A stretch of 64,000 nt of DNA from Polyangium spumosum (GTDB lineage: Bacteria > Myxococcota_A > Polyangia > Polyangiales > Polyangiaceae). Positions 1 to 64,000 of the stretch are shown here, piece after piece. The translations under genes and the position numbers were made by a program. The stretch is taken from the NCBI RefSeq assembly GCF_009649845.1, contig NZ_WJIE01000005.1:372001-436000 (forward strand). The letters are read 5' to 3'. Each line of letters begins with the position of its first letter. Position 1 is the first letter of the stretch. The notes below the pieces were generated by a model. The model was not told where the DNA came from. It ran no database searches and saw only the letters and a program-made list of their open reading frames with translations.

Positions 1-294
1 CATCTCCCAAGGCAAATAGCTGATCGCCGGGATGTCGGCGATCGACTGGTGATTGGCGACGACGATGAAAGGCCCGCTGCCCTTGGGCCTCTTCCAGCCC
101 GTGACCTTCGCGCTCCAGAGCGGGTTCAAGCGGATGAGCATCGTCCCGCAAATACGGAAGAACCGCCCCGTGACTTTTCGTACGCGGTCGAAGGGTGTGG
201 TCAAGACAAACACCACCGCGACGGCGCCGGTCGACACCGCCACGACAGAAAAGATCTCGAACCAGTTCCAGAGCGAGACGAGCTTGGCCTTCAT
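1..294 (-). CDS. plsC: 1-acyl-sn-glycerol-3-phosphate acyltransferase, N-terminal part
   Basis: This is the first 98 residues of a protein whose 3' end lies beyond the left edge of the window. It starts at the ATG at 294. A hydrophobic segment near residues 14-30 is followed by the sequence VANHQSIADIP, which contains the H-x4-D acyltransferase motif (His and Asp of NHQSIAD) that defines the PlsC/LPLAT superfamily. Members transfer an acyl chain to lysophosphatidic acid at the inner membrane in phospholipid synthesis. The family assignment rests on the catalytic motif and the N-terminal membrane helix. The later FxEGTRS block cannot be seen, so substrate specificity is open. Confidence 0.85.
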   Translation of the reverse strand, partial: MKAKLVSLWNWFEIFSVVAVSTGAVAVVFVLTTPFDRVRKVTGRFFRICGTMLIRLNPLWSAKVTGWKRPKGSGPFIVVANHQSIADIPAISYLPWEM

Positions 295-462
295 GAGCGA
301 AGGCCCATCTTTACCCGACCGCTGAAAAGCCGGCAAGAGGAGGGAGGGCTGTTTCGAGGATGACGCAATGCGTGTTTTGCGCTGCGTCGTTGGATGTCAC
401 GCAATCGTGACGAGAACCTGACAGAAGGCGGAAGGAATTTTTACATTCGTGCCGCGAGGCGG

Positions 463-1761
463 TTATTTTTTGCCGCCCTTGCCGCCGCCCTTGTCGCCGC
501 CGCCGCCCTTCGCGCCGCCGCCGCCGCCCTTCGTGCTGCCGCCGCCGCCCTTCGTGCTGCCGCCGCCGCTGCTCTTCACGCTGCCGCCGGCGCTGACCCT
601 CACGCTGCCGCCGCCCTTCGCGCTCGAGCCGTGGTCCCTGTCCTTGCCGCCGGGGTGCCGGGCGTTGTCCTGCTTGAAGCCGCCGCTATCGCGGGCGAAG
701 GTGCCGTCCTGGCCGAAATGCCGGCCATTGTCGCCCTTCCTGCGGTCGTCGTCGTCGTGCCAGCGCCCGCTCTTGCCCTTCACGCGGACCCGATCGTGGT
801 CGTGGTGGTGATGGTGGTCGTCGTATCGCACCTTCACGTGGGCACGACCATACACGTCGACGCCGCTGTCGAAGCCGCCCCTCAGGCCGAAGCGAATCCG
901 CGGCGCGCTGGCGATACGCACCGTCGCGGTGGGGGCATACACGCGAATACCCGGACGATATCCCCAGATCGCCGCGTGGGTCCTGCTGCCGACGCTGAGC
1001 GAGGCCGTCACGCGCAGCGGATTGAGCAGCGACGCCGAGGCCCCGAGCCTCGCCGAGAAGTAAAAGCCGGACGGCTCGGGATCGAAGTTCACGAACGTGG
1101 TCTTCTCGGCGATGAAGCCCATCCGGAGCTTTCGCGACTCGATCCGCACGGGCTTCAGGTCCACGTCGAGCACGTACACGCGCGTCTCGCCCGTGTCCGC
1201 GTCGGCGACCATCTCCAGCCGATCCTCTCCGACGATCTGGATCGTCCCGCCGTGCGGGCCCACGGTCTCGTCGGGCAGCTTCGCCTCCGCCGTGACCTTG
1301 GCGCCCGCGACGAGCTCCGCCGTGCCGCCCACGGGCACGTGCATGACGCCGCTCCACGGCTTGCCCGAGATCGTCACCGTGTAGCTGACCTCGGTCAGAT
1401 CCGCCTCGAGCTTGGGCCCGGCGGCGACGAGCAGGCCCGTCTTCGCGTCGAGCACGAGCGGCACCGTCTTCGGCTCGCCCCCGTCGACCTTGAAGATGAC
1501 CGAGCCGCCGACGTCCTGCTTGACGCGCCCGGTGGCCGTGGCCGTGACCGCGGCCTTCACCTGGCCGTCGCCGTCGATGCGCCACGCGACCGTACCCTCG
1601 TCGTGCTCCTCGACCAGCGCCTCCGCCCCGAGCTCCGCGTTGACAGCAGCCTCGGCCTCGATCTCCAGGCCGGGTGCCGGCGCCGGCTCCTCGCCCTTGC
1701 TGCAAGCCGATGCGAACACGAGCGCGAGAGTCACGAGTGATACGTGAGCGAAACGGGTCAT
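463..1761 (-). CDS. Lipoprotein with Gly/Lys-rich C-terminal tail
   Basis: 432 residues. I start it at the ATG at 1761, which has a GGAGGG ribosome site just upstream, rather than ten codons earlier. The N-terminus MTRFAHVSLVTLALVFASAC is a lipoprotein signal ending at a Cys. The middle (about 50-290) is a beta-rich secreted domain I do not recognise. Around residue 330 there is a run of five His next to DHD. The last ~60 residues are repeats such as STKGGGGSTKGGGG, ending KGGKK, a flexible, strongly basic tail. It probably sits in the cell envelope. The poly-Gly/Lys tail might bind nucleic acid, polysaccharide or the peptidoglycan, but nothing in the sequence decides this. It is convergent with no neighbour and is divergently oriented from glmU. 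Confidence 0.7.
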   Translation of the reverse strand: MTRFAHVSLVTLALVFASACSKGEEPAPAPGLEIEAEAAVNAELGAEALVEEHDEGTVAWRIDGDGQVKAAVTATATGRVKQDVGGSVIFKVDGGEPKTVPLVLDAKTGLLVAAGPKLEADLTEVSYTVTISGKPWSGVMHVPVGGTAELVAGAKVTAEAKLPDETVGPHGGTIQIVGEDRLEMVADADTGETRVYVLDVDLKPVRIESRKLRMGFIAEKTTFVNFDPEPSGFYFSARLGASASLLNPLRVTASLSVGSRTHAAIWGYRPGIRVYAPTATVRIASAPRIRFGLRGGFDSGVDVYGRAHVKVRYDDHHHHHDHDRVRVKGKSGRWHDDDDRRKGDNGRHFGQDGTFARDSGGFKQDNARHPGGKDRDHGSSAKGGGSVRVSAGGSVKSSGGGSTKGGGGSTKGGGGGAKGGGGDKGGGKGGKK

Positions 1762-1985
1762 GAGATCCCTCCGTCCTTCCCCTGTGTGCATACACCGGGC
1801 CTGACGAGCGGATCACCAAAAAGCTTTCATTGCTCGCGAAGAGATCTCATTTTGGCACGGTTTCGACGGCAATCCGGTCACGTCACATACCACCCGACGA
1901 GACCAACCTCGCATTCCGTTTTGCAAGCAGGACGGTAGTTTTCCAATTCGACGGGCGAGGGACGACCGTGCTAGGTTCGGCGCCG

Positions 1986-3401
1986 ATGACGACCCAAGCC
2001 GGATCCCCCCTCACCGCCATCGTCCTCGCCGCCGGGCAAGGCACGCGCATGAAGAGCGCGCGGCCGAAGGTGCTCCACGCGCTCTGCGGCCGGCCGATGG
2101 TCGACTACGCGATCGAATCCGCGCTCGCCGCGGGCTGCGGGGACGTCGTGGTCGTCGTGGGTTATGGCCGGGACGAGCTCGCCGCGCACCTCGAAGAGGC
2201 GTTCGGCGATCGGGTGCGGACCGCGGTGCAGGAGCAACAACGCGGGACGGGCGACGCGGTGCGGTCGGCCTTGCCGGCGCTCGATCCGGCCGCCGAGCGG
2301 GTGCTGGTGCTGTGTGGAGATACGCCGCTGCTCGATCCGGCCGAGCTCGTCCGGCTCGCGCGCTCGCTCGAGGGGGGCGCGCCGCTCGCGATGCTGACGG
2401 CGGTGACGGAGGATCCGACGGGGTACGGGCGCGTGCTGCGCGACGCGGGAGGGAACATCGCCGCCGTGCGGGAGCATCGCGACGCGACGGAGGCGGAGAG
2501 ACGCGTGCGCGAGGTGAACACCGGCGTGTACGTGGCGCGGGCGAGCTTTTTGCGAGAATCGGTGGCGGGGCTTCAACCAAACAATGCGCAAGGCGAGCTT
2601 TATTTGACGGATATCGTCGCCATTGCGGCGAAGGCGGGCGGGGTCGCCTCGGCGCGGGCCGAGAGCGCCGCGGCGCTCGTGGGCGTGAACGACAGGGCGC
2701 AGCTCGCCGCGGCGGAGGACGTCCTTTACGGGCGCATCGCGGACCGGATCCGGCGCGCGGGCGCGACGGTGCGAGCGACGGCGCGGATCGACGCGACCGT
2801 CGTCGTGGAGCCGGACGCGGTGATCGAGCATCACGTGGTCCTGCGCGGAAAAACCCGGATCGGGGCGAACGCGAGGATCGACGTGGGCTCGGTCTTGACG
2901 GACGTGGAGGTCGCGCCTTCGGCCGTGGTAAAACCTTATTCGGTCGCGAGCGACGCGACGATCGGCGAGAATGCGCAGATCGGGCCGTTCTCGCACCTGC
3001 GACCGGAGAGCCATATCGAGGCCGAGGCGCACATCGGCAATTTCGTCGAGACGAAGAAGACCGTGGTCCGGCGCGGGGCGAAGGCCAATCACCTCGCGTA
3101 CCTCGGCGACGGCGACATCGGCGAAGGCGCCAACATCGGCGCGGGGACCATCTTCTGCAATTACGACGGGTTCAAGAAGCACCGCACCGAGATCGGCCCG
3201 GGCGCCTTCATCGGCAGCGACTCGCAGATCATCGCGCCCGTGCGGATCGGCGCGGGCGCGTACGTGGCGACGGGCACGACGGTCACGCGCGACGTGCCGG
3301 ACGACGCGCTCGCCATCGGCCGCGTGAAGCAGGAGAACAAAGAGGGCTACGCCTCGAAGCTCAAGGCGAGGCTCAAGGCTGGCTCGTTGAAGAAGGGCTG
3401 A
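1986..3401 (+). CDS. glmU: Bifunctional GlcNAc-1-phosphate uridyltransferase / GlcN-1-phosphate acetyltransferase
   Basis: 471 residues, the normal family length. The protein makes UDP-N-acetylglucosamine in the cytoplasm, the precursor for peptidoglycan and lipopolysaccharide. The N-terminal nucleotidyltransferase domain begins with the signature LAAGQGTRMKS at about residues 13-23. YLTDIV and NTGVYV blocks follow. From about residue 255 hexapeptide repeats (IGANARI, IGENAQIG, IGPFSHLRP) build the left-handed beta-helix acetyltransferase domain, ending with the usual basic tail. The ATG at 1986 is chosen because the conserved motif follows at the usual distance; the frame is open further upstream without recognisable sequence. 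The gene is convergent with ribA, 12 bp away. Confidence 0.97.
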   Translation: MTTQAGSPLTAIVLAAGQGTRMKSARPKVLHALCGRPMVDYAIESALAAGCGDVVVVVGYGRDELAAHLEEAFGDRVRTAVQEQQRGTGDAVRSALPALDPAAERVLVLCGDTPLLDPAELVRLARSLEGGAPLAMLTAVTEDPTGYGRVLRDAGGNIAAVREHRDATEAERRVREVNTGVYVARASFLRESVAGLQPNNAQGELYLTDIVAIAAKAGGVASARAESAAALVGVNDRAQLAAAEDVLYGRIADRIRRAGATVRATARIDATVVVEPDAVIEHHVVLRGKTRIGANARIDVGSVLTDVEVAPSAVVKPYSVASDATIGENAQIGPFSHLRPESHIEAEAHIGNFVETKKTVVRRGAKANHLAYLGDGDIGEGANIGAGTIFCNYDGFKKHRTEIGPGAFIGSDSQIIAPVRIGAGAYVATGTTVTRDVPDDALAIGRVKQENKEGYASKLKARLKAGSLKKG

Positions 3402-3413
3402 GCGCCCCTCCCC

Positions 3414-4094
3414 TCACTCCGCGTCGATGCCCTCGGCCGAGGCGTGCAGGGCCGCGTCGAGCGCCGGCAGCGCGTGCCCCATGCGCTGCCGCTTCGCCTC
3501 CAGGTAACCCTGGCTGAACGGGTTCGTCCCCACGATCGAGGGCTCGCGCGTCTCGACCCGCGTCCCGAACTGGCGCAGCGCCTGCACCTTGAGCGGGTTG
3601 TTCGTCATGAGCTGGATCGAGGCGACGCCGAGGTGCTCCAGCATCGCCGCGGCGGGCGCGTAATCCCGCGCGTCGTCCGGCAGCCCGAGCAGCCGGTTCG
3701 CGTCGACGGTGTCGTGCCCGCGAGACTGCAGGTCGTACGCCCGGATCTTGTTGGAGAGCCCGATGCCCCGTCCCTCCTGGCGCAGGTACAACACGACGCC
3801 CTGCCCGCGCCGCGCGATCTCGGCCTGCGCCGCCTCGAGCTGGCCCCGGCAGTCGCACTTGAGCGAGCCGAAGACCTCGCTCGTCAGGCACTCCGAGTGC
3901 ACCCGGACGAGGACGGACGAGCGTCCTCGCACATCCCCCATCACCAGCGCCACGTGGTCCGGCGACAAGCCGCTCTCCGCGGCTTGCTCCCCGTACCGGA
4001 ACACGATCATGTCGAACAAACCCGTCTGCGTCGGCACCGGGGCCTTCGCCAGTATCTCGAGCCGAGGCCGTATCACCACGTCGGGGACGTACAT
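3414..4094 (-). CDS. ribA: GTP cyclohydrolase II
   Basis: 226 residues, a stand-alone GTP cyclohydrolase II rather than the RibBA fusion. The enzyme opens GTP to 2,5-diamino-6-ribosylamino-pyrimidinone phosphate, the first committed step of riboflavin synthesis. The zinc-binding triad is visible as Cys69, Cys80 and Cys82 in ECLTSEVFGSLKCDC, followed by the catalytic block EGRGIGL at 108-114 and TNNPLKV near 185. No other riboflavin gene is adjacent, and the conserved blocks of an FMN riboswitch are not seen upstream. The 240-bp upstream region has a 14-bp palindrome and a hairpin (listed separately). Confidence 0.96.
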   Translation of the reverse strand: MYVPDVVIRPRLEILAKAPVPTQTGLFDMIVFRYGEQAAESGLSPDHVALVMGDVRGRSSVLVRVHSECLTSEVFGSLKCDCRGQLEAAQAEIARRGQGVVLYLRQEGRGIGLSNKIRAYDLQSRGHDTVDANRLLGLPDDARDYAPAAAMLEHLGVASIQLMTNNPLKVQALRQFGTRVETREPSIVGTNPFSQGYLEAKRQRMGHALPALDAALHASAEGIDAE

Positions 4095-4130
4095 CTCGCT
4101 CTCCTCCGCGTATGCGTGGACGTGTATAGC

Positions 4131-4196
4131 ATCTCCCGGGAGATCCCAGGTTGCTCGGGAGCTCCGGGGGTTGCTTACGTAGCGTAAGGCCCCGGG
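4131..4196. promoter_or_regulatory. Palindrome and hairpin in the ribA / transporter divergent region
   Basis: Between the divergent genes ribA and the transporter there is a perfect 14-bp palindrome, ATCTCCCGGGAGAT, at 4131-4144. It lies 37 bp upstream of the ribA start. A hairpin at 4164-4196 follows, with inner arms CTTACG (4174-4179) and CGTAAG (4183-4188) and outer arms CCGGGG/CCCCGG. Either could be an operator or a structured leader. No binding protein can be named from the sequence. Confidence 0.35.
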
Positions 4197-4333
4197 CGTG
4201 ACAAGGTCGGGAGCGCCCGGACGCCCCGCCGCGGGTCCGAAGAGGACAAACCCGCGGGCTCGCCCGCCCGCGTTCCGCCGAGCCCCCGCGCTCCGCCTTC
4301 GAGCAAGCTTCCGACGCCGCCCCGCTACCCGCC

Positions 4334-5590
4334 ATGAGCCACCTGCCCACGCTCGTCGTGTTCGTCGCGACCTACGCCTTGATCGCCTTCCGGCGGCTGT
4401 CGCTCCTTCCGATCGGCAGGCCCGGGGGCGCGCTCGCCGGGGCCTGCGTGATGGTCGTGCTCGCGTCGATCGAGCCGCGCTGGGGCATCGACGCGGAGGC
4501 GGCCTTCGCCGCGGTCGAGCCGAACACGATCGGGCTCTTGCTCGGGATGATGCTGCTCTCGGCGGCGCTCGCCGAGGCCGGGTTCTTCGAGAGGGCCGCG
4601 TCGTTCCTGCTCACGCGGCAGCCCTCGCCGGTCGGGCTCCTGTACGGGACGACGCTCGCCTCGGGCGTGCTCTCGGCGGTGCTGGTGAACGATCCCGTGT
4701 GCGTGCTCTTCGCGCCCGTCGTGGACGCGACGGCGCGCCGGGCGGGCCTGCCGCGCGTGCCGTACCTGCTCGCGCTGGCGATGGGGGCAAACGCGGGCAG
4801 CGCCATGACGCTCGCGGGGAACCCGCAGAACATGCTCGTCGCGCACCTGTCGGGCCTGTCGTACCGGGACTACCTCCTCCGCGGCGGACCAGCCGGGTTC
4901 CTCGCGTTGCTCGTCACGGCCGCGACGCTGCACTTCCTCTTCCGCAAGCGCCTCGTCGTCTCGAGCGCGACGACGCCCGTCGAACCGGCTGCGATCGCCG
5001 CGCCTCGATCCCGCGGCGAGCTCGCGCTCGCGCTCGTCGTGCTCCTCGGCGTCTCGATCGCCTTCCTCGCGGGCGCGAACCTCGCCTTCGCGGCGCTCAC
5101 GGGCGCGGCGGCGCTGCTCGTCCTTCGCAGGCGTGATCCCACGTCGCTCTTCTCGGGCGTCACGTGGACCGTGCTCGTCTTCTTCGGCGCGCTCTTCATC
5201 GTGGCCGCCGCCTTCCAGCGCACGGGCCTCGTCGACGAGGCGCTCGCGGCGGCGCGGCCGTACATCCCAGCCGATCCGGGCGCCTCGATGGTGGCGCTCT
5301 CTGCGATGTTCACGCTCGGCTGTCAGGTCGTGAGCAACGTCCCCTTCATCCTGCTCGCCGAGCCCATGATCCGCACGTTGCCCGATCCCACGCTCGCCTG
5401 GACGGTCACGGCGATCGCCACGACGCTCGCCGGCAACCTCACGCTGCTCGGCTCCGTCGCGAACATCATCGTCGTCGAGGCCGCGCACGCGGAGGACGAG
5501 ATCGGGTTCGTCACGTACCTGCGCGCGGGTTTGCCCGTGACGATCACCTCGATGATCGTCGCGATCGGCTACCTCCTGCTCGCGGGTTGA
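4334..5590 (+). CDS. SLC13/ArsB/NhaD-type (CitMHS) membrane transporter
   Basis: 418 residues with about 10-11 hydrophobic segments. The two inverted halves carry the ion-transporter superfamily signatures. The first half has VLVNDPVCVLFAPV and LAGNPQNMLVA near residues 115-165. The second half has VVSNVPFILL and AGNLTLLGSVANIIVVE near 335-380. These Asn/Pro-broken helices line the transport site in the ArsB, NhaD and DASS families. Substrate (arsenite, Na+/H+ or a carboxylate/sulfate anion) cannot be decided. There is no arsR or arsC neighbour, so arsenite export is not especially favoured. The stop is 1 bp from the convergent stop of the metallophosphoesterase gene. Confidence 0.88.
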   Translation: MSHLPTLVVFVATYALIAFRRLSLLPIGRPGGALAGACVMVVLASIEPRWGIDAEAAFAAVEPNTIGLLLGMMLLSAALAEAGFFERAASFLLTRQPSPVGLLYGTTLASGVLSAVLVNDPVCVLFAPVVDATARRAGLPRVPYLLALAMGANAGSAMTLAGNPQNMLVAHLSGLSYRDYLLRGGPAGFLALLVTAATLHFLFRKRLVVSSATTPVEPAAIAAPRSRGELALALVVLLGVSIAFLAGANLAFAALTGAAALLVLRRRDPTSLFSGVTWTVLVFFGALFIVAAAFQRTGLVDEALAAARPYIPADPGASMVALSAMFTLGCQVVSNVPFILLAEPMIRTLPDPTLAWTVTAIATTLAGNLTLLGSVANIIVVEAAHAEDEIGFVTYLRAGLPVTITSMIVAIGYLLLAG

Positions 5591-5591
5591 T

Positions 5592-8015
5592 CTAGTCCGT
5601 CGCCGACGACAGCAGCGACTTCAACACGTGCCGCGGATACCGCTGCTCGCTCTCGCTGAGCCCGTCCTTCGCCTCGGCCACGAGCGTCCAGAACACCACG
5701 TTCACCACGGTCTCCAGCATCCGCCGCAGCTTCGCGGCCTCGGGGTCCAGCGTCTCGGTGCAGATCGCGCGGGCGAGGTGGCCGAGCGCGCGCTCGACCT
5801 GCGTGTTCTCCTCCTCGCTCGCGAGACCCACGACGCCGAGCGAGCTCTCCTCCTCGGGCGCGAGCCGGAGCGGGAAGCACAGGATCCACCGGTAGTTCCG
5901 CGCGAAGAGGCGGTGATGGTCCGGGCTCGGCTGGTAGATGATGCTCGTCGTCGCGTTCGCATCTCGATGCCACGCCGCCGTCTTGTTGAAGCGGAACGCG
6001 TGGCCCGCGACGCCGCTGCCGCAGGCGAACCGCGCCGCCCAGGACTGAGGCCAGAACTGGCCAAACGCCGGGCAGAGCAAACGCAGGCTCGCGTCCCAGA
6101 TCATGCCCATCCACGAGCCACGCTCGCCGAGCAGGCCCTTCGTGATCGGCACGGTCTGCGCGCCCCAGGGCGAGGCCGTGGCGATCTTCAGGATCGCCGT
6201 GCCCACCGCCTCCGTCAGCTTCGCCGACATCGACTGGAGCGACATCGGCTTGCCGCAGCAGCGCTCGAGCAAGGCGCGCGCGGTCCACTTCGCGGCCTCG
6301 GGGTACTCCTTGCCGAGCCCTCCGGGGCGATACGCGAGCGAGTACCGGTAGCCCACGATCGGCCCCGGGATCTTGAGCTCGACGTGCGCCTTGCCGACGA
6401 TGAAGTGCGAGCGGCAGCGCTCCTGCTCGAACTCCACCGGCTCCCAGCGCTGCTCGCCGAACTGCTCGTAGCAGCGCTCCACCATCGGGTACGCGTCCTC
6501 GATCGTCGCCCCCGAGCTCTCCGCGAAGACGAGCGCCAGCGTGAGGTGATCGGACTCGAAGCGCACGACGTGCGAGCGGACGTCGTAGCCGTCGATCAGG
6601 TTCGGGTACCAGCGATCGCGCTTCTCCAGCAGGTTGAGCTCGGCCTGCGTGAGCGCGACGGCGTTCGAGAGGTGGTAGCTCCACGTCAGGTAACGCTCGG
6701 TCTTGTCGGCGCCCTGGAGCATGAAGCGCACGCGCCCGCCGCCGAGCGCCTCCTCCTTCACGTCGCGGCGGCCGCGCCACGTCGTCGCGCGAGGCTCGGC
6801 CTGGACGTTGTTGTACGGCGGCTCGAGCACGGCGATCGGCGTCTCGACGGGCGCCACGAAGTCACGCAGCTCCACCTCGACGAGCGCGATGCCGTCGTCG
6901 CCGACGCTCCAGATGCGCGTGTGCTCGCGGGCCTTCACGAAGCGCTCGGCTTGCGCGACGGGCTCCCAGTTCACCTCGAAGTACTTGCGCTTCGGCTCGA
7001 GCGCGTACTCGCCGGCCTCGCCGTCGCGCTCGTACACCTCGACGCTGACCGTGCTCGGGCTGAGCCGCACCACCGAGAACTGGTTGCCCACGGCGCCGGG
7101 GCGCTCGTGCGCGGCCGAGCCGAGCGATCCCGTGGAGATGATGACGAACCGGCTCTTGAAGAGCTCGACGAGCTTCGAGCTCTCCTGGTGCGTGTGGCCG
7201 TGGAAGCCGATGCGGAAGCCCGCGGCGTAGAGGGTGCCGACGTCCTGCAGCGTGAGGTAGTCGGGGCGCCCGCGCTCGCTGGTGAAGCCGTGGTGCCAGA
7301 CGGCGACGCGCAGCGTGTCGCGATCGAGGCCGTTGGCGAAGTCGCGGGCGGCGGAGACCGCGCGGGTCGAGATGCAGGCGCCGGTCCAGTACTTGTCGTT
7401 CCGGTGGCAGGAGTTGAAGCCGAAGAAGGCGACCTTCTCCGAGGGGAAGACGTGCGCCGACCAGTGCTCGCGTTCGTTCGCGTCGAGCAGATCGAAGGTC
7501 CGACCGCGACCATCCAAGGACTCGCCGTAGAAGCGGTCGAAGAACCGCTGCACGTTCGCGAAGCGCTTGTTGTACTCCGCGCCGACGCGCAGCTTGACGA
7601 GGTCGAGGTGTCCGTAACGGCCCACGTCGATGCGCAGATCCGAGAGGTCGGGCGAGCGCTTGAGGCGTTGCATCTCCTGCTCGAGCAGGTCGAAGTCGTG
7701 CGCGGTGCGCAGCGTCGTGGCGCGCACGGGCTCGCCGATCTCGGCGCCCCAGTCGACGTCGTGGTTGCCCGGGACGAAGATCACGCGCGCGCGCTCGCGG
7801 CCCGCCACGAGGGGCAGGACGCGGTGCTCGGCGAACTCGAGCAGCTCGTCGTACTCGTCGGCGCTGCCGCGCTGGGTGAGGTCCCCGCTGACGACGACGA
7901 AGTCGAAGGGCGCCGGGTGCAACGTCCCGAGCGCTTGCGCGGGGTGCATCCACACGTCGTCGAGCGTTTGCCCGGGCTCCGTGACGTGAAGATCCGACAG
8001 ATGAAGGATGTACAT
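5592..8015 (-). CDS. Calcineurin-type metallophosphoesterase with GAF-like C-terminal domain
   Basis: 807 residues. Residues 1-330 are a complete calcineurin-like phosphoesterase. The metal ligands are Asp8 and His10 (SDLHV), Asp45 (SGDLT), Asn84-His85 (PGNHD), a WHHG motif and GHTHQE near 275-285. This half should hydrolyse a phosphodiester or phosphomonoester with two metal ions. Residues about 350-570 are unrecognised and beta-rich. The last ~200 residues contain a block (GSGVAGHAFRFNKTAAW, then YRWILCFPLR and GVVGLAS) that resembles a GAF sensor fold. This GAF reading is by pattern only. A phosphoesterase coupled to a ligand-sensing domain suggests a nucleotide-regulated nuclease or signalling enzyme, possibly in defence or stress. 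No partner gene is obvious apart from an 81-residue ORF just upstream. Confidence 0.82.
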   Translation of the reverse strand: MYILHLSDLHVTEPGQTLDDVWMHPAQALGTLHPAPFDFVVVSGDLTQRGSADEYDELLEFAEHRVLPLVAGRERARVIFVPGNHDVDWGAEIGEPVRATTLRTAHDFDLLEQEMQRLKRSPDLSDLRIDVGRYGHLDLVKLRVGAEYNKRFANVQRFFDRFYGESLDGRGRTFDLLDANEREHWSAHVFPSEKVAFFGFNSCHRNDKYWTGACISTRAVSAARDFANGLDRDTLRVAVWHHGFTSERGRPDYLTLQDVGTLYAAGFRIGFHGHTHQESSKLVELFKSRFVIISTGSLGSAAHERPGAVGNQFSVVRLSPSTVSVEVYERDGEAGEYALEPKRKYFEVNWEPVAQAERFVKAREHTRIWSVGDDGIALVEVELRDFVAPVETPIAVLEPPYNNVQAEPRATTWRGRRDVKEEALGGGRVRFMLQGADKTERYLTWSYHLSNAVALTQAELNLLEKRDRWYPNLIDGYDVRSHVVRFESDHLTLALVFAESSGATIEDAYPMVERCYEQFGEQRWEPVEFEQERCRSHFIVGKAHVELKIPGPIVGYRYSLAYRPGGLGKEYPEAAKWTARALLERCCGKPMSLQSMSAKLTEAVGTAILKIATASPWGAQTVPITKGLLGERGSWMGMIWDASLRLLCPAFGQFWPQSWAARFACGSGVAGHAFRFNKTAAWHRDANATTSIIYQPSPDHHRLFARNYRWILCFPLRLAPEEESSLGVVGLASEEENTQVERALGHLARAICTETLDPEAAKLRRMLETVVNVVFWTLVAEAKDGLSESEQRYPRHVLKSLLSSATD

Positions 8016-8058
8016 TCGGTCCCAGCGCTACGTCGACGCGCGGACCGCTCTTACGGAT

Positions 8059-8304
8059 CTAGCGGCCGCTCGCAGCGCGTCGCCTCGAGGTCGACGGGTT
8101 TTCGGAAGGCACGGACTCACGTTGTGTGTTCGGCGCGAAAGAGCCCGACAGGAGCTCCTTCGTGTACCGCATGGCCTGCATGGCCACCGCGCGGTCGATG
8201 ACGAAGGGTTCACGAACGAGAACCACTGCATCCTGAAACGCCGCTTCGCGAGGGGCAACAGCGGCGGCCGGGGCCGCGGGTCGGTTCTTGGCGCTCGCAC
8301 TCAT
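8059..8304 (-). CDS. Hypothetical 81-residue protein
   Basis: A small ORF starting MSASAKNRPA with a GGAG about 12 nt upstream of the ATG at 8304. It lies 43 bp upstream of the metallophosphoesterase gene and on the same strand. The composition is that of a real soluble protein (a mixed central helix VIDRAVAMQAMRYTKELL with a disordered, basic C-terminus) and differs from the Arg/Ala-only shadows nearby. No family is recognised. Overlapping ORFs in other frames read as Arg-rich nonsense. It could be a small regulator for the phosphoesterase. Confidence 0.5.
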   Translation of the reverse strand: MSASAKNRPAAPAAAVAPREAAFQDAVVLVREPFVIDRAVAMQAMRYTKELLSGSFAPNTQRESVPSENPSTSRRRAASGR

Positions 8305-8738
8305 TGGGCATCATCTCCGCAAGGCCGATTTTTCAGATTTTCCAGGAAGACCTGGCCAGAAGGCAAGACAGAGAGCGAGAGACCGAGGCGCCGCAGCGCG
8401 ACAAAGCCGCGTTTGCCCCGGCACCGCGTGCGCGCGGCGCGATCGTCCCTCGGATCGCGGCTGCGTGACACCCTCGGCCTCCGGCGGTCGGCATGCGCCA
8501 ATCCTACACGATGTGCAGAAGAAGCAAGCCTGCACCGACGCGGATTGTGCACGTTCGTGTCGCCCGCGGCGAACCCCGGACCGTCCTGGCTGCGGAATGT
8601 TCCTTGCAGCATCACGAGCCTGCGGCGCACCTAAAGCCGCGCCTCCCAAACCGCAACAGCCTCGATCGACTTTTCTGCCGGGACGGCACGCGGCGAGCAC
8701 GCATCGGTCGGTGGAGTTTCCACCCGAGGCCCGGCGCG
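8305..8738. other. 434-bp intergenic region, no convincing gene
   Basis: The region lies between the 3' end of the RND pump gene and the start of the 81-residue ORF. It has a somewhat lower G+C content than its surroundings and short open frames on both strands. These give Arg/Pro/Ser-rich translations without start signals or recognisable folds. I see no clear terminator, tRNA or repeat. Confidence 0.5.
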
Positions 8739-11700
8739 TCAAGCGTGAGGCGGAGGCGGGACCGGCTCGGCGATCGGCGGCGCAGAGGCGCGACGGAAGC
8801 GCGCGAGGCGGGACGCGACGCGGTCGGCGACGACGTAAAACGCCGGCACCACGAGCAGCGAGAGGCCCGTCGAGATCACGAGGCCGCCGATCACCGCGAT
8901 CGCCATGGGCGCGCGCACCTCGCTGCCCTCGCCGAGCGCGAGCGCGGAAGGGACGGCGGCCATCAGCGTGGCGATGGACGTCATCAGGATGGGCCGGAGG
9001 CGAACCGGCCCCGCCTCGAGCATCGCGTCGAGGGCGTTTTTGCCCTCCTTGCGTAACTCGAGCGCGTAATCGACCAGGATGATCGAGTTTTTCTTCACGA
9101 TCCCCATCAAGAGGACGATCCCGATCATGCTGAAGATGTTGAGCGTCTGCTTCATGAGCAGCAGCGCGAACGCGGCGCCCGCGACGGAGAGCGGGAGGAT
9201 CGTCAAGACGGTGACCGGGTGCAGGAAGGAGTTGAACTGCGACGCGAGCACCATGTACGCGACGATGATCCCGAGGATCAGCGCGAAGACGAGGCCACCC
9301 ATGGACTCGCGGAACGCGACCGACGCGCCGCCGAGCACCACGTGGTAACCCGTCGGTACGTCCTTGGCCATCTTCTCCACGAGCGCGAGCGCGTCGCTCT
9401 GCGACTTGCCCGGCGCGACGTTGCCGAAGATGGTGATCGCCCGCTCGCGATCACGGCGCGTGATCGCCTGGAGCGCCGGCCGCTCCTCGTACTTCACGAG
9501 CGTCGAGAGCGGCACGAGCTCGCCCGTGTTCGTGCGGATCTTGAGGCGCGCGAGGTCCTCGGGCCGCGAGCGCTGGCTCGCGAGCAGGCGCATGCGCACG
9601 TCGACGCGCCGCCCGCCCGCGCTGTACTTGCCCACGCGCGCGCCGCCGACGAGCGCGTTCAGCGTCGTCGCGATCTCCTCGACGGAGATGCCGAGATCCG
9701 CGGCGCGCGCGCGGTCGGGCACGATGCGTAGCTCGGGCATGCCGAGCTGGTAGTCGGAGTCGAGGTCGACGACGAGCCCGGCCGCCTGGAGCTCGGCCTT
9801 CATGCGCTCGCTGTGCCGGACGAGCTCGCTCCACTCGGGCCCGCGGATCGAGAACTCCACGGGGAAGCCACGCGACGCGGTGAAGCCCGACTGCGAGAGG
9901 TCCTGCACGACGGCGCGGACGCCCGGGATCGAGTTGAGCTCCTTGCGCAAGACGGCCGCGAACTCGTTCTGCTTGAGCTTGCGCTGGTCGCGGGGCACGA
10001 GCGTGGTGAAGATCATGCCGCTGTTGACGGCGCCCGAGCCGAAGCCGCCGACGATCACGAGCGCGCGCTGGACCTCGGGCGCGTTGTTCACGATGGCCTC
10101 GGCCTTCGAGACGATCTTGTTGGTCTCGTGGATGTCGGAGCTGACGGCGGTCGTGAGCCGGACCATGAGGCGGCTCTGATCCTGGGAGGGGACGAACTCG
10201 CCGGGCAGCGCCTTGAACGCGAAGACCGCGCCCACGAAGAGGCCGACGGACGAGAGCAGCACGAGCGACGGGAAGCGCAGCCCCCGCGCGAGCAGCCACC
10301 CGTACCCCTTGCCGAGCTTCTCGAAGGCCTCGTCGACGAAGACGCCGACCTTGCTGCGCCCCTCGCGCGAGGTCACGAGGAGCTGCGCGCAACGCGCGGG
10401 CGCGAGCGTGATGGCCTCGACGTACGAGAACGCGACGGCGATGCAGAGCGTCACGCCGAACTGCAAGAAGAAGCGCCCCATCACCCCCTCCATGAAGATG
10501 ACGGGGATGAAGATCGCGATGACCGCGACGGTCGCGGCGAGCGCGGCGAAGGTGATCTCGGCCGTGCCCTCGCGCGCGGCGCGCACACGATCCTTGCCCT
10601 GCTCGGCGTGCCGGAAGATGTTCTCGAGCACCATGATCGCGTCGTCGACCACGATGCCGACCGCGAGCGAGAGGCCGAGGAGCGTGAAGGTGTTCAGCGT
10701 GAAGCCGAGGAAGTAGATCGCCGCGACCGTCCCGAGCAGGCTCATCGGGATCGCCAGGATCACGTTCAGCGTGCTCGAGAGCGAGCCGAGGAAGAGCCAG
10801 CAGACGAGGGCCGTGAGCACGACCGCGAGGATGAGCTCGAGCTCGATCTCGTGGACCGACTGCTCGATGAACCGGGTCGAGTCGAAGTTGATCGCGAGCT
10901 CCATGCCCTCGGGCAAGGTCTTGCGGATCTCGTCGAGCCTCTCCTTCACGCCGTTCGCGACCGCGACCGCGTTCGAGCCGCGTTGCTTGCGGATGCCCAT
11001 GCCCTGCGCGGGCTGGCCGTTCACGCGCGACATGCGCCGCACGTCCTCGAAGCCGTCCTCGATGAGCGCGACGTCCTCGATGTACGTGGCGACGCCGTCG
11101 CTCTCGCGCACCACGATGCGGCGCAACGTGTCGAGGTCGAGCGCCTCGCCGAGGACACGCACGTTCACCTCGCGGCCCGCGGTCTCCAGGCGCCCCGCCG
11201 GCATCTCCACGTGCTCGCGGCGCAGGGCCGCCATGACGTCGGTGACCGTGATGTTCTTCGCCGCGAGCTTGTCCGCGTCGAACCAGACGCGGACGTTGCG
11301 CTCGAGGTAACCGCCGAGCGTCACCTCGCCGATCCCCGGCACCGTCTGCAGCTTCTCCTTGACGCGGTAACGCGCGTAGTCGGCGAGCGTCTGGGGCGGA
11401 TACGGACCCGACAAACCCACCCACATGATGGGCTGATCCTCGGGGTTCGACTTGGAGATGACAGGCGGGTCGATGTTGGGCGGCAGGCGCCTCTGGGCCT
11501 GCGAGACCTTCGCCTGCACGTCCTGGAGGGCGGCGTCGACGCTACGCGCGAGGTCGAGCTCGACCGTGATCGAGGCGCTGCCCTGGCGCGACGAGGAGGT
11601 GATCGACTTGACGCCCTCGACCTGGACGACGGCCTCTTCGATGATCTCGACGATGTCGTTCTCGACGACCTCGGGCGCGGCGCCTTCCCAGGTGACGTTG

Positions 11701-11840
11701 ACGTTGATGGTCGGAAAATCGACGTCGGGGAACTGGCTGATGCCGATACGCGTCGCGGCGACGAGGCCAAAGACGATCGTCGCGAGCATCATCATCCACG
11801 CGAGGACCGGCTTGCGCAGGCAGGCTTCGGTGAGGCTCAC
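8739..11840 (-). CDS. RND-type multidrug/solute efflux permease (AcrB/MdtC-like)
   Basis: 1033 residues, the standard length for the hydrophobe/amphiphile efflux (HAE1) RND family in the inner membrane. It begins with the typical first helix and the block PDVDFPTINV. The proton-relay pair Asp-Asp of TM4 is present in GIVVDDAIMVLENIFRH (about residue 400). TM10 carries the matching Lys in GIVKKNSIILVDYA. Two large periplasmic loops and 12 helices are implied. The start overlaps the stop of the adaptor gene by 4 nt (ATGA), so the two are translationally coupled. No TolC-type outer-membrane channel gene is in the window; the pump presumably recruits one encoded elsewhere. Substrate unknown. Confidence 0.96.
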   Translation of the reverse strand: MSLTEACLRKPVLAWMMMLATIVFGLVAATRIGISQFPDVDFPTINVNVTWEGAAPEVVENDIVEIIEEAVVQVEGVKSITSSSRQGSASITVELDLARSVDAALQDVQAKVSQAQRRLPPNIDPPVISKSNPEDQPIMWVGLSGPYPPQTLADYARYRVKEKLQTVPGIGEVTLGGYLERNVRVWFDADKLAAKNITVTDVMAALRREHVEMPAGRLETAGREVNVRVLGEALDLDTLRRIVVRESDGVATYIEDVALIEDGFEDVRRMSRVNGQPAQGMGIRKQRGSNAVAVANGVKERLDEIRKTLPEGMELAINFDSTRFIEQSVHEIELELILAVVLTALVCWLFLGSLSSTLNVILAIPMSLLGTVAAIYFLGFTLNTFTLLGLSLAVGIVVDDAIMVLENIFRHAEQGKDRVRAAREGTAEITFAALAATVAVIAIFIPVIFMEGVMGRFFLQFGVTLCIAVAFSYVEAITLAPARCAQLLVTSREGRSKVGVFVDEAFEKLGKGYGWLLARGLRFPSLVLLSSVGLFVGAVFAFKALPGEFVPSQDQSRLMVRLTTAVSSDIHETNKIVSKAEAIVNNAPEVQRALVIVGGFGSGAVNSGMIFTTLVPRDQRKLKQNEFAAVLRKELNSIPGVRAVVQDLSQSGFTASRGFPVEFSIRGPEWSELVRHSERMKAELQAAGLVVDLDSDYQLGMPELRIVPDRARAADLGISVEEIATTLNALVGGARVGKYSAGGRRVDVRMRLLASQRSRPEDLARLKIRTNTGELVPLSTLVKYEERPALQAITRRDRERAITIFGNVAPGKSQSDALALVEKMAKDVPTGYHVVLGGASVAFRESMGGLVFALILGIIVAYMVLASQFNSFLHPVTVLTILPLSVAGAAFALLLMKQTLNIFSMIGIVLLMGIVKKNSIILVDYALELRKEGKNALDAMLEAGPVRLRPILMTSIATLMAAVPSALALGEGSEVRAPMAIAVIGGLVISTGLSLLVVPAFYVVADRVASRLARFRRASAPPIAEPVPPPPHA

Positions 11841-13054
11841 GGGGCGCTCCCTCCTTTCGATGGAGCGCCGACGCCTTCGGCAGGCGCGGCGCTCGGGGCG
11901 GGCGCGGACGCGGGCGCGGCGCTCGCGGCAGGCGGCTTGGGCGACGCGACCCGCACGGTGCTGCCGTCACGCAGCGGCTCGGCCCCGCGCACGACGAGCA
12001 TCTCGCCGGGCGAGACGCCCTTGCGGACCTCGACGCGCCCGTCGGCCGTGCGCATCCCGAGCGTGAGCACCCGCTCGTGCGCGACGTTGTTCTCCACGAC
12101 GAACGCGAGGAAACCCTTCTCGCTCGGGCGGATCGCGGTCTGCGGGATGACGGCCGAGTTCTCGCTCGCGCCCACGCGCACCGTGACGTCGGCGAACGCG
12201 CCTGGCCGCAACATGTCCTTCTTCTCGTCCGAGACCTCGGCGACGACCGGGACCATCCGCGTCGCCGGATCCGCGGCGTCCGCGACGAGCGTGAGCTTCC
12301 CGGCGAAGTCGTGATCGACGCCCGTCACCCTGAACGAGACGGCGAGCCCCGCCTGCAGGCGCGGCGCGTCGGCCTCGGGGACGGGGAAACGAAGCAGCAG
12401 CGGGTCGCGGCGCAGCACCGTGCCGAGCACCGTGCCCGGCTGGACGTACTGGCCGGTCTGCACCGTACGTGTCTGCATCTTGCCCTCGATGGGCGCTCGC
12501 ACGTACGCGTCGCGCAGGTTCAGGTTCGCCTCGTCGAGCGCGGCCTTCGCCTCGGCGACCTGCGCCGCCCCGGTGCGTGATCGCGCCTTCCAGCCCTCGA
12601 TGTCCTCCTTCGAGAAGACGCCCGCGCCGTCGGGGCCCGCGTTCGTGCGGCGCTCGAGGTTCTGCTGGGCCTCGGCCGCCGTGGCCTGCGCGCGCTCGAG
12701 CATGGCCTTGGCGCTGCGCACCGCGAGGTTGAAGCGCGCCGGGTCGATCTCCACGAGGACCTGGCCCTTCTTGACCACGTCGCCCTCGGAGAAGCGCACG
12801 TGCTCGATCACGCCGGCGACACGCGCCGTGACCTGCACGCGCTCGTAGGCGTCGACGGTGCCGACCGAGGTGACGGTGTACTCGACCCGCTCGGCGGGCA
12901 CGGGCGCGAGCTCGACGGGGAACGCCATCTTCCCCTTGCCGCCGCCGGGCGGGCCTTCGTCCTTCTTCGAGCAACCGAAGAGCACGATCGCGGGGAGCGT
13001 GACGCCGAGGAAGAGCAGGAGAGCGAGGCGACGTGTGGCTTCGAGGACAGGCAT
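11837..13054 (-). CDS. RND periplasmic adaptor (membrane fusion) lipoprotein
   Basis: 405 residues from the ATG at 13054. The signal MPVLEATRRLALLLFLGVTL ends in a lipobox (IVLFGC), so the protein is anchored to the inner membrane as in AcrA/MexA. In order, it has a barrel-sandwich half (VTARVAGVIEHVRFSEGDVVKKGQVL), a predicted coiled-coil hairpin (about 110-185, rich in Ala/Glu/Gln), the second half-motif (YVRAPIEGKM), and the beta-barrel and membrane-proximal domains. The C-terminus is an Ala/Pro/Ser linker of about 40 residues, longer than usual. It follows the hydrolase gene by 2 nt and overlaps the pump gene, so the three form one operon. Confidence 0.95.
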   Translation of the reverse strand: MPVLEATRRLALLLFLGVTLPAIVLFGCSKKDEGPPGGGKGKMAFPVELAPVPAERVEYTVTSVGTVDAYERVQVTARVAGVIEHVRFSEGDVVKKGQVLVEIDPARFNLAVRSAKAMLERAQATAAEAQQNLERRTNAGPDGAGVFSKEDIEGWKARSRTGAAQVAEAKAALDEANLNLRDAYVRAPIEGKMQTRTVQTGQYVQPGTVLGTVLRRDPLLLRFPVPEADAPRLQAGLAVSFRVTGVDHDFAGKLTLVADAADPATRMVPVVAEVSDEKKDMLRPGAFADVTVRVGASENSAVIPQTAIRPSEKGFLAFVVENNVAHERVLTLGMRTADGRVEVRKGVSPGEMLVVRGAEPLRDGSTVRVASPKPPAASAAPASAPAPSAAPAEGVGAPSKGGSAP

Positions 13055-13056
13055 GA

Positions 13057-14775
13057 TCACGGGGCCGAGGGAGCGAGGACCACCCCGCCAGCGGGGCTGT
13101 TCGTGGTCATCCACGTGGTGAGCGCGTCGTACCATTTCGTGACGTCTCCCCCGCCGTCATCGGTGCCGGACAGAGGGTCGATGTGGGTGAGCTCGATGAT
13201 GTCGAGCACGCGGAACGCGTCGGGATCGGTGCGCGGCGTGCCCGCGAGGGGCCTCTCCGGCCCGATGGGCACGTTCTGAACGAGCGCGCGCAGCGGGTCG
13301 AGCGCCGCCGTGTCGCCGACGAGGTTCGCGACGGCGGCGAAGATCGGCAGATCCATGGAAGCGCCGTGGATCGCGCGCATCCCGTGGGCGGCGAGGGGCC
13401 AGTCGCCGTCTTTCAGGACGAGCGTGGACGCCGCCTGCGCGTCGAGCGAGAGGCGCGCCGGGAAGTACCACTCGGCGAAGTCGAGCGAGGGGCCCTCGAA
13501 CCAGGAGCGCGAAATGTCCTCCAGGGAGGTGTGCTCGCGGGGGCTCGTCGCGTCGTACTCCACCCAATCGTACGTAGCCGTAGGATCGGAGGGCTGCACG
13601 AGCTTCGTGCCGAAGAGGCTGTCGTACTCGCCGAGCGCGCCGCCCTTGCTCTCGCCGCAGGAGACGGCGGCGAACGAGACGCCGTTCGACGCGTCGTCCA
13701 TGGCGAAGCCCATGGCCGCGCGGTTCGTCATGCGCGGGACCTCGGTGAGCGAGAGCAACGTGCGGAAGGCGTTGTCGCGGTAGGGATCCTCGGTGATCTC
13801 GGCCGGCGTCCAGAGCGCGCGCATGCCCGCGATGGCGGCGACGGGGTAGACCTTGAGGCCGAGCAAGGGGAGCGCGATGTACCGCGTGTTCTTGCGGATC
13901 GCGTCGAGGCCGGGAGGCGCGAAGCCGCCGGGGCCCATGCCCGTGCCTTGCATGTACTCGTCCTCGGTGAGCGGAGGCGCGGCGGCGCCCTCCTGCCGCG
14001 CGACGCCGTCGACGAGGACGAGGCCGGCGAGCTCGCCGTAGCCGGGTTTGCCGTCGAAGTCCCAGGCCGCGTACTCCTCGGCGATCGTCGCGCCGAGCGA
14101 GTGGCCGACGAGGAAAACACGCGCCTTGCGCTCGGCGGGCGCGACGACCTCGATCACGCGGCGCAGGTCGCCGATCGTGGTGTCGAGGCCCCACTCGGAG
14201 GCGTAGTCGACCTTCGCCTGATCGACGAAGCCCGGGAAGGTCTTGCCCTCGGCGGCCTCCTCCTCGAAGTAGTAACGCTTGGCGATCTCGGGGTCCTTGC
14301 GGAACTCGGCGACGTCGAGGCCGTGATGATCCTCGAGCAGGTTCGCGCGCCGATCGATCGCCCAGGCCTCGAAGGCCTCGCCGTCCTTGCTCCGGCGCAC
14401 GACGGCGCGGGCCATGGGATCGTAGCTGCCGGCGCCGCCGAGGAAGCCGGGCATGAGGACGGCGACCGCGCGGGCAGGGGCCGGCGGATCGGCGTCGACG
14501 CGGTAACGGACGACGCGGACGACGTTGTACTCGGCGGGCGTGGCGCTGCCGGTGACGGGGTTCGGCGGCGGCGTGACGCCGGGCACGAGGAAGACGTCGC
14601 GGCGAATCCGCACGGGCCCCTCCTCGACGACGACGGAGTCCGGCGGCGGCGTGTAGGGCGCAGGCGCGACCGGGCCCGGGGCCGGGGCGGGATCGGAGCA
14701 AGCGGCGAGGAGAGCGGAGGTGCTCGCGAGGGCGAGGACCGAGGGGCGCATGCGGCGGAGGGGCATGCGGGGCAT
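13057..14775 (-). CDS. Alpha/beta-hydrolase fold lipoprotein
   Basis: 572 residues with a lipoprotein signal ending LLAAC (Cys26) and a Pro-rich linker to about residue 48. The catalytic fold follows. The oxyanion-hole block VLMPGFLGG lies near 107-114 and the nucleophile elbow GHSLG places the catalytic Ser at 226. Acid and His residues lie in the C-terminal part (an HID is visible near the end). It should be a periplasmic or surface esterase, lipase or amidase; the substrate is unknown. ATGs at 14775, 14766 and 14751 are possible, and 14766 has the best-placed AGGA. Its stop is 2 bp from the adaptor gene start, so it is probably cotranscribed with the efflux genes, an unusual partner for an RND operon. 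Confidence 0.85.
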   Translation of the reverse strand: MPRMPLRRMRPSVLALASTSALLAACSDPAPAPGPVAPAPYTPPPDSVVVEEGPVRIRRDVFLVPGVTPPPNPVTGSATPAEYNVVRVVRYRVDADPPAPARAVAVLMPGFLGGAGSYDPMARAVVRRSKDGEAFEAWAIDRRANLLEDHHGLDVAEFRKDPEIAKRYYFEEEAAEGKTFPGFVDQAKVDYASEWGLDTTIGDLRRVIEVVAPAERKARVFLVGHSLGATIAEEYAAWDFDGKPGYGELAGLVLVDGVARQEGAAAPPLTEDEYMQGTGMGPGGFAPPGLDAIRKNTRYIALPLLGLKVYPVAAIAGMRALWTPAEITEDPYRDNAFRTLLSLTEVPRMTNRAAMGFAMDDASNGVSFAAVSCGESKGGALGEYDSLFGTKLVQPSDPTATYDWVEYDATSPREHTSLEDISRSWFEGPSLDFAEWYFPARLSLDAQAASTLVLKDGDWPLAAHGMRAIHGASMDLPIFAAVANLVGDTAALDPLRALVQNVPIGPERPLAGTPRTDPDAFRVLDIIELTHIDPLSGTDDGGGDVTKWYDALTTWMTTNSPAGGVVLAPSAP

Positions 14776-14840
14776 CCTAAGGAAGGGCGGGGGATGTGGG
14801 GAGGGTTCGGCCCGGATTCCGACGCCAAAAGGAGGCTGGA

Positions 14841-15716
14841 TCAGGCGCGTGGTATCCGGGCCTCGGCGTGCTCGAGCAGCGCGGCGATCCGGGCCTCGTC
14901 GCCCTCGACCGCGAGCGCCTCACGCAAGGCGGCCTTCGTGTCGGGCGCGACGGTGAGGTCGACGGCGATCCGCAGGCGGCGCAAATGCTCACCGTCTCCC
15001 GAGGCGGCGAGGGCGACGAACGCGGCGGTGCGATCGACGATCGGCGCGCTCGGGCTCTCGGCGACGCGGAGCAGCTCGTCGGCGGGGACTGGCTGCGTGC
15101 GCATGCCCTCGTGGGCGCCGGCGCCGATCGCGCGCAGGGCGCGGGCCCAGGCGTCGAAGGGCCTGCCGCCGCGGCCGAGGGCCTCCGGGGCGCGCGCGGG
15201 GCGGCTCAGGCTCGCCTCTTCGATGGTGACGCGGAGGAAGCTGAGGAGGGCGTCCCGCTCGGCCCAGCGCTCCTTGAAGACGCTGGTGGCGAAGGCGAGG
15301 GCGCTACCCGAGCGGAGGGCGACGTTGATGCCGGGGTTGCGAAAATAAAACCCGTCGGTGGTCTCGACGTAGGCGATGTCGCGATAAGCGATGAAGCGCG
15401 CGCGGATCCAGACGAGGAGGAGCCCATCCTTTCCGACGACGAGCTTGCGCGGGAAGAGCACGACGACGAGCGACGCGAGGACGAGCGCGGCCCAGAGCAA
15501 GGAGGCCCAGGGCCCCTTGCGCGTGAGCCCTGGCGCGAGGCCGAGGAGGCCGAGGCCGACGAAGATGCCGACCCAGGGCAGGAGCGGCGAGGGCAAGGAG
15601 AAGACGGGGCGCTCGTCGGGCCCGCGGCCGAGATCGCGGAGCAAGGCCTCACGCGAAGGCAGGCCCGAGGGGGAAGGGCGCGCGGCGCGGGCGCTGCTCT
15701 GTTTCGGGCGGGTCAT
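14841..15716 (-). CDS. Membrane protein with PH-like domain, unknown function
   Basis: 291 residues. A polar N-terminus is followed by two hydrophobic helices (about 45-95: LLPWVGIFVGLGLLGL and LWAALVLASLVVVLF). A short beta-rich segment, KLVVGKDGLLLVWIRARFI then IAYVETTDGFYF, reads like a bacterial PH-like domain. The second half is alpha-helical with HEAT-like pairs (TAAFVALAASGDGEHLRRLRIA). I do not recognise a named family. The start codon is 9 bp from the divergent start at 15726, so at least one promoter must lie inside coding sequence or one start is misplaced. Confidence 0.72.
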   Translation of the reverse strand: MTRPKQSSARAARPSPSGLPSREALLRDLGRGPDERPVFSLPSPLLPWVGIFVGLGLLGLAPGLTRKGPWASLLWAALVLASLVVVLFPRKLVVGKDGLLLVWIRARFIAYRDIAYVETTDGFYFRNPGINVALRSGSALAFATSVFKERWAERDALLSFLRVTIEEASLSRPARAPEALGRGGRPFDAWARALRAIGAGAHEGMRTQPVPADELLRVAESPSAPIVDRTAAFVALAASGDGEHLRRLRIAVDLTVAPDTKAALREALAVEGDEARIAALLEHAEARIPRA

Positions 15717-15725
15717 TCGCGGGGC

Positions 15726-16838
15726 ATGATGCCACAAGTGCTCCCCATGCCCCGGGCCTGGGCCCTCCCCTCGATCCTCGCCGCCCTCGTGTCGCTCGCC
15801 TTCACGGCGGACGCACACGCCACGAGCAACCTCCGCCTGCGCTGGTCCGCCCCGGAAGGTTGTCCCACGGCCGAGGTCGTCTCTGCCGAGGTGGATCGGC
15901 TGCTCGGCGGGCGCGGCTCGCAGGCCGAGCCGCTCGACGTCTCCGCCGAGGTGACGCGCGACGACGCCGGGCGGTATCGCGTGCGGCTCACGACGCCGAG
16001 CGACGAGGGACCTCGCGCCCGGGAGGTCGAGGCCTCCTCCTGCGCCGCCCTCGGCGAGGCCGCCGCCCTGATCATCGCCATGATGATCGAGCCAGCCGTG
16101 ATCGCCGAGCCCCCGCCGCCGTCCCCCCCACCTTCGAAACCTCAACCGCTTCCACCTCCGCCCCTCCCCCCCACGACCGGAACCGCAACCGCTTCCACTC
16201 CCGCCCCTCCCCCCCACGACCCGGACCGGAGCACGTCGCACCTTCGAAGGTCCCCCCCACGACCCGAACCTCGACCGACTCCACCTTCGAAGGTCCCTCC
16301 GTTGGTTCCCGCACAACCGCCTTCACCTCCGCCCATGGCCCTCGTCGCCCGCGCCCTCGCCGACGTGGGCACCTTCCCCTCGCCCACCCTCGGCTTCGGC
16401 GCCGCCGTCTCCCTCTTCGTCGGCCGCTACCGCCTCGAAGCCGGCGTCGCTTACCTCCCGACCCGCTCCTTCCCCTTCCCCACCCTCGACGCGGCCCGCG
16501 GCGACATCGACCTCCTGCTCGCCCACGTCGGCGCCTGCGCCGCCTTCTTCCAGCGACCCCCCTTCGAGCTCGGCCCCTGCGTCTCCTTCGAGGCCGGCCG
16601 CCTCCAGAGCAGGAGCGCAGGCGTCTCCTCCCCGGGCCAAGGCGCCGCGCCCTGGCTCGCCTTCACCGCGGGCGCGCGCTTCGGCTGGACGTTCGTGCGG
16701 CCCTTCTCCCTCGTCGTTGGCCTCGGCGCCGGCGCCCCCGTCGTGCACCCGGACCTCGTCGTCTCGGGCCTCGGCGCCGTCCATCGCGCCTCCCCCGTCG
16801 TCGGCCGGGCCGAGCTTGGCCTCGAGGTGCGGTTCTGA
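15726..16838 (+). CDS. Exported outer-membrane-barrel-like protein with repeat-derived Pro-rich linker
   Basis: 370 residues from 15726; an equally good start is the ATG at 15747, giving the signal peptide MPRAWALPSILAALVSLAFT cleaved after AHA. The N-terminal module (about 30-120) has the sequence APEGCPTAEVV and a second Cys in SSCAALGEAAALI. The C-terminal half (about 205-370) is a run of amphipathic strands ending in Phe (LGLEVRF), as in outer-membrane beta-barrels. The linker between is Pro-rich and encoded by a 43-bp tandem repeat (see 16131-16325). Another gene at 31578-32705 has the same architecture (CPDAEEV module, linker, barrel ending RKF), so this is a paralogous family of unknown function. 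Confidence 0.75.
   Translation: MMPQVLPMPRAWALPSILAALVSLAFTADAHATSNLRLRWSAPEGCPTAEVVSAEVDRLLGGRGSQAEPLDVSAEVTRDDAGRYRVRLTTPSDEGPRAREVEASSCAALGEAAALIIAMMIEPAVIAEPPPPSPPPSKPQPLPPPPLPPTTGTATASTPAPPPHDPDRSTSHLRRSPPRPEPRPTPPSKVPPLVPAQPPSPPPMALVARALADVGTFPSPTLGFGAAVSLFVGRYRLEAGVAYLPTRSFPFPTLDAARGDIDLLLAHVGACAAFFQRPPFELGPCVSFEAGRLQSRSAGVSSPGQGAAPWLAFTAGARFGWTFVRPFSLVVGLGAGAPVVHPDLVVSGLGAVHRASPVVGRAELGLEVRF
16131..16325. repeat. 43-bp tandem repeat array inside coding sequence
   Basis: Four consecutive units begin at 16155, 16198, 16241 and 16284 (43, 43, 43 and 42 bp). A partial unit begins at 16131. Units share a C-tract with CCCCCCCACGACC, and several start with the palindrome CCTTCGAAGG (16131 imperfect, 16241, 16284). 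Because 43 is not a multiple of three, each unit is read in a different frame. That explains the irregular Pro/Thr/Ser/Arg-rich linker of the host protein. The period and the central palindrome resemble the intergenic array at 34769-35248. Confidence 0.8.
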
Positions 16839-16884
16839 GATTTTTGTTCACGGGTCCGCCCGGCGCCGGCCACCAAGGACACGC

Positions 16885-17520
16885 TTGCCCCCTTCCGCAT
16901 CCTTGCCCGCCGCCCTCTCCTCGCCGCTCGGCCCCGAGCCGAAGGCCACGGCGCGCCCAGGCGGCGGCGAGCCGCAGGCCGTCGTGCCGCCCTTCGAGGC
17001 CGTCTACGAGGAGCACTTCGACCTCGTCTTCCGCAACGTCCGCCGCCTCGGCGTGCCCGACGCCCTCGTCGACGACGCCGTCCAGGAGGTCTTCCTCGTC
17101 GTGTACCGCCGCCTCGGCCAGTTCGAGGGCCGCTCCTCGTTGAAGACCTGGATCTGCTCCATCGTCACCCGCGTCGCGAGCGACCACCGGCGCGCCCTCC
17201 GGCGCAAGAGCCCACACGCTTGCGGCAAAGCCGAGGCCGTCGACGTCGACACGGTCGTCGACGAGCGCGCCGAGGGGCCCCACGAGCACACGGTCCGGCT
17301 CGAAGGCGCGCGCCTCCTGCACAAGCTGCTCGACGAGCTCGAGTTCGACAAACGCACCGTGCTCGTGCTCGCCGAGCTCGAGGGCATGACCGCGCCCGAG
17401 ATCGCCGACGCGCTCGGGGAGAACGTGAACACGATGTACGCGCGCCTGCGGGCCGCGCGGCGCGATTTCGATCAGGCGGTCGCCCGGGAGCGGGCCCGCG
17501 ATACCTGGAGGCTCCGATGA
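16885..17520 (+). CDS. ECF-family RNA polymerase sigma factor
   Basis: 211 residues from a TTG at 16885, which has an AAGGA six bases upstream. The ATG in this frame at 16717 lies inside the preceding gene and would add a Pro/Ser-rich stretch. Sigma region 2 spans YEEHFDLVFRNVRRLG to EVFLVVYRRLGQFEGRSSLKTW (about 35-95). Region 4 is LDELEFDKRTVLVLAELEG to MYARLRAARRDF (about 150-198), a helix-turn-helix for the -35 element. It directs polymerase to a small regulon. The stop overlaps the start of the next gene by 4 nt, the position usually held by the anti-sigma factor. Confidence 0.93.
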   Translation: MPPSASLPAALSSPLGPEPKATARPGGGEPQAVVPPFEAVYEEHFDLVFRNVRRLGVPDALVDDAVQEVFLVVYRRLGQFEGRSSLKTWICSIVTRVASDHRRALRRKSPHACGKAEAVDVDTVVDERAEGPHEHTVRLEGARLLHKLLDELEFDKRTVLVLAELEGMTAPEIADALGENVNTMYARLRAARRDFDQAVARERARDTWRLR

Positions 17521-18350
17521 ACGAGCTCGGTCCCGAAGCTCGGGCCATCCTCGATGCAGGGCGCGACGGTGACGACCCCTCGCCGGCCGATCGAGCACGC
17601 CTGCGCCGCGCCCTCTCGGCCGCCCTCGTCGCAAGCGGAGCCACGATCACGCTGGGCGAGCGGGCCGCCGAGGCGACGACGTCACTCGGCGAGGCCGCCT
17701 CGACGACGACGAAGCTCGCGTCCGCCGCCAAGGCCGGCGCGGCCGTGACGCTCGGCGGCGTGGCCTGGAAAGGAATGCTCGCGCTGATCGTGGTCGGCGC
17801 CGCCTCCGCAGGCGCGCTGCTGCGGCCCGTCGCGACCCACGTGGAGACGCCGCCCGCGGCGCCACGCATCGAAGCGCCCGCCGCGCCCGGAAAAACCATC
17901 CCGGCCGAGGCGCCCGCCCTCGCGGAGGAGCCCGAGGTGGCCCCGACGAGCGAACCGCCGCCCGAGCCGGCGCCCGCGCCGCGCCCGGCGCCGACGTTGA
18001 ATGCGCAGGCGACGCGCCCGGCGCCGACGGTGACTACGCAGGCGACGAACGAGGCGCCGCCCGAGCCCGCGCCCGCGGACACGCTGCTCGCCGAGACCCG
18101 GCGCCTGCGCGAGGCGCACGGCGCCATGCAAAACGGCGATCCCGCGCAGGCATTACGTCTGCTCGACGAGGCGAAGGCGGGCGCGGAGGGGCAATCACTG
18201 CGCGAGGAGCGGGCCGCGGCGCGCGTGCTCGCGCTCTGCAAGCTCGGCCGGACCGCGGAGGCGCGCGCGGAGGCCACGAAGTTCCTCGCCGAGAGCCCGG
18301 CCTCTCCGCTCGCCGATCGCGTGCGGAGGGCCTGCCCTCCGAGCCCCTGA
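17517..18350 (+). CDS. Sigma-factor-linked membrane protein, putative anti-sigma or effector
   Basis: 277 residues, translationally coupled to the sigma factor. The cytoplasmic N-terminus (1-80) contains DRARLRRALSAALVASG and many Ala/Thr residues. One transmembrane helix lies at about 84-104 (MLALIVVGAASAGALL). A long Pro/Ala/Glu linker follows, then a helical C-terminal domain (about 185-277) with TPR-like helices (GAMQNGDPAQALRLLDEAKAGAEG and AAARVLALCKLGRTAEARAEATKFL). Single-pass topology and gene order fit an anti-sigma factor whose periplasmic TPR domain senses the envelope. The classic zinc-binding HxxxCxxC anti-sigma motif is absent, so this role is inferred from position. Confidence 0.8.
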   Translation: MNELGPEARAILDAGRDGDDPSPADRARLRRALSAALVASGATITLGERAAEATTSLGEAASTTTKLASAAKAGAAVTLGGVAWKGMLALIVVGAASAGALLRPVATHVETPPAAPRIEAPAAPGKTIPAEAPALAEEPEVAPTSEPPPEPAPAPRPAPTLNAQATRPAPTVTTQATNEAPPEPAPADTLLAETRRLREAHGAMQNGDPAQALRLLDEAKAGAEGQSLREERAAARVLALCKLGRTAEARAEATKFLAESPASPLADRVRRACPPSP

Positions 18351-18477
18351 CGATTTCGACACGGAAAGGCCGGACGCCGGCCACGAACCAGACGAAGACC
18401 CGGACGCGGGCGCAGCCGTCCTGTTCCCGGACGAACGGACGCGCGCGCCCATCCATTGACGAGAGAGACGACGACCC

Positions 18478-19473
18478 ATGAAGAACTTCCGCGCTTCCTT
18501 CCTCAAGGCCCTCCTGCCGCTCGGCGCCCTCTTCGCGATCGCGCCCTTCGCCGGGTGCATCGAGCCCGTGATCATCGGCGGCAACGGCCAATGCGCCTCC
18601 GACGCCGATTGCGCCGACGGCCAGGCCTGCGTGAATGGGGCCTGCACCACGCCGAACACCAACGACGACCCGAAGCCCGAGGTCTGCAACGGCCTCGACG
18701 ACGACCTCGACGGCGTGATCGACGCGACGCCGAACGGCCCCGTGGTCTGCCCCGACGGGAGCATCTGCATGAATGGCATGTGCGGGGGGCAGCCGCCTAT
18801 GCAATGCGGGCCGATGGCGGAGTGTCCGCCGAACAGGTACTGCGACGCGTCCGGCGTATGTCAGCTCGTCTGCGATTGTCCCGCGGGTATGGTCTGCGAC
18901 CCGTCCGGCATGTGCGTGCCGGAGCCCATGTGCAGCGCCCTCCCCGAGACGTGCGACGGCATCGACAACGATTGCGACGGCCAGGTCGACGAGGTCGAGC
19001 CCGGCGCGACCCTCTGCCCGAACGGCGGCGCCTGCGTGATGGGGCAATGCGGCGGGGTCGTCGCGTGTATGGCCAACGCCGACTGCCCGGCCGGCGAGGT
19101 CTGCACGAACGGCGCCTGCGTCCCGTTCGGCGCCTGCATGACGGACGCCGATTGCCCCGCCGGTCACCTCTGTAATCCCGCGACCGCGACCTGCTCCCCC
19201 TCGAACGGCTGCGTCCCGAAGCCCGAGGTCTGCAACGGCGTCGACGACGATTGCGACGGCCAGGTCGACGAGCCCACGCCCGGCGCGATCCTCTGCCCGA
19301 ACGGCGGCGCCTGCGTGATGGGCTCCTGCGGCCCGCAGGCCTGCATGAGCAACGCCGACTGCGCGGTCGGCCAGATCTGCACGCCGAACGGCGTCTGCAG
19401 CCCGATCCTGCAATGCGCGAGCAACGCCGATTGCCCGGCGGGCACGCTCTGCGTGAACGGCCTCTGCCAGTGA
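18478..19473 (+). CDS. Cys-rich lipoprotein with MopE-type metal-binding-like repeats
   Basis: 331 residues. The signal MKNFRASFLKALLPLGALF ends in PFAGC, a lipobox. Three MopE-like units are visible: EVCNGLDDDLDGVIDA, ETCDGIDNDCDGQVDE and EVCNGVDDDCDGQVDE. Between them are short Cys-rich units of the form NADCPAGEVCTNGACV. Asp/Asn-rich motifs of this kind are annotated as putative metal-binding motifs in myxobacterial surface proteins. Disulfides and Ca2+ binding are likely but unproven. It follows the sigma-factor operon and may belong to its regulon. The first unit has Leu where the others have Cys (DDDLDG). Confidence 0.85.
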   Translation: MKNFRASFLKALLPLGALFAIAPFAGCIEPVIIGGNGQCASDADCADGQACVNGACTTPNTNDDPKPEVCNGLDDDLDGVIDATPNGPVVCPDGSICMNGMCGGQPPMQCGPMAECPPNRYCDASGVCQLVCDCPAGMVCDPSGMCVPEPMCSALPETCDGIDNDCDGQVDEVEPGATLCPNGGACVMGQCGGVVACMANADCPAGEVCTNGACVPFGACMTDADCPAGHLCNPATATCSPSNGCVPKPEVCNGVDDDCDGQVDEPTPGAILCPNGGACVMGSCGPQACMSNADCAVGQICTPNGVCSPILQCASNADCPAGTLCVNGLCQ

Positions 19474-19537
19474 CACGCTGAGCCCGACGGCCGCCCTGGC
19501 ACGTGTGCTGCTACGTCCGCCCTCGAAAGGAGTGCGC

Positions 19538-19786
19538 ATGGCGACACAACAGCAGACGCAGCAGCAGAAGACCGGGGCCTCGAACCTCGAATACGACATC
19601 GTCGCGGAGATGCACGAGCTGCTTCAGGGCAACTCGGCGCTCGAGCAATACATCCAGGACGCGCGCCAGGCGGGGGACAAGGACGCCGAGCGCTGCTTCC
19701 AGCAGATCCACGACCAGAACAAACAAAACGTGACGGAGCTCCGCACGTTGCTCGCGAAATGTATCGGCGCCGCCCAGGCGTCGTGA
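19538..19786 (+). CDS. Small helical protein, unknown function
   Basis: 82 residues from the ATG at 19538, preceded by an AAAGGAG. A Gln/Thr-rich N-terminus leads into one amphipathic helical region (NLEYDIVAEMHELLQGNSALEQYIQDAR and AERCFQQIHDQNKQNVTELRTLLAKCI). It looks like a small soluble coiled-coil or four-helix protein, comparable to small dimeric scaffolds. No family name can be given. It is alone between the MopE-type lipoprotein and a convergent gene. Confidence 0.8.
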   Translation: MATQQQTQQQKTGASNLEYDIVAEMHELLQGNSALEQYIQDARQAGDKDAERCFQQIHDQNKQNVTELRTLLAKCIGAAQAS

Positions 19787-19923
19787 TCGCGGCCCGCTGA
19801 CCAAGGGCCGCGCCGGTCGCCCGCCCCGCAGGCAGTTTTCGCACGGCTCGCCGTGTCGATACACGACGGGGACGCGGCGACCGGGCGGCCCCCTCCCCTG
19901 CCGCGTGTGTCCGGACGAGCCGG

Positions 19924-20945
19924 TCAGCCCTCCGCGTCCCGCGCGCACCGGAACCCGCTCATCACCATCCGGTAACGCGCCGGGTGGTGCACGCGGTTCG
20001 TCGCGCGGAGCCCCTTCGCGTGGTAATTGAACCCGCCGCCGCGCAGGACCCGCTCGCATTCGGTGGGGATCGCGTTCGACCCGGTAAAACCCTCCTGGTG
20101 CTTTCGCCGGAGCTCGGCGTGGGCCTTTCGCGCGTCCTCGCACGTGCCGCCGCGGCCCTCGGAGGCGAAGGGGCGCCTGTAGGCGAAGGGATCGTAGACG
20201 TCCTCGGCCCACTCCCAGACGTTGCCGGCGAGGTCGTGGTGCCCATAAGGGCCGCGCCCGTCGGGGTGTGTCCCGACGTCCGCCGTCACGCTCGAGGCGA
20301 AGACGGCGCGCTCGGGGCTCGGGGGCGCGTCGCCCCAGGGGTAGCGGCGGCCCTCGGCGCCTCGCGCGGCCTTTTCGAGCTCGGCCTCGCGCGGGAGGCG
20401 CTTGCCCACGAACCCGCAATAAGCGCGCGCGCTGTCCCAGGAGACGCTGCTCACGGGTTGCTTCGGTCCACGAAAACGTTTGTCGGGGCCGACGCCGTTT
20501 TTGTCCGCGTTCTTCGGCTCGGGCGGCGGGCATGTCTTCGCCTCGACGCAGCGCGCGTATTCCCCGTTCGTCACCTCGAGCTCGTCGAGGTAATACGCCG
20601 GCAGCGTCACGGTGTGCGACGGCCATTCGTCGGGCTCGCCGCCCTCGTCGGCGCCCATGACGAAGGGGCCCGCGGGCACGAGGATCATGCCGTCGATACG
20701 CGTCGGCAGCCCGAGTTCGCTCGTCTCCGGGGGCGCTTGCACGGGCGGCTCTGCGGAGGGGCGCGGCGGAGGTTTTTTGGGTTCGAGCGGCGGCGGCGCG
20801 GCGATCGACGGCGGATTCGGGACGACTTGCAAGGGCGCGGGCGGCTTCGCGGAGGGCCCCACGGAGGGATCGGGGCCCGGGCTCGTGCATGCGGTCGCGA
20901 GGAGGATGGCCCCGAGGATCGGAGCCTCACGGAGGAATTTGGTCA

Positions 20946-20946
<1 letters not shown>
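19924..20946 (-). CDS. Formylglycine-generating-enzyme/sulfatase-modifying-factor-fold lipoprotein
   Basis: 340 residues. The signal ends LLATAC and a Pro-rich linker runs to about residue 80. The FGE-sulfatase domain follows: GMILVPAGPFVMGADE, YYLDELEVTNGEYARCV, PVSSVSWDSARAYC, KRLPREAELEKAARG, YPWGD, HDLAGNVWEWAED and RVLRGGGFNY, ending with a FRCARD block. In true FGEs two Cys oxidise a sulfatase Cys. Many bacterial relatives have other roles (ligand-binding or non-heme iron chemistry). Its start overlaps the stop of the upstream MopE-type gene by one base, so the two are translationally coupled and may act on the same surface structure. Confidence 0.92.
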
Positions 20947-23606
<2,660 letters not shown>

Positions 23607-23612
23607 GTGCGT

Positions 23613-23641
23613 ATTGGAAGACAAACCTCGGGGGCTGTCAA
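23613..23641 (-). promoter_or_regulatory. Candidate sigma70-type promoter giving a leaderless mRNA
   Basis: On the minus strand TTGACA (23641-23636), a 17-nt spacer and TCCAAT (23618-23613) match a -35/-10 arrangement. The -10 box ends seven bases before the ATG at 23606, so transcription would start at or next to the start codon. Seen by eye only. Confidence 0.45.
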
Positions 23642-23702
23642 CTTTCAATACGTCTGCGGGAGCGGGAAACGCTCGATGGAGGCGACGCCGACGGGCCCGA
23701 CG

Positions 23703-23999
23703 CCCGGTGCCCGGCGCGCAAGGGTTTGCCTCGGGAGCCGCACAATCGGCCTTGCAAGCGCCCGCCGCGCAGACCTCGCCGGGCCCCGGGCAGAGCGATC
23801 CACCTTCGTCGACGGCGCCGTCACAATCATCGTCGATGCCATTGCAGAGCTCGTCCGCCGTACACAGGACGCCCCCCGCGCCGCCCGACGACGAAGACGC
23901 GCTCGACGAGGACGCGCCGCCCATGCCCCCCGCGCCGCCGGCGGACGAGGAGGACGACGAGGACGACGCCGAGGAGGCGCCGGCGCCACAAGGCGCATG
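23703..23999 (-). pseudogene. Decayed fragment of a MopE-type lipoprotein
   Basis: Immediately after the stop of the membrane-protein gene at 24012 the minus strand reads, in one frame, PCGAGASSASSSS, a Ser/Gly/Ala linker, then ELCNGIDDDCDGAVDEGG and GEVCAAGACKADC. This is a typical post-lipobox linker plus one MopE repeat. There is no start codon and no signal peptide before it. After ANPCAPGTG the sequence becomes Arg-rich and featureless, although the frame stays open into the intact MopE gene. It looks like the remnant of a gene lost by deletion or recombination between repeats. An alternative is an unusual N-terminal extension of the downstream gene, but no start signal supports it. Confidence 0.5.
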
Positions 24000-24011
24000 C
24001 GCGCGAGTCGT

Positions 24012-24914
24012 TCAGCGCAGGAGCTCTTCCGGCACGAACCCGTATTCGGTCTTCGTCTCGATCGAGCTCGCCTTCGCGGGGACGACGTGGTGGTTGCGCA
24101 GGAGCATCACCGAGACCACGCCGAGGGCCGCCACGAGCGGCACGTAGCCGAGCACCCGGCTCACCCACGAGCGCTGCACCACCTCGGCGTCACGCACGAC
24201 GTCGAGGATGTCCGGGTGCTCGGCGAGCAGCTTGTTCCAGAGGGCGCCGTGGACACGCTCGGCGTCGGTCTTCATCGGGCCCACGGAGAGCGAGGCGTCG
24301 ATACACGCGAGCGTGAACGCCGCCTCGAGATACTCCCGATCACGCATCGACGGCTCGAGCGCGAGCACACGATACCCCGCCTTCACGGGCCCGCCCTTGC
24401 GGTAATCCGAGCCGATCATCGCCGACGCCGCGCGCTCCTCCAGGAACGCCCGGAGCTCCTGGGCGATGCGGCCCCGCGTGTCCTCGTCGAGCACCGAAGG
24501 GTCGACGGGGTGCTTCAGGAACCGGGCGTAGACGAGCCGCTGCGCCTTCTCCTCGCGGCTCAGGCGGCCGATCCTCGCGAAGGCCGCCGTGGTCAGGCCC
24601 GCGAAGAGCAGGACGAGCCCCGCGCCGACGTACGCCGTCGGGACCTTCGAGGTGCCAGCCATGACCAGCCCCGGGATGAACACGCAGAGCGTCGCGGCGA
24701 CCCCGTAGGCGCGCAGATACCCCGCGGCGACGCTCTTCCAGTGCATCTCGACGTTCACGACCCGGTGCGTGTCCGCCGTGCCCTCGGAGAGCACGATGTG
24801 CGACTGCACGGGGTAGATCGGCAAGAACTGGAGGAAGGCGAACGTGGTCGCGATGTAGGTGCTACCTACCTGCTCGATCTTGCCGTAGAGGCGTCGTCCA
24901 CCAATCCAGAGCAC
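24012..24914 (-). CDS. Membrane protein of unknown function
   Basis: 300 residues from a GTG at 24914. The N-terminus (GRRLYGKIEQVGSTYIATTFAFLQFLPIYPVQ) is a short beta-rich or membrane-proximal region common to uncharacterised myxobacterial proteins. Two helices lie at about 63-110 (YGVAATLCVFIPGLVMAG and VGAGLVLLFAGLTTAAF). A cytoplasmic helical domain with many charged residues follows. A last helix lies near 262-280 (VPLVAALGVVSVMLLRN). No enzymatic motif is seen. It stands alone between the phosphatase gene and the decayed repeat fragment. Confidence 0.75.
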   Translation of the reverse strand: MLWIGGRRLYGKIEQVGSTYIATTFAFLQFLPIYPVQSHIVLSEGTADTHRVVNVEMHWKSVAAGYLRAYGVAATLCVFIPGLVMAGTSKVPTAYVGAGLVLLFAGLTTAAFARIGRLSREEKAQRLVYARFLKHPVDPSVLDEDTRGRIAQELRAFLEERAASAMIGSDYRKGGPVKAGYRVLALEPSMRDREYLEAAFTLACIDASLSVGPMKTDAERVHGALWNKLLAEHPDILDVVRDAEVVQRSWVSRVLGYVPLVAALGVVSVMLLRNHHVVPAKASSIETKTEYGFVPEELLR

Positions 24915-24962
24915 GCCCGCAGGCTAGCCGGGCCGCCCGCGTTTTTCAACGCCCGGCGAAGC

Positions 24963-26606
24963 TCAAGAGCGCCGGCCACGTTTTCCAGGGCCCGGGGCGA
25001 GCGTCTCGATCACGCGGTACTGGCCGGTGGGGAAATCGCGGCGCGGAGGGTTGCGGCGGAGCGCGAGCAGGGTGATGTCGTCGTATTGCGGCGCGGCGCC
25101 GATGTGGTCGCGCAGCGCGGCCACGACGTCGCCGAGCAGGGCGGTGACGGAGGGCGCCTCGCCGCGCACGATGGAGACGAACCGCTCCTCGGTGAAGGGG
25201 TTCTCGGCCGCGTCGAGCGCGTCGCTGACGCCGTCCGTGAAGGCCACGAGGGAATCACCGGGCAGAAGGACGAGCCGGCCCGTCTCGAAATCGACGTCCC
25301 TCATGGCGCCGAGGGCCGTGCCCGTGGATTCGAGGCGCCGCTCCACGCCCGTCGCGCCGAGGACGATGGGCGCGTCGTGCCCGCAATTGACGTACGAGAG
25401 CTCGCCGGTCTCCGTATCGAGGATCCCGAAAAAGAGGGTCGTGAACATGGCCGTGCGGCCGTGGTTCTCGGCGAGGTAATCGTTCGTCTGGCCGATCGCG
25501 GCGAGGGCCCCCTGCCGATCGGAGGCCCGGAGCGCGAAGGCGCGCAAGAGGCCGCGGACGAGCGACATGAAGAGCGCGGCGCCGACGCCCTTGTCGCAGA
25601 CGTCGGCGATCGCGACGGCGACCTCGCCGGAGGAGAGCCGAAACACGTCGTAGAAATCGCCCGAGAGCTGGCGCGCCGGCAAGAACCGCGCGGCGATCTG
25701 CCAGCCGGGCAAGGAGGGCAACTCGCGGGGGAGGAACTCGGATTGCAGGACGCGGCCAATCTGCATTTCCCGCTCGACGGCGAGCAGGCCCCGCTCGGCG
25801 CGCTCGCGGGCCACGGCGAGCTCGCGGTAGAGGCTCTCGAGCTCGGCGACGCGTTGCTTCAGCGCCACGTCGGTCTGCCCGAACAGCTTGGCGTTGTGGA
25901 TCGCGATCGCCGCCTGCCCCGCGAAGGCCTCCAGGAGAGCGAGCTTGTTCTGGGAGAACTGGCCGGTGAAGGCGCGGTTGTCCACGTAGAGGACGCCGAT
26001 CACCTGGCCCCGGATGCGCAGCGGAGCGGCCATGATGCTCGTCAGGCGGAACATGGCCACGCTGCGCTGGAGCGCGAATCGCTCGTCGGTCTGCGCATTG
26101 CTCGTGAGGACGCTGCGCTCGCTCTTCAGGACCTCGTCGATCACGGAGCTCGAATACGCGAACTCCATGCTCCGGATGGTGTCCTGATCGAGGTTCCGCG
26201 CGACCTGGACGTCGTGATTGCCGTGCGCGTCGACGAGGACGAGGTAGCCGCGCTCGGCCTTCGTCAACTCGATCACGGAGTCCATGACCTGGTTCAGCAC
26301 GGTCTCGAGGTCGAGCGAGGAGGTGATGGCCTTGCCGACCTCGAAAAGCGCGACCTGGGCCTCCCGCGAGAGGGCCCCCTCCTGCTCATGCTCGCGTGGC
26401 TGGGCGTCGAGGGCCGTACGAAAGGCGGAGAGCGAGGTGATCAGGGCGTCGATGTCGCTCGTCAGCTCGAGCGAGGTCTCGCTCGTCCGCTCGCGCAAGA
26501 GGCTGGCGGCCCGCGCGAGCTCGAGCTGGAGCCGCGCGGCGTCACGGCTGATGCGCTCGGGGTCCGGAGCTTTCGGCTCGTCGGGGGCTCTTCGGGTGAA
26601 GGTCAT
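24963..26606 (-). CDS. GAF-domain PP2C/SpoIIE-type serine phosphatase
   Basis: 547 residues. A helical N-terminus (1-80) precedes a GAF domain at about 90-245 (VGKAITSSLDLETVLNQVMD to LLEAFAGQAAIAIHNAKLFG). A coiled-coil at about 250-300 leads to a PP2C/SpoIIE phosphatase domain at about 305-525. Metal-binding Asp blocks are seen in LSGDFYDVFRL, VAIADVCDKGVGAALFMSL, GDSLVAFTDGVSDA and APQYDDITLLAL. Such proteins dephosphorylate anti-sigma-factor antagonists or Ser/Thr kinase substrates in response to a GAF ligand. It lies 92 bp downstream of a Ser/Thr kinase on the same strand, so the two probably form a kinase/phosphatase pair. Confidence 0.95.
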   Translation of the reverse strand: MTFTRRAPDEPKAPDPERISRDAARLQLELARAASLLRERTSETSLELTSDIDALITSLSAFRTALDAQPREHEQEGALSREAQVALFEVGKAITSSLDLETVLNQVMDSVIELTKAERGYLVLVDAHGNHDVQVARNLDQDTIRSMEFAYSSSVIDEVLKSERSVLTSNAQTDERFALQRSVAMFRLTSIMAAPLRIRGQVIGVLYVDNRAFTGQFSQNKLALLEAFAGQAAIAIHNAKLFGQTDVALKQRVAELESLYRELAVARERAERGLLAVEREMQIGRVLQSEFLPRELPSLPGWQIAARFLPARQLSGDFYDVFRLSSGEVAVAIADVCDKGVGAALFMSLVRGLLRAFALRASDRQGALAAIGQTNDYLAENHGRTAMFTTLFFGILDTETGELSYVNCGHDAPIVLGATGVERRLESTGTALGAMRDVDFETGRLVLLPGDSLVAFTDGVSDALDAAENPFTEERFVSIVRGEAPSVTALLGDVVAALRDHIGAAPQYDDITLLALRRNPPRRDFPTGQYRVIETLAPGPGKRGRRS

Positions 26607-26698
26607 GAGCGGGGACTCTCGGGGCAGCTCGAAGGAGCACGCATCTTACGTGGCAAGCCGGCGCGCGCCTACCGTGTCCCGCGCGCGCCTCGTGAACG

Positions 26699-29419
<2,721 letters not shown>

Positions 29420-29470
29420 GACGAGGACATCGTAGCCCGTAAGCGGGCCGGCGCCCAGGGAGGAGGCGCG
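29420..29470 (-). repeat. Duplicated kinase leader, copy A
   Basis: This 51-bp segment immediately upstream of the kinase start matches 39241-39291 upstream of another kinase at 46 of 51 positions. The promoter-distal 28 bp, including GGCCGGCGCCCAGGGAGGAG, are identical. It marks the extent of a duplicated block and probably contains a shared promoter; a TACGAT lies 12 nt before the ATG. Confidence 0.75.
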
Positions 29471-29494
29471 GTTGGTCAGGGATCGCGGGGGCTG

Positions 29495-30244
29495 CTAGGC
29501 GCCGCTGCCCGCCGGGACCTCTTCCTTCGCCGCCTTCTTCACCGGATCGTCCTCCCACATCACGAGGGGCCGCAGCAGCGTATCGGCGAGCTCCTTGGTC
29601 GCGGGCTGCTTGCGCTTCACCGAGCCGAGCACGGCGGTCACGTAATGCTTGAGCGAATCCGTGAGCGCGTCGAGCCGCGTGCGCACGGCGGCGCGCTCCT
29701 CCACGGGCACGGTGTGCACCATGCCGAGCACCTTGCCGTATTGCTCGTGAACTTGCCGCAGGTGCGCGAGCAGCGGGCCGAGGCCGAGATCGTCGAGCTT
29801 CCCTTCGAGGTTCTCCCGCGTGATCGTCTTGAGCTTCGTGTCGACGACCCCGTATTCGTCCCGCGGTCGCATGTTGATGAAGCCGAGCCCGTCCTCGACG
29901 CCGAGGTGCGCCCCCACCTCCACGGCCACGTCCCCGAGCCCGAACTGCCCGCGCACCCGCGACCAGCCGAGGAGGATGAGAATGAGCGCGGCGGCCGCAT
30001 TGTCCTCCATCTTGTCGACGGTCCGCACCTCGCCGGTCTGCGGCTCGGAGCCGAGCGTGTCTTGCAAGGCGGCGCGGTCCACCTTCACATCGTCGAGGGC
30101 ATCTTGCACCGTATCCGGCAGGATACGTGGATGGCCCGCCTCGTCCCGCGCGGCCGCCTCGAGCTGCTGGGCGAGGACCGTGGCCTGGTTCGCGTCGAGG
30201 CGCGGCAGGGGGACGACGGTTGTCGAGTCAAGGATACGTGCCAT
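29495..30244 (-). CDS. Hypothetical soluble protein
   Basis: 249 residues, with an ATG at 30244. The protein is helical and acidic with no signal peptide. Recognisable stretches are VLAQQLEAAARDEAGHPRIL near the start and a central VRGQFGLGDVAVEVGAHLGV. The C-terminal half is a likely helical bundle (RTRLDALTDSLKHYVTAVLG) with a Lys-rich end. I do not recognise a family. It is upstream of and codirectional with the kinase/phosphatase pair but separated by 75 bp. Confidence 0.7.
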   Translation of the reverse strand: MARILDSTTVVPLPRLDANQATVLAQQLEAAARDEAGHPRILPDTVQDALDDVKVDRAALQDTLGSEPQTGEVRTVDKMEDNAAAALILILLGWSRVRGQFGLGDVAVEVGAHLGVEDGLGFINMRPRDEYGVVDTKLKTITRENLEGKLDDLGLGPLLAHLRQVHEQYGKVLGMVHTVPVEERAAVRTRLDALTDSLKHYVTAVLGSVKRKQPATKELADTLLRPLVMWEDDPVKKAAKEEVPAGSGA

Positions 30245-30303
30245 GGGCGGAGAACCTACCAGCCTTCCCTACACAATGTCCACCCCCGATCGCCGGGGCT
30301 GGC

Positions 30304-31524
30304 TCAGGTATCGAACACGTACGACGGCCGGCAACAGAACGTGATCGCGTTCTCCAGGTCCACCTTCGCCTCGCCGAACGGCTCGCCGCCGCTCGCCTCG
30401 CAGGTGCCGGCCATGTACATCGGCGGACTCGTCTCCTTGCTGCCGAGGGCGCGGCCGAAAGGCACGACAGGATCGCAATCCTCGACGATCGAACCCGTCG
30501 TCTTCTCCATGAACTGCGCCGAGCACGCTCCGTCCTGAAACAGCCGCAACGTCGACACACACGACCCGCCGCTCGGCGCGCCGCATGCACATTCGGTGCA
30601 CCCGCGCCCCTCCTTCACCTCTTCCGGGTACATCCAGCGTGCTTGTTCCCCGCGGTAATGCTCGGGGCAGTCCTTGTGCAAACCCTCGCGCCAGATGCAG
30701 ATCCGATGAGGAAACAGCGCCTTCGGGAGGCACATCTTGCCGGCGTTGTCGCAGAGCGAGGTGTCCCCCTCCCCGCGACAGGCGAGGCTCGCCGTCTGCC
30801 ATTTCGTGACGAGGCCGGCGACCTTCGGCACCTCCACCACGTCCACCTCGCATTTCTCGTTTTGCGGCGGCGGCAGCGGCCCGATCTCGATCGATTGCAG
30901 GCACGGCACGCCGCTCCCGGGCGGACACTCGGCGCCCTGGGGCAAGGCGTTCGCCGCGGTGCAGCTCCCATCCCAGCCGGGCGGGCCGTCGAAGGGGAGC
31001 GTCGCGGCGCTCGGGTCGTCGCACGTGCCGGCGCGAATGGTGATGGAGGTCGGGACGGGGTCGCAATCGGCCGTGGCTGGCTTGCATTTGCAGCCGTCAC
31101 AGGTGGCGGGGGGCGCGATGAGGTCCGAAAACATACGCGCTTGCACGGCGGGCGCCGTGTCCGCGGGGCATTTCGGTTGGTTCTCCTCGCCCTCGACGTT
31201 GTCGCCGAACCAGACGAGGAGGGGTTCATTGGGATGCCAGAGGAGCGCGTCGTCGCCTTCCGGGAGGGGGACGCAATCATGCGTTTCGACCGGACAGCGG
31301 CCATTGTTCGCGGTCGGGCCGTCCGGGTCGGCGTCACTTGCGTCGGTCGCGGGGGCGTCGGTGCCGGCGTCCTGCTCGCAGATGGGAGCGGTGAAGCGCG
31401 CGTCAGGATCGCAATCGTACCCGGCCGTCTCGGGCGTCCCGCCACACCCGGCTCCGAGCGTCGCGGCCCCCCCGACGAGCAAACCTACGAGCGCGAGCCC
31501 CGTTAGAACCCTCAACTTCAGCAT
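30304..31524 (-). CDS. Cys-rich lipoprotein, unknown function
   Basis: 406 residues from the ATG at 31524. The signal MLKLRVLTGLALVGLLVGG ends in LGAGC. An Asp/Ala/Thr-rich linker (about 30-70) follows, then a Cys-rich secreted domain with some 25 cysteines. They are spaced in pairs such as CDGCKCKPATADC and GCTECACGAPSGGSC, with FCCRPSYVF at the end. The cysteine density implies a disulfide-locked surface domain. It is not a MopE repeat protein, since the DxDxDG loops are missing. No function is recognised. Confidence 0.75.
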   Translation of the reverse strand: MLKLRVLTGLALVGLLVGGAATLGAGCGGTPETAGYDCDPDARFTAPICEQDAGTDAPATDASDADPDGPTANNGRCPVETHDCVPLPEGDDALLWHPNEPLLVWFGDNVEGEENQPKCPADTAPAVQARMFSDLIAPPATCDGCKCKPATADCDPVPTSITIRAGTCDDPSAATLPFDGPPGWDGSCTAANALPQGAECPPGSGVPCLQSIEIGPLPPPQNEKCEVDVVEVPKVAGLVTKWQTASLACRGEGDTSLCDNAGKMCLPKALFPHRICIWREGLHKDCPEHYRGEQARWMYPEEVKEGRGCTECACGAPSGGSCVSTLRLFQDGACSAQFMEKTTGSIVEDCDPVVPFGRALGSKETSPPMYMAGTCEASGGEPFGEAKVDLENAITFCCRPSYVFDT

Positions 31525-31560
31525 GGATCCATGGTGGGGGGTTCGTCGGGGCACTGTCAA

Positions 31561-31578
31561 GGGTTCGCCGACGAACCC
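31561..31578 (-). terminator. Hairpin at the 3' end of the barrel-protein gene
   Basis: GGGTTCG (31561-31567), loop CCGA, CGAACCC (31572-31578) form a perfect 7-bp stem touching the stop codon of the gene at 31578-32705. A second copy of the left arm (GGGTTCGTCG at 31539-31548) can pair alternatively. No T-run follows, so it may be a weak terminator or an RNA-end stabiliser. Confidence 0.45.
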
Positions 31579-32705
31579 TAGAACTTCCTCAATAGCGCGA
31601 GCGACGTGCCGACCATGACCGCAGGTTGTTCTGCGAGGACAGTCTGGCCAACGACGATCCGCGTACCCCGCGAAACCCCAAGGACATCTCCGCTCAGCCG
31701 GAGATCCCATGCGGGGCCAAGGTCGAACGCGACGCCCGCACGTCCACCGAAGCCAGGGCGCAAGAACACCTCCGAGCCACCGCGAAAATAACCGTCGTCA
31801 CCGCTCACCGTAACCACCCCTAAATGCCCGAGCCCGCACCCGAAAACCCATCGCCAGTTCCCGCACAGCCCGAGCAATCCCCCCGCCGTCATCGTGGAGA
31901 TCGGATTCCCCTTGACATCCCCCGCAAGCCATGCCGCCCGCCCCTCCAGCTCCACCGACATGTGCTCATGGAGCCGCAGCCCCCCCGTGATCGACGCGCC
32001 CACCGCAGGCGCCCACGTCGCCGCGCCAAACACCACGACGGGCCCCACGCCGACGAAACCACGCATCGGCTCCTTCTCGGCATTCGCCGCCGGATCGTCG
32101 TACGCGTATGGATTCTCCTGCTTGGGGATATCCCGCTCGACGTAGATACCGAGCGTGCGATCGGCCTTCGCCTTCGTCACTGCCAGCGGGGGCGGGACCG
32201 GGACGACCTCCGCGGCGGGTGAGGCCGCGACCTCTGCGTTCGGCGCGGGGAGGCATATCGATCCGGGCGAAGTCGCCACCTCCTCCGGGGGCGCTGCGAG
32301 GTGCGCAGGCGGCGCCTCGCCGGGCCACGCCCGAGGGCCGAGCAGAAGCAGCACGAGGGTCGCGACGTCATACGCGAGCTCGCGGCACGTCCCCTGCACG
32401 TCGCTCACCCCTCGCCAAGGCTCCGCGCCCTCGATCATCCTCGGCGCCCTGATCTCGGCCTGAAAGCCATTTTTGACTTTCTGGACGTCGACCCTCACGA
32501 CGCCCGGGGCGCCGGGACGGACGACCAGATAACCAAATTCTGCCGCCATCTGGAGCGCAACCTCCTCGGCATCCGGGCACGACGCGTCAGGGGGAGCGTC
32601 GTAGTCGAGGCGAAACACAATCCTGTGCTTCGGCGCGGCGGAGGCGGGAGGAGAGGCGAGGAGCGAGAGGCAGAGGAGCGGGGCGATGGCTCGGGCGCGC
32701 AGCAT
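31578..32705 (-). CDS. Exported outer-membrane-barrel-like protein (paralogue of the 15726 gene)
   Basis: 375 residues from the ATG at 32705. The signal MLRARAIAPLLCLSLLASPP is cleaved near ASAAP. The N-terminal module (about 25-125) carries DASCPDAEEVALQMAAEFG and CRELAYDVATLVLLLLG. This matches the order CPTAEVV then SCAALGEAAALIIAMM in the protein at 15726. After an Ala/Pro linker the C-terminal half (about 210-375) has alternating strands ending LALLRKF, a C-terminal Phe typical of outer-membrane barrels. It probably forms a small barrel with a periplasmic domain. Role unknown. Confidence 0.75.
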   Translation of the reverse strand: MLRARAIAPLLCLSLLASPPASAAPKHRIVFRLDYDAPPDASCPDAEEVALQMAAEFGYLVVRPGAPGVVRVDVQKVKNGFQAEIRAPRMIEGAEPWRGVSDVQGTCRELAYDVATLVLLLLGPRAWPGEAPPAHLAAPPEEVATSPGSICLPAPNAEVAASPAAEVVPVPPPLAVTKAKADRTLGIYVERDIPKQENPYAYDDPAANAEKEPMRGFVGVGPVVVFGAATWAPAVGASITGGLRLHEHMSVELEGRAAWLAGDVKGNPISTMTAGGLLGLCGNWRWVFGCGLGHLGVVTVSGDDGYFRGGSEVFLRPGFGGRAGVAFDLGPAWDLRLSGDVLGVSRGTRIVVGQTVLAEQPAVMVGTSLALLRKF

Positions 32706-32805
32706 GGCGCGGAGAGGATACAGCAATCCGGCAGGAAAAGGTGGAGGCCGACGCGAGCGTCTTCGTGCTACTCGGGTCAGGAGCGCACGCCCGGCGTCGG
32801 CCTCC

Positions 32806-32898
32806 GGGGACAACCCCTACCGGGGACAAACGGAGGTGTCAAGCAAGGGGGACAAACTTTCTGCCCCGGGACCAACCGGGACGGAGGACAACCCCTAC
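32806..32898 (-). promoter_or_regulatory. Clustered GGGGACAA-type motifs upstream of the barrel-protein gene
   Basis: Related short motifs occur at 32806 (GGGGACAAC), 32822 (GGGGACAAA), 32848 (GGGGACAAA) and 32886 (AGGACAAC). The first and last are part of a shared 13-mer, GGACAACCCCTAC. A TTGACA-like box on the minus strand lies at 32842-32837. The cluster sits about 100-190 bp upstream of the ATG at 32705 and could be a set of operator sites. Seen by eye. Confidence 0.3.
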
Positions 32899-33461
32899 TA
32901 CGGCTCGACCCAGGTCCAGACTTTCGAGAAGAGGCAGATGTAGATCGTCGCCTCGCCCATCAACGCCCCGTCCATCGCCACATCCGGCACCAATTCGTTA
33001 CCGAGTTCCGGCGGGATCGTCTGATATCCGGGGTACGTGGCTTCGATCTCCGCGGCGACCACGGCCGGTTTCTCGTCCGGCCCGCCCATATCGTGGATTC
33101 CATAATATGGCCCCAGCAGGCTCACGTGGAAGCTGAGCGAAGCCCTGCTACTGAGGGAGGGAACGGGCTCCAAGTCCTTGGGTCGATAAATGCGGGCCGA
33201 ATAGGCTGGGCTGAGCCACCCCGCTAACAGGTTGATCGATTCGTTTTGAAGGCCGTATCGATCCCCCAGGCGGTCGATCATCGCCTCCCAAGTCGGGTAC
33301 TCCGCGCGCCCGCGATTGGATGCTTCTACGAGGCGGCGGTGCTCCTCGGTGTCGTCGTAGACGGGCTCGCCGGGAGGCACGTGGATGCGCGAGAAGTTAT
33401 GCACCCCCCGCGGGTAGAAGCGGTAGACAATGTCGAACAGTTCAGCGCGAGTTATCGTCAT
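32898..33461 (-). CDS. Hypothetical soluble protein, third gene of an accessory operon
   Basis: 187 residues, no signal peptide. It begins MTITRAELFDIVYRFYPRG and continues with YPTWEAMIDRLGDRYGL and ASLSFHVSLLGPYYGIHDMG. The protein is cytoplasmic-looking, mixed alpha/beta and aromatic-rich, and its start overlaps the stop of the lipoprotein gene by 4 nt. Size, codon use (lower G+C than neighbours) and pairing with a small exported protein resemble immunity proteins of contact or secreted toxin systems. No named immunity family is recognised, so that is only a hypothesis. Confidence 0.75.
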   Translation of the reverse strand: MTITRAELFDIVYRFYPRGVHNFSRIHVPPGEPVYDDTEEHRRLVEASNRGRAEYPTWEAMIDRLGDRYGLQNESINLLAGWLSPAYSARIYRPKDLEPVPSLSSRASLSFHVSLLGPYYGIHDMGGPDEKPAVVAAEIEATYPGYQTIPPELGNELVPDVAMDGALMGEATIYICLFSKVWTWVEP

Positions 33462-34051
33462 TTCTTCACCGCCGAGGCGCCGAGATACGGGTACGTTTCC
33501 TTGAACGCCTTATTCACATTGATGATGAATTTTTCGCAGAAGATACCCGACGGGAGCTCAAAGTTCGTCTCCCGGTCGGCCGCGACCGCCTCCGTGATCT
33601 CGACGCTCAGGTTTGCAGCACGGATTGCCGAAATTTTGCCCATGTGCTCGGTCCGAAGCGGCATTCCGATTGTGAAAGGGCAGTGCCATTGTTTGGCGCC
33701 CTCCTCTCGGAAGTCGTAGAACTCCAGATTGCACTTTGCCTGTTGGTACCCGCCGGGGCCGGGGCCGTCATGGTGGACGGTGGTGACGAACGGGAAGTCC
33801 GACGGCTTGAAGTATACGAACCTCCCCGCCATGCAGGGGTTGGCTTCTCCGCCGCCGCCGTAGTCGAGCGGCGCCCCCCCGGGGAAATCGCCCGAGCTCG
33901 TCGCGCCGACCCCGGCGCCGATCGGGATCGGGCCATCGTCCCCGAAGCCGCCCGACGTGTTGTTGACCCAGCATTCATCCGGGTCAACGGTGTTGCACCC
34001 GGCCACGAGCATCACGAGGAGAGAAGTTATCGAGCCGAACGGCGTACGCAT
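33458..34051 (-). CDS. Small lipoprotein of an accessory operon, unknown function
   Basis: 197 residues from the ATG at 34051. The signal MRTPFGSITSLLVMLVAGC ends at the lipobox Cys. A short Gly/Asp-rich linker (about 30-65) precedes a compact domain with four Cys (ANPCMAGRFVYFKPSDFPF, QAKCNLEFYDF, QWHCPFTIGM, GIFCEKFIINVN). The G+C content is lower than in the surroundings. It sits between a small outer-membrane-like protein gene (22 bp upstream) and the overlapping 187-residue gene. It could be a surface effector or toxin with the downstream gene as its partner; the sequence alone does not show an active site. Confidence 0.75.
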   Translation of the reverse strand: MRTPFGSITSLLVMLVAGCNTVDPDECWVNNTSGGFGDDGPIPIGAGVGATSSGDFPGGAPLDYGGGGEANPCMAGRFVYFKPSDFPFVTTVHHDGPGPGGYQQAKCNLEFYDFREEGAKQWHCPFTIGMPLRTEHMGKISAIRAANLSVEITEAVAADRETNFELPSGIFCEKFIINVNKAFKETYPYLGASAVKK

Positions 34052-34073
34052 GGGGAGCAGCCTTTCTATTTGG

Positions 34074-34646
34074 TCAATGGTGAGATCCGAGCCGAAAGAT
34101 GGGCCCCGCGGAGCAGCGGACCGAGACGCCGCTCCACACGGGAGAGGCGGCGCCCGTGATCCAGGTGGCCGCGCAGTCCACGGAAACGCCGAGGCCTCCC
34201 GAGAGGTACGGGCCGAAGACGTCGAGCCGCGCGCTGGCACCTGGGGCGAGGCCCTGCACCTGGGCGCAGAGCCGCGGGCCGCAGAGCGGGAGCGAGTACG
34301 CCGCGAGGGACAGCCCGGCGCTGACGTTCACGCGCTGCCAGGCGAGACCGCCGCCGACGGTGGTCTCGTTCTTGATCCCGAACCGTCCGCCGTTCGCGCC
34401 GAGGAACGATGCCGTGTCACGTACCACGAAGAACCCGCGCTCACCGCGAAGGCTGAGGCTCGCGCTCGGGCTGATCGCGAACCGCCCGGAGACGATGCCA
34501 GCAGCGAGCACGCCGAAGCCAGTCCCCCCCGAAAACTCGACGTCCGGCTCGGCGCTGGCGCTCTCGCTGAACAAGAGTGGCGCTGCCAGGGTGATCGGAA
34601 ACAGGAACGCCCTGATCCGCCGAAGAAAGCGATGCGCGCCACCCAT
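34074..34646 (-). CDS. Small exported beta-rich protein, first gene of the accessory operon
   Basis: 190 residues, ATG at 34646. A positively charged N-terminus (RFLRRIRAF) and hydrophobic core end in SASAEP, a signal peptidase I site. The mature part is made of short amphipathic strands (FSGGTGFGVLAAGIVSGRFAIS, SLSLRGERGFFVV, GGGLAWQRVNVSAGLSLAAY). It has two Cys pairs and fits a small outer-membrane beta-barrel. It is followed after 22 bp by the lipoprotein gene. Upstream is the 43-bp palindrome array. Confidence 0.72.
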   Translation of the reverse strand: MGGAHRFLRRIRAFLFPITLAAPLLFSESASAEPDVEFSGGTGFGVLAAGIVSGRFAISPSASLSLRGERGFFVVRDTASFLGANGGRFGIKNETTVGGGLAWQRVNVSAGLSLAAYSLPLCGPRLCAQVQGLAPGASARLDVFGPYLSGGLGVSVDCAATWITGAASPVWSGVSVRCSAGPIFRLGSHH

Positions 34647-34768
34647 GCCCCGACCCTCCGCGTCCCGGTGCGTACCCCTCGCCCCAGGTGTAGAGGGCTA
34701 CGAGTGCGCCGATGCCTCGGTCAACCGTCTTCCCGGGCGTTTCCCGCATCCGCGCGCGTCGCCGCCTA

Positions 34769-35248
34769 CCCCGCGAGGGTCGGCCCACGCAAGCGAATGC
34801 GCCTCGGGGCCCCTCGGAGGGTGCCCAAACGCTTCGCCTTGCGCGCCTCCTGCCCTCTGAAGGGTCGCACCACGCGACGTCGAGCGGCGGAGGCGCCCTT
34901 CGAGGGGTCGAAAATGGCTCCGCATTGTGGAATTCATGGCCCCCGGAGGGGCCTTTCGCGGATCCCCTTGCGACGAAGACCCTCCCAGGGCCTCACTCCC
35001 CGCAAGCCGAAGCGGTCCTCGACCCTCCCGGGGTATCCCCCGCCGCAACACGAAGCGTCGAAAGGCCCTCCCGGGGTGCCTCTCGACGGTCCGTCTTCCC
35101 ACGAATCGGCCCCCCGAAGGCTCCGCGCACGCAAGCACGAGCGTCTCCCGATACCCGGCAGGGCAATTCGCACGCAAGGCGACGCGGATGTCGACCCCTC
35201 GAAGGGCTCGGTGCGCGCTTCGGCTCGCGCTCGCGTGGCCCTTCAGGG
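34769..35248. repeat. About 12-unit, roughly 43-bp periodic array of short palindromes
   Basis: Palindromic cores of the type CCCTNNNAGGG occur at 34769, 34810, 34853, 34896, 34940, 34980, 35023, 35066, 35110, 35154, 35195 and 35239. Steps are 41, 43, 43, 44, 40, 43, 43, 44, 44, 41 and 44 bp. Examples are CCCCTCGGAGGG, CCCTTCGAGGGG, CCCTCCCGGGG and CCCCTCGAAGGG. The ~32-bp intervals are divergent, though several contain CGCAAG. One more degenerate core may lie at 34732. It fills the 664-bp gene-free region (34647-35310) downstream of the borosin methyltransferase operon. It is not coding: the period is not a multiple of three and all frames give low-complexity Arg/Pro text. Confidence 0.8.
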
Positions 35249-35310
35249 TGAGGTCACCCGGTCTTGTTTTCGTGTCGCGGTGGGTTCGTCAGGGATCAGG
35301 CCGCGGATCC

Positions 35311-36099
35311 CTACCGGACCGCCATCCCGAGGCGCTTGCAAAGCTCGAGGTCGGGCGTGGGTCGCTCGGAGGCGGGTACGTAGAGGGTGCTCGCCGGGGT
35401 GAGCTGCACCTTGGTGAGGTCGCGAATGGGTACCCAGTCCGCCCTCGGCTTGCAGCCGGGGAAAATGGCGGATTCGTACACGCACACCTCGTGGTCCGGC
35501 GAATAGAAACGGGAGAGGTACTCGACGAAGAGGGGAATCTCGCGCAGCTCGTAGTGCGTACGGCTGTAGTCCATGTGGCCGAAGACGCCCACCTGCCAGA
35601 GAATGAGCACAGCCTTCGGATTGGGGACGAAGCCGGCGGTGACGAACGTCGTGGCCTCGTAGCTCTGGCATCCGGGTGACCCCGGATCGACCCCGAGCTC
35701 GGCGAAGAGGCAATCCTCCGCCGAGATCCCCGGCAACATGAACGCCTCGTAGCCCTGCTTTCGAAGCCTCCGGATGGCCGTGTGCGTGGGATACGCGAAC
35801 ACGCCGGGGTGGCCATAATAAACGGCGCACGTGCGGAGGCCGGCGTGCACGCACTCGATCATGCGCTCGACCATCTTCTCGTACGTCTCGCGGCGGAGCT
35901 TCCCCTCCTCGTAGAACACGGCGAGCGACTCGGCCTTCTCCGGGTTGAGCCGCTGAATGACGCCCTCGGCAACGGGGTCTGTAACCACGTAGAGGACCTT
36001 GTCGGCCCCCTTGATCCAGGCGAGCGCCTCCTGGGTCAAGTGGCCGACCGTCTTGATGCCGCTACCCACGACGACGAGCGAACCTTTTTTGCTGTCCAA
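35311..36099 (-). CDS. Split-borosin-type peptide alpha-N-methyltransferase 1
   Basis: 262 residues of the tetrapyrrole (TP) methylase fold. It begins KGSLVVVGSGI, the SAM-site strand. YYGHPGVFAYPTH lies at 94-106, and FMLPGISAEDCLFAELGVDPG then CQSYEAT follow, blocks shared with borosin methyltransferases (fungal OphMA, Shewanella SonM). Tyr63, Arg69 and Tyr73 in FYEEGKLRRETY align with the catalytic Tyr/Arg/Tyr of OphMA. It should methylate backbone amides of the adjacent precursor using SAM. The start is a TTG with GGAG eight bases upstream, matching the start of copy 2. The precursor gene lies 95 bp upstream. Cobalamin or siroheme methylase is unlikely: no such pathway genes are nearby, and a SonA-like gene is. 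Confidence 0.93.
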   Translation of the reverse strand: MDSKKGSLVVVGSGIKTVGHLTQEALAWIKGADKVLYVVTDPVAEGVIQRLNPEKAESLAVFYEEGKLRRETYEKMVERMIECVHAGLRTCAVYYGHPGVFAYPTHTAIRRLRKQGYEAFMLPGISAEDCLFAELGVDPGSPGCQSYEATTFVTAGFVPNPKAVLILWQVGVFGHMDYSRTHYELREIPLFVEYLSRFYSPDHEVCVYESAIFPGCKPRADWVPIRDLTKVQLTPASTLYVPASERPTPDLELCKRLGMAVR

Positions 36100-36163
36100 G
36101 GACTGTTCTCCGCGGCGTCTCGCTCACGCGCACGCCATCGCTTTTCGAGGAAGGGAGAGGAGA

Positions 36164-36185
36164 GGCGGCTCGGGCCCGAGCCGCC
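36164..36185 (-). promoter_or_regulatory. Perfect 22-bp palindrome between precursor 1 and methyltransferase 1
   Basis: An uninterrupted 22-bp GC-only/GA-type palindrome centred on GGGCCC starts 10 nt after the precursor stop. In the transcript it would fold into a very stable hairpin, followed by a pyrimidine-rich stretch rather than a T-run. It probably lowers read-through or protects the precursor mRNA end, giving more precursor than enzyme. Confidence 0.6.
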
Positions 36186-36194
36186 CGCCTTGCT

Positions 36195-36470
36195 TCAGCT
36201 GGCCTCGCCCGGATCGCCCGGATCGCAATAGAACGGCCACGTTTGGTTCGTGTTCCCGTACGCGCAGCTCGAGAGCCGCTCCGCCGGATCGTACTTCCAG
36301 CCCTTGATATGGGCGAAGATCGCGTCCGGGTTCCCGGTCTGGAGCACGCGCTCGTCCTCCGACGAGAGCTGCGCCGAACGAATGGACGACTGCGGGTCGG
36401 TCAAAAAGACCATGAGCTGGTCGTGGTTCAGCGCGACATCGGTCAGAAAATCTTTCAGACGTGATTCCAT
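36195..36470 (-). CDS. Borosin-type precursor peptide 1
   Basis: 91 residues, with an ATG preceded by AGGAG seven bases upstream. Residues 1-55 (MESRLKDFLTDVAL, VFLTDPQSSI, LSSEDERVLQTG, IFAHI) are a small helical bundle. It matches, without gaps, the N-termini of the two other precursors and resembles the borosin-binding domain of SonA and the clasp region of OphMA. The C-terminal ~35 residues are unrelated to the other two and contain SSCAYGNTNQTWPFYCDP, with Cys69 and Cys82 twelve residues apart. This is the likely core. Methylation sites and cleavage are not predictable from sequence. It is followed by the 22-bp palindrome and methyltransferase 1. Confidence 0.88.
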   Translation of the reverse strand: MESRLKDFLTDVALNHDQLMVFLTDPQSSIRSAQLSSEDERVLQTGNPDAIFAHIKGWKYDPAERLSSCAYGNTNQTWPFYCDPGDPGEAS

Positions 36471-36503
36471 GTTCTCACTCCTCGATTCCTGTGCTCGTCA
36501 TGG

Positions 36504-36531
36504 AGCATCCATCGGATGCCGTTCAGAGCCA
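36504..36531 (-). promoter_or_regulatory. Conserved element upstream of precursor 1
   Basis: AGCATCCATCGG (36504-36515) and CAGAGCCA (36524-36531) on the plus strand recur at 40479-40490 and 40511-40518, upstream of precursor 2. The first box lies 34 bp and 30 bp from the respective start codons. Here it is part of a perfect inverted repeat GCATCC-ATC-GGATGC (36505-36519). It is a candidate operator or leader structure shared by the cassettes. Confidence 0.45.
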
Positions 36532-36636
36532 CACTTCGTCCAGCTAACAGCGTTCCGGTGTTCGACGCAACTAATTTCTAACACGAAGGACCCTCGCGTC
36601 CTGCATCCAGCCAGCGCGGCTGCCATCGAGCCCTCG

Positions 36637-39240
36637 TCAGGGTCCGCGCCGAGGCTCACAACCGAGCGCCTCGACCCGACGCGCCGCGTCGCGCGCCGTG
36701 ATCGAGTCTTTCGCCTCGCCCCAGCGCGAAAGGACGGCCTCGTAGGCCTCGCACGCGAGGCCCTTTTCACCACGCGACTCCCGTGCGGCACCGAGGCGAC
36801 GCTGGTTCTGTAGATAGATGACCGGATCCATCAACATGCCGCAATGGCTCACGGACTGGACGAGGTCGGGCAGGGCCTCGGCCATCTCGCCCGCGAGGAA
36901 ACGGACTTTTCCGCGCTGCGCGGCGGCAAGCCGGTCGCGGTCGTACGGGACGCCGTCCGGGCGCGAGCCGAGGCGAGGCAAGGCCGCGAGCGCCTCGCGG
37001 GCTTCCTCGGGCGTGCTCGCAGGCACGGCATAGGCGTCGTACCATGCGCCGAGCGCCGCGGCCGGGCCCTGCGCGGCGCACCGCGCGACCCAGCCGTCCC
37101 GCCACGCGGCGTGCGCGGCGTCCGAGACCAGGCCGGCCCGATGCGCGGCGTCGCGGAAGGTCGGCTCGGGGTTGCCAAAGCAGCCGGCGGCGCGCGAGCG
37201 GAGGGAGGCGGTCTGCCGCGCGAGGAACGATTGCGCGACGCGGCCCGCCTCCGCGACGCGCCCGAGCTCTTGCAAGAGGAGGACGTGCCTGGCCGCGGGC
37301 TCGGCCTCGTGATCGATGTCGCCGGCGGCGCCCTCGGCGTCCTCTGCGATCTGGAGCGCCCCCTCGAAATCGCCCGTGCCCGCCGCGAAGCCACACGCAA
37401 AGACCACGGCATCACGCTTGTGCCCCGCGGCGCGGAGCTTCTGCGTCGCGATGTCGACGACGAAGCGGACCTCGGCGTCGGGCCGGCCCTGCCCATAAAG
37501 CGCCGCCGCCAGAAAGCCGTGCGCCCGACCGACCTCGGGCTCTCTCGTGATCCAGCTCCGCGCAATGGGTTCGAGGCCCGCGCAGCGGCCCTCCCGGACC
37601 TCCAGGGAGGCTCGCTCGAAGATACAATCAAACGCCGCAGGAGACACATCGAAGCACCGATCGAGCGCGCGCTTGGCGTCGTCGACCCGCCCGAGGGCGA
37701 CGAGGGCGTGCGCCTGCGTCTGCCAGCAATCGGCATAACGATCGTCGAGGGCGAGGCATCGCTCGGTGAGCGCGAGGAGCTCGGCGGGGGGGTGCTGGTC
37801 GAGCGGGGCGAGCTGCCAGTAGACGAGCTCGGCGTCACCCGGATACCGGTCCGAGAGGAGCACGAGCCGGCGGCGCATCTCGACGAAATCGGGCGGGTGG
37901 CGCTGGAGGAATGGCTCCATCGCCTCGAGCAGGGAGCGATCCCGATCGCCGAGCGACGAGCGCAAGAGGAAGGCCCTTCGATAGGCCTCACGCGCGGTGC
38001 CGAGGTCGTCGCCGTCGCTCGCGACCATCGCATACCGGAGGTGCGCGAGCGCGAGCGAGGGATCGGCCTTGCGAGCGCGGTCGAACGCGGCGCGCGCCGT
38101 CGTCCAGGAGGCGTCCCGCAAGGCCTGGACCCCCTCGCGGTACGCAATCCGCGCCTCGGGGCTCTCCGTCGCCGGGAGCGGCAGATCGGTGATGGCGACC
38201 TTCAAAAGCGGCGCGGCCGATCCCGAAGGCGGCGCCTGCGTCCCCTCGCCAGGTTTCTCCCGAAGAAATACCCCCACCACGACGACGAGCGCGGCGAGCG
38301 CGGCGACGACCACGAGCGCGCGGCGGGCGCGAGGCGCGGCGGGCGTCGGCGGGTTTGTCGGCGGGGGCGGCGCGGGGTGGGGCTCCGGGGCCGGCGCGGC
38401 GAGGAAAAGCGCGAGCTCGTCGGCGATCGCATCCATCGAGGGGAATCGAGCGGCGGGGTCTTTCGCGAGCGCGCGCTGGACGAGGGCACGAATGCCCTCG
38501 GGCGCGCGGGTCATGGGCCTGGGCTCGTCGGCGAGGATCGACGCAATGAGGCCCGCAGGCCCCTTGTCCGCGCGAAAAGGGAGCTCGCCCTCGAAGAGCT
38601 CGTGCGCGACGACGCCAAAGGCGAACTGATCGACGCGCGCGTCATACCCCTCCCCCGTGATCTGCTCGGGCGACGTGTATGCCGGTGTGCCTTGAAAGGA
38701 GCTCTCGTTCGTCTCGACCTCGAGCGTGCGCCCCGTGGGATCGACCTCGCGATCGAGGCCACGCGCGATCCCGAAATCGAGCACCTTCACGGCGCCCGCC
38801 GCGCTCACCACGATGTTCTCGGGCTTGACGTCGCGATGCACGAGGCCGGCCTGGTGCGCGGCGGCGAGGGCACGCGCGATGTCATGGAGGACCTGGATCT
38901 TGCGGGGGAGAGGTTCGTCCCGTCCGATGAGCGCGCGCAAGGGTTCGCCCTCGGCGATTTCCATGGCGATGAACGCCGTGCCGTCGAGGTCGCCGACGTC
39001 GTAAATGGCCACGACGCCGGCGTGCGAGAGCCCCGCGGCCGCGCGCGCCTCGCGGAGCATACGCGAGGACTCGCGCGTCCAGGCGTCCTCGGAGAGATCG
39101 GCGTCCTTGCGCAGGACCTTCAGCGCGACCCTGCGGCCGAGGCGGGTGTCGCGGGCGCGATAGACCTCGCCCATGCCGCCCGCGCCGAGGAGTGATTCGA
39201 TGACGTAGCGGCCGAAGGTCTCACCGCCGGAGAACCGCAT
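36637..39240 (-). CDS. Ser/Thr protein kinase with TM segment and repeat domain (kinase 1, borosin cassette)
   Basis: 867 residues. Kinase domain about 10-275: GAGGMGEV at 19-26, Lys41 (VALKVLRK), HRDVKPENI and VLDFGIARG. The activation segment ends YTSPEQI, where the other copies have APEQ. A transmembrane helix lies at about 306-323. A helical TPR-like region runs to the end, opening with an AYREGVQALRDASWTTARAAFDRA block and sharing the AYEAVLSRWG end seen in the sister kinases. It is upstream of precursor 1 and methyltransferase 1 in the same orientation. The 51-bp leader is nearly identical to that of kinase 0. A role in sensing or phosphorylating the peptide system is inferred only from the repeated association. 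Confidence 0.95.
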   Translation of the reverse strand: MRFSGGETFGRYVIESLLGAGGMGEVYRARDTRLGRRVALKVLRKDADLSEDAWTRESSRMLREARAAAGLSHAGVVAIYDVGDLDGTAFIAMEIAEGEPLRALIGRDEPLPRKIQVLHDIARALAAAHQAGLVHRDVKPENIVVSAAGAVKVLDFGIARGLDREVDPTGRTLEVETNESSFQGTPAYTSPEQITGEGYDARVDQFAFGVVAHELFEGELPFRADKGPAGLIASILADEPRPMTRAPEGIRALVQRALAKDPAARFPSMDAIADELALFLAAPAPEPHPAPPPPTNPPTPAAPRARRALVVVAALAALVVVVGVFLREKPGEGTQAPPSGSAAPLLKVAITDLPLPATESPEARIAYREGVQALRDASWTTARAAFDRARKADPSLALAHLRYAMVASDGDDLGTAREAYRRAFLLRSSLGDRDRSLLEAMEPFLQRHPPDFVEMRRRLVLLSDRYPGDAELVYWQLAPLDQHPPAELLALTERCLALDDRYADCWQTQAHALVALGRVDDAKRALDRCFDVSPAAFDCIFERASLEVREGRCAGLEPIARSWITREPEVGRAHGFLAAALYGQGRPDAEVRFVVDIATQKLRAAGHKRDAVVFACGFAAGTGDFEGALQIAEDAEGAAGDIDHEAEPAARHVLLLQELGRVAEAGRVAQSFLARQTASLRSRAAGCFGNPEPTFRDAAHRAGLVSDAAHAAWRDGWVARCAAQGPAAALGAWYDAYAVPASTPEEAREALAALPRLGSRPDGVPYDRDRLAAAQRGKVRFLAGEMAEALPDLVQSVSHCGMLMDPVIYLQNQRRLGAARESRGEKGLACEAYEAVLSRWGEAKDSITARDAARRVEALGCEPRRGP

Positions 39241-39291
39241 GACGGGGACACCGTAACCCGTCCGCGGGCCGGCGCCCAGGGAGGAGGCGCG
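39241..39291 (-). repeat. Duplicated kinase leader, copy B
   Basis: This is the second copy of the 51-bp segment described at 29420-29470, 46 of 51 bases identical, in the same position and orientation relative to the kinase start codon. Confidence 0.75.
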
Positions 39292-39315
39292 TGTTCGTCG
39301 AGCGTCCGTCGAGCG

Positions 39316-40119
39316 TCAGGCGGGGCGCGGCGACGTCGCGACCGGGAGGCCGAGGCGCTCCAGGGCCGCGGGATCGGGAACAGCGCGTCGTACGGGCGGC
39401 ACGTACATCGTGCTCGCCGAGGTGAGCGGCACCTCCACCAAGCGTCGGAGCGGGATCCAGTCGGCTCGCGGTTCGCACTCCGGAAATATGGAGGCTTCGT
39501 AAACGCACACCTCGTGCTCCAGGGGGTAAAACTCGGACAGGTACGCGAGCAGCTCGGGGAGGCGGCTCAGATCGTACTCCTCCGCCGAATAGGTGTGCTG
39601 CGCGAATGCGCCGGGCTGCCATACCACGAGCGCCACCGTAGGATCCAGCTTGTAGCGATACAACGCCAGCTGGGTGGCTTCGTAGCTCTGACACCCGTGC
39701 TGCGCCGGATCGACGCCGAGATCTGCGAAGAGGCAATCCTCGGCGGAGATGCCGGGGAGCATGCGCGCCTGGTACCCCTGGCCGCGAAGCCTGCGAATGG
39801 CTTCATGCGTGGGGTATGCGAAGACACCCGGGTGCCCGTAAAACACAGCGCACGTACGCAGCCCCGCGACGACACATTCAACCATACGAGCGATCATCTG
39901 CTCGTAGGTCGTCATCCGGGGTTTCCCGGGTTCATAAAACGAGGCCATGGACTCTGCCTCGGGGTTCAGTCGGCTGATCACGTTCTTGCCGATCGGGTCT
40001 CCGACGACATAAAGAACCTTTTCGGCAGACTTGATGCGAGCGATCGCTTCTTGTGTCAGGTGACAGGTCGTGTTGATGCCGCTGCCCACGATGACCAGCG
40101 AGCCCTTTGTTTTCTCCAA
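39316..40119 (-). CDS. Split-borosin-type peptide alpha-N-methyltransferase 2
   Basis: 267 residues from a TTG at 40119 with AGGAG seven bases upstream. The result, MEKTKGSLVIVGSG, aligns with the starts of copies 1 and 3. A GTG further upstream at 40146 would add nine non-conserved residues. SAM strand KGSLVIVGSGI, Tyr62/Arg68/Tyr72 in FYEPGKPRMTTY, VFYGHPGVFAYPTHEAI at 92-108 and MLPGISAEDCLFADLGVDP are all present. The order and spacing follow OphMA and SonM. It lies 69 bp downstream of precursor 2, with a hairpin between. Predicted to N-methylate the precursor 2 core. Confidence 0.93.
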   Translation of the reverse strand: MEKTKGSLVIVGSGINTTCHLTQEAIARIKSAEKVLYVVGDPIGKNVISRLNPEAESMASFYEPGKPRMTTYEQMIARMVECVVAGLRTCAVFYGHPGVFAYPTHEAIRRLRGQGYQARMLPGISAEDCLFADLGVDPAQHGCQSYEATQLALYRYKLDPTVALVVWQPGAFAQHTYSAEEYDLSRLPELLAYLSEFYPLEHEVCVYEASIFPECEPRADWIPLRRLVEVPLTSASTMYVPPVRRAVPDPAALERLGLPVATSPRPA

Positions 40120-40144
40120 TGTCGATCTCCTGGCGAATATCAGC

Positions 40145-40172
40145 ACCCGGCGCCCCGTCCTGGACGCCGGGT
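40145..40172 (-). promoter_or_regulatory. Inverted repeat between precursor 2 and methyltransferase 2
   Basis: Arms ACCCGGCG (40145-40152) and CGCCGGGT (40165-40172) pair perfectly, with an inner GTCC/GGAC that can extend the fold. It begins 17 nt after the precursor stop and lies just before the ribosome site of the methyltransferase. No T-run follows. It occupies the same position as the palindrome in cassette 1. Confidence 0.6.
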
Positions 40173-40188
40173 ACCGACGACGGATGGT

Positions 40189-40449
40189 CTATCGTTCCAT
40201 CGAGACTACGTAAATATAGGTTTCGTTCTTGAGCGCCATCGCCCGCGAGGCCAGCGGGGCATCGTCGGTCCAGGGCACGTCCATGACGCGAGCGAAAATC
40301 TCATGCCGATTCGAGCGCAGAAGAACGTCCTGGTCCTCCCGCGGTAGATCGGAGCCAGCCATCGCGCTCCGGGGATCGGTGAGGTACGCCGCCAGCTTGG
40401 CGGGCTCGAGCGCCAGATCCGTGAGGAACTCCTTCAGAGAAGCTTGCAT
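40189..40449 (-). CDS. Borosin-type precursor peptide 2
   Basis: 86 residues. The ATG at 40449 is preceded by AAGGAG at nine bases. An in-frame TTG nine bases further upstream is too close to that site. The N-terminal domain, MQASLKEFLTDLALEPAKLA then YLTDPRSAM and LPREDQDVLL, aligns without gaps with precursors 1 and 3. The C-terminus ends ALKNETYIYVVSMER, a run of aromatic and beta-branched residues like the methylated cores of known borosins. It has no Cys, unlike precursors 1 and 3. The flanking hairpin and the methyltransferase directly downstream support a leader-core peptide. Confidence 0.88.
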   Translation of the reverse strand: MQASLKEFLTDLALEPAKLAAYLTDPRSAMAGSDLPREDQDVLLRSNRHEIFARVMDVPWTDDAPLASRAMALKNETYIYVVSMER

Positions 40450-40478
40450 CTTGATCAACTCCTTGCTCGCGCGGCGTC

Positions 40479-40540
40479 AGCATCCATCGGGTATGGTGCC
40501 ATCGCCATGCCAGAGCCAGCTTACGGTAGGGGAACCTACC
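40479..40540 (-). promoter_or_regulatory. Conserved element and hairpin upstream of precursor 2
   Basis: AGCATCCATCGG (40479-40490) and CAGAGCCA (40511-40518) repeat the boxes upstream of precursor 1, with 20 instead of 8 bp between them. Next to them lies a perfect hairpin, GGTAGG-GGAA-CCTACC, at 40525-40540. The 279-bp region up to the kinase 2 stop (40450-40728) contains no gene I can support. Confidence 0.45.
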
Positions 40541-40728
40541 TTAGCAAGCGCTTTCGCCCACGCCGTGGCCATCTTCCGGCGTCGTGGCCAACGCAATCGG
40601 CATCTCGGGCCGTAACGAGCGCACGTGGATCGTCGTATTCTTGCCGCGGAGATACACGGCCGCGACCCAATCTCGCGCGTCGGCTCATCGGTCGGACAGC
40701 GTCGGCGACGGTCGACGGGCGGCGCTCG

Positions 40729-43434
40729 TCACGGGCCAGGCAAAGGCTTGCAGGCGAGCGCCGTCGCATGCTCGCGAGCCTCCCGCGCCGTGCGCGACGC
40801 ACGCGCCCCGCCCCAGCGCGAGAGGACGCGACCAAAAGCCTCGCATGCGCCCGCGTGATCACCGAGCGCCTCGCGTACGAGCCCGAGCTGGAGGAAGCTC
40901 CGCATGTGACGCAGGGAATCCGTGAGGCCGATACAAGCCGCCGTCGCCGCCACGAGGTGGGGGAGCGCGGCAGCAGGCTCGCCCGCGAGCCAGTGGATAC
41001 CCCCGAGCGCTCTGTCGAGCGCCAGGCCGACATGCGGCGCGAAAGACCGCTCCTTGGCGAGCGCCTCCGGCGGTAAAAATGCGAGCGCGACCTTCGCCTC
41101 CTCCATCGTGCGGGCGGTGTTCCCATAAGCGTTCACCCACGCGGAGACCCGTGTCACGTCGCTTTTGGGGACGGTGCTCAGCCATGCCGCTCGCTCGGCC
41201 TCGTAGGCCTCGCGGGTGAGCAACCCCGCGGCCCACATGGCCCGCCAGAAACGCATCGCGGAGTCGCCGCCGAGCTCGTCGGCGAGCAGCGCCCCGCGAC
41301 GCGCGACGATCGCCTGGGCCTCGCGCCCCGCGTCCGCGTCGCGGCCCATCTCTTCGAGCACCTGCACGAGCACATTCGCGGGCCAGTTGTGCACCCCGGC
41401 GCTCGGATCGCCGGCGACAAAGCGCTGGAGGTCCCGGAGCAAACGCTCGGCCGCCTCGAAATCTCCCGTCGATAACGCGTACAGAATGAGATGCTTCCGG
41501 GCGTCACCTTCGAGCGACTCCGCGCGGTACATGGCCGCGGCGTTCTCCACGGCGGTCCGCACGGCGGCGTCCGGCGCGCCACGCGCGAAGAGCGCCGCGG
41601 CGAGCTGCATGTGGGCGACCGGGGCCTTCGGGTTCTTGGCGATCCACTCCCGCGCCCCTTCCTCCGCGGCCACGCACCGGCCCGTCTGGAGGAGCGTCGA
41701 GCCACGATCGTAAAAACAATCGGACGCGGCCGGCGTGGCCTCGATGCAGCGGTCGAGCGCGGCGAGCCCCTCCTCGATTCGCCCCATGCGGTGAAGGAGC
41801 ACGCGCGCCTTGCATTGCAGGCAATCCCCGTAGAGCGGATCGACCACGAGGCACCGATCGATCAGCGCGAGGACGTCGGCGGGAGGCTGGTGGTGCAGCG
41901 CGAACATCGAATACAGGTTCAGGATCTCGGCGTCGCCCGGGAACCGCGCCGCGGCGACGGCGAGGCGCCGGGTGACCTCCGGGATGTCGCCCGGCGTGCG
42001 CTGGAGAAGAGGCTCGTGGGCGTCGAGGAGCGCCTGGTCCCGGGCGTCGAGCGCCACGCGGCCGAGGACCGCGCGGCGATAATGCTCACGCGCGACCGTG
42101 ATGTCGGCGTCCTGGAAGATGATGGCCATGCGCAGATACGCCGCGCTGAGCGAAGGATCGGCCCGCGTGGCCCGCTCGAAGGCGGCATACGCGAGCCGCC
42201 ACGCGCCGTCCCGCAGCGCCTGCAGGGCCTCCCGGTACGCGGCGCGCGCCTCCTCGTTCGCGAACCTCGGCAGCGGCACGGCCGTGATGGGCATGGGGGC
42301 GGGCTTGAAATGGGTCCGCGCGAGCACGGGCGGCGGCGCCGTGGGGGCCCTGCGCGCGAGGAGGAGCGCGACGGCCGCGACGGCCGCCGTCACGAGCGCG
42401 CCGAGGCCGACGAAGCGGCGCGAGCGCGAGAGGATACGCGTGGACGCCTCGGGCGCGTGGTTCGTGGCGGCGGCGCGGCGCCCGGCCGAGCGGCGCGTCG
42501 TCGTCCCGCGCGTGGAGGCGCTCGCGGCAGGGCGCGTGGGGCGCGTGGCGCTCCCGGGCGCGTCCTTTCCGCGCGGAAAGGTGGTGATCGGCGTGGCGAA
42601 GGGCGCGAGCGCCTCGGTGATGTCGTCCATCGAGGCGTGGCGATCGGCCGGCTCCTTGGCGAGCGCGCGCAGGACGACGGCCTCGATCTCGGGCGGGACG
42701 TCGTCCATCGGCGGAGGGTCCTCGCTCAGGATCGAGGCGATGAGGCTCATCGGGCCACGATCCGAGCGGAAAGGTAACCTGCCGACGAGCAGCTCGTACG
42801 CGGTCACGCCCCAGGCGAACTGGTCCGCGCGCGCGTCGACGGGCTCGCCCTTCACCTGCTCGGGCGCCATGTACGCGGGGGTGCCGACGAACGAGCCGTC
42901 GCCCGTGCGCGTGGCGAAATCGTCCTGTCCATCGGAGGCGATCTCGTCGGTGCGCCGCGCGATGCCGAAATCGAGGACCTTGATGGCGCCGTCCTCGCGG
43001 ATCATCACGTTCTCGGGCTTGACGTCGCGGTGCACGAGGCCGGCCTTGTGCGCGACGGAGAGGACCCGCGCGACGTCCGAGAGCAGGGAGATCCGCTCGC
43101 CGATGGGCGCCTCGACGTGGACGAGGTCCCGGAGCAGCTTGCCCTGCACGAGCTCCATCGCGATGAAGGGCGCGCCCTCGTGCTCGCCGACGTCGAAGAC
43201 CGCGACGATGCCGGGGTCGCTCAGCGCCGCCGCGATCCGCGCCTCGCGCAGCATGCGGCGCACCTGCCGGGTCCAGGTCTCGCTCGCACCCTGCGCGTCG
43301 CGCCGGAGCACCTTCAGCGCGACGCTGCGGCCGAGGCGCGTATCCCGCGCGCGATACACCTCGCCCATCCCGCCCTCGCCGAGCCGAGCTTCGACGACGT
43401 ATCGATCGAACCTGTCTCCAGGCGAAAGGGGCAT
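40729..43434 (-). CDS. Ser/Thr protein kinase with TM segment and repeat domain (kinase 2, borosin cassette)
   Basis: 901 residues. Kinase domain about 10-275 with GEGGMGEV at 20-27, Lys41 (VALKVLRR), HRDVKPENVM, VLDFGIARR and GTPAYMAPEQV, all catalytic residues intact. A Thr/Arg/Ala-rich juxtamembrane stretch precedes one helix at about 338-360. The extracytoplasmic part is helical and repeat-rich (AYREALQALRDGAWRLAYAAFERA and similar). It has several Cys pairs (YGDCLQCKARVL) not shared by the sister kinases. It starts 37 bp downstream of methyltransferase 3 and is followed by precursor 2. Confidence 0.95.
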   Translation of the reverse strand: MPLSPGDRFDRYVVEARLGEGGMGEVYRARDTRLGRSVALKVLRRDAQGASETWTRQVRRMLREARIAAALSDPGIVAVFDVGEHEGAPFIAMELVQGKLLRDLVHVEAPIGERISLLSDVARVLSVAHKAGLVHRDVKPENVMIREDGAIKVLDFGIARRTDEIASDGQDDFATRTGDGSFVGTPAYMAPEQVKGEPVDARADQFAWGVTAYELLVGRLPFRSDRGPMSLIASILSEDPPPMDDVPPEIEAVVLRALAKEPADRHASMDDITEALAPFATPITTFPRGKDAPGSATRPTRPAASASTRGTTTRRSAGRRAAATNHAPEASTRILSRSRRFVGLGALVTAAVAAVALLLARRAPTAPPPVLARTHFKPAPMPITAVPLPRFANEEARAAYREALQALRDGAWRLAYAAFERATRADPSLSAAYLRMAIIFQDADITVAREHYRRAVLGRVALDARDQALLDAHEPLLQRTPGDIPEVTRRLAVAAARFPGDAEILNLYSMFALHHQPPADVLALIDRCLVVDPLYGDCLQCKARVLLHRMGRIEEGLAALDRCIEATPAASDCFYDRGSTLLQTGRCVAAEEGAREWIAKNPKAPVAHMQLAAALFARGAPDAAVRTAVENAAAMYRAESLEGDARKHLILYALSTGDFEAAERLLRDLQRFVAGDPSAGVHNWPANVLVQVLEEMGRDADAGREAQAIVARRGALLADELGGDSAMRFWRAMWAAGLLTREAYEAERAAWLSTVPKSDVTRVSAWVNAYGNTARTMEEAKVALAFLPPEALAKERSFAPHVGLALDRALGGIHWLAGEPAAALPHLVAATAACIGLTDSLRHMRSFLQLGLVREALGDHAGACEAFGRVLSRWGGARASRTAREAREHATALACKPLPGP

Positions 43435-43471
43435 ACGACCCAGGGTAGCGCGAAGGGACGTTCGCAGGAAG

Positions 43472-44269
43472 TCAGCGCGCGAGGGCCGCGCGCTCGATGC
43501 CGAGCGCGGCGCACGTCTCCTCGTCGAGCACCGAGCTGCGGGCGGGGGGCACGTAGAGCGTGGTCGCGGGCGTGAGCCTGGCCTCGATGAGCTTCGCGAG
43601 CGGGATACGCTCCATGCGCGGGGCGCAATTGATGAAGACGGCGGCCTCGTACAGGGTGACCTCGTGGTCCTCGGGGTAATGCTCGCACAGGCGCTCGACG
43701 AGCAGGTGAATCCAGCGGCCGCGGTTGCCCTCGGGCTGATAGGTCGCGTCGCCGAACATGCCGACCTGCCAGAGGATCAACGACGACGAGGGGTCGACGA
43801 CCTTCCGGAAAAGGACGAACCGCGTGGCCTCGTGGCTCTGGCAGCCCGAGCTCGCGGGGTCGACGCCGAGATCGGCGAAGAGGCAATCCTCGGCCGAGAT
43901 GGCCGGGAACATCGTCGCCTCGTAGCCCTCGGCGCGCGCCCTGCGAATGGCCTCGTGCGTCGGGAAGGCGAAGACGCCCGGGTGGCCATACGCCGCGCAG
44001 CAGGTCCTGTGGCCCTCGCGGACCGCGCCGAGGATCCGCTCGACCATGGCGTCGTACGCCTCTTTGCGATTGCGACCCAGCCGATAAAAGCGGCCGAGCG
44101 ACTCCGCGGCGGGGTGGATCTGCTTGATGACCTGCTCCCCCACGAGATCCGCGATGATGTAAAACACCTTCGTGGAGGTCTTGAGCCGAGCAATGGTATC
44201 GCCGGTGAGCTGACCGACCGTCCGGATACCGGTGCCCACGACGACGAGTGAACCTTTTTCTTTGATCAT
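43472..44269 (-). CDS. Split-borosin-type peptide alpha-N-methyltransferase 3
   Basis: 265 residues from the ATG at 44269 (MIKEKGSLVVVGTG), aligned with copies 1 and 2. An ATG ten codons upstream lacks conservation. Tyr62/Arg68/Tyr72 lie in FYRLGRNRKEAY. AAYGHPGVFAFPTHEAI and MFPAISAEDCLFADLGVDP follow; Ala replaces the first Gly of the PGISAED block seen in the other copies. It lies 40 bp downstream of kinase 3. Its probable precursor (47406-47636) lies on the far side of that kinase, so the gene order differs from cassettes 1 and 2. Confidence 0.92.
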   Translation of the reverse strand: MIKEKGSLVVVGTGIRTVGQLTGDTIARLKTSTKVFYIIADLVGEQVIKQIHPAAESLGRFYRLGRNRKEAYDAMVERILGAVREGHRTCCAAYGHPGVFAFPTHEAIRRARAEGYEATMFPAISAEDCLFADLGVDPASSGCQSHEATRFVLFRKVVDPSSSLILWQVGMFGDATYQPEGNRGRWIHLLVERLCEHYPEDHEVTLYEAAVFINCAPRMERIPLAKLIEARLTPATTLYVPPARSSVLDEETCAALGIERAALAR

Positions 44270-44309
44270 GCGGCCTGATGTCTCCCGTGACGAACGCACG
44301 GCGCGCGCC

Positions 44310-47231
44310 TCAGTCGGCGCATTTCAACGCTCTCGCCCGGGCCGCGGCGCTCTGGGCCGTGACCGACGCCTTCACCCGCCCCCAGCGATCGAGGACGGCC
44401 CGATAGGCCGAACACGCCCCCTCCTTGTCGCTCCGCTGCTCGCGCGCGACGCCGAGCCGGTAGATCGCCACGGTATGCCAGATGGGCTCGTCGAGGGCCG
44501 TGCAGGAGCGAGAAGCCGCCTCGAGGTGCGGCAGCGCCGCCGCCACGTCGCCGGCGAGGAAAAACACGCCGCCGAGGAGCATCTCCACCCGCGGCGCCAT
44601 TTGTGTATAAAACGCCGCGGGCTGGAGCGGCGGCTGCACCGCGAGGGCCTGCCGCGCCTCGGCCTCCGTCCGGGCGGGCATCGCATACCCGACGAACCAG
44701 ACGGCCGCCTGCTTCGGGTCCCCCGCGCCGCCCGCCCACGCGTCGCGCGCCGAGGTGTATTGCGCGGCGTCGAGCGCGCCTCCCCGCCGCTTGGCCTCCA
44801 GAAAGGCCACGGTCGGATCCCACCAGGCCGTCTGCACGACCGGCCGGGTCCAGGCCGAGCGCTGCGCGAGGAACCGCTCCGCCACCTCGGCGGCTCGTTT
44901 GTCCTGGCCCGTCTCCTCGTAAAGCTGGACGAGCGCGAGGGCCGGGACGATGTGCTTCTCCTCGAGCGACTCGCCCGCGATGTCCCGCTCGAGCTCGCGG
45001 GCGATCTGCTCGGCCGCCTCGAAATCGCCGGACACGATGGCGTGGTGGATCCGCAGCCGACCGGCCGCCTCGTTGCGCCCCTGCTCGCGGAATTTCTTCG
45101 CCGCCTGGTCGACGGCCGCCTTCACGGCCGGGCCCTTCTTCCCGCCCGACTGCAGGGCCACGGCGAGCTCGCTCAAGGCGAGCGCCGAGCTCGGGTCCTT
45201 GGTGATCCAGCGCCGCACGTCGCTCTCGAGCCTGTCGCATTGGCCGAGGTGTTTGCGCGCGAAGACCCGCTCGCGCAGGCAATCCACCGCCGCCGGCACG
45301 ACCTCGACGCAACGATCGAGCGCCGCGAGCGCCTCCTCTTCCTTCTCGAGCTGGAAAAGCGACAAGGCCCGGATCTGCCAGCAGTCCGCATACTTGGGGT
45401 CGAGCTCCAGGCAGCGGTCGGTGAGCGTCAGCAGCTTCGCCGGCTCGTGCCGCGTCTGCAGGTTCACCTGCAAATCGACGAGCTCGGCGTCCCCGGGGTA
45501 CCGCTTCGACGCGCCCTCGATCCGCTCGAGCGTCTCGGCCAGGTCCGGCGGGTCCCGCTGCAGGAGAGGCTCGAGCGCGTCGAGCATGACCTGATCCCGC
45601 TCCGTCATGGAGCTCCGGAGCTGCATCGCGCGCTGGAACGCGATCCGCGTGCTCGCCGTGTCGGTGCGGAACCGCTCGATCAGCGCCAATCGCAGATATG
45701 CCGCGCCAAACCCATTGTCGGCCTTCGTCGCGCGCAGGAACGCCACCCGCGCGACCTCCCAGGACGCGTCCCGCAAGGCCTGCAGGCCCTCCCGGAACGC
45801 GGCGATCGCCTCGGGGTTCGACGATCCGGAGAGCGGCAGATCCGTGATCGGCGTCGCCGCGGGCGCGGGCGCGGCGGGCTCCACGGGCGGCGGCTCGGCG
45901 CTCTGTCGATACCAGAACGTCCCCCACACCGCCGCGGCCACGACCCAGATCGCGCCGAGCCCGAGCACGGGCCACCGCGCCCACCGCCGCCCGAGCTTCG
46001 GCGGAGGCGTCGTCGCCATCGCGGGCGATTCGAGCGTGGTCACGGCCGTCGTGGTCTTCCCCGCGTTTCCCGGCATCTCCACGCGCACGACGGGCGTCGG
46101 CGGCGCCGGCGTGACGCGCCCGCTCTTGTCGAGGTCGGGCGAGCGCATCGTGTGCGTGGGGGGCGCGGCGCGCGGCGGCGGCGGGCCGGACTCCGACTTC
46201 GTGGCGATCTCGACCTTGGGGTTTGGCGCCGCCCGGAGCGGCAACACGCGCGCGTTGGGCGCGATGTCCTCGGGGGCCAGCGTCTCCGGCTGCGAGGACT
46301 CCCCGGGGACGAGGGCGTCGTGCAGCCCGCCGGCGTTCTCGGCGGCGACGTAAGGCGCGAGCGCGTCGACCACGAGGTCCATCGAGGAGAACCGGTCGAC
46401 CTTGCGCTTGGCGACGGCGCGCCGGAGCACGCGCTCGACCACCGGCGGCACGAGGCCTTCGAGCGACGGGGGCTCGTCGTGCAGGATGGCCGAGAGCAGC
46501 TTGACCCCCTCGAGGTTCGCGCCGAAGGGCACGCAGCCGGTGATGAGCTCGTACGCGAGCACGCCCCAGCCGAACTGATCGGTCCGCGCGTCGACCGGCT
46601 CCCCCTGGAGCTGCTCGGGCGCCATGTACGCGGGGGTTCCGACCATGACGCCTTCACTCGTCACCGTGTCGGCGCCGCGCATCGACCCGAACTTCGCGAG
46701 GGCGGCGCCGCGCTGCGTGGAGGCGGCCTCGTCGACGTCGAGGTGCACGCGCCGGGCGATGCCGAAGTCGAGGACCTTGATGGTGCCGTCCTCGCGAAGC
46801 ATCACGTTTTCGGGCTTCACGTCGCGGTGGACGAGGCCGGCGCGGTGGGCGGCGGAGAGGGCGCGGGCCACGTCGAGCAGCCACCCGAGCCGCGTGGTGA
46901 TCGAGGCGCCGCCGCCGATCAAGCGCCGGAGCGACAGGCCCTCGATGAGCTCCATCGCGAGGTAGGGCAGCTTCTCGGCCTCGCCGATGTCGTAGATGGC
47001 GATGGTGTTCGGGTGGTTCAGGGCGGCGGCGGCGCGGGCCTCGCGCAGCATGCGGACGAGGGCGCGTTGCCAGCCCTCGGGATCGGCGGCGGCGTCTTTG
47101 CGCAGGACCTTCAGGGCGACGCGGCGCTGCAAGCGCACGTCGCGCGCCTGATACACCTCGCCCATGCCTCCTTCGCCGAGGAGCGCCTCGATCACGTACC
47201 GGTCGAAGGTGTCGCCCGGGCGTAGGCGCAT
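44310..47231 (-). CDS. Ser/Thr protein kinase with TM segment and repeat domain (kinase 3, borosin cassette)
   Basis: 973 residues, the longest of the four. Kinase domain about 10-285: GEGGMGEV at 20-27, Lys41 (VALKVLRK), HRDVKPENVM, VLDFGIARR and GTPAYMAPEQL. A Pro/Thr/Ala-rich linker of about 100 residues precedes the transmembrane helix at about 417-440. The C-terminal domain has the same helical repeats as the sister kinases (AFREGLQALRDASWEVARVAFLRA). It is encoded between precursor 3 and methyltransferase 3. That position inside the peptide/enzyme pair is the strongest argument in the window that the kinase belongs to the system rather than merely lying next to it. Confidence 0.95.
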   Translation of the reverse strand: MRLRPGDTFDRYVIEALLGEGGMGEVYQARDVRLQRRVALKVLRKDAAADPEGWQRALVRMLREARAAAALNHPNTIAIYDIGEAEKLPYLAMELIEGLSLRRLIGGGASITTRLGWLLDVARALSAAHRAGLVHRDVKPENVMLREDGTIKVLDFGIARRVHLDVDEAASTQRGAALAKFGSMRGADTVTSEGVMVGTPAYMAPEQLQGEPVDARTDQFGWGVLAYELITGCVPFGANLEGVKLLSAILHDEPPSLEGLVPPVVERVLRRAVAKRKVDRFSSMDLVVDALAPYVAAENAGGLHDALVPGESSQPETLAPEDIAPNARVLPLRAAPNPKVEIATKSESGPPPPRAAPPTHTMRSPDLDKSGRVTPAPPTPVVRVEMPGNAGKTTTAVTTLESPAMATTPPPKLGRRWARWPVLGLGAIWVVAAAVWGTFWYRQSAEPPPVEPAAPAPAATPITDLPLSGSSNPEAIAAFREGLQALRDASWEVARVAFLRATKADNGFGAAYLRLALIERFRTDTASTRIAFQRAMQLRSSMTERDQVMLDALEPLLQRDPPDLAETLERIEGASKRYPGDAELVDLQVNLQTRHEPAKLLTLTDRCLELDPKYADCWQIRALSLFQLEKEEEALAALDRCVEVVPAAVDCLRERVFARKHLGQCDRLESDVRRWITKDPSSALALSELAVALQSGGKKGPAVKAAVDQAAKKFREQGRNEAAGRLRIHHAIVSGDFEAAEQIARELERDIAGESLEEKHIVPALALVQLYEETGQDKRAAEVAERFLAQRSAWTRPVVQTAWWDPTVAFLEAKRRGGALDAAQYTSARDAWAGGAGDPKQAAVWFVGYAMPARTEAEARQALAVQPPLQPAAFYTQMAPRVEMLLGGVFFLAGDVAAALPHLEAASRSCTALDEPIWHTVAIYRLGVAREQRSDKEGACSAYRAVLDRWGRVKASVTAQSAAARARALKCAD

Positions 47232-47356
47232 GGCGTCATGCTACCGCGGTGCGAGCGCGTTGGCTAAGATCATGCGTCGCGCCGAACCTTTGGATAGACG
47301 GATACCTCGCCGCGCGAGCGCGGGCGGGTCGAAATACATTGTCGGGGTTGCGAAGC

Positions 47357-47395
47357 CCACGCCGCAACGTCGCGTCGCGCGACGGTGCGGCGTGG
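47357..47395 (-). promoter_or_regulatory. Long hairpin downstream of precursor 3
   Basis: Arms CCACGCCGCA (47357-47366) and TGCGGCGTGG (47386-47395) flank a second stem, CGTCGCG/CGCGACG, with loop TCG. Together they give 17 base pairs with one A-G mismatch. It starts 10 nt after the precursor stop and lies before kinase 3. No T-run follows. Strength and position match the inverted repeats after precursors 1 and 2. Confidence 0.65.
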
Positions 47396-47405
47396 TGATC
47401 ACGAC

Positions 47406-47636
47406 TCAAAAGATCATGGCGAGCGTCGGGCAGTTCCACGGCGCCGAGGCGGGCCCGCCGCGCTCCGTGCAAAGCCAGTCCGACATGAGCGCGGCGTCAC
47501 CGCTCTGCACCACCAAGCGCTCCTCGTCGCCGAGGTGCGCCGTTTTCATGAGCGCGTCGGGATCTTCGAGGAATGCGGCCAAACGGGACGGATCGAGGGC
47601 CATATCGGCCAGAAACCGACCAAGAGAAGCTTCCAC
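47406..47636 (-). CDS. Borosin-type precursor peptide 3
   Basis: 76 residues when started at the GTG at 47636, which has GGAG six bases upstream. This gives MEASLGRFLADMALDPSRLA, in register with precursors 1 and 2. An ATG at 47684 would add 16 non-conserved residues. The leader-like domain (AFLEDPDALM, LGDEERLVVQSGD) aligns ungapped with the others to about residue 55. The C-terminus, WLCTERGGPASAPWNCPTLA then MIF, is unrelated to the other cores but again has two Cys (56 and 69) with twelve residues between. The hairpin at 47357-47395 follows, then kinase 3 and methyltransferase 3. Confidence 0.82.
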   Translation of the reverse strand: MEASLGRFLADMALDPSRLAAFLEDPDALMKTAHLGDEERLVVQSGDAALMSDWLCTERGGPASAPWNCPTLAMIF

Positions 47637-47818
47637 GTGGGGCTCCGTACGTGTCGTGCGGCTCTGAATCGACGATGACTCCATCGCCCAATTCAAGGTG
47701 GGACGACAGGCCGGCAGTATCGTGAGTTTACGTGAGAAGCCTCTCCCGGAGCAAGCCTTTTCTGGCTGACGGGATCTTCGTTTTTTGGAGGGGTGACCGC
47801 GAGGGGGGTGGGGGGAGA

Positions 47819-49570
<1,752 letters not shown>

Positions 49571-49623
49571 GGCGGCCGCAAATGTAGCGCGCAGGAGCCC
49601 GGCTTGTCTTCTTCCTGCGGCCG

Positions 49624-50103
49624 TTACATGCAGCCGGTCGGCTCGAACACGTCGGAGGCGAAGGGCGTGGCGCCCGTCTCGAGGCTGTCCTGAAGGGTCC
49701 CGGCGATCCGGATGCCCGCGGGCAAGCAGAGCGCCTCTTGCGTCTCGCTGGGGAAGGTCTTGTCGCCGAGGTCGAAGACGAAGTCGACCGTGACCTCGCT
49801 GTCCGGCTGCACGGTGACAGGGAACGTTTTGTCCGCGATGAGCGAGAGGCCGGACACGACGGACTGCTGGTTCGGCGCGTCCGTGATCGCGACGGCGCCG
49901 AGCTGCACGGTGCTCGGCCCGCTCGCGCGTGGCCCGAGCACGAGCGTGAGCTTGAACGAGCCGCTGATCGACGCGCCGAGCACGCCCGCCTCGATCTTGG
50001 CGGTCGGCGCTTCGATGCGGGGCTCGACGAAGACGACGTCCTCGTTTTCACCGATGCAGCCCGCGAGGAACAACGACACCACGGCGAACCACGCACGCTT
50101 CAT
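49624..50103 (-). CDS. Small lipoprotein, unknown function
   Basis: 159 residues from the ATG at 50103. The signal [16 protein letters not shown] has a clear lipobox. The mature part is beta-rich ([44 protein letters not shown]) with a Cys near position 140 and another at the penultimate residue, probably an immunoglobulin-like periplasmic domain. It follows the OmpA-type gene by 74 bp on the same strand. No family recognised. Confidence 0.78.
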
Positions 50104-50177
50104 GCGCCCAGGATACCCCCAAAGCGCGGAGGAGGCGCGCAGCAGCTCGGGGGAGGCGTCGCTGCCGCCGACCGCCT

Positions 50178-52061
50178 TCAAGGCGGCGGCGGGTTGATGC
50201 CCTTCGAACGCGCCTTCTCGCAGCCGAGCTCGACGCCCGTCGGGCCCGCGTCCGTGCGGAGGATCTTGAACTCGACGCGGCGGTTCTTCTCCCAGGCGAC
50301 GGCGTTGTTCTTCGGATCGACGGGGCAGTAGGGGCCGTAGCCCATGGCGCGCACGCGGCTCGCGGCGACGCCGCGCTCGACGAGCGCCTTCACCACCGAC
50401 TCGGCGCGGGCCTGCGTGAGCTTGACGTTGGCGAACTCCGAGCCGCGCACGTCGGCGTGCCCCTGCACCTCGAGCAGCTTCAGGCTCGGGTTGCCCTTCA
50501 GCGTCGCGGCGACCGCGTCCACGATCGGCAAGGATTGCGGGAGGATCTCGGCGCTGCCCGTCTTGAAGAGGATCTTCTCCAGGATGAGGACGTTGTTGTC
50601 CTGCACGATGACGCTGCCCTTGTCGGGGCAGCCGTCCTCGTCCTCCTTGCCGTTGTACGTCTCGGGTTCGTCCGGGCACTTGTCCACGCCGTCGAGGATG
50701 CCGTCGCCGTCGTTGTCGTCCTCGGGGCAGCCGTCTTCGTCCTTGAAGCCGTCCTTGTCCTCCGGCGTGTTGATGCACTGATCCTTCACGTCGGGGACGC
50801 CGTCCTTGTCGTTGTCCTCCTCGGGGCAGCCGTCCGTGTCCTCGAAGCCGTCCTTGTCCTCGGCGTTGTCCGGGCAGCCGTCCTCGGCGTCGAGGATGCC
50901 GTCGCCGTCACGATCACCGCTGCGGACCTGGACGGGCTCCTCGACCGGGTCGTCCTCGGGGCAGCCGTCGGTGTCCTCGTCGCCGTCCTTGTCCTCGGGG
51001 TCGTCCGGGCACTGGTCGACGTCGTCGGGGATGCCGTCCTTGTCGCGGTCCTCCTCGAAGGGCTCGAAGACGAACGCGAGCATGCCGCGCTGCGAGGCGG
51101 ACTGAAAGCCGGGCAAGTAGCCGACGCCGCCCGCGATGGAGAGGTACGAGTTTTTCTGGATGAAGATCTTGAAGCCGCCGAGGACCTCGGCGCTGAGGCG
51201 CTGCTTCGCGTCCGAGGCGCCGCCGAGGAGGTAACTCGCGTAGGTCTCGGCCGTGATGTCGAACTTGTCGCCGATACGCACGCTCGCCGCGAAGCCGCCG
51301 GTGCCGAGGTCTCCGTACTGGAAGACGCCCGATTTCAACTGCGCGAGCCCGGCCTGATCGAGGCCGAAGGTCGCGTTCGCGCCGGTATGGCCGCGGTAGC
51401 CGGCGTTCAAGCCGAGGCGCACGACGTTCGTCTTGCCGAGCTGCTTCTCGACGACGAGCTGGGGCCAGTAGAAGAAGCCGGGATCGGCGCCGAAGTTGCG
51501 CTGCCCGCCGACGCCGTAACCACCCTGCACGAGCAACGCGAGGCCGATGGGGCCGGTGGGATCGAGCAGCCGGAGTTTTCCGTGCACGGCGACGTGGCCG
51601 AGGGCCTCGGCGGTCAAACCGTCGTCGTCGTAGTTGCCGGCGCCGCCGGGCCCGATGTCGGTGACGCTCGTGCCGTAGTTGAGGACGACGGGCGCGGTGA
51701 GGCCGAGGACGAGCCTGTCGGCGATGCCGTAGTTGAAGCTGAACGTGCCCTGCAAGGCGTGGTCGACGAGGTAGTCGGCGCCGTGGCCGGGCGCGAGCGC
51801 GAGCAGGTTCCGGCCGTAGTCGAGCACGAGGCCGAAGCTGATGGCGTTGCCAGGTAGGACGGTGGCGCCGTTGACCGAGAAGAAGCCACGCGAGTCGACC
51901 GCGGGCCGGAAGAGGTGCAGGTCCGCCCCTTCGCCGTTCGAGGCGGGGATACGGTCGGTGTTCTGCGCGAACGCGGGGCGGGCGCCGAGCAGCGCCACGA
52001 GCGCCACGAGCGTCGCGGCAGGGCGGCGGCGCAGGCCGGAGAGCAAGCCAAGGGTCGTCAT
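50178..52061 (-). CDS. OmpA-family protein with TSP3 calcium-binding repeats
   Basis: 627 residues from the ATG at 52061. The signal peptide is cleaved after RPAFA. Residues about 30-325 form an outer-membrane beta-barrel-like domain (VNGATVLPGNAISFGLVLDY, LVLGLTAPVVLNYG). Four TSP3-like units follow, of the form DRDKDGIPDDVDQCPDDPED with partner DGCPEDD, typical Ca2+-binding loops. The C-terminal OmpA domain (about 495-620) carries LFKTGSAEILPQS, VQGHADVRGSEFAN and LTQARAESVVKALVERG to bind peptidoglycan. It probably links the outer membrane to the cell wall, rigidified by Ca2+. Confidence 0.94.
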   Translation of the reverse strand: MTTLGLLSGLRRRPAATLVALVALLGARPAFAQNTDRIPASNGEGADLHLFRPAVDSRGFFSVNGATVLPGNAISFGLVLDYGRNLLALAPGHGADYLVDHALQGTFSFNYGIADRLVLGLTAPVVLNYGTSVTDIGPGGAGNYDDDGLTAEALGHVAVHGKLRLLDPTGPIGLALLVQGGYGVGGQRNFGADPGFFYWPQLVVEKQLGKTNVVRLGLNAGYRGHTGANATFGLDQAGLAQLKSGVFQYGDLGTGGFAASVRIGDKFDITAETYASYLLGGASDAKQRLSAEVLGGFKIFIQKNSYLSIAGGVGYLPGFQSASQRGMLAFVFEPFEEDRDKDGIPDDVDQCPDDPEDKDGDEDTDGCPEDDPVEEPVQVRSGDRDGDGILDAEDGCPDNAEDKDGFEDTDGCPEEDNDKDGVPDVKDQCINTPEDKDGFKDEDGCPEDDNDGDGILDGVDKCPDEPETYNGKEDEDGCPDKGSVIVQDNNVLILEKILFKTGSAEILPQSLPIVDAVAATLKGNPSLKLLEVQGHADVRGSEFANVKLTQARAESVVKALVERGVAASRVRAMGYGPYCPVDPKNNAVAWEKNRRVEFKILRTDAGPTGVELGCEKARSKGINPPPP

Positions 52062-52216
52062 GACACGGACCTCGTCAGCGATTCGGGTGGATCGATTTCG
52101 CTGGAACCTTTGGAAAAGCCGTATCACCAGCGCAAAACAACTGCAAAAGGATCGCAAGGTCGAGACGAGGCGCTCCGTCCACGTTCCTCCCGGTTGATCT
52201 GCTACCGTGCTCGGCC

Positions 52217-53347
52217 GTGCGCTGCCCCGGCTCCTTCGCACGTGGTTCGGTCGCGGTCCTCGCCTTCACGACGGCGACGGCCTTCGCGGCGAGCACGAGC
52301 GCCGAGGGCAAACCGACGCTGAGCGGGTCGTGGTCGGCGAGCCCGGTGTCGGAGAGCTTTTCGTTCGGCAACTGGGTCGACGCCTGCGGGCCGAAGCCAC
52401 GCGGGCAAGGCGGAGGCGGCGGGTCGGTGCAGATCCGCGAGCAGGGCGGCGAGCTCTCGATCGTGGGCGCAGGGCGCGCCTGGAGCACGGCCGAGTGCTG
52501 GGAGCAGGCGCCAGGGCTCGGGCGGGTGAGCCACTCGCAGTCGGGCGGCGGCAGGTTCTGGCGGACGCGGTGCAGCCTCTCGAACGAGAAGCAGCGCATC
52601 ACCGTGACGACGACGGTGTCGGCGACGGACTCGTCGATCACGATGCAGGAGACGTCGGAGCATCAAGTCACGGCCGAAGGCGTGACGTGCACGGCGACGG
52701 CGAGCCGATCCCGATCGTTCGGGCTCGTGAAGCGCGAGGGAGAAGAGGCGGCGCCGAGCGCGTCGGCGAGCGCGTCGGCGAGCGCCGCGCCTTCGAGCCC
52801 GCCCGCCGACGCAGCCGCCTCGGGCGCGCCTTCCGCGCCACCCGCGCCGAAGGCGAGGCCGATCGGGATCACGAGCCCGAGGAAGGACGACGCGCCGATC
52901 CCCGCAGGGCCACGTGATCCCGAGGGCGCGGAGCGAGGCGACGCGGCGGCGACCGCCACGGGCGCGGTGGGCGGGCGCAAGGGGGTCGCGGACGACGTGG
53001 GCCGCGAGCGCAAGCAGACGTTCGTGGCGATCGTGATCGGCCTCGCCTTCGTCCTGGGCTTCGCGGGCCTCGTGCTCCTGCGGCGCGGACGAAGGCCGGC
53101 GGAGGCGGCGAGCTTCGCGGAAGAAGAGGAAGCCTTCGCGGAAGGCGACGCGGCGGCAGAAGCGGAAGCCGAGGCGGACGCGGAGATGCCGGCCGCGGCC
53201 CCCGAGGTCCAAGCCGCGGCACGAACGTCCCCCACGGCGGCGGCGGCGGCGGCCAGGAAGGTCTGCCCGACGTGCGGGGAGCGCTACGGCGCCGAGGACC
53301 AGTTCTGTGGGGCAGACGGCACGACGCTCGTGCCGCTGAACCGCTGA
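52217..53347 (+). CDS. Exported single-pass protein with cytoplasmic-type zinc ribbon at the C-terminus
   Basis: 376 residues, with a GTG start. The signal sequence (about 10-25: GSVAVLAFTTATAFA) is followed by a beta-rich domain (35-170: LSGSWSASPVSESFSFGNW and CSLSNEKQRITVTTTV). A Ser/Ala/Pro linker leads to a transmembrane helix near 275-293 (FVAIVIGLAFVLGFAGLVLL). An Ala/Glu-rich stretch and a terminal zinc-ribbon-like motif, CPTCGERYGAEDQFCGADGT, follow. The topology would put the N-terminal domain outside and the ribbon inside. It lies upstream of the GltJ-like gene, which has an N-terminal zinc ribbon. Function unknown. Confidence 0.78.
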   Translation: MRCPGSFARGSVAVLAFTTATAFAASTSAEGKPTLSGSWSASPVSESFSFGNWVDACGPKPRGQGGGGGSVQIREQGGELSIVGAGRAWSTAECWEQAPGLGRVSHSQSGGGRFWRTRCSLSNEKQRITVTTTVSATDSSITMQETSEHQVTAEGVTCTATASRSRSFGLVKREGEEAAPSASASASASAAPSSPPADAAASGAPSAPPAPKARPIGITSPRKDDAPIPAGPRDPEGAERGDAAATATGAVGGRKGVADDVGRERKQTFVAIVIGLAFVLGFAGLVLLRRGRRPAEAASFAEEEEAFAEGDAAAEAEAEADAEMPAAAPEVQAAARTSPTAAAAAARKVCPTCGERYGAEDQFCGADGTTLVPLNR

Positions 53348-53406
53348 CGCCCGTCCTGTAGATCCGGCCGAGTTGCTCGCACGTCGGACGAGCGTCTGTA
53401 GGTAGC

Positions 53407-53436
53407 TTGATCGCGCTCGTGCGAAACCGTTATGCT
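53407..53436 (+). promoter_or_regulatory. Candidate sigma70-type promoter for the GltJ-like gene
   Basis: TTGATC (53407-53412), an 18-bp spacer and TATGCT (53431-53436) lie about 110 bp upstream of the ATG at 53546, in the most AT-rich part of the 198-bp gap. Match by eye to the -35/-10 consensus. Confidence 0.45.
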
Positions 53437-53545
53437 TTGTGTCGGCGTACGGAGAGGCCGGTAACGACCGGACCCGAGGTCCTCGGCGAGAGAGCAAGAC
53501 GATCGTTCGTGCACGTGCGCGAGACCCGGAAGGGCAGCTTTCCCC

Positions 53546-55138
53546 ATGAAGATTACGTGTCAGTCGTGCCAGGCGAAGTACACGATCGCCGACGAAAAAG
53601 TCGTCGGTAAGACCGTCAAGATCAAGTGCAAGAAGTGCGGCTCGGCCATCGTCGTCAACGCGAACGAGGCCGGCGCCGAGGCACACGGCCACGGCGGCGG
53701 TGGCTACGAGGACGACGATGACGGGGCGACCCGCGTGTTCTCGGGTGATCCCAACGCAGCCGCAGGCGGCGGAGGCGGCGACGAGTGGACGGTGAACGTC
53801 GCCGACGACGATCAACGCACGATGTCGACCGCGGCGATCGCAGCCGCGTACGCGACAGGTACGGTCACCGGTGACACGTACGTCTGGAAGGACGGCATGT
53901 CCGACTGGCTGCCGCTCTCCCAGGTCGCCGAGCTCATGGCGGCCGTGGGCGGCGGCGGTGCGGCAGCGGCGGCGGCGCCGGCCGGCGATCCGGACATGAA
54001 CGCGACGCTCATGATGCCCGAGGGCGCCGGCGCAGCTCCCGCGGCCGCGCGCGCCACGGCGGCGCGCAAGACGGGCGGCCGTCAGGACCTCTTCGGCTCG
54101 CAGAAGGGCGAGCCGGAGCCTGCGGGCGCTTCGGTGCCACCTCCCGGGGGTCCGAAGGGCAGCGCGGTCGGCGAGCGCAACGAGAACTCGGTGCTCTTCT
54201 CGCTCTCGGCGCTCACCGCGGCCGAGAAGGCGGCGTCGAAGGACGAGCCGAAGAAGAAGGACAGCCGCGGCGGGCTCGACGACATCATGAACCTCGGCGG
54301 CGGCGGCCTCGGCGGGCCGATGCTCGCGCCGCCTCCGCTCATGGCGCCCGTCGTGGAGCCGCCTCCGCAGCCGATGATGGCGCAGATGCACGGCATGACG
54401 GGCACGCAGATGCCGCTGACGGGCACGCAGATGCCGCTGACGGGCACGCAGGTGCCGCAGGTGGTGATGGTGCAGGTGCCCGAGCAGAAGAAGAGCTCGG
54501 CGGGCCTGATCGTGGGCATCGCGCTCGGCGTGGTGGTCGCAGGCGCGGCGGCATTTTTCCTGCTCGGCGGGCAACAGAAGACCGAGACCACGACGACGGA
54601 GAACACGGCGACGTCGGCGACGGCCTCCGCAGCGCCCACGGCCGCGCCCACCGCGGCGCCGACGGAGACGGTGGCGGCAGCGCCCACCGCGTCGGCGAGC
54701 GCGGAGCCGGCGGCGGACACGACGAAGGCCGGCTCGAGTGGCGGCGGGCCCATCGCGAACGTGGGCGGCGGAGGGGGCCCGAGGCCGACGGCCACGGCCG
54801 CGCCCACGGCAGCCCCCGCGGCCACGCCGACGGCGGCGCCGACGGCGGCGCCCACGGCCGAGGCTGGCAAGGAGTTCAACCGCGGCGCGGCCTCGTCGGC
54901 GCTCGGCTCCGCGGCAGGCGCGGCGAGGAGCTGCAAGACGGCCGATGGACCGACGGGCACGGGCCGCGTCAAGGTGACGTTCGCGCCGAGCGGCAACGTG
55001 ACCTCGGCGCAGGTGCTCGGCCCGCCCTTCGCGGGCACCTCGGTCGGCGGCTGCGTGGCCGGCGTCTTCCGCGGCGCGCGTGTCCCGCCCTTCGACGGCG
55101 CGCCCATCGCCGTCACCAAGACGTTCTCGATCAACTGA
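53546..55138 (+). CDS. GltJ/AgmX-like zinc-ribbon, GYF and TonB-C-type protein
   Basis: 530 residues. The N-terminal zinc ribbon has Cys5, Cys8, Cys28 and Cys31 (MKITCQSCQAKYTI, IKCKKCGS). A GYF-like domain lies at about 80-135 (TYVWKDGMSDWLPLSQV). Ala/Gly/Pro-rich linkers include three copies of MTGTQMPLTG-like text. One transmembrane helix lies at about 319-342 (AGLIVGIALGVVVAGAAAFF). After an Ala/Thr/Pro linker, a C-terminal domain (about 440-530) has GRVKVTFAPSGNVTSAQVLG and VFRGARVPPF, as in TonB/AgmX-PglI C-terminal domains. In Myxococcus, GltJ of the Agl-Glt gliding machinery has this order (ribbon and GYF inside, TonB-like domain in the periplasm). Orthology with GltJ is likely but could equally be a paralogue. 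Confidence 0.88.
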   Translation: MKITCQSCQAKYTIADEKVVGKTVKIKCKKCGSAIVVNANEAGAEAHGHGGGGYEDDDDGATRVFSGDPNAAAGGGGGDEWTVNVADDDQRTMSTAAIAAAYATGTVTGDTYVWKDGMSDWLPLSQVAELMAAVGGGGAAAAAAPAGDPDMNATLMMPEGAGAAPAAARATAARKTGGRQDLFGSQKGEPEPAGASVPPPGGPKGSAVGERNENSVLFSLSALTAAEKAASKDEPKKKDSRGGLDDIMNLGGGGLGGPMLAPPPLMAPVVEPPPQPMMAQMHGMTGTQMPLTGTQMPLTGTQVPQVVMVQVPEQKKSSAGLIVGIALGVVVAGAAAFFLLGGQQKTETTTTENTATSATASAAPTAAPTAAPTETVAAAPTASASAEPAADTTKAGSSGGGPIANVGGGGGPRPTATAAPTAAPAATPTAAPTAAPTAEAGKEFNRGAASSALGSAAGAARSCKTADGPTGTGRVKVTFAPSGNVTSAQVLGPPFAGTSVGGCVAGVFRGARVPPFDGAPIAVTKTFSIN

Positions 55139-55194
55139 ACCGAGCGCGCGGGGGGGGCTCGTCAACGCGGGCCCTTCCCCGTACCCTCGGCGGC

Positions 55195-56388
55195 ATGTCT
55201 CAACGCCGCCGCTTCCTGCACATCGGCCTCGGCGCGCTCGCCGTGGCCGGCATCGCCGCCACCGGCGCGTCGTGCGTCGCGAAGACCCCGAACAACGTCT
55301 CGTGCGGCGACGAGGTGCGGCCTGCCATCGATTGCTCGAGCGAGATCGCCCCGGGTGACATCGGCGTCCTGAACCTCGACTCGGACAGCGCGGCGTTCGA
55401 GGACGTGGCGATCCGCCGCATCACGGCGGAGACGGAGAAGTACGTCGCGGCGCACACGCGGCTCTGCCGGGACTACAACGCGTGCGCGATCGACAAGGCG
55501 AAGTACGACGAGGAGAAGAAGGCGCTCTTGCAGCTCCTCAGCCCGATGGGCTCGATGGTCGCGGCGGTGAAGGGGGCGTCGTCGGAGGGCGAGCGGCGGG
55601 CGGCGCTCGACACGCTCTACCAGCACGCGGTGCCGGAGGCGGAGCGCAAGGAAGAGGTGACGCTCTCGCTGTCGATGGAGGCGGAGCTGCCGGCGAGCGC
55701 GGGCGGCGGGGTGCGCGTGGTGCGTCCCGACGAGCCGCTGCCGACGAACACGCGCGTCTACTTCAAGGTCGAGGTCAAGCCGCGGGCGTACGTCTACATC
55801 TTCCAGAACAACACGAGCAGCGGGCTCTCGGTGCTCTTCCCGGACGAGCGGATCGGCACGAAGAACCCGCTCGAAGGCGGCAACGCGTCGCGCATCCCGA
55901 GCGGCGATCTGCGCTTCCGCTTGAACGACAAGGACATCGGCTTCGAGGACGTGTACATCGCGGCGTCGCGCACGCCGCTGCCGAACCTGGACGAGGCGCT
56001 CGCGCGCGTGCGCGACGGCAAGGTCACGCGCATCAAGGACGACAAGCTGCTCGACGGGATGAAGCACCTGCCGGTCGAGGGGGCGGTCGCGAAGAAGGAC
56101 TCGAAGTGCCGGGACGTGGGGCTCGAGCGGTGCCCACGCGTCCGCGGGCTCGAGCTCGACCTCGGCGGCGGTTCGTCGCCGCAGCCGGGGTTCAAGCCCG
56201 CGTCGTTCGTCGCGCGCACCGAGCCCGGCGATGGGCTGATCCTGAAGGTGTTCTCGTTCGAGCACACGAGCGAGGGCGTGGCGTACGAGAAGGCGGCGAA
56301 GAACTACGCGAAGCTGCCGGCGCCGAAGACGCGGGGCGTCGTGATCCTGGAGCGAACCCGCACGCGTGGCGTCGTGATCCTCGAGTAA
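55195..56388 (+). CDS. Lipoprotein with DUF4384-like domain
   Basis: 397 residues. The signal begins MSQRRRFLHIGLGALAVAGI and has twin-Arg character (RRRFLHIG), with a Cys near residue 27. Residues about 165-270 contain PTNTRVYFKVEVKPRAYVYI and SSGLSVLFPDERIGTKNPLE, the arrangement of DUF4384 domains, found in bacterial surface and effector-associated proteins. The last residues are an exact duplication of TRGVVILE separated by RTR, so a recent in-frame duplication extended the C-terminus. It follows the GltJ-like gene by 56 bp and may be cotranscribed. Confidence 0.8.
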   Translation: MSQRRRFLHIGLGALAVAGIAATGASCVAKTPNNVSCGDEVRPAIDCSSEIAPGDIGVLNLDSDSAAFEDVAIRRITAETEKYVAAHTRLCRDYNACAIDKAKYDEEKKALLQLLSPMGSMVAAVKGASSEGERRAALDTLYQHAVPEAERKEEVTLSLSMEAELPASAGGGVRVVRPDEPLPTNTRVYFKVEVKPRAYVYIFQNNTSSGLSVLFPDERIGTKNPLEGGNASRIPSGDLRFRLNDKDIGFEDVYIAASRTPLPNLDEALARVRDGKVTRIKDDKLLDGMKHLPVEGAVAKKDSKCRDVGLERCPRVRGLELDLGGGSSPQPGFKPASFVARTEPGDGLILKVFSFEHTSEGVAYEKAAKNYAKLPAPKTRGVVILERTRTRGVVILE

Positions 56389-56404
56389 CGAAAGCTCGAG
56401 AGGG

Positions 56405-59400
56405 CTAGCTCGCCGCGAGCAGCTTTCGCGCCACCTCGATGAGCTTGCGCGTCGGAGGGCGCAAGGACGCTTCGGCCTGGCTCGCGGCCTCGACGGCGCT
56501 CCGGAGCCCGTCCTGCGCGCCCGGCTCCGCGCGGCGCGCCGCGCAGAGCGCGAGCCACAAGGTAGCTCGCGCTGCGTGGTCGACGTTGCCGTTCTCCAGG
56601 GCGATCACACGTGCGTTCGTCGCATCCCTGAAGGCCTGCTCTTCGTCGCCGTTCCGCTCGCAGATCTCGACACGGCGGAGGAGCGCGAGCGTCGCGCGGT
56701 AATCACGTCCCGGTAGCGTGATGTCGATGGCCTCGTCGATCGCGGCGCGCGCGCGGCCGAGCTCCTCGATGCGCAGGAGACCGTCCGCGCACACGGAGAG
56801 CGCGCCCGCGAGCATCACGAGGTCCCCGGCGGCGCGGCACGTCTCCGCGGCGCGTTGCGCGGCCTCCACGGCCCGAGCCGCGTCTCCCGTGCGAAGGTAC
56901 GTCGTCGCCGTGTTCACGAGGACCTCACGCTCGAGCGTGCCGAACTTGAAGCGCTTGGCGCGCTCCGCGATGCTCTCGAAGAGCGGCAGCGCCGTCGCGA
57001 AGTCGCCGGCGTTCGATCGAGCGCACGCGAACGCGTTGTCCGCGTCGAGCTCGGCCCAGGGAGAGCCGAGCTCCCGCGCCGCGGCGCGCACGAGCTCCGT
57101 CGCGCGTTGCAGCCTCCCGACGTCGCTCGGATCGACCTCCGCCAGGAGCTCCAGGCGCATCCCGAGGGCGCGATAACGGAGCTCGAGGGGGCTCTCGGAG
57201 GCCAGCACGATCGCCTCCTCGGCGAGCGAGAGCCCGCGATGCCCACGCGAGAGCCTGGCGACGGCGAGGCGCGTCTCGATACGCAGGGTGACGTCCCCCT
57301 GCGCGTCGGCGTCGGCGACGAGGGTCGCGTCGTGATCGGCAGGCAGATGCCGCAGGATGGCCGCGATCGCGAGCGTGTGCACGCGTGCTTCGAGCCGCAC
57401 GCCCATGTCCGACACGCCGTCGAGGTGAATCCTCTCGAGCCGCTCTTTCGCCTCCGCCGCGCGACCGGCGCGAAACAAGGCGTCGACCACGTGGAGCTCC
57501 GCGCGCGCGCGCTCGGCGCCTCTCGAGATCTGCGCGAGCCTCTCGCCGAGCTCCATCGCGCGTTCGAACTCGCCGCCCGCGAGCGCCTTCTCCACGGCGC
57601 TGCCGTACCAGCGCGCGGCCTCCTCGCGATCCCCGAGCGACTCGTAACCCGCCGCGAGGAACGCCGCGTTCTCCTCGGCGACCTCGCGCCGCCCCACGGC
57701 CTCGAGCAGGCTGCGGTGGATGCGCCGGAACCACGGCTTCTGCCGCACGTCTTCGAGCGCCGCTTGCCGGACGATCTCCTGCGCGAACCCGTAATCCTGC
57801 CGCTCGCCGCGCACGATGAGCAGCCCCGACTCGACCAGGAGCTCGAGCGCTTGCTCCACGCTCCGCGCGTTCGTCCCCGCCGCCTCCACCGCCGCGACGA
57901 GCTGCTCCACCGGCAAACCCGAGCCGTAGAGCGCCACGCACGCGAGCACGTGTTGCGCCGCGCGCTCGCCGTCCGAGCCCGGGTCGAAGAACGAGTCGAG
58001 CCGCGCGCGCAAGAGGTCCCGCACCCCCGGCACCGAGGCCTTCAGGATCGACTCGTCACGCGGTCGCCACGCCGCGTCGCGCCACACGAGCGCGCCGGTC
58101 TCGTTCCACACGAGCAGCGGCTGCACGAGGAAAAACGGCACGCCCCCCGCGCCCTCGACCACGACGCGCTCGATCTCCTTCGAGATCGGCGCGACGTTCT
58201 GCACGAGCGCCGAGGCGTGCTTCGGGCCGAGCCCGTCGAGCATGACGCGCGTCGCGCCCGCCCCGATGCCTTGCTCGACGCAGCCCACGAAGCGGCGCAA
58301 GGCGACGCTCGGGTTCGGCTCGTCGCGCACGGTCACGATCACGAAGAGCCGACCGCGTCCCTTGCGGATCGCTCGCTCCGTGAGCATGCGCAAGAGCCCG
58401 AGTGTGTGCTCGTCGGCCCACTGCGCGTCGTCCATGTCGAGCACCGTGGGCTCCTCGAGGCTCGCCTCCACGAGCGCCTCCTCGATCGCCTCGATCGACG
58501 CCTCCAGCGCGGCGCGCGTCATCGCCGCCTCGACCGAGAGCGCGCGCTCGATCGCGTCGCGCATGCGCCCGAGCCCCTTCACGCCCTCGATCGCGGTGCG
58601 CAGCGCCCGCAGCGGCGTCCTGCGCTCCACCGAGCAACGCGCGTCGATCACGCGGCCGAACCCGTACGCCGCGGCCGACGCGACGATCTCGTCGGCGAGC
58701 CGCGTCCGACCCACGCCGAACGATCCCGTCACCAGCGCGACCCGCACGCTGCCCGCCGCCGCCTCCTCCGCGGCGCGCTCGAGCGTCTTCACCGCCGCCT
58801 CCCGCCCGACGAGGCGTGGCCTGTCCGTGAGCTCCTGCGGCGCGTTCTTGTCCTCGCCCACGAGCTTGCGCACCGCGCGATCGATCGGCTGGTGCTCGCG
58901 ATGCTCGCCGATCTCCGGATCCGTGCAGCGCCACGGCTTGCCCGGCGCGTGCGGCCCGTCCGCGAAGAGCAGCCGCTTGTCCACGAGCGGCAGGTACGGC
59001 GAGACCGGCATCCACGTCCCGTCGTCACGCACCACGTACGCGACGCCCGACTCGACGCCCGCGGGCAGCGCCCCCTTCGTCTTGCGCCAGACCCCGCCCC
59101 GCAGCGGCGTGCCCATGCGCGCCTCGTACGTCGGCGGATCGAGCGACACCACGCACCGGAGCGAGAGCGACAGGAGCGGCTCCGTGCTCTCGAGCAGCGC
59201 CATCAGCTTCTCCAGCGCGTTGTCGCCGGAGCCGCCGCGGTGGATGAAATCGTTGCGCGCAGAGACGAGCTCGGTCAGCGGTCGCCCCGAGGTGAAGGCG
59301 AGCATCTGCGCGAGCGCGGGATCGTACGCCTTCAAGGCGTTTCCCACGGCGCGCGTCAGCTCGCACCACATCCCGTCGGAGATCCGCGCGGCGCGCGCGA

Positions 59401-59725
59401 GCGCCTCCGCCACGGGCCGCGGCGCCGTCGCGCCCGAGAGCTTCGCGACGAGGGCGGCGAGGCCGAGCGAGAAGCCATAACGAACGATGCCGATCCCCAG
59501 CTCGAAGAGCCGCTTGCGCACGCCGGTCGCGTCGCCCTCGGCCCGCGCGATCTCCACGCCGACCGCGAGCGTGGCCACGGGCTCGGGCATCGTCGCGATA
59601 CGCGCCGCGAGCTCGTCGAGCAGGTCCTCGTCGAGCGGCTTCGGCGGCCGCACGCTGCGGAAGGTGCGCGGATCCGCGCTCTCCTCGTCGGGCGGCTGGC
59701 CTTCGTCGTCCTGGGGTGCGACCAC
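56405..59725 (-). CDS. Large ATPase with AAA/STAND-type core and TPR-like repeats
   Basis: 1106 residues from a GTG at 59725. An upstream GTG at 59815 lies within the murB 3' end and adds poorly conserved sequence. The N-terminal ~300 residues are a helical domain with HRGGSGDN. The nucleotide-binding core follows: Walker A-like GSFGVGRTRL near 330-340, in which Arg replaces the usual Lys, and Walker B-like TVLDMDDAQWADEHTLGLLR near 440. The C-terminal ~500 residues are helical repeats. This AAA_16/STAND architecture typically senses ligands or partners and signals through oligomerisation. No DNA-binding domain is visible, so it is not an obvious MalT/LuxR-type regulator. Confidence 0.85.
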   Translation of the reverse strand: MVAPQDDEGQPPDEESADPRTFRSVRPPKPLDEDLLDELAARIATMPEPVATLAVGVEIARAEGDATGVRKRLFELGIGIVRYGFSLGLAALVAKLSGATAPRPVAEALARAARISDGMWCELTRAVGNALKAYDPALAQMLAFTSGRPLTELVSARNDFIHRGGSGDNALEKLMALLESTEPLLSLSLRCVVSLDPPTYEARMGTPLRGGVWRKTKGALPAGVESGVAYVVRDDGTWMPVSPYLPLVDKRLLFADGPHAPGKPWRCTDPEIGEHREHQPIDRAVRKLVGEDKNAPQELTDRPRLVGREAAVKTLERAAEEAAAGSVRVALVTGSFGVGRTRLADEIVASAAAYGFGRVIDARCSVERRTPLRALRTAIEGVKGLGRMRDAIERALSVEAAMTRAALEASIEAIEEALVEASLEEPTVLDMDDAQWADEHTLGLLRMLTERAIRKGRGRLFVIVTVRDEPNPSVALRRFVGCVEQGIGAGATRVMLDGLGPKHASALVQNVAPISKEIERVVVEGAGGVPFFLVQPLLVWNETGALVWRDAAWRPRDESILKASVPGVRDLLRARLDSFFDPGSDGERAAQHVLACVALYGSGLPVEQLVAAVEAAGTNARSVEQALELLVESGLLIVRGERQDYGFAQEIVRQAALEDVRQKPWFRRIHRSLLEAVGRREVAEENAAFLAAGYESLGDREEAARWYGSAVEKALAGGEFERAMELGERLAQISRGAERARAELHVVDALFRAGRAAEAKERLERIHLDGVSDMGVRLEARVHTLAIAAILRHLPADHDATLVADADAQGDVTLRIETRLAVARLSRGHRGLSLAEEAIVLASESPLELRYRALGMRLELLAEVDPSDVGRLQRATELVRAAARELGSPWAELDADNAFACARSNAGDFATALPLFESIAERAKRFKFGTLEREVLVNTATTYLRTGDAARAVEAAQRAAETCRAAGDLVMLAGALSVCADGLLRIEELGRARAAIDEAIDITLPGRDYRATLALLRRVEICERNGDEEQAFRDATNARVIALENGNVDHAARATLWLALCAARRAEPGAQDGLRSAVEAASQAEASLRPPTRKLIEVARKLLAAS

Positions 59726-59786
59726 GGGCGAGAGCGTAGCGCGTAAGCACGTTCGCGGCGGGAAAACCCGCGGAAAACGCGCGGGT

Positions 59787-60890
59787 TCAGGTCGTTGGGT
59801 GCCCCACGAGGTCACTGACCTCTTCCGGCCGGAAGCCGAGCATCACGGGCTCCGGCACGAGCCGCACGCCGAAGCGGTCGAGCACCACGTCGCGGATGCG
59901 CCGCGCGAAGCGGAGGATGTCGTCGGCCGTCGCGCCGCCGCGGTTGACGATCGCGAGGGCGTGACGCGTGGACAGACCCACGGCGCCGTCAGCCGTGCCC
60001 TTCTTGAACCCGGCGCGCTCGATGAGCCACGCGGCCGGGAGCTTCACGCGGCCCGGGCCCGCGGGAAACTGGGGGATGCTCTCGCCGGGATCGAGCACGT
60101 TCGTGGCCTCGATCCGCGCGCGCGCCTCGGCGAAGGTCGGCTCGTCGAGCGTGGGGTTCACGAAGAACGACCCGGCGCTCCGCGCGTTCTCGTCGCCGGG
60201 CTCGACGAGCATCGACTTGCGACGACGCAGCGTGAGCACGGCCTTGCGCACGTCCACGAGCGAGGGCGCTTGCCCGGCGCCCGTCTCGCGCAGGTGCCGC
60301 TCGAGCTCCGCGTACCGCACGGCCGCCGCGCCGCCGCGCTTGAGCGAGAACGTCACGCCGACGATCACGAACCTCCCGCTCGCGCGGCGCTTGAAGACGC
60401 TGTCGCGGTAGCCGAAGCGGCAGCCGAGCCGATCGATGCCCACGGTCGCGCCGCTGCGCCGATCGATGCCGTAGACGAACGTGATCACGTCGCCCGCTTC
60501 CTGGCCGTACGCGCCGATGTTCTGGATCGGCGCCGCGCCCACGTCGCCCGGGATGCCCGAGAGGCACTCGAGCCCGGCCCAGCCTTGCTCCACGGTCATC
60601 GCGACGAGCGCGTCCCAGCCCTCGCCCGCGCCCGCGCTCAAGGTCACCCGATCCCCCTCGATCGCGTGGTTCACGCCGGAGACCGCGACGCGCAGGACGA
60701 GGCCATCGACGCCGCGGTCCGCGACGAGCACGTTCGAGCCGCCGCCGAGCACGGTGACGTCGAGCCGCTGGCTGCGCGCCCACGCGAGCGCTTCGAGCAC
60801 GGCGTCCTCCGTGCGCGCCTCGACGTACCGCGCCGCCGGTCCGCCCACGCCGAGCGTGGTCCGCGGCGCGAGCGGCACGTCGAAGAGCAT
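59787..60890 (-). CDS. murB: UDP-N-acetylenolpyruvoylglucosamine reductase
   Basis: 367 residues from the ATG at 60890 (GGAGG immediately upstream). The FAD-binding motifs are present: TTLGVGGPAARYVEA near the start, VTVLGGGSNVLVADRGVDG, and ECLSGIPGDVGAAPIQNIGAYGQE with the conserved Arg/Tyr region. A type I/II hallmark, CRFGYRDSVFK, follows, and SAGSFFVNP carries the catalytic Ser. The enzyme reduces enolpyruvyl-UDP-GlcNAc to UDP-MurNAc with NADPH, the second step of peptidoglycan precursor synthesis. It sits away from the usual division/cell-wall cluster, after a DUF3857-type gene. Confidence 0.96.
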   Translation of the reverse strand: MLFDVPLAPRTTLGVGGPAARYVEARTEDAVLEALAWARSQRLDVTVLGGGSNVLVADRGVDGLVLRVAVSGVNHAIEGDRVTLSAGAGEGWDALVAMTVEQGWAGLECLSGIPGDVGAAPIQNIGAYGQEAGDVITFVYGIDRRSGATVGIDRLGCRFGYRDSVFKRRASGRFVIVGVTFSLKRGGAAAVRYAELERHLRETGAGQAPSLVDVRKAVLTLRRRKSMLVEPGDENARSAGSFFVNPTLDEPTFAEARARIEATNVLDPGESIPQFPAGPGRVKLPAAWLIERAGFKKGTADGAVGLSTRHALAIVNRGGATADDILRFARRIRDVVLDRFGVRLVPEPVMLGFRPEEVSDLVGHPTT

Positions 60891-60946
60891 GCCCTCCGGC
60901 GCGCGGAGAGGCGCTTGAGGCGCCTGGGGGCGGAGGCCACGCAGGC

Positions 60947-63900
60947 TCAGGGCGACACCTTCACGCGCGTGCCGGCCATGAAGCCGTCGTCCACGGCGCG
61001 CACGCGCTCGACGAAGTTGTCGTAGTCGCTCGCCGCGACCGTGCCGGTCGGCAGATCGAGCACGAACGCCTCCTCGATCACGCCCGCCTCGTACGTGCCC
61101 TCGCGCGACGCGGCGAGGCCTTCGTACGCGACCTTCACCGCCGACGGCGCGCGCGCGATCGCGGCCCCCTTCGGCAGCTCGATGCGACGGCGCACGCGGT
61201 ACTGCAGCGGCCTGTCGATGGTCAGCGCGCTCTCGCGGCCCGCGCGTGACGCGTAGAACGACGCGAGCGTGCTCGAGAAGCCGCGGGCGAGGTGCATGGG
61301 CTCGAGCCCCGGGAGCAGCCACGTCTTGCCGTCGCGGGTCTCGGGCTGCGAGTAGCCGAAGATCGCGATCTTCGCGCGCACCGACACCTCCCACGAGCCC
61401 TCGCTCGACCCGAGCTCCACGTCCTCGACGTCGGCCCACGGCACCCACGTGAGCACCACGTTGCGCAGCATCTCGCGCCGGTCCGTGCCGACGACCATGT
61501 CGAGCGAGTCCGCGAGCGACTGCGCCTCGCGCCCGCGCAGCGCGATCGAGAACGTGCCACGCGCGACGCCCGACGCGTCGAGCGCGAGCTTGATGTCGAT
61601 CTCGTCGCCCTTCTCGCTCGCGTCGCCCTGCACCGTGACGAGGCTGCCGTCGGGCAGGATCGCGTTTCGGCCGCGCAGCTCCGGGCTCACGCGGCCCGGG
61701 GGCAAGGGCGGCCCGTCCACGTCGGCGTCGATCCAGAGCTCGCCCTCGGGCAAACGCGCGACGACGAGCGGGTAGCGGAACCGGCCCACGTGGGGCGGGA
61801 AATCCGGCGCGCCGCTGAAGGGCTCGGTCTCCGCGATCGCGAGGCGCGCGTCCACGCCGAGCTCGCGCAGCGCGCGCCACACCACGAGCGCGCGGCTGCC
61901 CTGGCCGAGCTCGAGCACCGTGCGCGCCGTCGTCTGTTGCGGGCCCGTGCCGTACATGGCCGACACGTCCGAGAGCTCGCCGCCGCCGGGCACCTTCACG
62001 CGCTTGCCGACGGCCGTGACCACGCGCTCGACGAGCGCCTTCGAGGGCGTCGTGACGCTCCCCGCGGCCTCGCGCGCGAACCGCGCCACGTACGGATCCT
62101 TGTCCTCGAGCGCGCGGACGTGGTCGTCGAGCAAGCGCCCGAGGTTCGCCCACGTCTGCGTGCCGAAGCAGATCGCCACCGACTGCTCGAGCCTCGGCAC
62201 GCCGTCCTCGATGCGGCGCGGCTCCTTGTTCTCGATGCGCCAGACGCGGACCTCGTCGCCCTTGTCCGTGCGCACCTGGGGCTTGCCGAGCAAGGCGTGT
62301 GACCAGAGGCCGAGCGCGAGCGAGGCGGGGCGGCGCAGCTCGATCTCGGCCTCGCGCACACCGGTGCGCGCCGGCAAGAGATCGGGCCCGTCGACCACGA
62401 TCTGCCCGCCCGCGTCCGGCACCACGAACCCTTCGAGGATCTGCTCGACGTAGTCGCCCTTCTCGAGCTCCGACAGATCGCTGTGGCTCTGCGCGGCGTG
62501 CGCGACCTGATCGGGCTCGACCACGCGGCCGTCGCGCTTGTGGATCCGGCGCCTGAGCAAGCGCTGCGCCGCGTTCGCCTCGATGGCGGGCCCGTACGAG
62601 ACGGCGCCCTCCGCCACGTCCGTCGTGCCCGACACGCGCCGCAGATCGTAGACGAGGTACCGGAGCACGCCGCCCGCATCGAGGGCGTAACGCTCCACGT
62701 GCCGCAGCACCGCCGTCCCCGCGCCGGGCATCACGTTCTCCGCGCGGTCCGCCGCCACGAGGCGCGCGCCTTCGACCTCGAGCTCGCGCGCCTGATCCGG
62801 CTCGAGCGCGAGGATCCGGCGCAGGATCGGGATCGCGTACGGCGCGTCGACGGCCACGCGCTGGTCGCGCTCGAGGCGCGGACGCACGAGGTCCGATCGG
62901 TTCTTGCCGGCCGCGAAGCCCAGCGCGTCGAGCAAGCGCCGCCGCGCCGGCGGCGTCGCGTCGTAGGCCGCGATCGCCGCGTCGAGGTCCCCCGCGAGCA
63001 CGTGCAGCCCCACCTCGGTTCCGCGGAACGCGTCCGGCGACGAGCGCAGGCGCCGCACGCGGCCGAGCTCCGCGAGCGCCGCGCGCGTGTCGCCCCGCTG
63101 CTGATGCGCGTACATGCACGCGAGATCCGCGCGGCTCGTCCCTCCCGAGCACGCGGCCTTCACCGCATCGGCGCCCACCCGCCCGTGCAGGTACGTGTCG
63201 ACCCGCGCGAGCAGCGGTGATCCCGGCGCCGCCGTCTCCAGCGCGCGGTACGCGTCCTCCGCGACGTCGAGCATCTGCCCGCGCTTCGCCGCGGCCGCCA
63301 CGTACGTGAGCGTCATCGGGTCCGTCACGGACTTCTCGGCCGCGGGTTTGTCCGCGGTCGTCCCCGGCGTCCCCGGTGAAGGAGGCCGCACGCCGAGCTC
63401 GCCGAGCGCGTCGGCGAGCCCCTCGACCACGCGCCTGCGCTCCGTCAGCGCCGCGCGCGTCACGAGCGCCTCCCACGCCTTCGGCCAAGCCGCGAGCGTC
63501 TTCTCCGTGTACGCGCGCAGCCGCTCGATCTGCTTCGAGTCCGGCAGATCGTCGGCCTTCGCCGTCGCCCGCGCCGCCAGCAAGAACACCCGCGGGCTGC
63601 TCGTCTCCGGCAGGCCGCGCTCCTCGAGGAGGTGCTCGGCGATCCGCGCCTCGCCGAGCCCGAGCAGCGCCGCCGTCGTGAGCGCGAGGGGCGCCTCGCC
63701 GCTCCGCGTCGCCGTGATCTCGATCGGCGTCGCGCTCGCGGCTTTGTTCACCGTCGCCACGTCACCCGCGCTCGGCGCGCGCAGCGGCAGGGGCAGGCCG
63801 TCGTCGCCCCACACGTCGAGCTCGATCTCGTCGCCGTCGTTCATCTGCCCGACCCGCACGACGACACGCGCGCGCCCCGCCGAGAGCTCCACGCTCCCGA

Positions 63901-64000
63901 GCCGCGTCACGGCCGACGACCCGGCCTCGAAGCCGCGACGGAGCACGCGTGTCCCCGCGACGTCGACCACCGCCGCCGACGTCGACGAGAGCGCGAGGTA
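60947..64000 (-). CDS. DUF3857/transglutaminase-like protein, 5' end outside the window
   Basis: At least 1017 residues; the frame stays open to the right edge, so the start is not seen. Visible in order: a beta-rich start, TPR-like helical repeats (about 80-400), a DUF3857-type domain (RYALDAGGVLRYLVYDLRRV, EKGDYVEQILEGFVVP) and a transglutaminase-like region. In the latter the usual catalytic GDCKD is replaced by LGQGSRALVVWRALRELG, so the Cys is missing and the domain is probably inactive. A C-terminal beta-rich domain ends the protein. It is probably periplasmic or surface-associated, in line with family members, but the signal sequence is not visible. Confidence 0.85.
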   Translation of the reverse strand, partial: YLALSSTSAAVVDVAGTRVLRRGFEAGSSAVTRLGSVELSAGRARVVVRVGQMNDGDEIELDVWGDDGLPLPLRAPSAGDVATVNKAASATPIEITATRSGEAPLALTTAALLGLGEARIAEHLLEERGLPETSSPRVFLLAARATAKADDLPDSKQIERLRAYTEKTLAAWPKAWEALVTRAALTERRRVVEGLADALGELGVRPPSPGTPGTTADKPAAEKSVTDPMTLTYVAAAAKRGQMLDVAEDAYRALETAAPGSPLLARVDTYLHGRVGADAVKAACSGGTSRADLACMYAHQQRGDTRAALAELGRVRRLRSSPDAFRGTEVGLHVLAGDLDAAIAAYDATPPARRRLLDALGFAAGKNRSDLVRPRLERDQRVAVDAPYAIPILRRILALEPDQARELEVEGARLVAADRAENVMPGAGTAVLRHVERYALDAGGVLRYLVYDLRRVSGTTDVAEGAVSYGPAIEANAAQRLLRRRIHKRDGRVVEPDQVAHAAQSHSDLSELEKGDYVEQILEGFVVPDAGGQIVVDGPDLLPARTGVREAEIELRRPASLALGLWSHALLGKPQVRTDKGDEVRVWRIENKEPRRIEDGVPRLEQSVAICFGTQTWANLGRLLDDHVRALEDKDPYVARFAREAAGSVTTPSKALVERVVTAVGKRVKVPGGGELSDVSAMYGTGPQQTTARTVLELGQGSRALVVWRALRELGVDARLAIAETEPFSGAPDFPPHVGRFRYPLVVARLPEGELWIDADVDGPPLPPGRVSPELRGRNAILPDGSLVTVQGDASEKGDEIDIKLALDASGVARGTFSIALRGREAQSLADSLDMVVGTDRREMLRNVVLTWVPWADVEDVELGSSEGSWEVSVRAKIAIFGYSQPETRDGKTWLLPGLEPMHLARGFSSTLASFYASRAGRESALTIDRPLQYRVRRRIELPKGAAIARAPSAVKVAYEGLAASREGTYEAGVIEEAFVLDLPTGTVAASDYDNFVERVRAVDDGFMAGTRVKVSP

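What the first reader, a model, noticed from the sequence alone, without database searches (positions are those of the whole stretch)
34769..35248. Twelve short palindromes spaced about 43 bp apart downstream of the borosin operon
Seen: cores of type CCCTNNNAGGG recur at steps of 40-44 bp over 480 bp with divergent intervals. It is not coding, and it fits no repeat class I can name: the repeat is too short and degenerate for CRISPR, and too regular for scattered REP elements. Four turns of DNA per step would place the sites on nearly the same helix face, suggesting cooperative protein binding, or a row of small RNA hairpins.
Basis: seen in the sequence. Interest (0 to 1): 0.74.

Follow-up and report, generated by a model that had tools for sequence, protein, structure and literature searches.

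The report
Widespread 43-base palindromic DNA arrays
The twelve evenly spaced short palindromes are real and belong to a so far undescribed type of 43-base repeated DNA found between genes of these soil bacteria, where conserved bases and exact spacing suggest a docking strip for proteins rather than random repeats or RNA.

Summary
Confirmed. Twelve CCCTNNNAGGG-like dyads at 34769-35248, steps 40-44 bp; shuffles never chain more than four. A second site, CGCAANNNNRAGCG in either orientation, lies midway, so dyads alternate about every 21 bp; adjacent second sites are 43 or 42 bp apart in 42 of 44 cases. Arrays of this subfamily occur in five of six Polyangium genomes. Six align along their length at three loci; CGC/GCG bases are invariant in 42 of 54 columns against 29 of 221 spacer columns. 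Short relatives occur in Sorangium and Minicystis. Beyond the subfamily, intergenic arrays of period 42-43 or a multiple make up 16 of 24 non-coding arrays of period >=25 in 800 kb of unselected sequence of the own genome, against 0 of 11 in two genomes of another family. They are enriched beside an orphan helical protein family (6 of 19 genes against 11 of 332). In Polyangium the palindrome arms do not covary, against RNA hairpins; in Sorangium/Minicystis some covariation exists. Best reading: a helically phased double-stranded DNA platform for cooperative protein binding. The bound protein is unknown.

The parts
34769..35248 (.). 43-bp-period array: 12 CCCT-N(2-4)-AGGG dyads (site B), starts 34769, 34811, 34853, 34896, 34940, 34980, 35023, 35066, 35110, 35153, 35196, 35238
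   Evidence: shuffle control
34788..34801 (+). site A, CGCAAGCGAATGCG, midway between dyads 1 and 2
   Evidence: read; motif statistics
34830..34843 (-). site A, CGCTTCGCCTTGCG
34873..34886 (+). site A, CGCGACGTCGAGCG
34916..34929 (-). weak site A, GGCTCCGCATTGTG; the same slot is also degenerate in homologous arrays L080, L084, L085
34957..34972 (.). degenerate site A, CGCGGATCCCCTTGCG
35001..35014 (+). site A, CGCAAGCCGAAGCG
35044..35057 (+). site A, CGCAACACGAAGCG, exactly 43 bp from the previous one
35130..35143 (+). site A, CGCAAGCACGAGCG (no clear site A in the interval before it, between dyads 8 and 9)
35173..35186 (+). site A, CGCAAGGCGACGCG
35216..35229 (-). site A, CGCTTCGGCTCGCG
34696..34726 (-). 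promoter-like block GGTTGAC...GTAGCC; its TTGAC lies 44 bp from the last dyad; a similar block follows arrays L080 (41 bp) and L085 (40 bp)
   Evidence: sequence read; not shown to be a promoter
34074..34646 (-). 190-aa ORF following the array and promoter-like block (outer-membrane-protein-like by eye; no Pfam or NCBIfam hit)
35311..36099 (-).
   Evidence: PF00590 E 9.3e-18; borosin function not tested
29495..30244 (-). 249-aa, predicted nearly all-helical protein of family A5, some members of which in other loci lie beside 43-bp arrays; here 4.5 kb from the array

Best explanation
The array is a long-lived member of a class of 43-bp-period, often dyad-symmetric intergenic arrays of the myxobacterial family that holds Polyangium, Sorangium and Minicystis. 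In this subfamily two kinds of dyad site alternate every ~21.3 bp (two helical turns): site B (CCCTNNNAGGG-like) and site A (CGCAANNNNRAGCG, either orientation). I infer that it works as double-stranded DNA: dimeric proteins sit on one face of the helix and bind cooperatively along the array (twelve dyads here, 6-13 detected in the ten arrays of the genus), forming a local nucleoprotein structure that marks or shapes the locus. Shown here: geometry, between-species conservation of the site bases, orientation indifference, no arm covariation in Polyangium, homology between arrays of different loci, recurrence of site A in three genera, a wider class of the same period, and its enrichment beside an orphan protein family. 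Inferred: that proteins bind, that binding is cooperative, and what it achieves (a silencing, anchoring or titration platform). Which protein binds is unknown; the orphan helical family is a candidate by position only.
For: Spacing: 87 steps in 10 arrays, mean 42.75, sd 1.22; adjacent site-A centres 43 (32) or 42 (10) bp apart in 42 of 44 cases, sd 0.53, and the two half-steps average 21.32 and 21.27 bp. Conservation: in six homologous arrays at three loci, invariant columns are 42 of 54 (CGC/GCG of site A), 33 of 79 (site B arms), 29 of 221 (spacers); pairwise identity among the five arrays other than the window is 0.91, 0.72 and 0.49. Orientation: 42 forward, 36 reverse; 77 of 78 scored site-A copies are exactly 14 long. 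No arm covariation. Homology: in all 15 pairs of the six arrays the score in one orientation exceeds the reversed one, e.g. window-L085 354 against 146. Cross-genus recurrence: CGCTCTGCATTGCG in 43-bp phase and CGCAATGCATTGCG, invariant in 9 of 9 aligned elements, in Sorangium and Minicystis. Class. Orphan-protein neighbourhood.
Against: No binding protein is identified and no binding was measured. Unit sequences of the wider class are unrelated between most loci, so no single sequence-specific protein can explain all arrays. Near-identical neighbouring units (L077, L082, L360) show ongoing tandem duplication, as expected of a minisatellite. As a control for unit-by-unit register, rotating one array by whole units lowered the best score in 10 of 15 pairs, tied in 1 and was slightly higher in 4, all with L083, so the register is supported but not proven by scores alone. 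In Sorangium/Minicystis some pairs between neighbouring site-B blocks change compensatorily, which could favour a folded structure there. Both RNA strands fold better than shuffles (z -3.25 and -4.54), as a palindrome-rich sequence would. Site positions were scored with matrices written by hand from four of the arrays, which helps motif columns look conserved. Site-B arms are much less conserved than site A.
Confidence: 0.5

Rival explanations
1. A bacterial minisatellite with no cellular role: a replication- or repair-linked process makes tandem copies in steps of about 43 bp, dyads help the slippage, and units then drift.
For: The same period with unrelated unit sequences at many loci; near-identical adjacent units in L077, L082, L347, L360; intergenic; dyad-symmetric units (13 of 21 at p<=0.05, 7 of the 12 unselected ones, against 4% of 300 random genomic 43-mers).
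Against: Between-species conservation is concentrated on site bases and phase; order of units and site-A orientation are largely kept between loci and species in the window subfamily; the 14-bp site A recurs in three genera.
Confidence: 0.27
2. A row of RNA hairpins: a non-coding RNA, terminator or 3' UTR element.
For: Folding z -3.25 / -4.54; several arrays lie close to the stop-codon end of a gene; compensatory pairs in a helix between neighbouring site-B blocks of Sorangium/Minicystis elements (e.g. UA:6/GC:3 and GC:5/AU:3, total covariation term -0.11).
Against: Polyangium arrays: paired cells 74.1% against 73.9% in shuffles, 6 pairs changed on both sides against 5.2, covariation score reached by 56 of 500 shuffles; RNAalifold covariation term +5.84; site A in both orientations; no Rfam match.
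Confidence: 0.12
3. An upstream activating array for the gene behind it (34074-34646, minus strand).
For: At three places (window, L080, L085) the last dyad lies 40-44 bp from the TTGAC of a similar block; L080 also has a relative of the 190-aa gene.
Against: L026 has the block without an array; L084 has a homologous array with no GGTTGAC near it; in the 15 loci of other relatives of the 190-aa gene (L030-L037, L039-L045; +-1.5 kb) no CCCT-type chain was detected; arrays occur beside many unrelated genes.
Confidence: 0.08
4. A chromosomal centromere-like (ParB/SopB-type) partition site.
For: The F plasmid centromere is described as twelve 43-bp tandem repeats with ten 16-bp inverted repeats (PMC6238139, passage): the same unit number and period as here.
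Against: No ParA or ParB domain among the 18 window ORFs scanned in Pfam; several arrays per genome at non-corresponding places; no match of the array in 72,556 plasmid records.
Confidence: 0.03

Closest known systems
sopC / parS of the F plasmid (SopB/ParB-binding centromere)
   Same: Twelve tandem 43-bp repeats carrying short dyads (PMC6238139 passage).
   Different: Here chromosomal, several per genome, diverged units, an additional second dyad per unit, no par domain among the neighbours scanned.
REP/BIME and other repetitive extragenic palindromes
   Same: Intergenic GC-rich palindromes, clustered.
   Different: Constant 43-bp phase, alternating second motif, unit sequence different at each locus of the wider class; REP tags and RAYT genes not tested.
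Bacterial minisatellites (VNTR)
   Same: Tandem, intergenic, near-identical adjacent units at some loci.
   Different: One favoured period across loci with unrelated sequences, dyad symmetry, between-species conservation of site bases in the window subfamily.
CRISPR arrays
   Same: Regularly spaced short palindromes.
   Different: The 'repeat' is short and degenerate, the 'spacers' carry a conserved motif and align between loci, no cas domain among the 18 window ORFs scanned.

Membership tests
ParB/SopB-type centromere | tandem repeats carrying a dyad | tested here: met
ParB/SopB-type centromere | linked parA/parB operon | tested here: not met
   no Par domain in the 18 window ORFs scanned; other ORFs of the window were not scanned
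ParB/SopB-type centromere | binding by a ParB protein | not testable with these tools
   needs ChIP or gel shift
CRISPR | near-identical repeats separated by unrelated spacers | tested here: not met
   spacers hold a conserved 14-bp motif and align between loci
CRISPR | cas genes nearby | tested here: not met
   none in the 18 window ORFs scanned
REP/BIME | palindromes with GTAG or CGTC tag and a RAYT in the genome | not tested
   tags named in the title of PMC3733652 (listing); RAYT recalled
Minisatellite / VNTR | head-to-tail copies of one unit | tested here: met
   clear in L077, L347, L360; diverged in the window array
Minisatellite / VNTR | no constraint beyond homogenisation (my wording of the neutral case) | tested here: not met
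   site bases more conserved than spacers between species, (window subfamily only)
Structured RNA | covarying helices | tested here: inconclusive
   not above shuffles in Polyangium, some in Sorangium/Minicystis
Structured RNA | match to a curated RNA family | tested here: not met
   (gathering score)

The most novel reading that the evidence does not exclude
The 43-bp arrays and the orphan helical protein family (A5) are two halves of one chromosomal system: the protein, or a partner, assembles on any array with dyads phased at two helical turns, reading geometry more than sequence, so that one machinery serves many arrays of unrelated sequence. It would be a bacterial counterpart of satellite DNA with its packaging protein.
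Probability: 0.18. Interest if true: 0.92.

Novelty: new variant of a known kind. Interest (0 to 1): 0.73.

Why it matters
A class of intergenic DNA in some of the largest bacterial genomes keeps nearly one period (43 bp, sometimes 42; four helical turns) while its sequence changes freely from locus to locus. That asks what sets the period: a bound protein filament, a copying mechanism, or both. The question can be tested with pull-down, footprinting and deletion in soil bacteria. The enrichment of the arrays beside an uncharacterised protein family gives a concrete candidate partner. Five paper searches about such repeats listed no description of these arrays in myxobacteria; a sixth concerned sopC.

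Tried and rejected
RNA hairpin row: covariation counts on 97 palindromes and on six homologous arrays did not exceed shuffles. Enhancer of one promoter: the promoter-like block exists without an array (L026) and the array without the block (L084). Gene-specific element of the borosin operon: arrays lie beside many unrelated genes.

Search of 108 family genomes with the sequence model R1: 36 genomes matched at E<=0.01, but outside Polyangium no match was better than E 1.8e-4 (L087, which I read by eye as coding); the chain finder showed nothing strong in the loci returned, except that I saw a 43-bp repeat in G062 (L093). I did not read all of these loci. Viral contigs: 19 matches, none forming a mixed-orientation 43-bp chain. 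Plasmids and phages: no match for the array or for the window's A5 protein.

In the pattern search the reversed control pattern matched 7 of 108 genomes (G046, G048, G018, G083, G089, G108, G010), so single matches are not proof; matches in G002 (a hexanucleotide run), G041, G064, G115, G117 and one of two in G114 read by eye as other repeats or coding.

Foldseek of the A5-family model (mean pLDDT 76.7, pTM 0.47) against PDB gave nothing at E<=0.001. Pfam gave only sub-threshold hits (DUF6261 in 3 of 10 A5 members, best 0.041, and 0.019 for L282; Mur_ligase_C in 3 of 10, best 0.0079), so no family is assigned. PADLOC: none. A first blastn of the array against five loci returned nothing.

The A5-neighbour test was first counted as 7 of 20 loci; I dropped L362 because a site-A match beside its gene was already known, giving 6 of 19. 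The 20 were my choice from the 61 matches. The four loci from G002 (L352-L355) have none. L358 has a 42-bp array 1.9 kb away and was not counted. Controls come from G000 only; within G000 it is 3 of 5 (L344-L348). The replicate in other genera, 3 of 17 new loci, is weak (p 0.04). In the 20 Sorangium element loci (L282-L286, L316-L330) only 5 have a family member (L282, L284, L285, L328, L330), in Minicystis 3 of 4. The unselected samples outside G000 are small (100-200 kb each). Arrays labelled coding by my ORF caller were dropped from the class count, among them two of period 43 (L374, L430).

Full report
OBSERVATION. The window holds twelve CCCTNNNAGGG-like dyads from 34769 to 35248 with steps of 40-44 bp. 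A chain of twelve is far outside chance: 2000 shuffles of the segment and 100 of the window size reach at most four. In 480-bp windows the segment has the strongest 43-bp autocorrelation in the 64 kb, with further peaks near the multiples 86, 171 and 214. Tandem Repeats Finder misses it; units match at lag 43 in 45% of positions.

A SECOND SITE. Midway between the dyads lies a 14-bp motif, CGCAANNNNRAGCG. In ten arrays there are 78 scored copies, 77 of them exactly 14 long, 42 in one orientation and 36 in the other; the outer CGC and GCG are nearly fixed. The centres of the two site types are 21.3 bp apart in both half-steps. Adjacent 14-bp sites are 43 bp apart in 32 of 44 cases, 42 in 10, 41 and 44 once each (sd 0.53). 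So dyads alternate every two helical turns.

RELATED ARRAYS. blastn of the locus in 39 relatives found similar arrays at other loci of congeners. A sequence-only model of two units (R1) searched in six congeneric genomes gave, by my grouping of its capped hit list, ten arrays in five genomes, one remnant (G001:C115:53178), and no clear array in G002, best E 0.0044: G000 two, G001 two, G003 three, G004 one, G005 two. Judged by N-termini and lengths of neighbouring ORFs, window and L084 lie in matching protein-kinase blocks, L080 and L085 share neighbours, and so do L081 and L083. These six arrays align along their length and in one orientation: in 15 of 15 pairs the score exceeds that of the reversed array (e.g. 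window-L085 354 against 146); rotating one array by whole units lowered the best score in 10 of 15 pairs, tied in one and was slightly higher in four, all with L083. Window, L080, L084 and L085 even share a slot where the 14-bp motif is degenerate. The other four arrays form two looser groups, L077 with L082 and L076 with L079.

CONSTRAINT. In that six-row alignment, restricted to columns with at least five letters, 42 of 54 CGC/GCG columns are invariant, 33 of 79 dyad-arm columns, and 29 of 221 spacer columns (the inner AA/RA positions 12 of 34). Pairwise identity among the five arrays other than the window is 0.91, 0.72 and 0.49 for the first three. Caveat: site classes were assigned on the window row with matrices written from four of these arrays. 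The palindrome arms do not covary: Watson-Crick pairing over 97 sites equals that of shuffled arms, though sites were picked by their match to C- and G-rich arms; on the alignment 74.1% of cells pair against 73.9% shuffled, and RNAalifold's covariation term is +5.84. Together with use of the 14-bp motif in both orientations this points to recognition as double-stranded DNA. Against it, both RNA strands fold better than shuffles.

OTHER GENERA. A pattern of two 14-bp motifs in 43-bp phase, searched in 108 family genomes, matched 14 of them; the reversed control pattern matched none of those 14 but 7 others, so matches were read one by one. In the Minicystis and Sorangium copies fetched, similarity is confined to about 285-425 bp in pairs with unrelated flanks (e.g. 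L281-L278, L282-L286); other pairs also share neighbouring genes. CGCTCTGCATTGCG repeats at 42-43 bp and CGCAATGCATTGCG, invariant in 9 of 9 aligned elements, stands about 4 x 43 bp from it. The palindromes between are different (Minicystis GGGGGGTAC-TCCGGA-GTACCCCCC, Sorangium GGGG-TCCGGA-CCCC), though many share the core TCCGGA. Here some pairs in a helix between neighbouring palindromes do change compensatorily, with a total covariation term of only -0.11, so a folded structure is not excluded for these relatives.

THE WIDER CLASS. TRF on 800 kb of unselected G000 sequence found 24 non-coding arrays of period 25 or more; nine have period 43 (two of them overlap in L373), three 42, and four 85, 126, 127 or 129: 16 of 24 (first 400 kb). 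Two genomes of another family in the same order (200 and 100 kb) gave 0 of 11 (two of period 41). Small samples of a second Polyangium (200 kb), Sorangium (200 kb) and Minicystis (100 kb) gave one 129; one 129; and 42, 83 and 126 among their non-coding arrays. 'Non-coding' rests on a simple ORF caller of mine; two period-43 arrays it labelled coding (L374, L430) were left out. In 754 kb of named contigs of other taxa, selected by the pattern search and so biased towards 41-44, period 43 appeared twice and 42 seventeen times. Ten strict arrays (43, 129) in 800 kb extrapolate to roughly 130 per genome; this is an extrapolation, not a count. Unit sequences are unrelated between most loci, yet often dyad-symmetric as circles: 13 of 21 units at p<=0.05 (7 of 12 unselected, 6 of 9 from A5 loci), against 4% of 300 random genomic 43-mers.

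A PROTEIN NEIGHBOUR. An uncharacterised, predicted nearly all-helical protein family (alignment A5; model) lies beside some arrays: in Sorangium 5 of 20 element loci, in Minicystis 3 of 4, directly beside L076 and L079, 1.3-2 kb away in L081, L083 and L085, and 4.5 kb away in the window (29495-30244); none was found in L077, L080, L082 and L084. It has 1-11 copies per genome in eleven genomes and occurs in 58 of 183 genomes of the order, including the two control genomes of another family (G036, G026) whose samples had no 43-bp array. As a prediction test I took 20 of the 61 listed family members, not near known arrays: seven had a period-43 (or 86) array within about 250 bp. Dropping one locus where a site match was already known leaves 6 of 19, against 11 of 332 control genes of G000, p 9e-5, or 14 of 332 with 42-44 and multiples, p 3e-4; within G000 alone it is 3 of 5. 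In 17 further loci, mostly from other genera, three had 42-43-bp arrays, p 0.04. No Pfam, NCBIfam, PADLOC or PDB-fold match explains the protein. Arrays in the unselected sample are far more numerous than family members (seven in G000), so the association is enrichment, not a rule.

INTERPRETATION. Best supported is a DNA-level platform: phased dyads on one helix face for cooperative protein binding. What it resembles most is the F-plasmid centromere, described as twelve 43-bp tandem repeats with ten 16-bp inverted repeats (PMC6238139, passage read; PMC9499535 passages), but no partition domain was found among the 18 window ORFs scanned and arrays are several per genome, so membership is not claimed. 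The main rival is a minisatellite made by a mechanism with a 43-bp step; near-identical units at some loci (L077, L347, L360) show that such copying happens. The two can both be true: copying makes arrays, selection keeps some. Function at the window locus (silencing, anchoring, titration, or regulation of neighbours) is not established.

NOVELTY. Five searches of the paper library about such repeats (listings seen) and passages of two papers, a myxobacterial genomics review (PMC8538405) and the So0157-2 genome paper (PMC3696898), showed no description of these arrays. The library lacks most subscription papers.

Noticed in passing
window 16138-16286: A second tandem repeat of period 43 (3.5 copies, 74% match) in a C-rich stretch that reads by eye like a proline-rich linker; relation to the array class unclear.
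   Followed up: partly
L080 ~8455-8560, L085 ~8255-8360, L082 ~5505-5610: A hairpin-rich repeat (GGGGTTTCACCCCGG... and TGCATCGACCGCGATGCGGTCGATGCA) sits beside three of the arrays; similar period-28 repeats occur in L371 and L375.
   Followed up: no
L026 ~1500-1570 and window 34650-34757: A shared GGTTGAC...GTAGCC block recurs at several loci of the genus (short matches), possibly a common promoter type.
   Followed up: no
window 26699-47231, L078, L084: The kinase and TP-methylase cluster is arranged differently between species: the array stands after the methylase in the window, as a remnant before the leader-like ORF in G001, and between two kinase ORFs without a methylase in G005.
   Followed up: partly
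L093 1-290 (G062:C58): A 43-bp tandem array at a contig start in another genus of the family, with a unit only weakly like the window's.
   Followed up: partly
L151 4483-4647 (Dactylosporangium vinaceum): A 41-bp-period array with a CGCTCTGACTTGCG-like motif in an actinobacterium; probably chance, not examined.
   Followed up: no
L452 2319-2484, L458 2278-2382: 42-bp arrays with palindromic units directly beside A5-family genes in other genera.
   Followed up: partly
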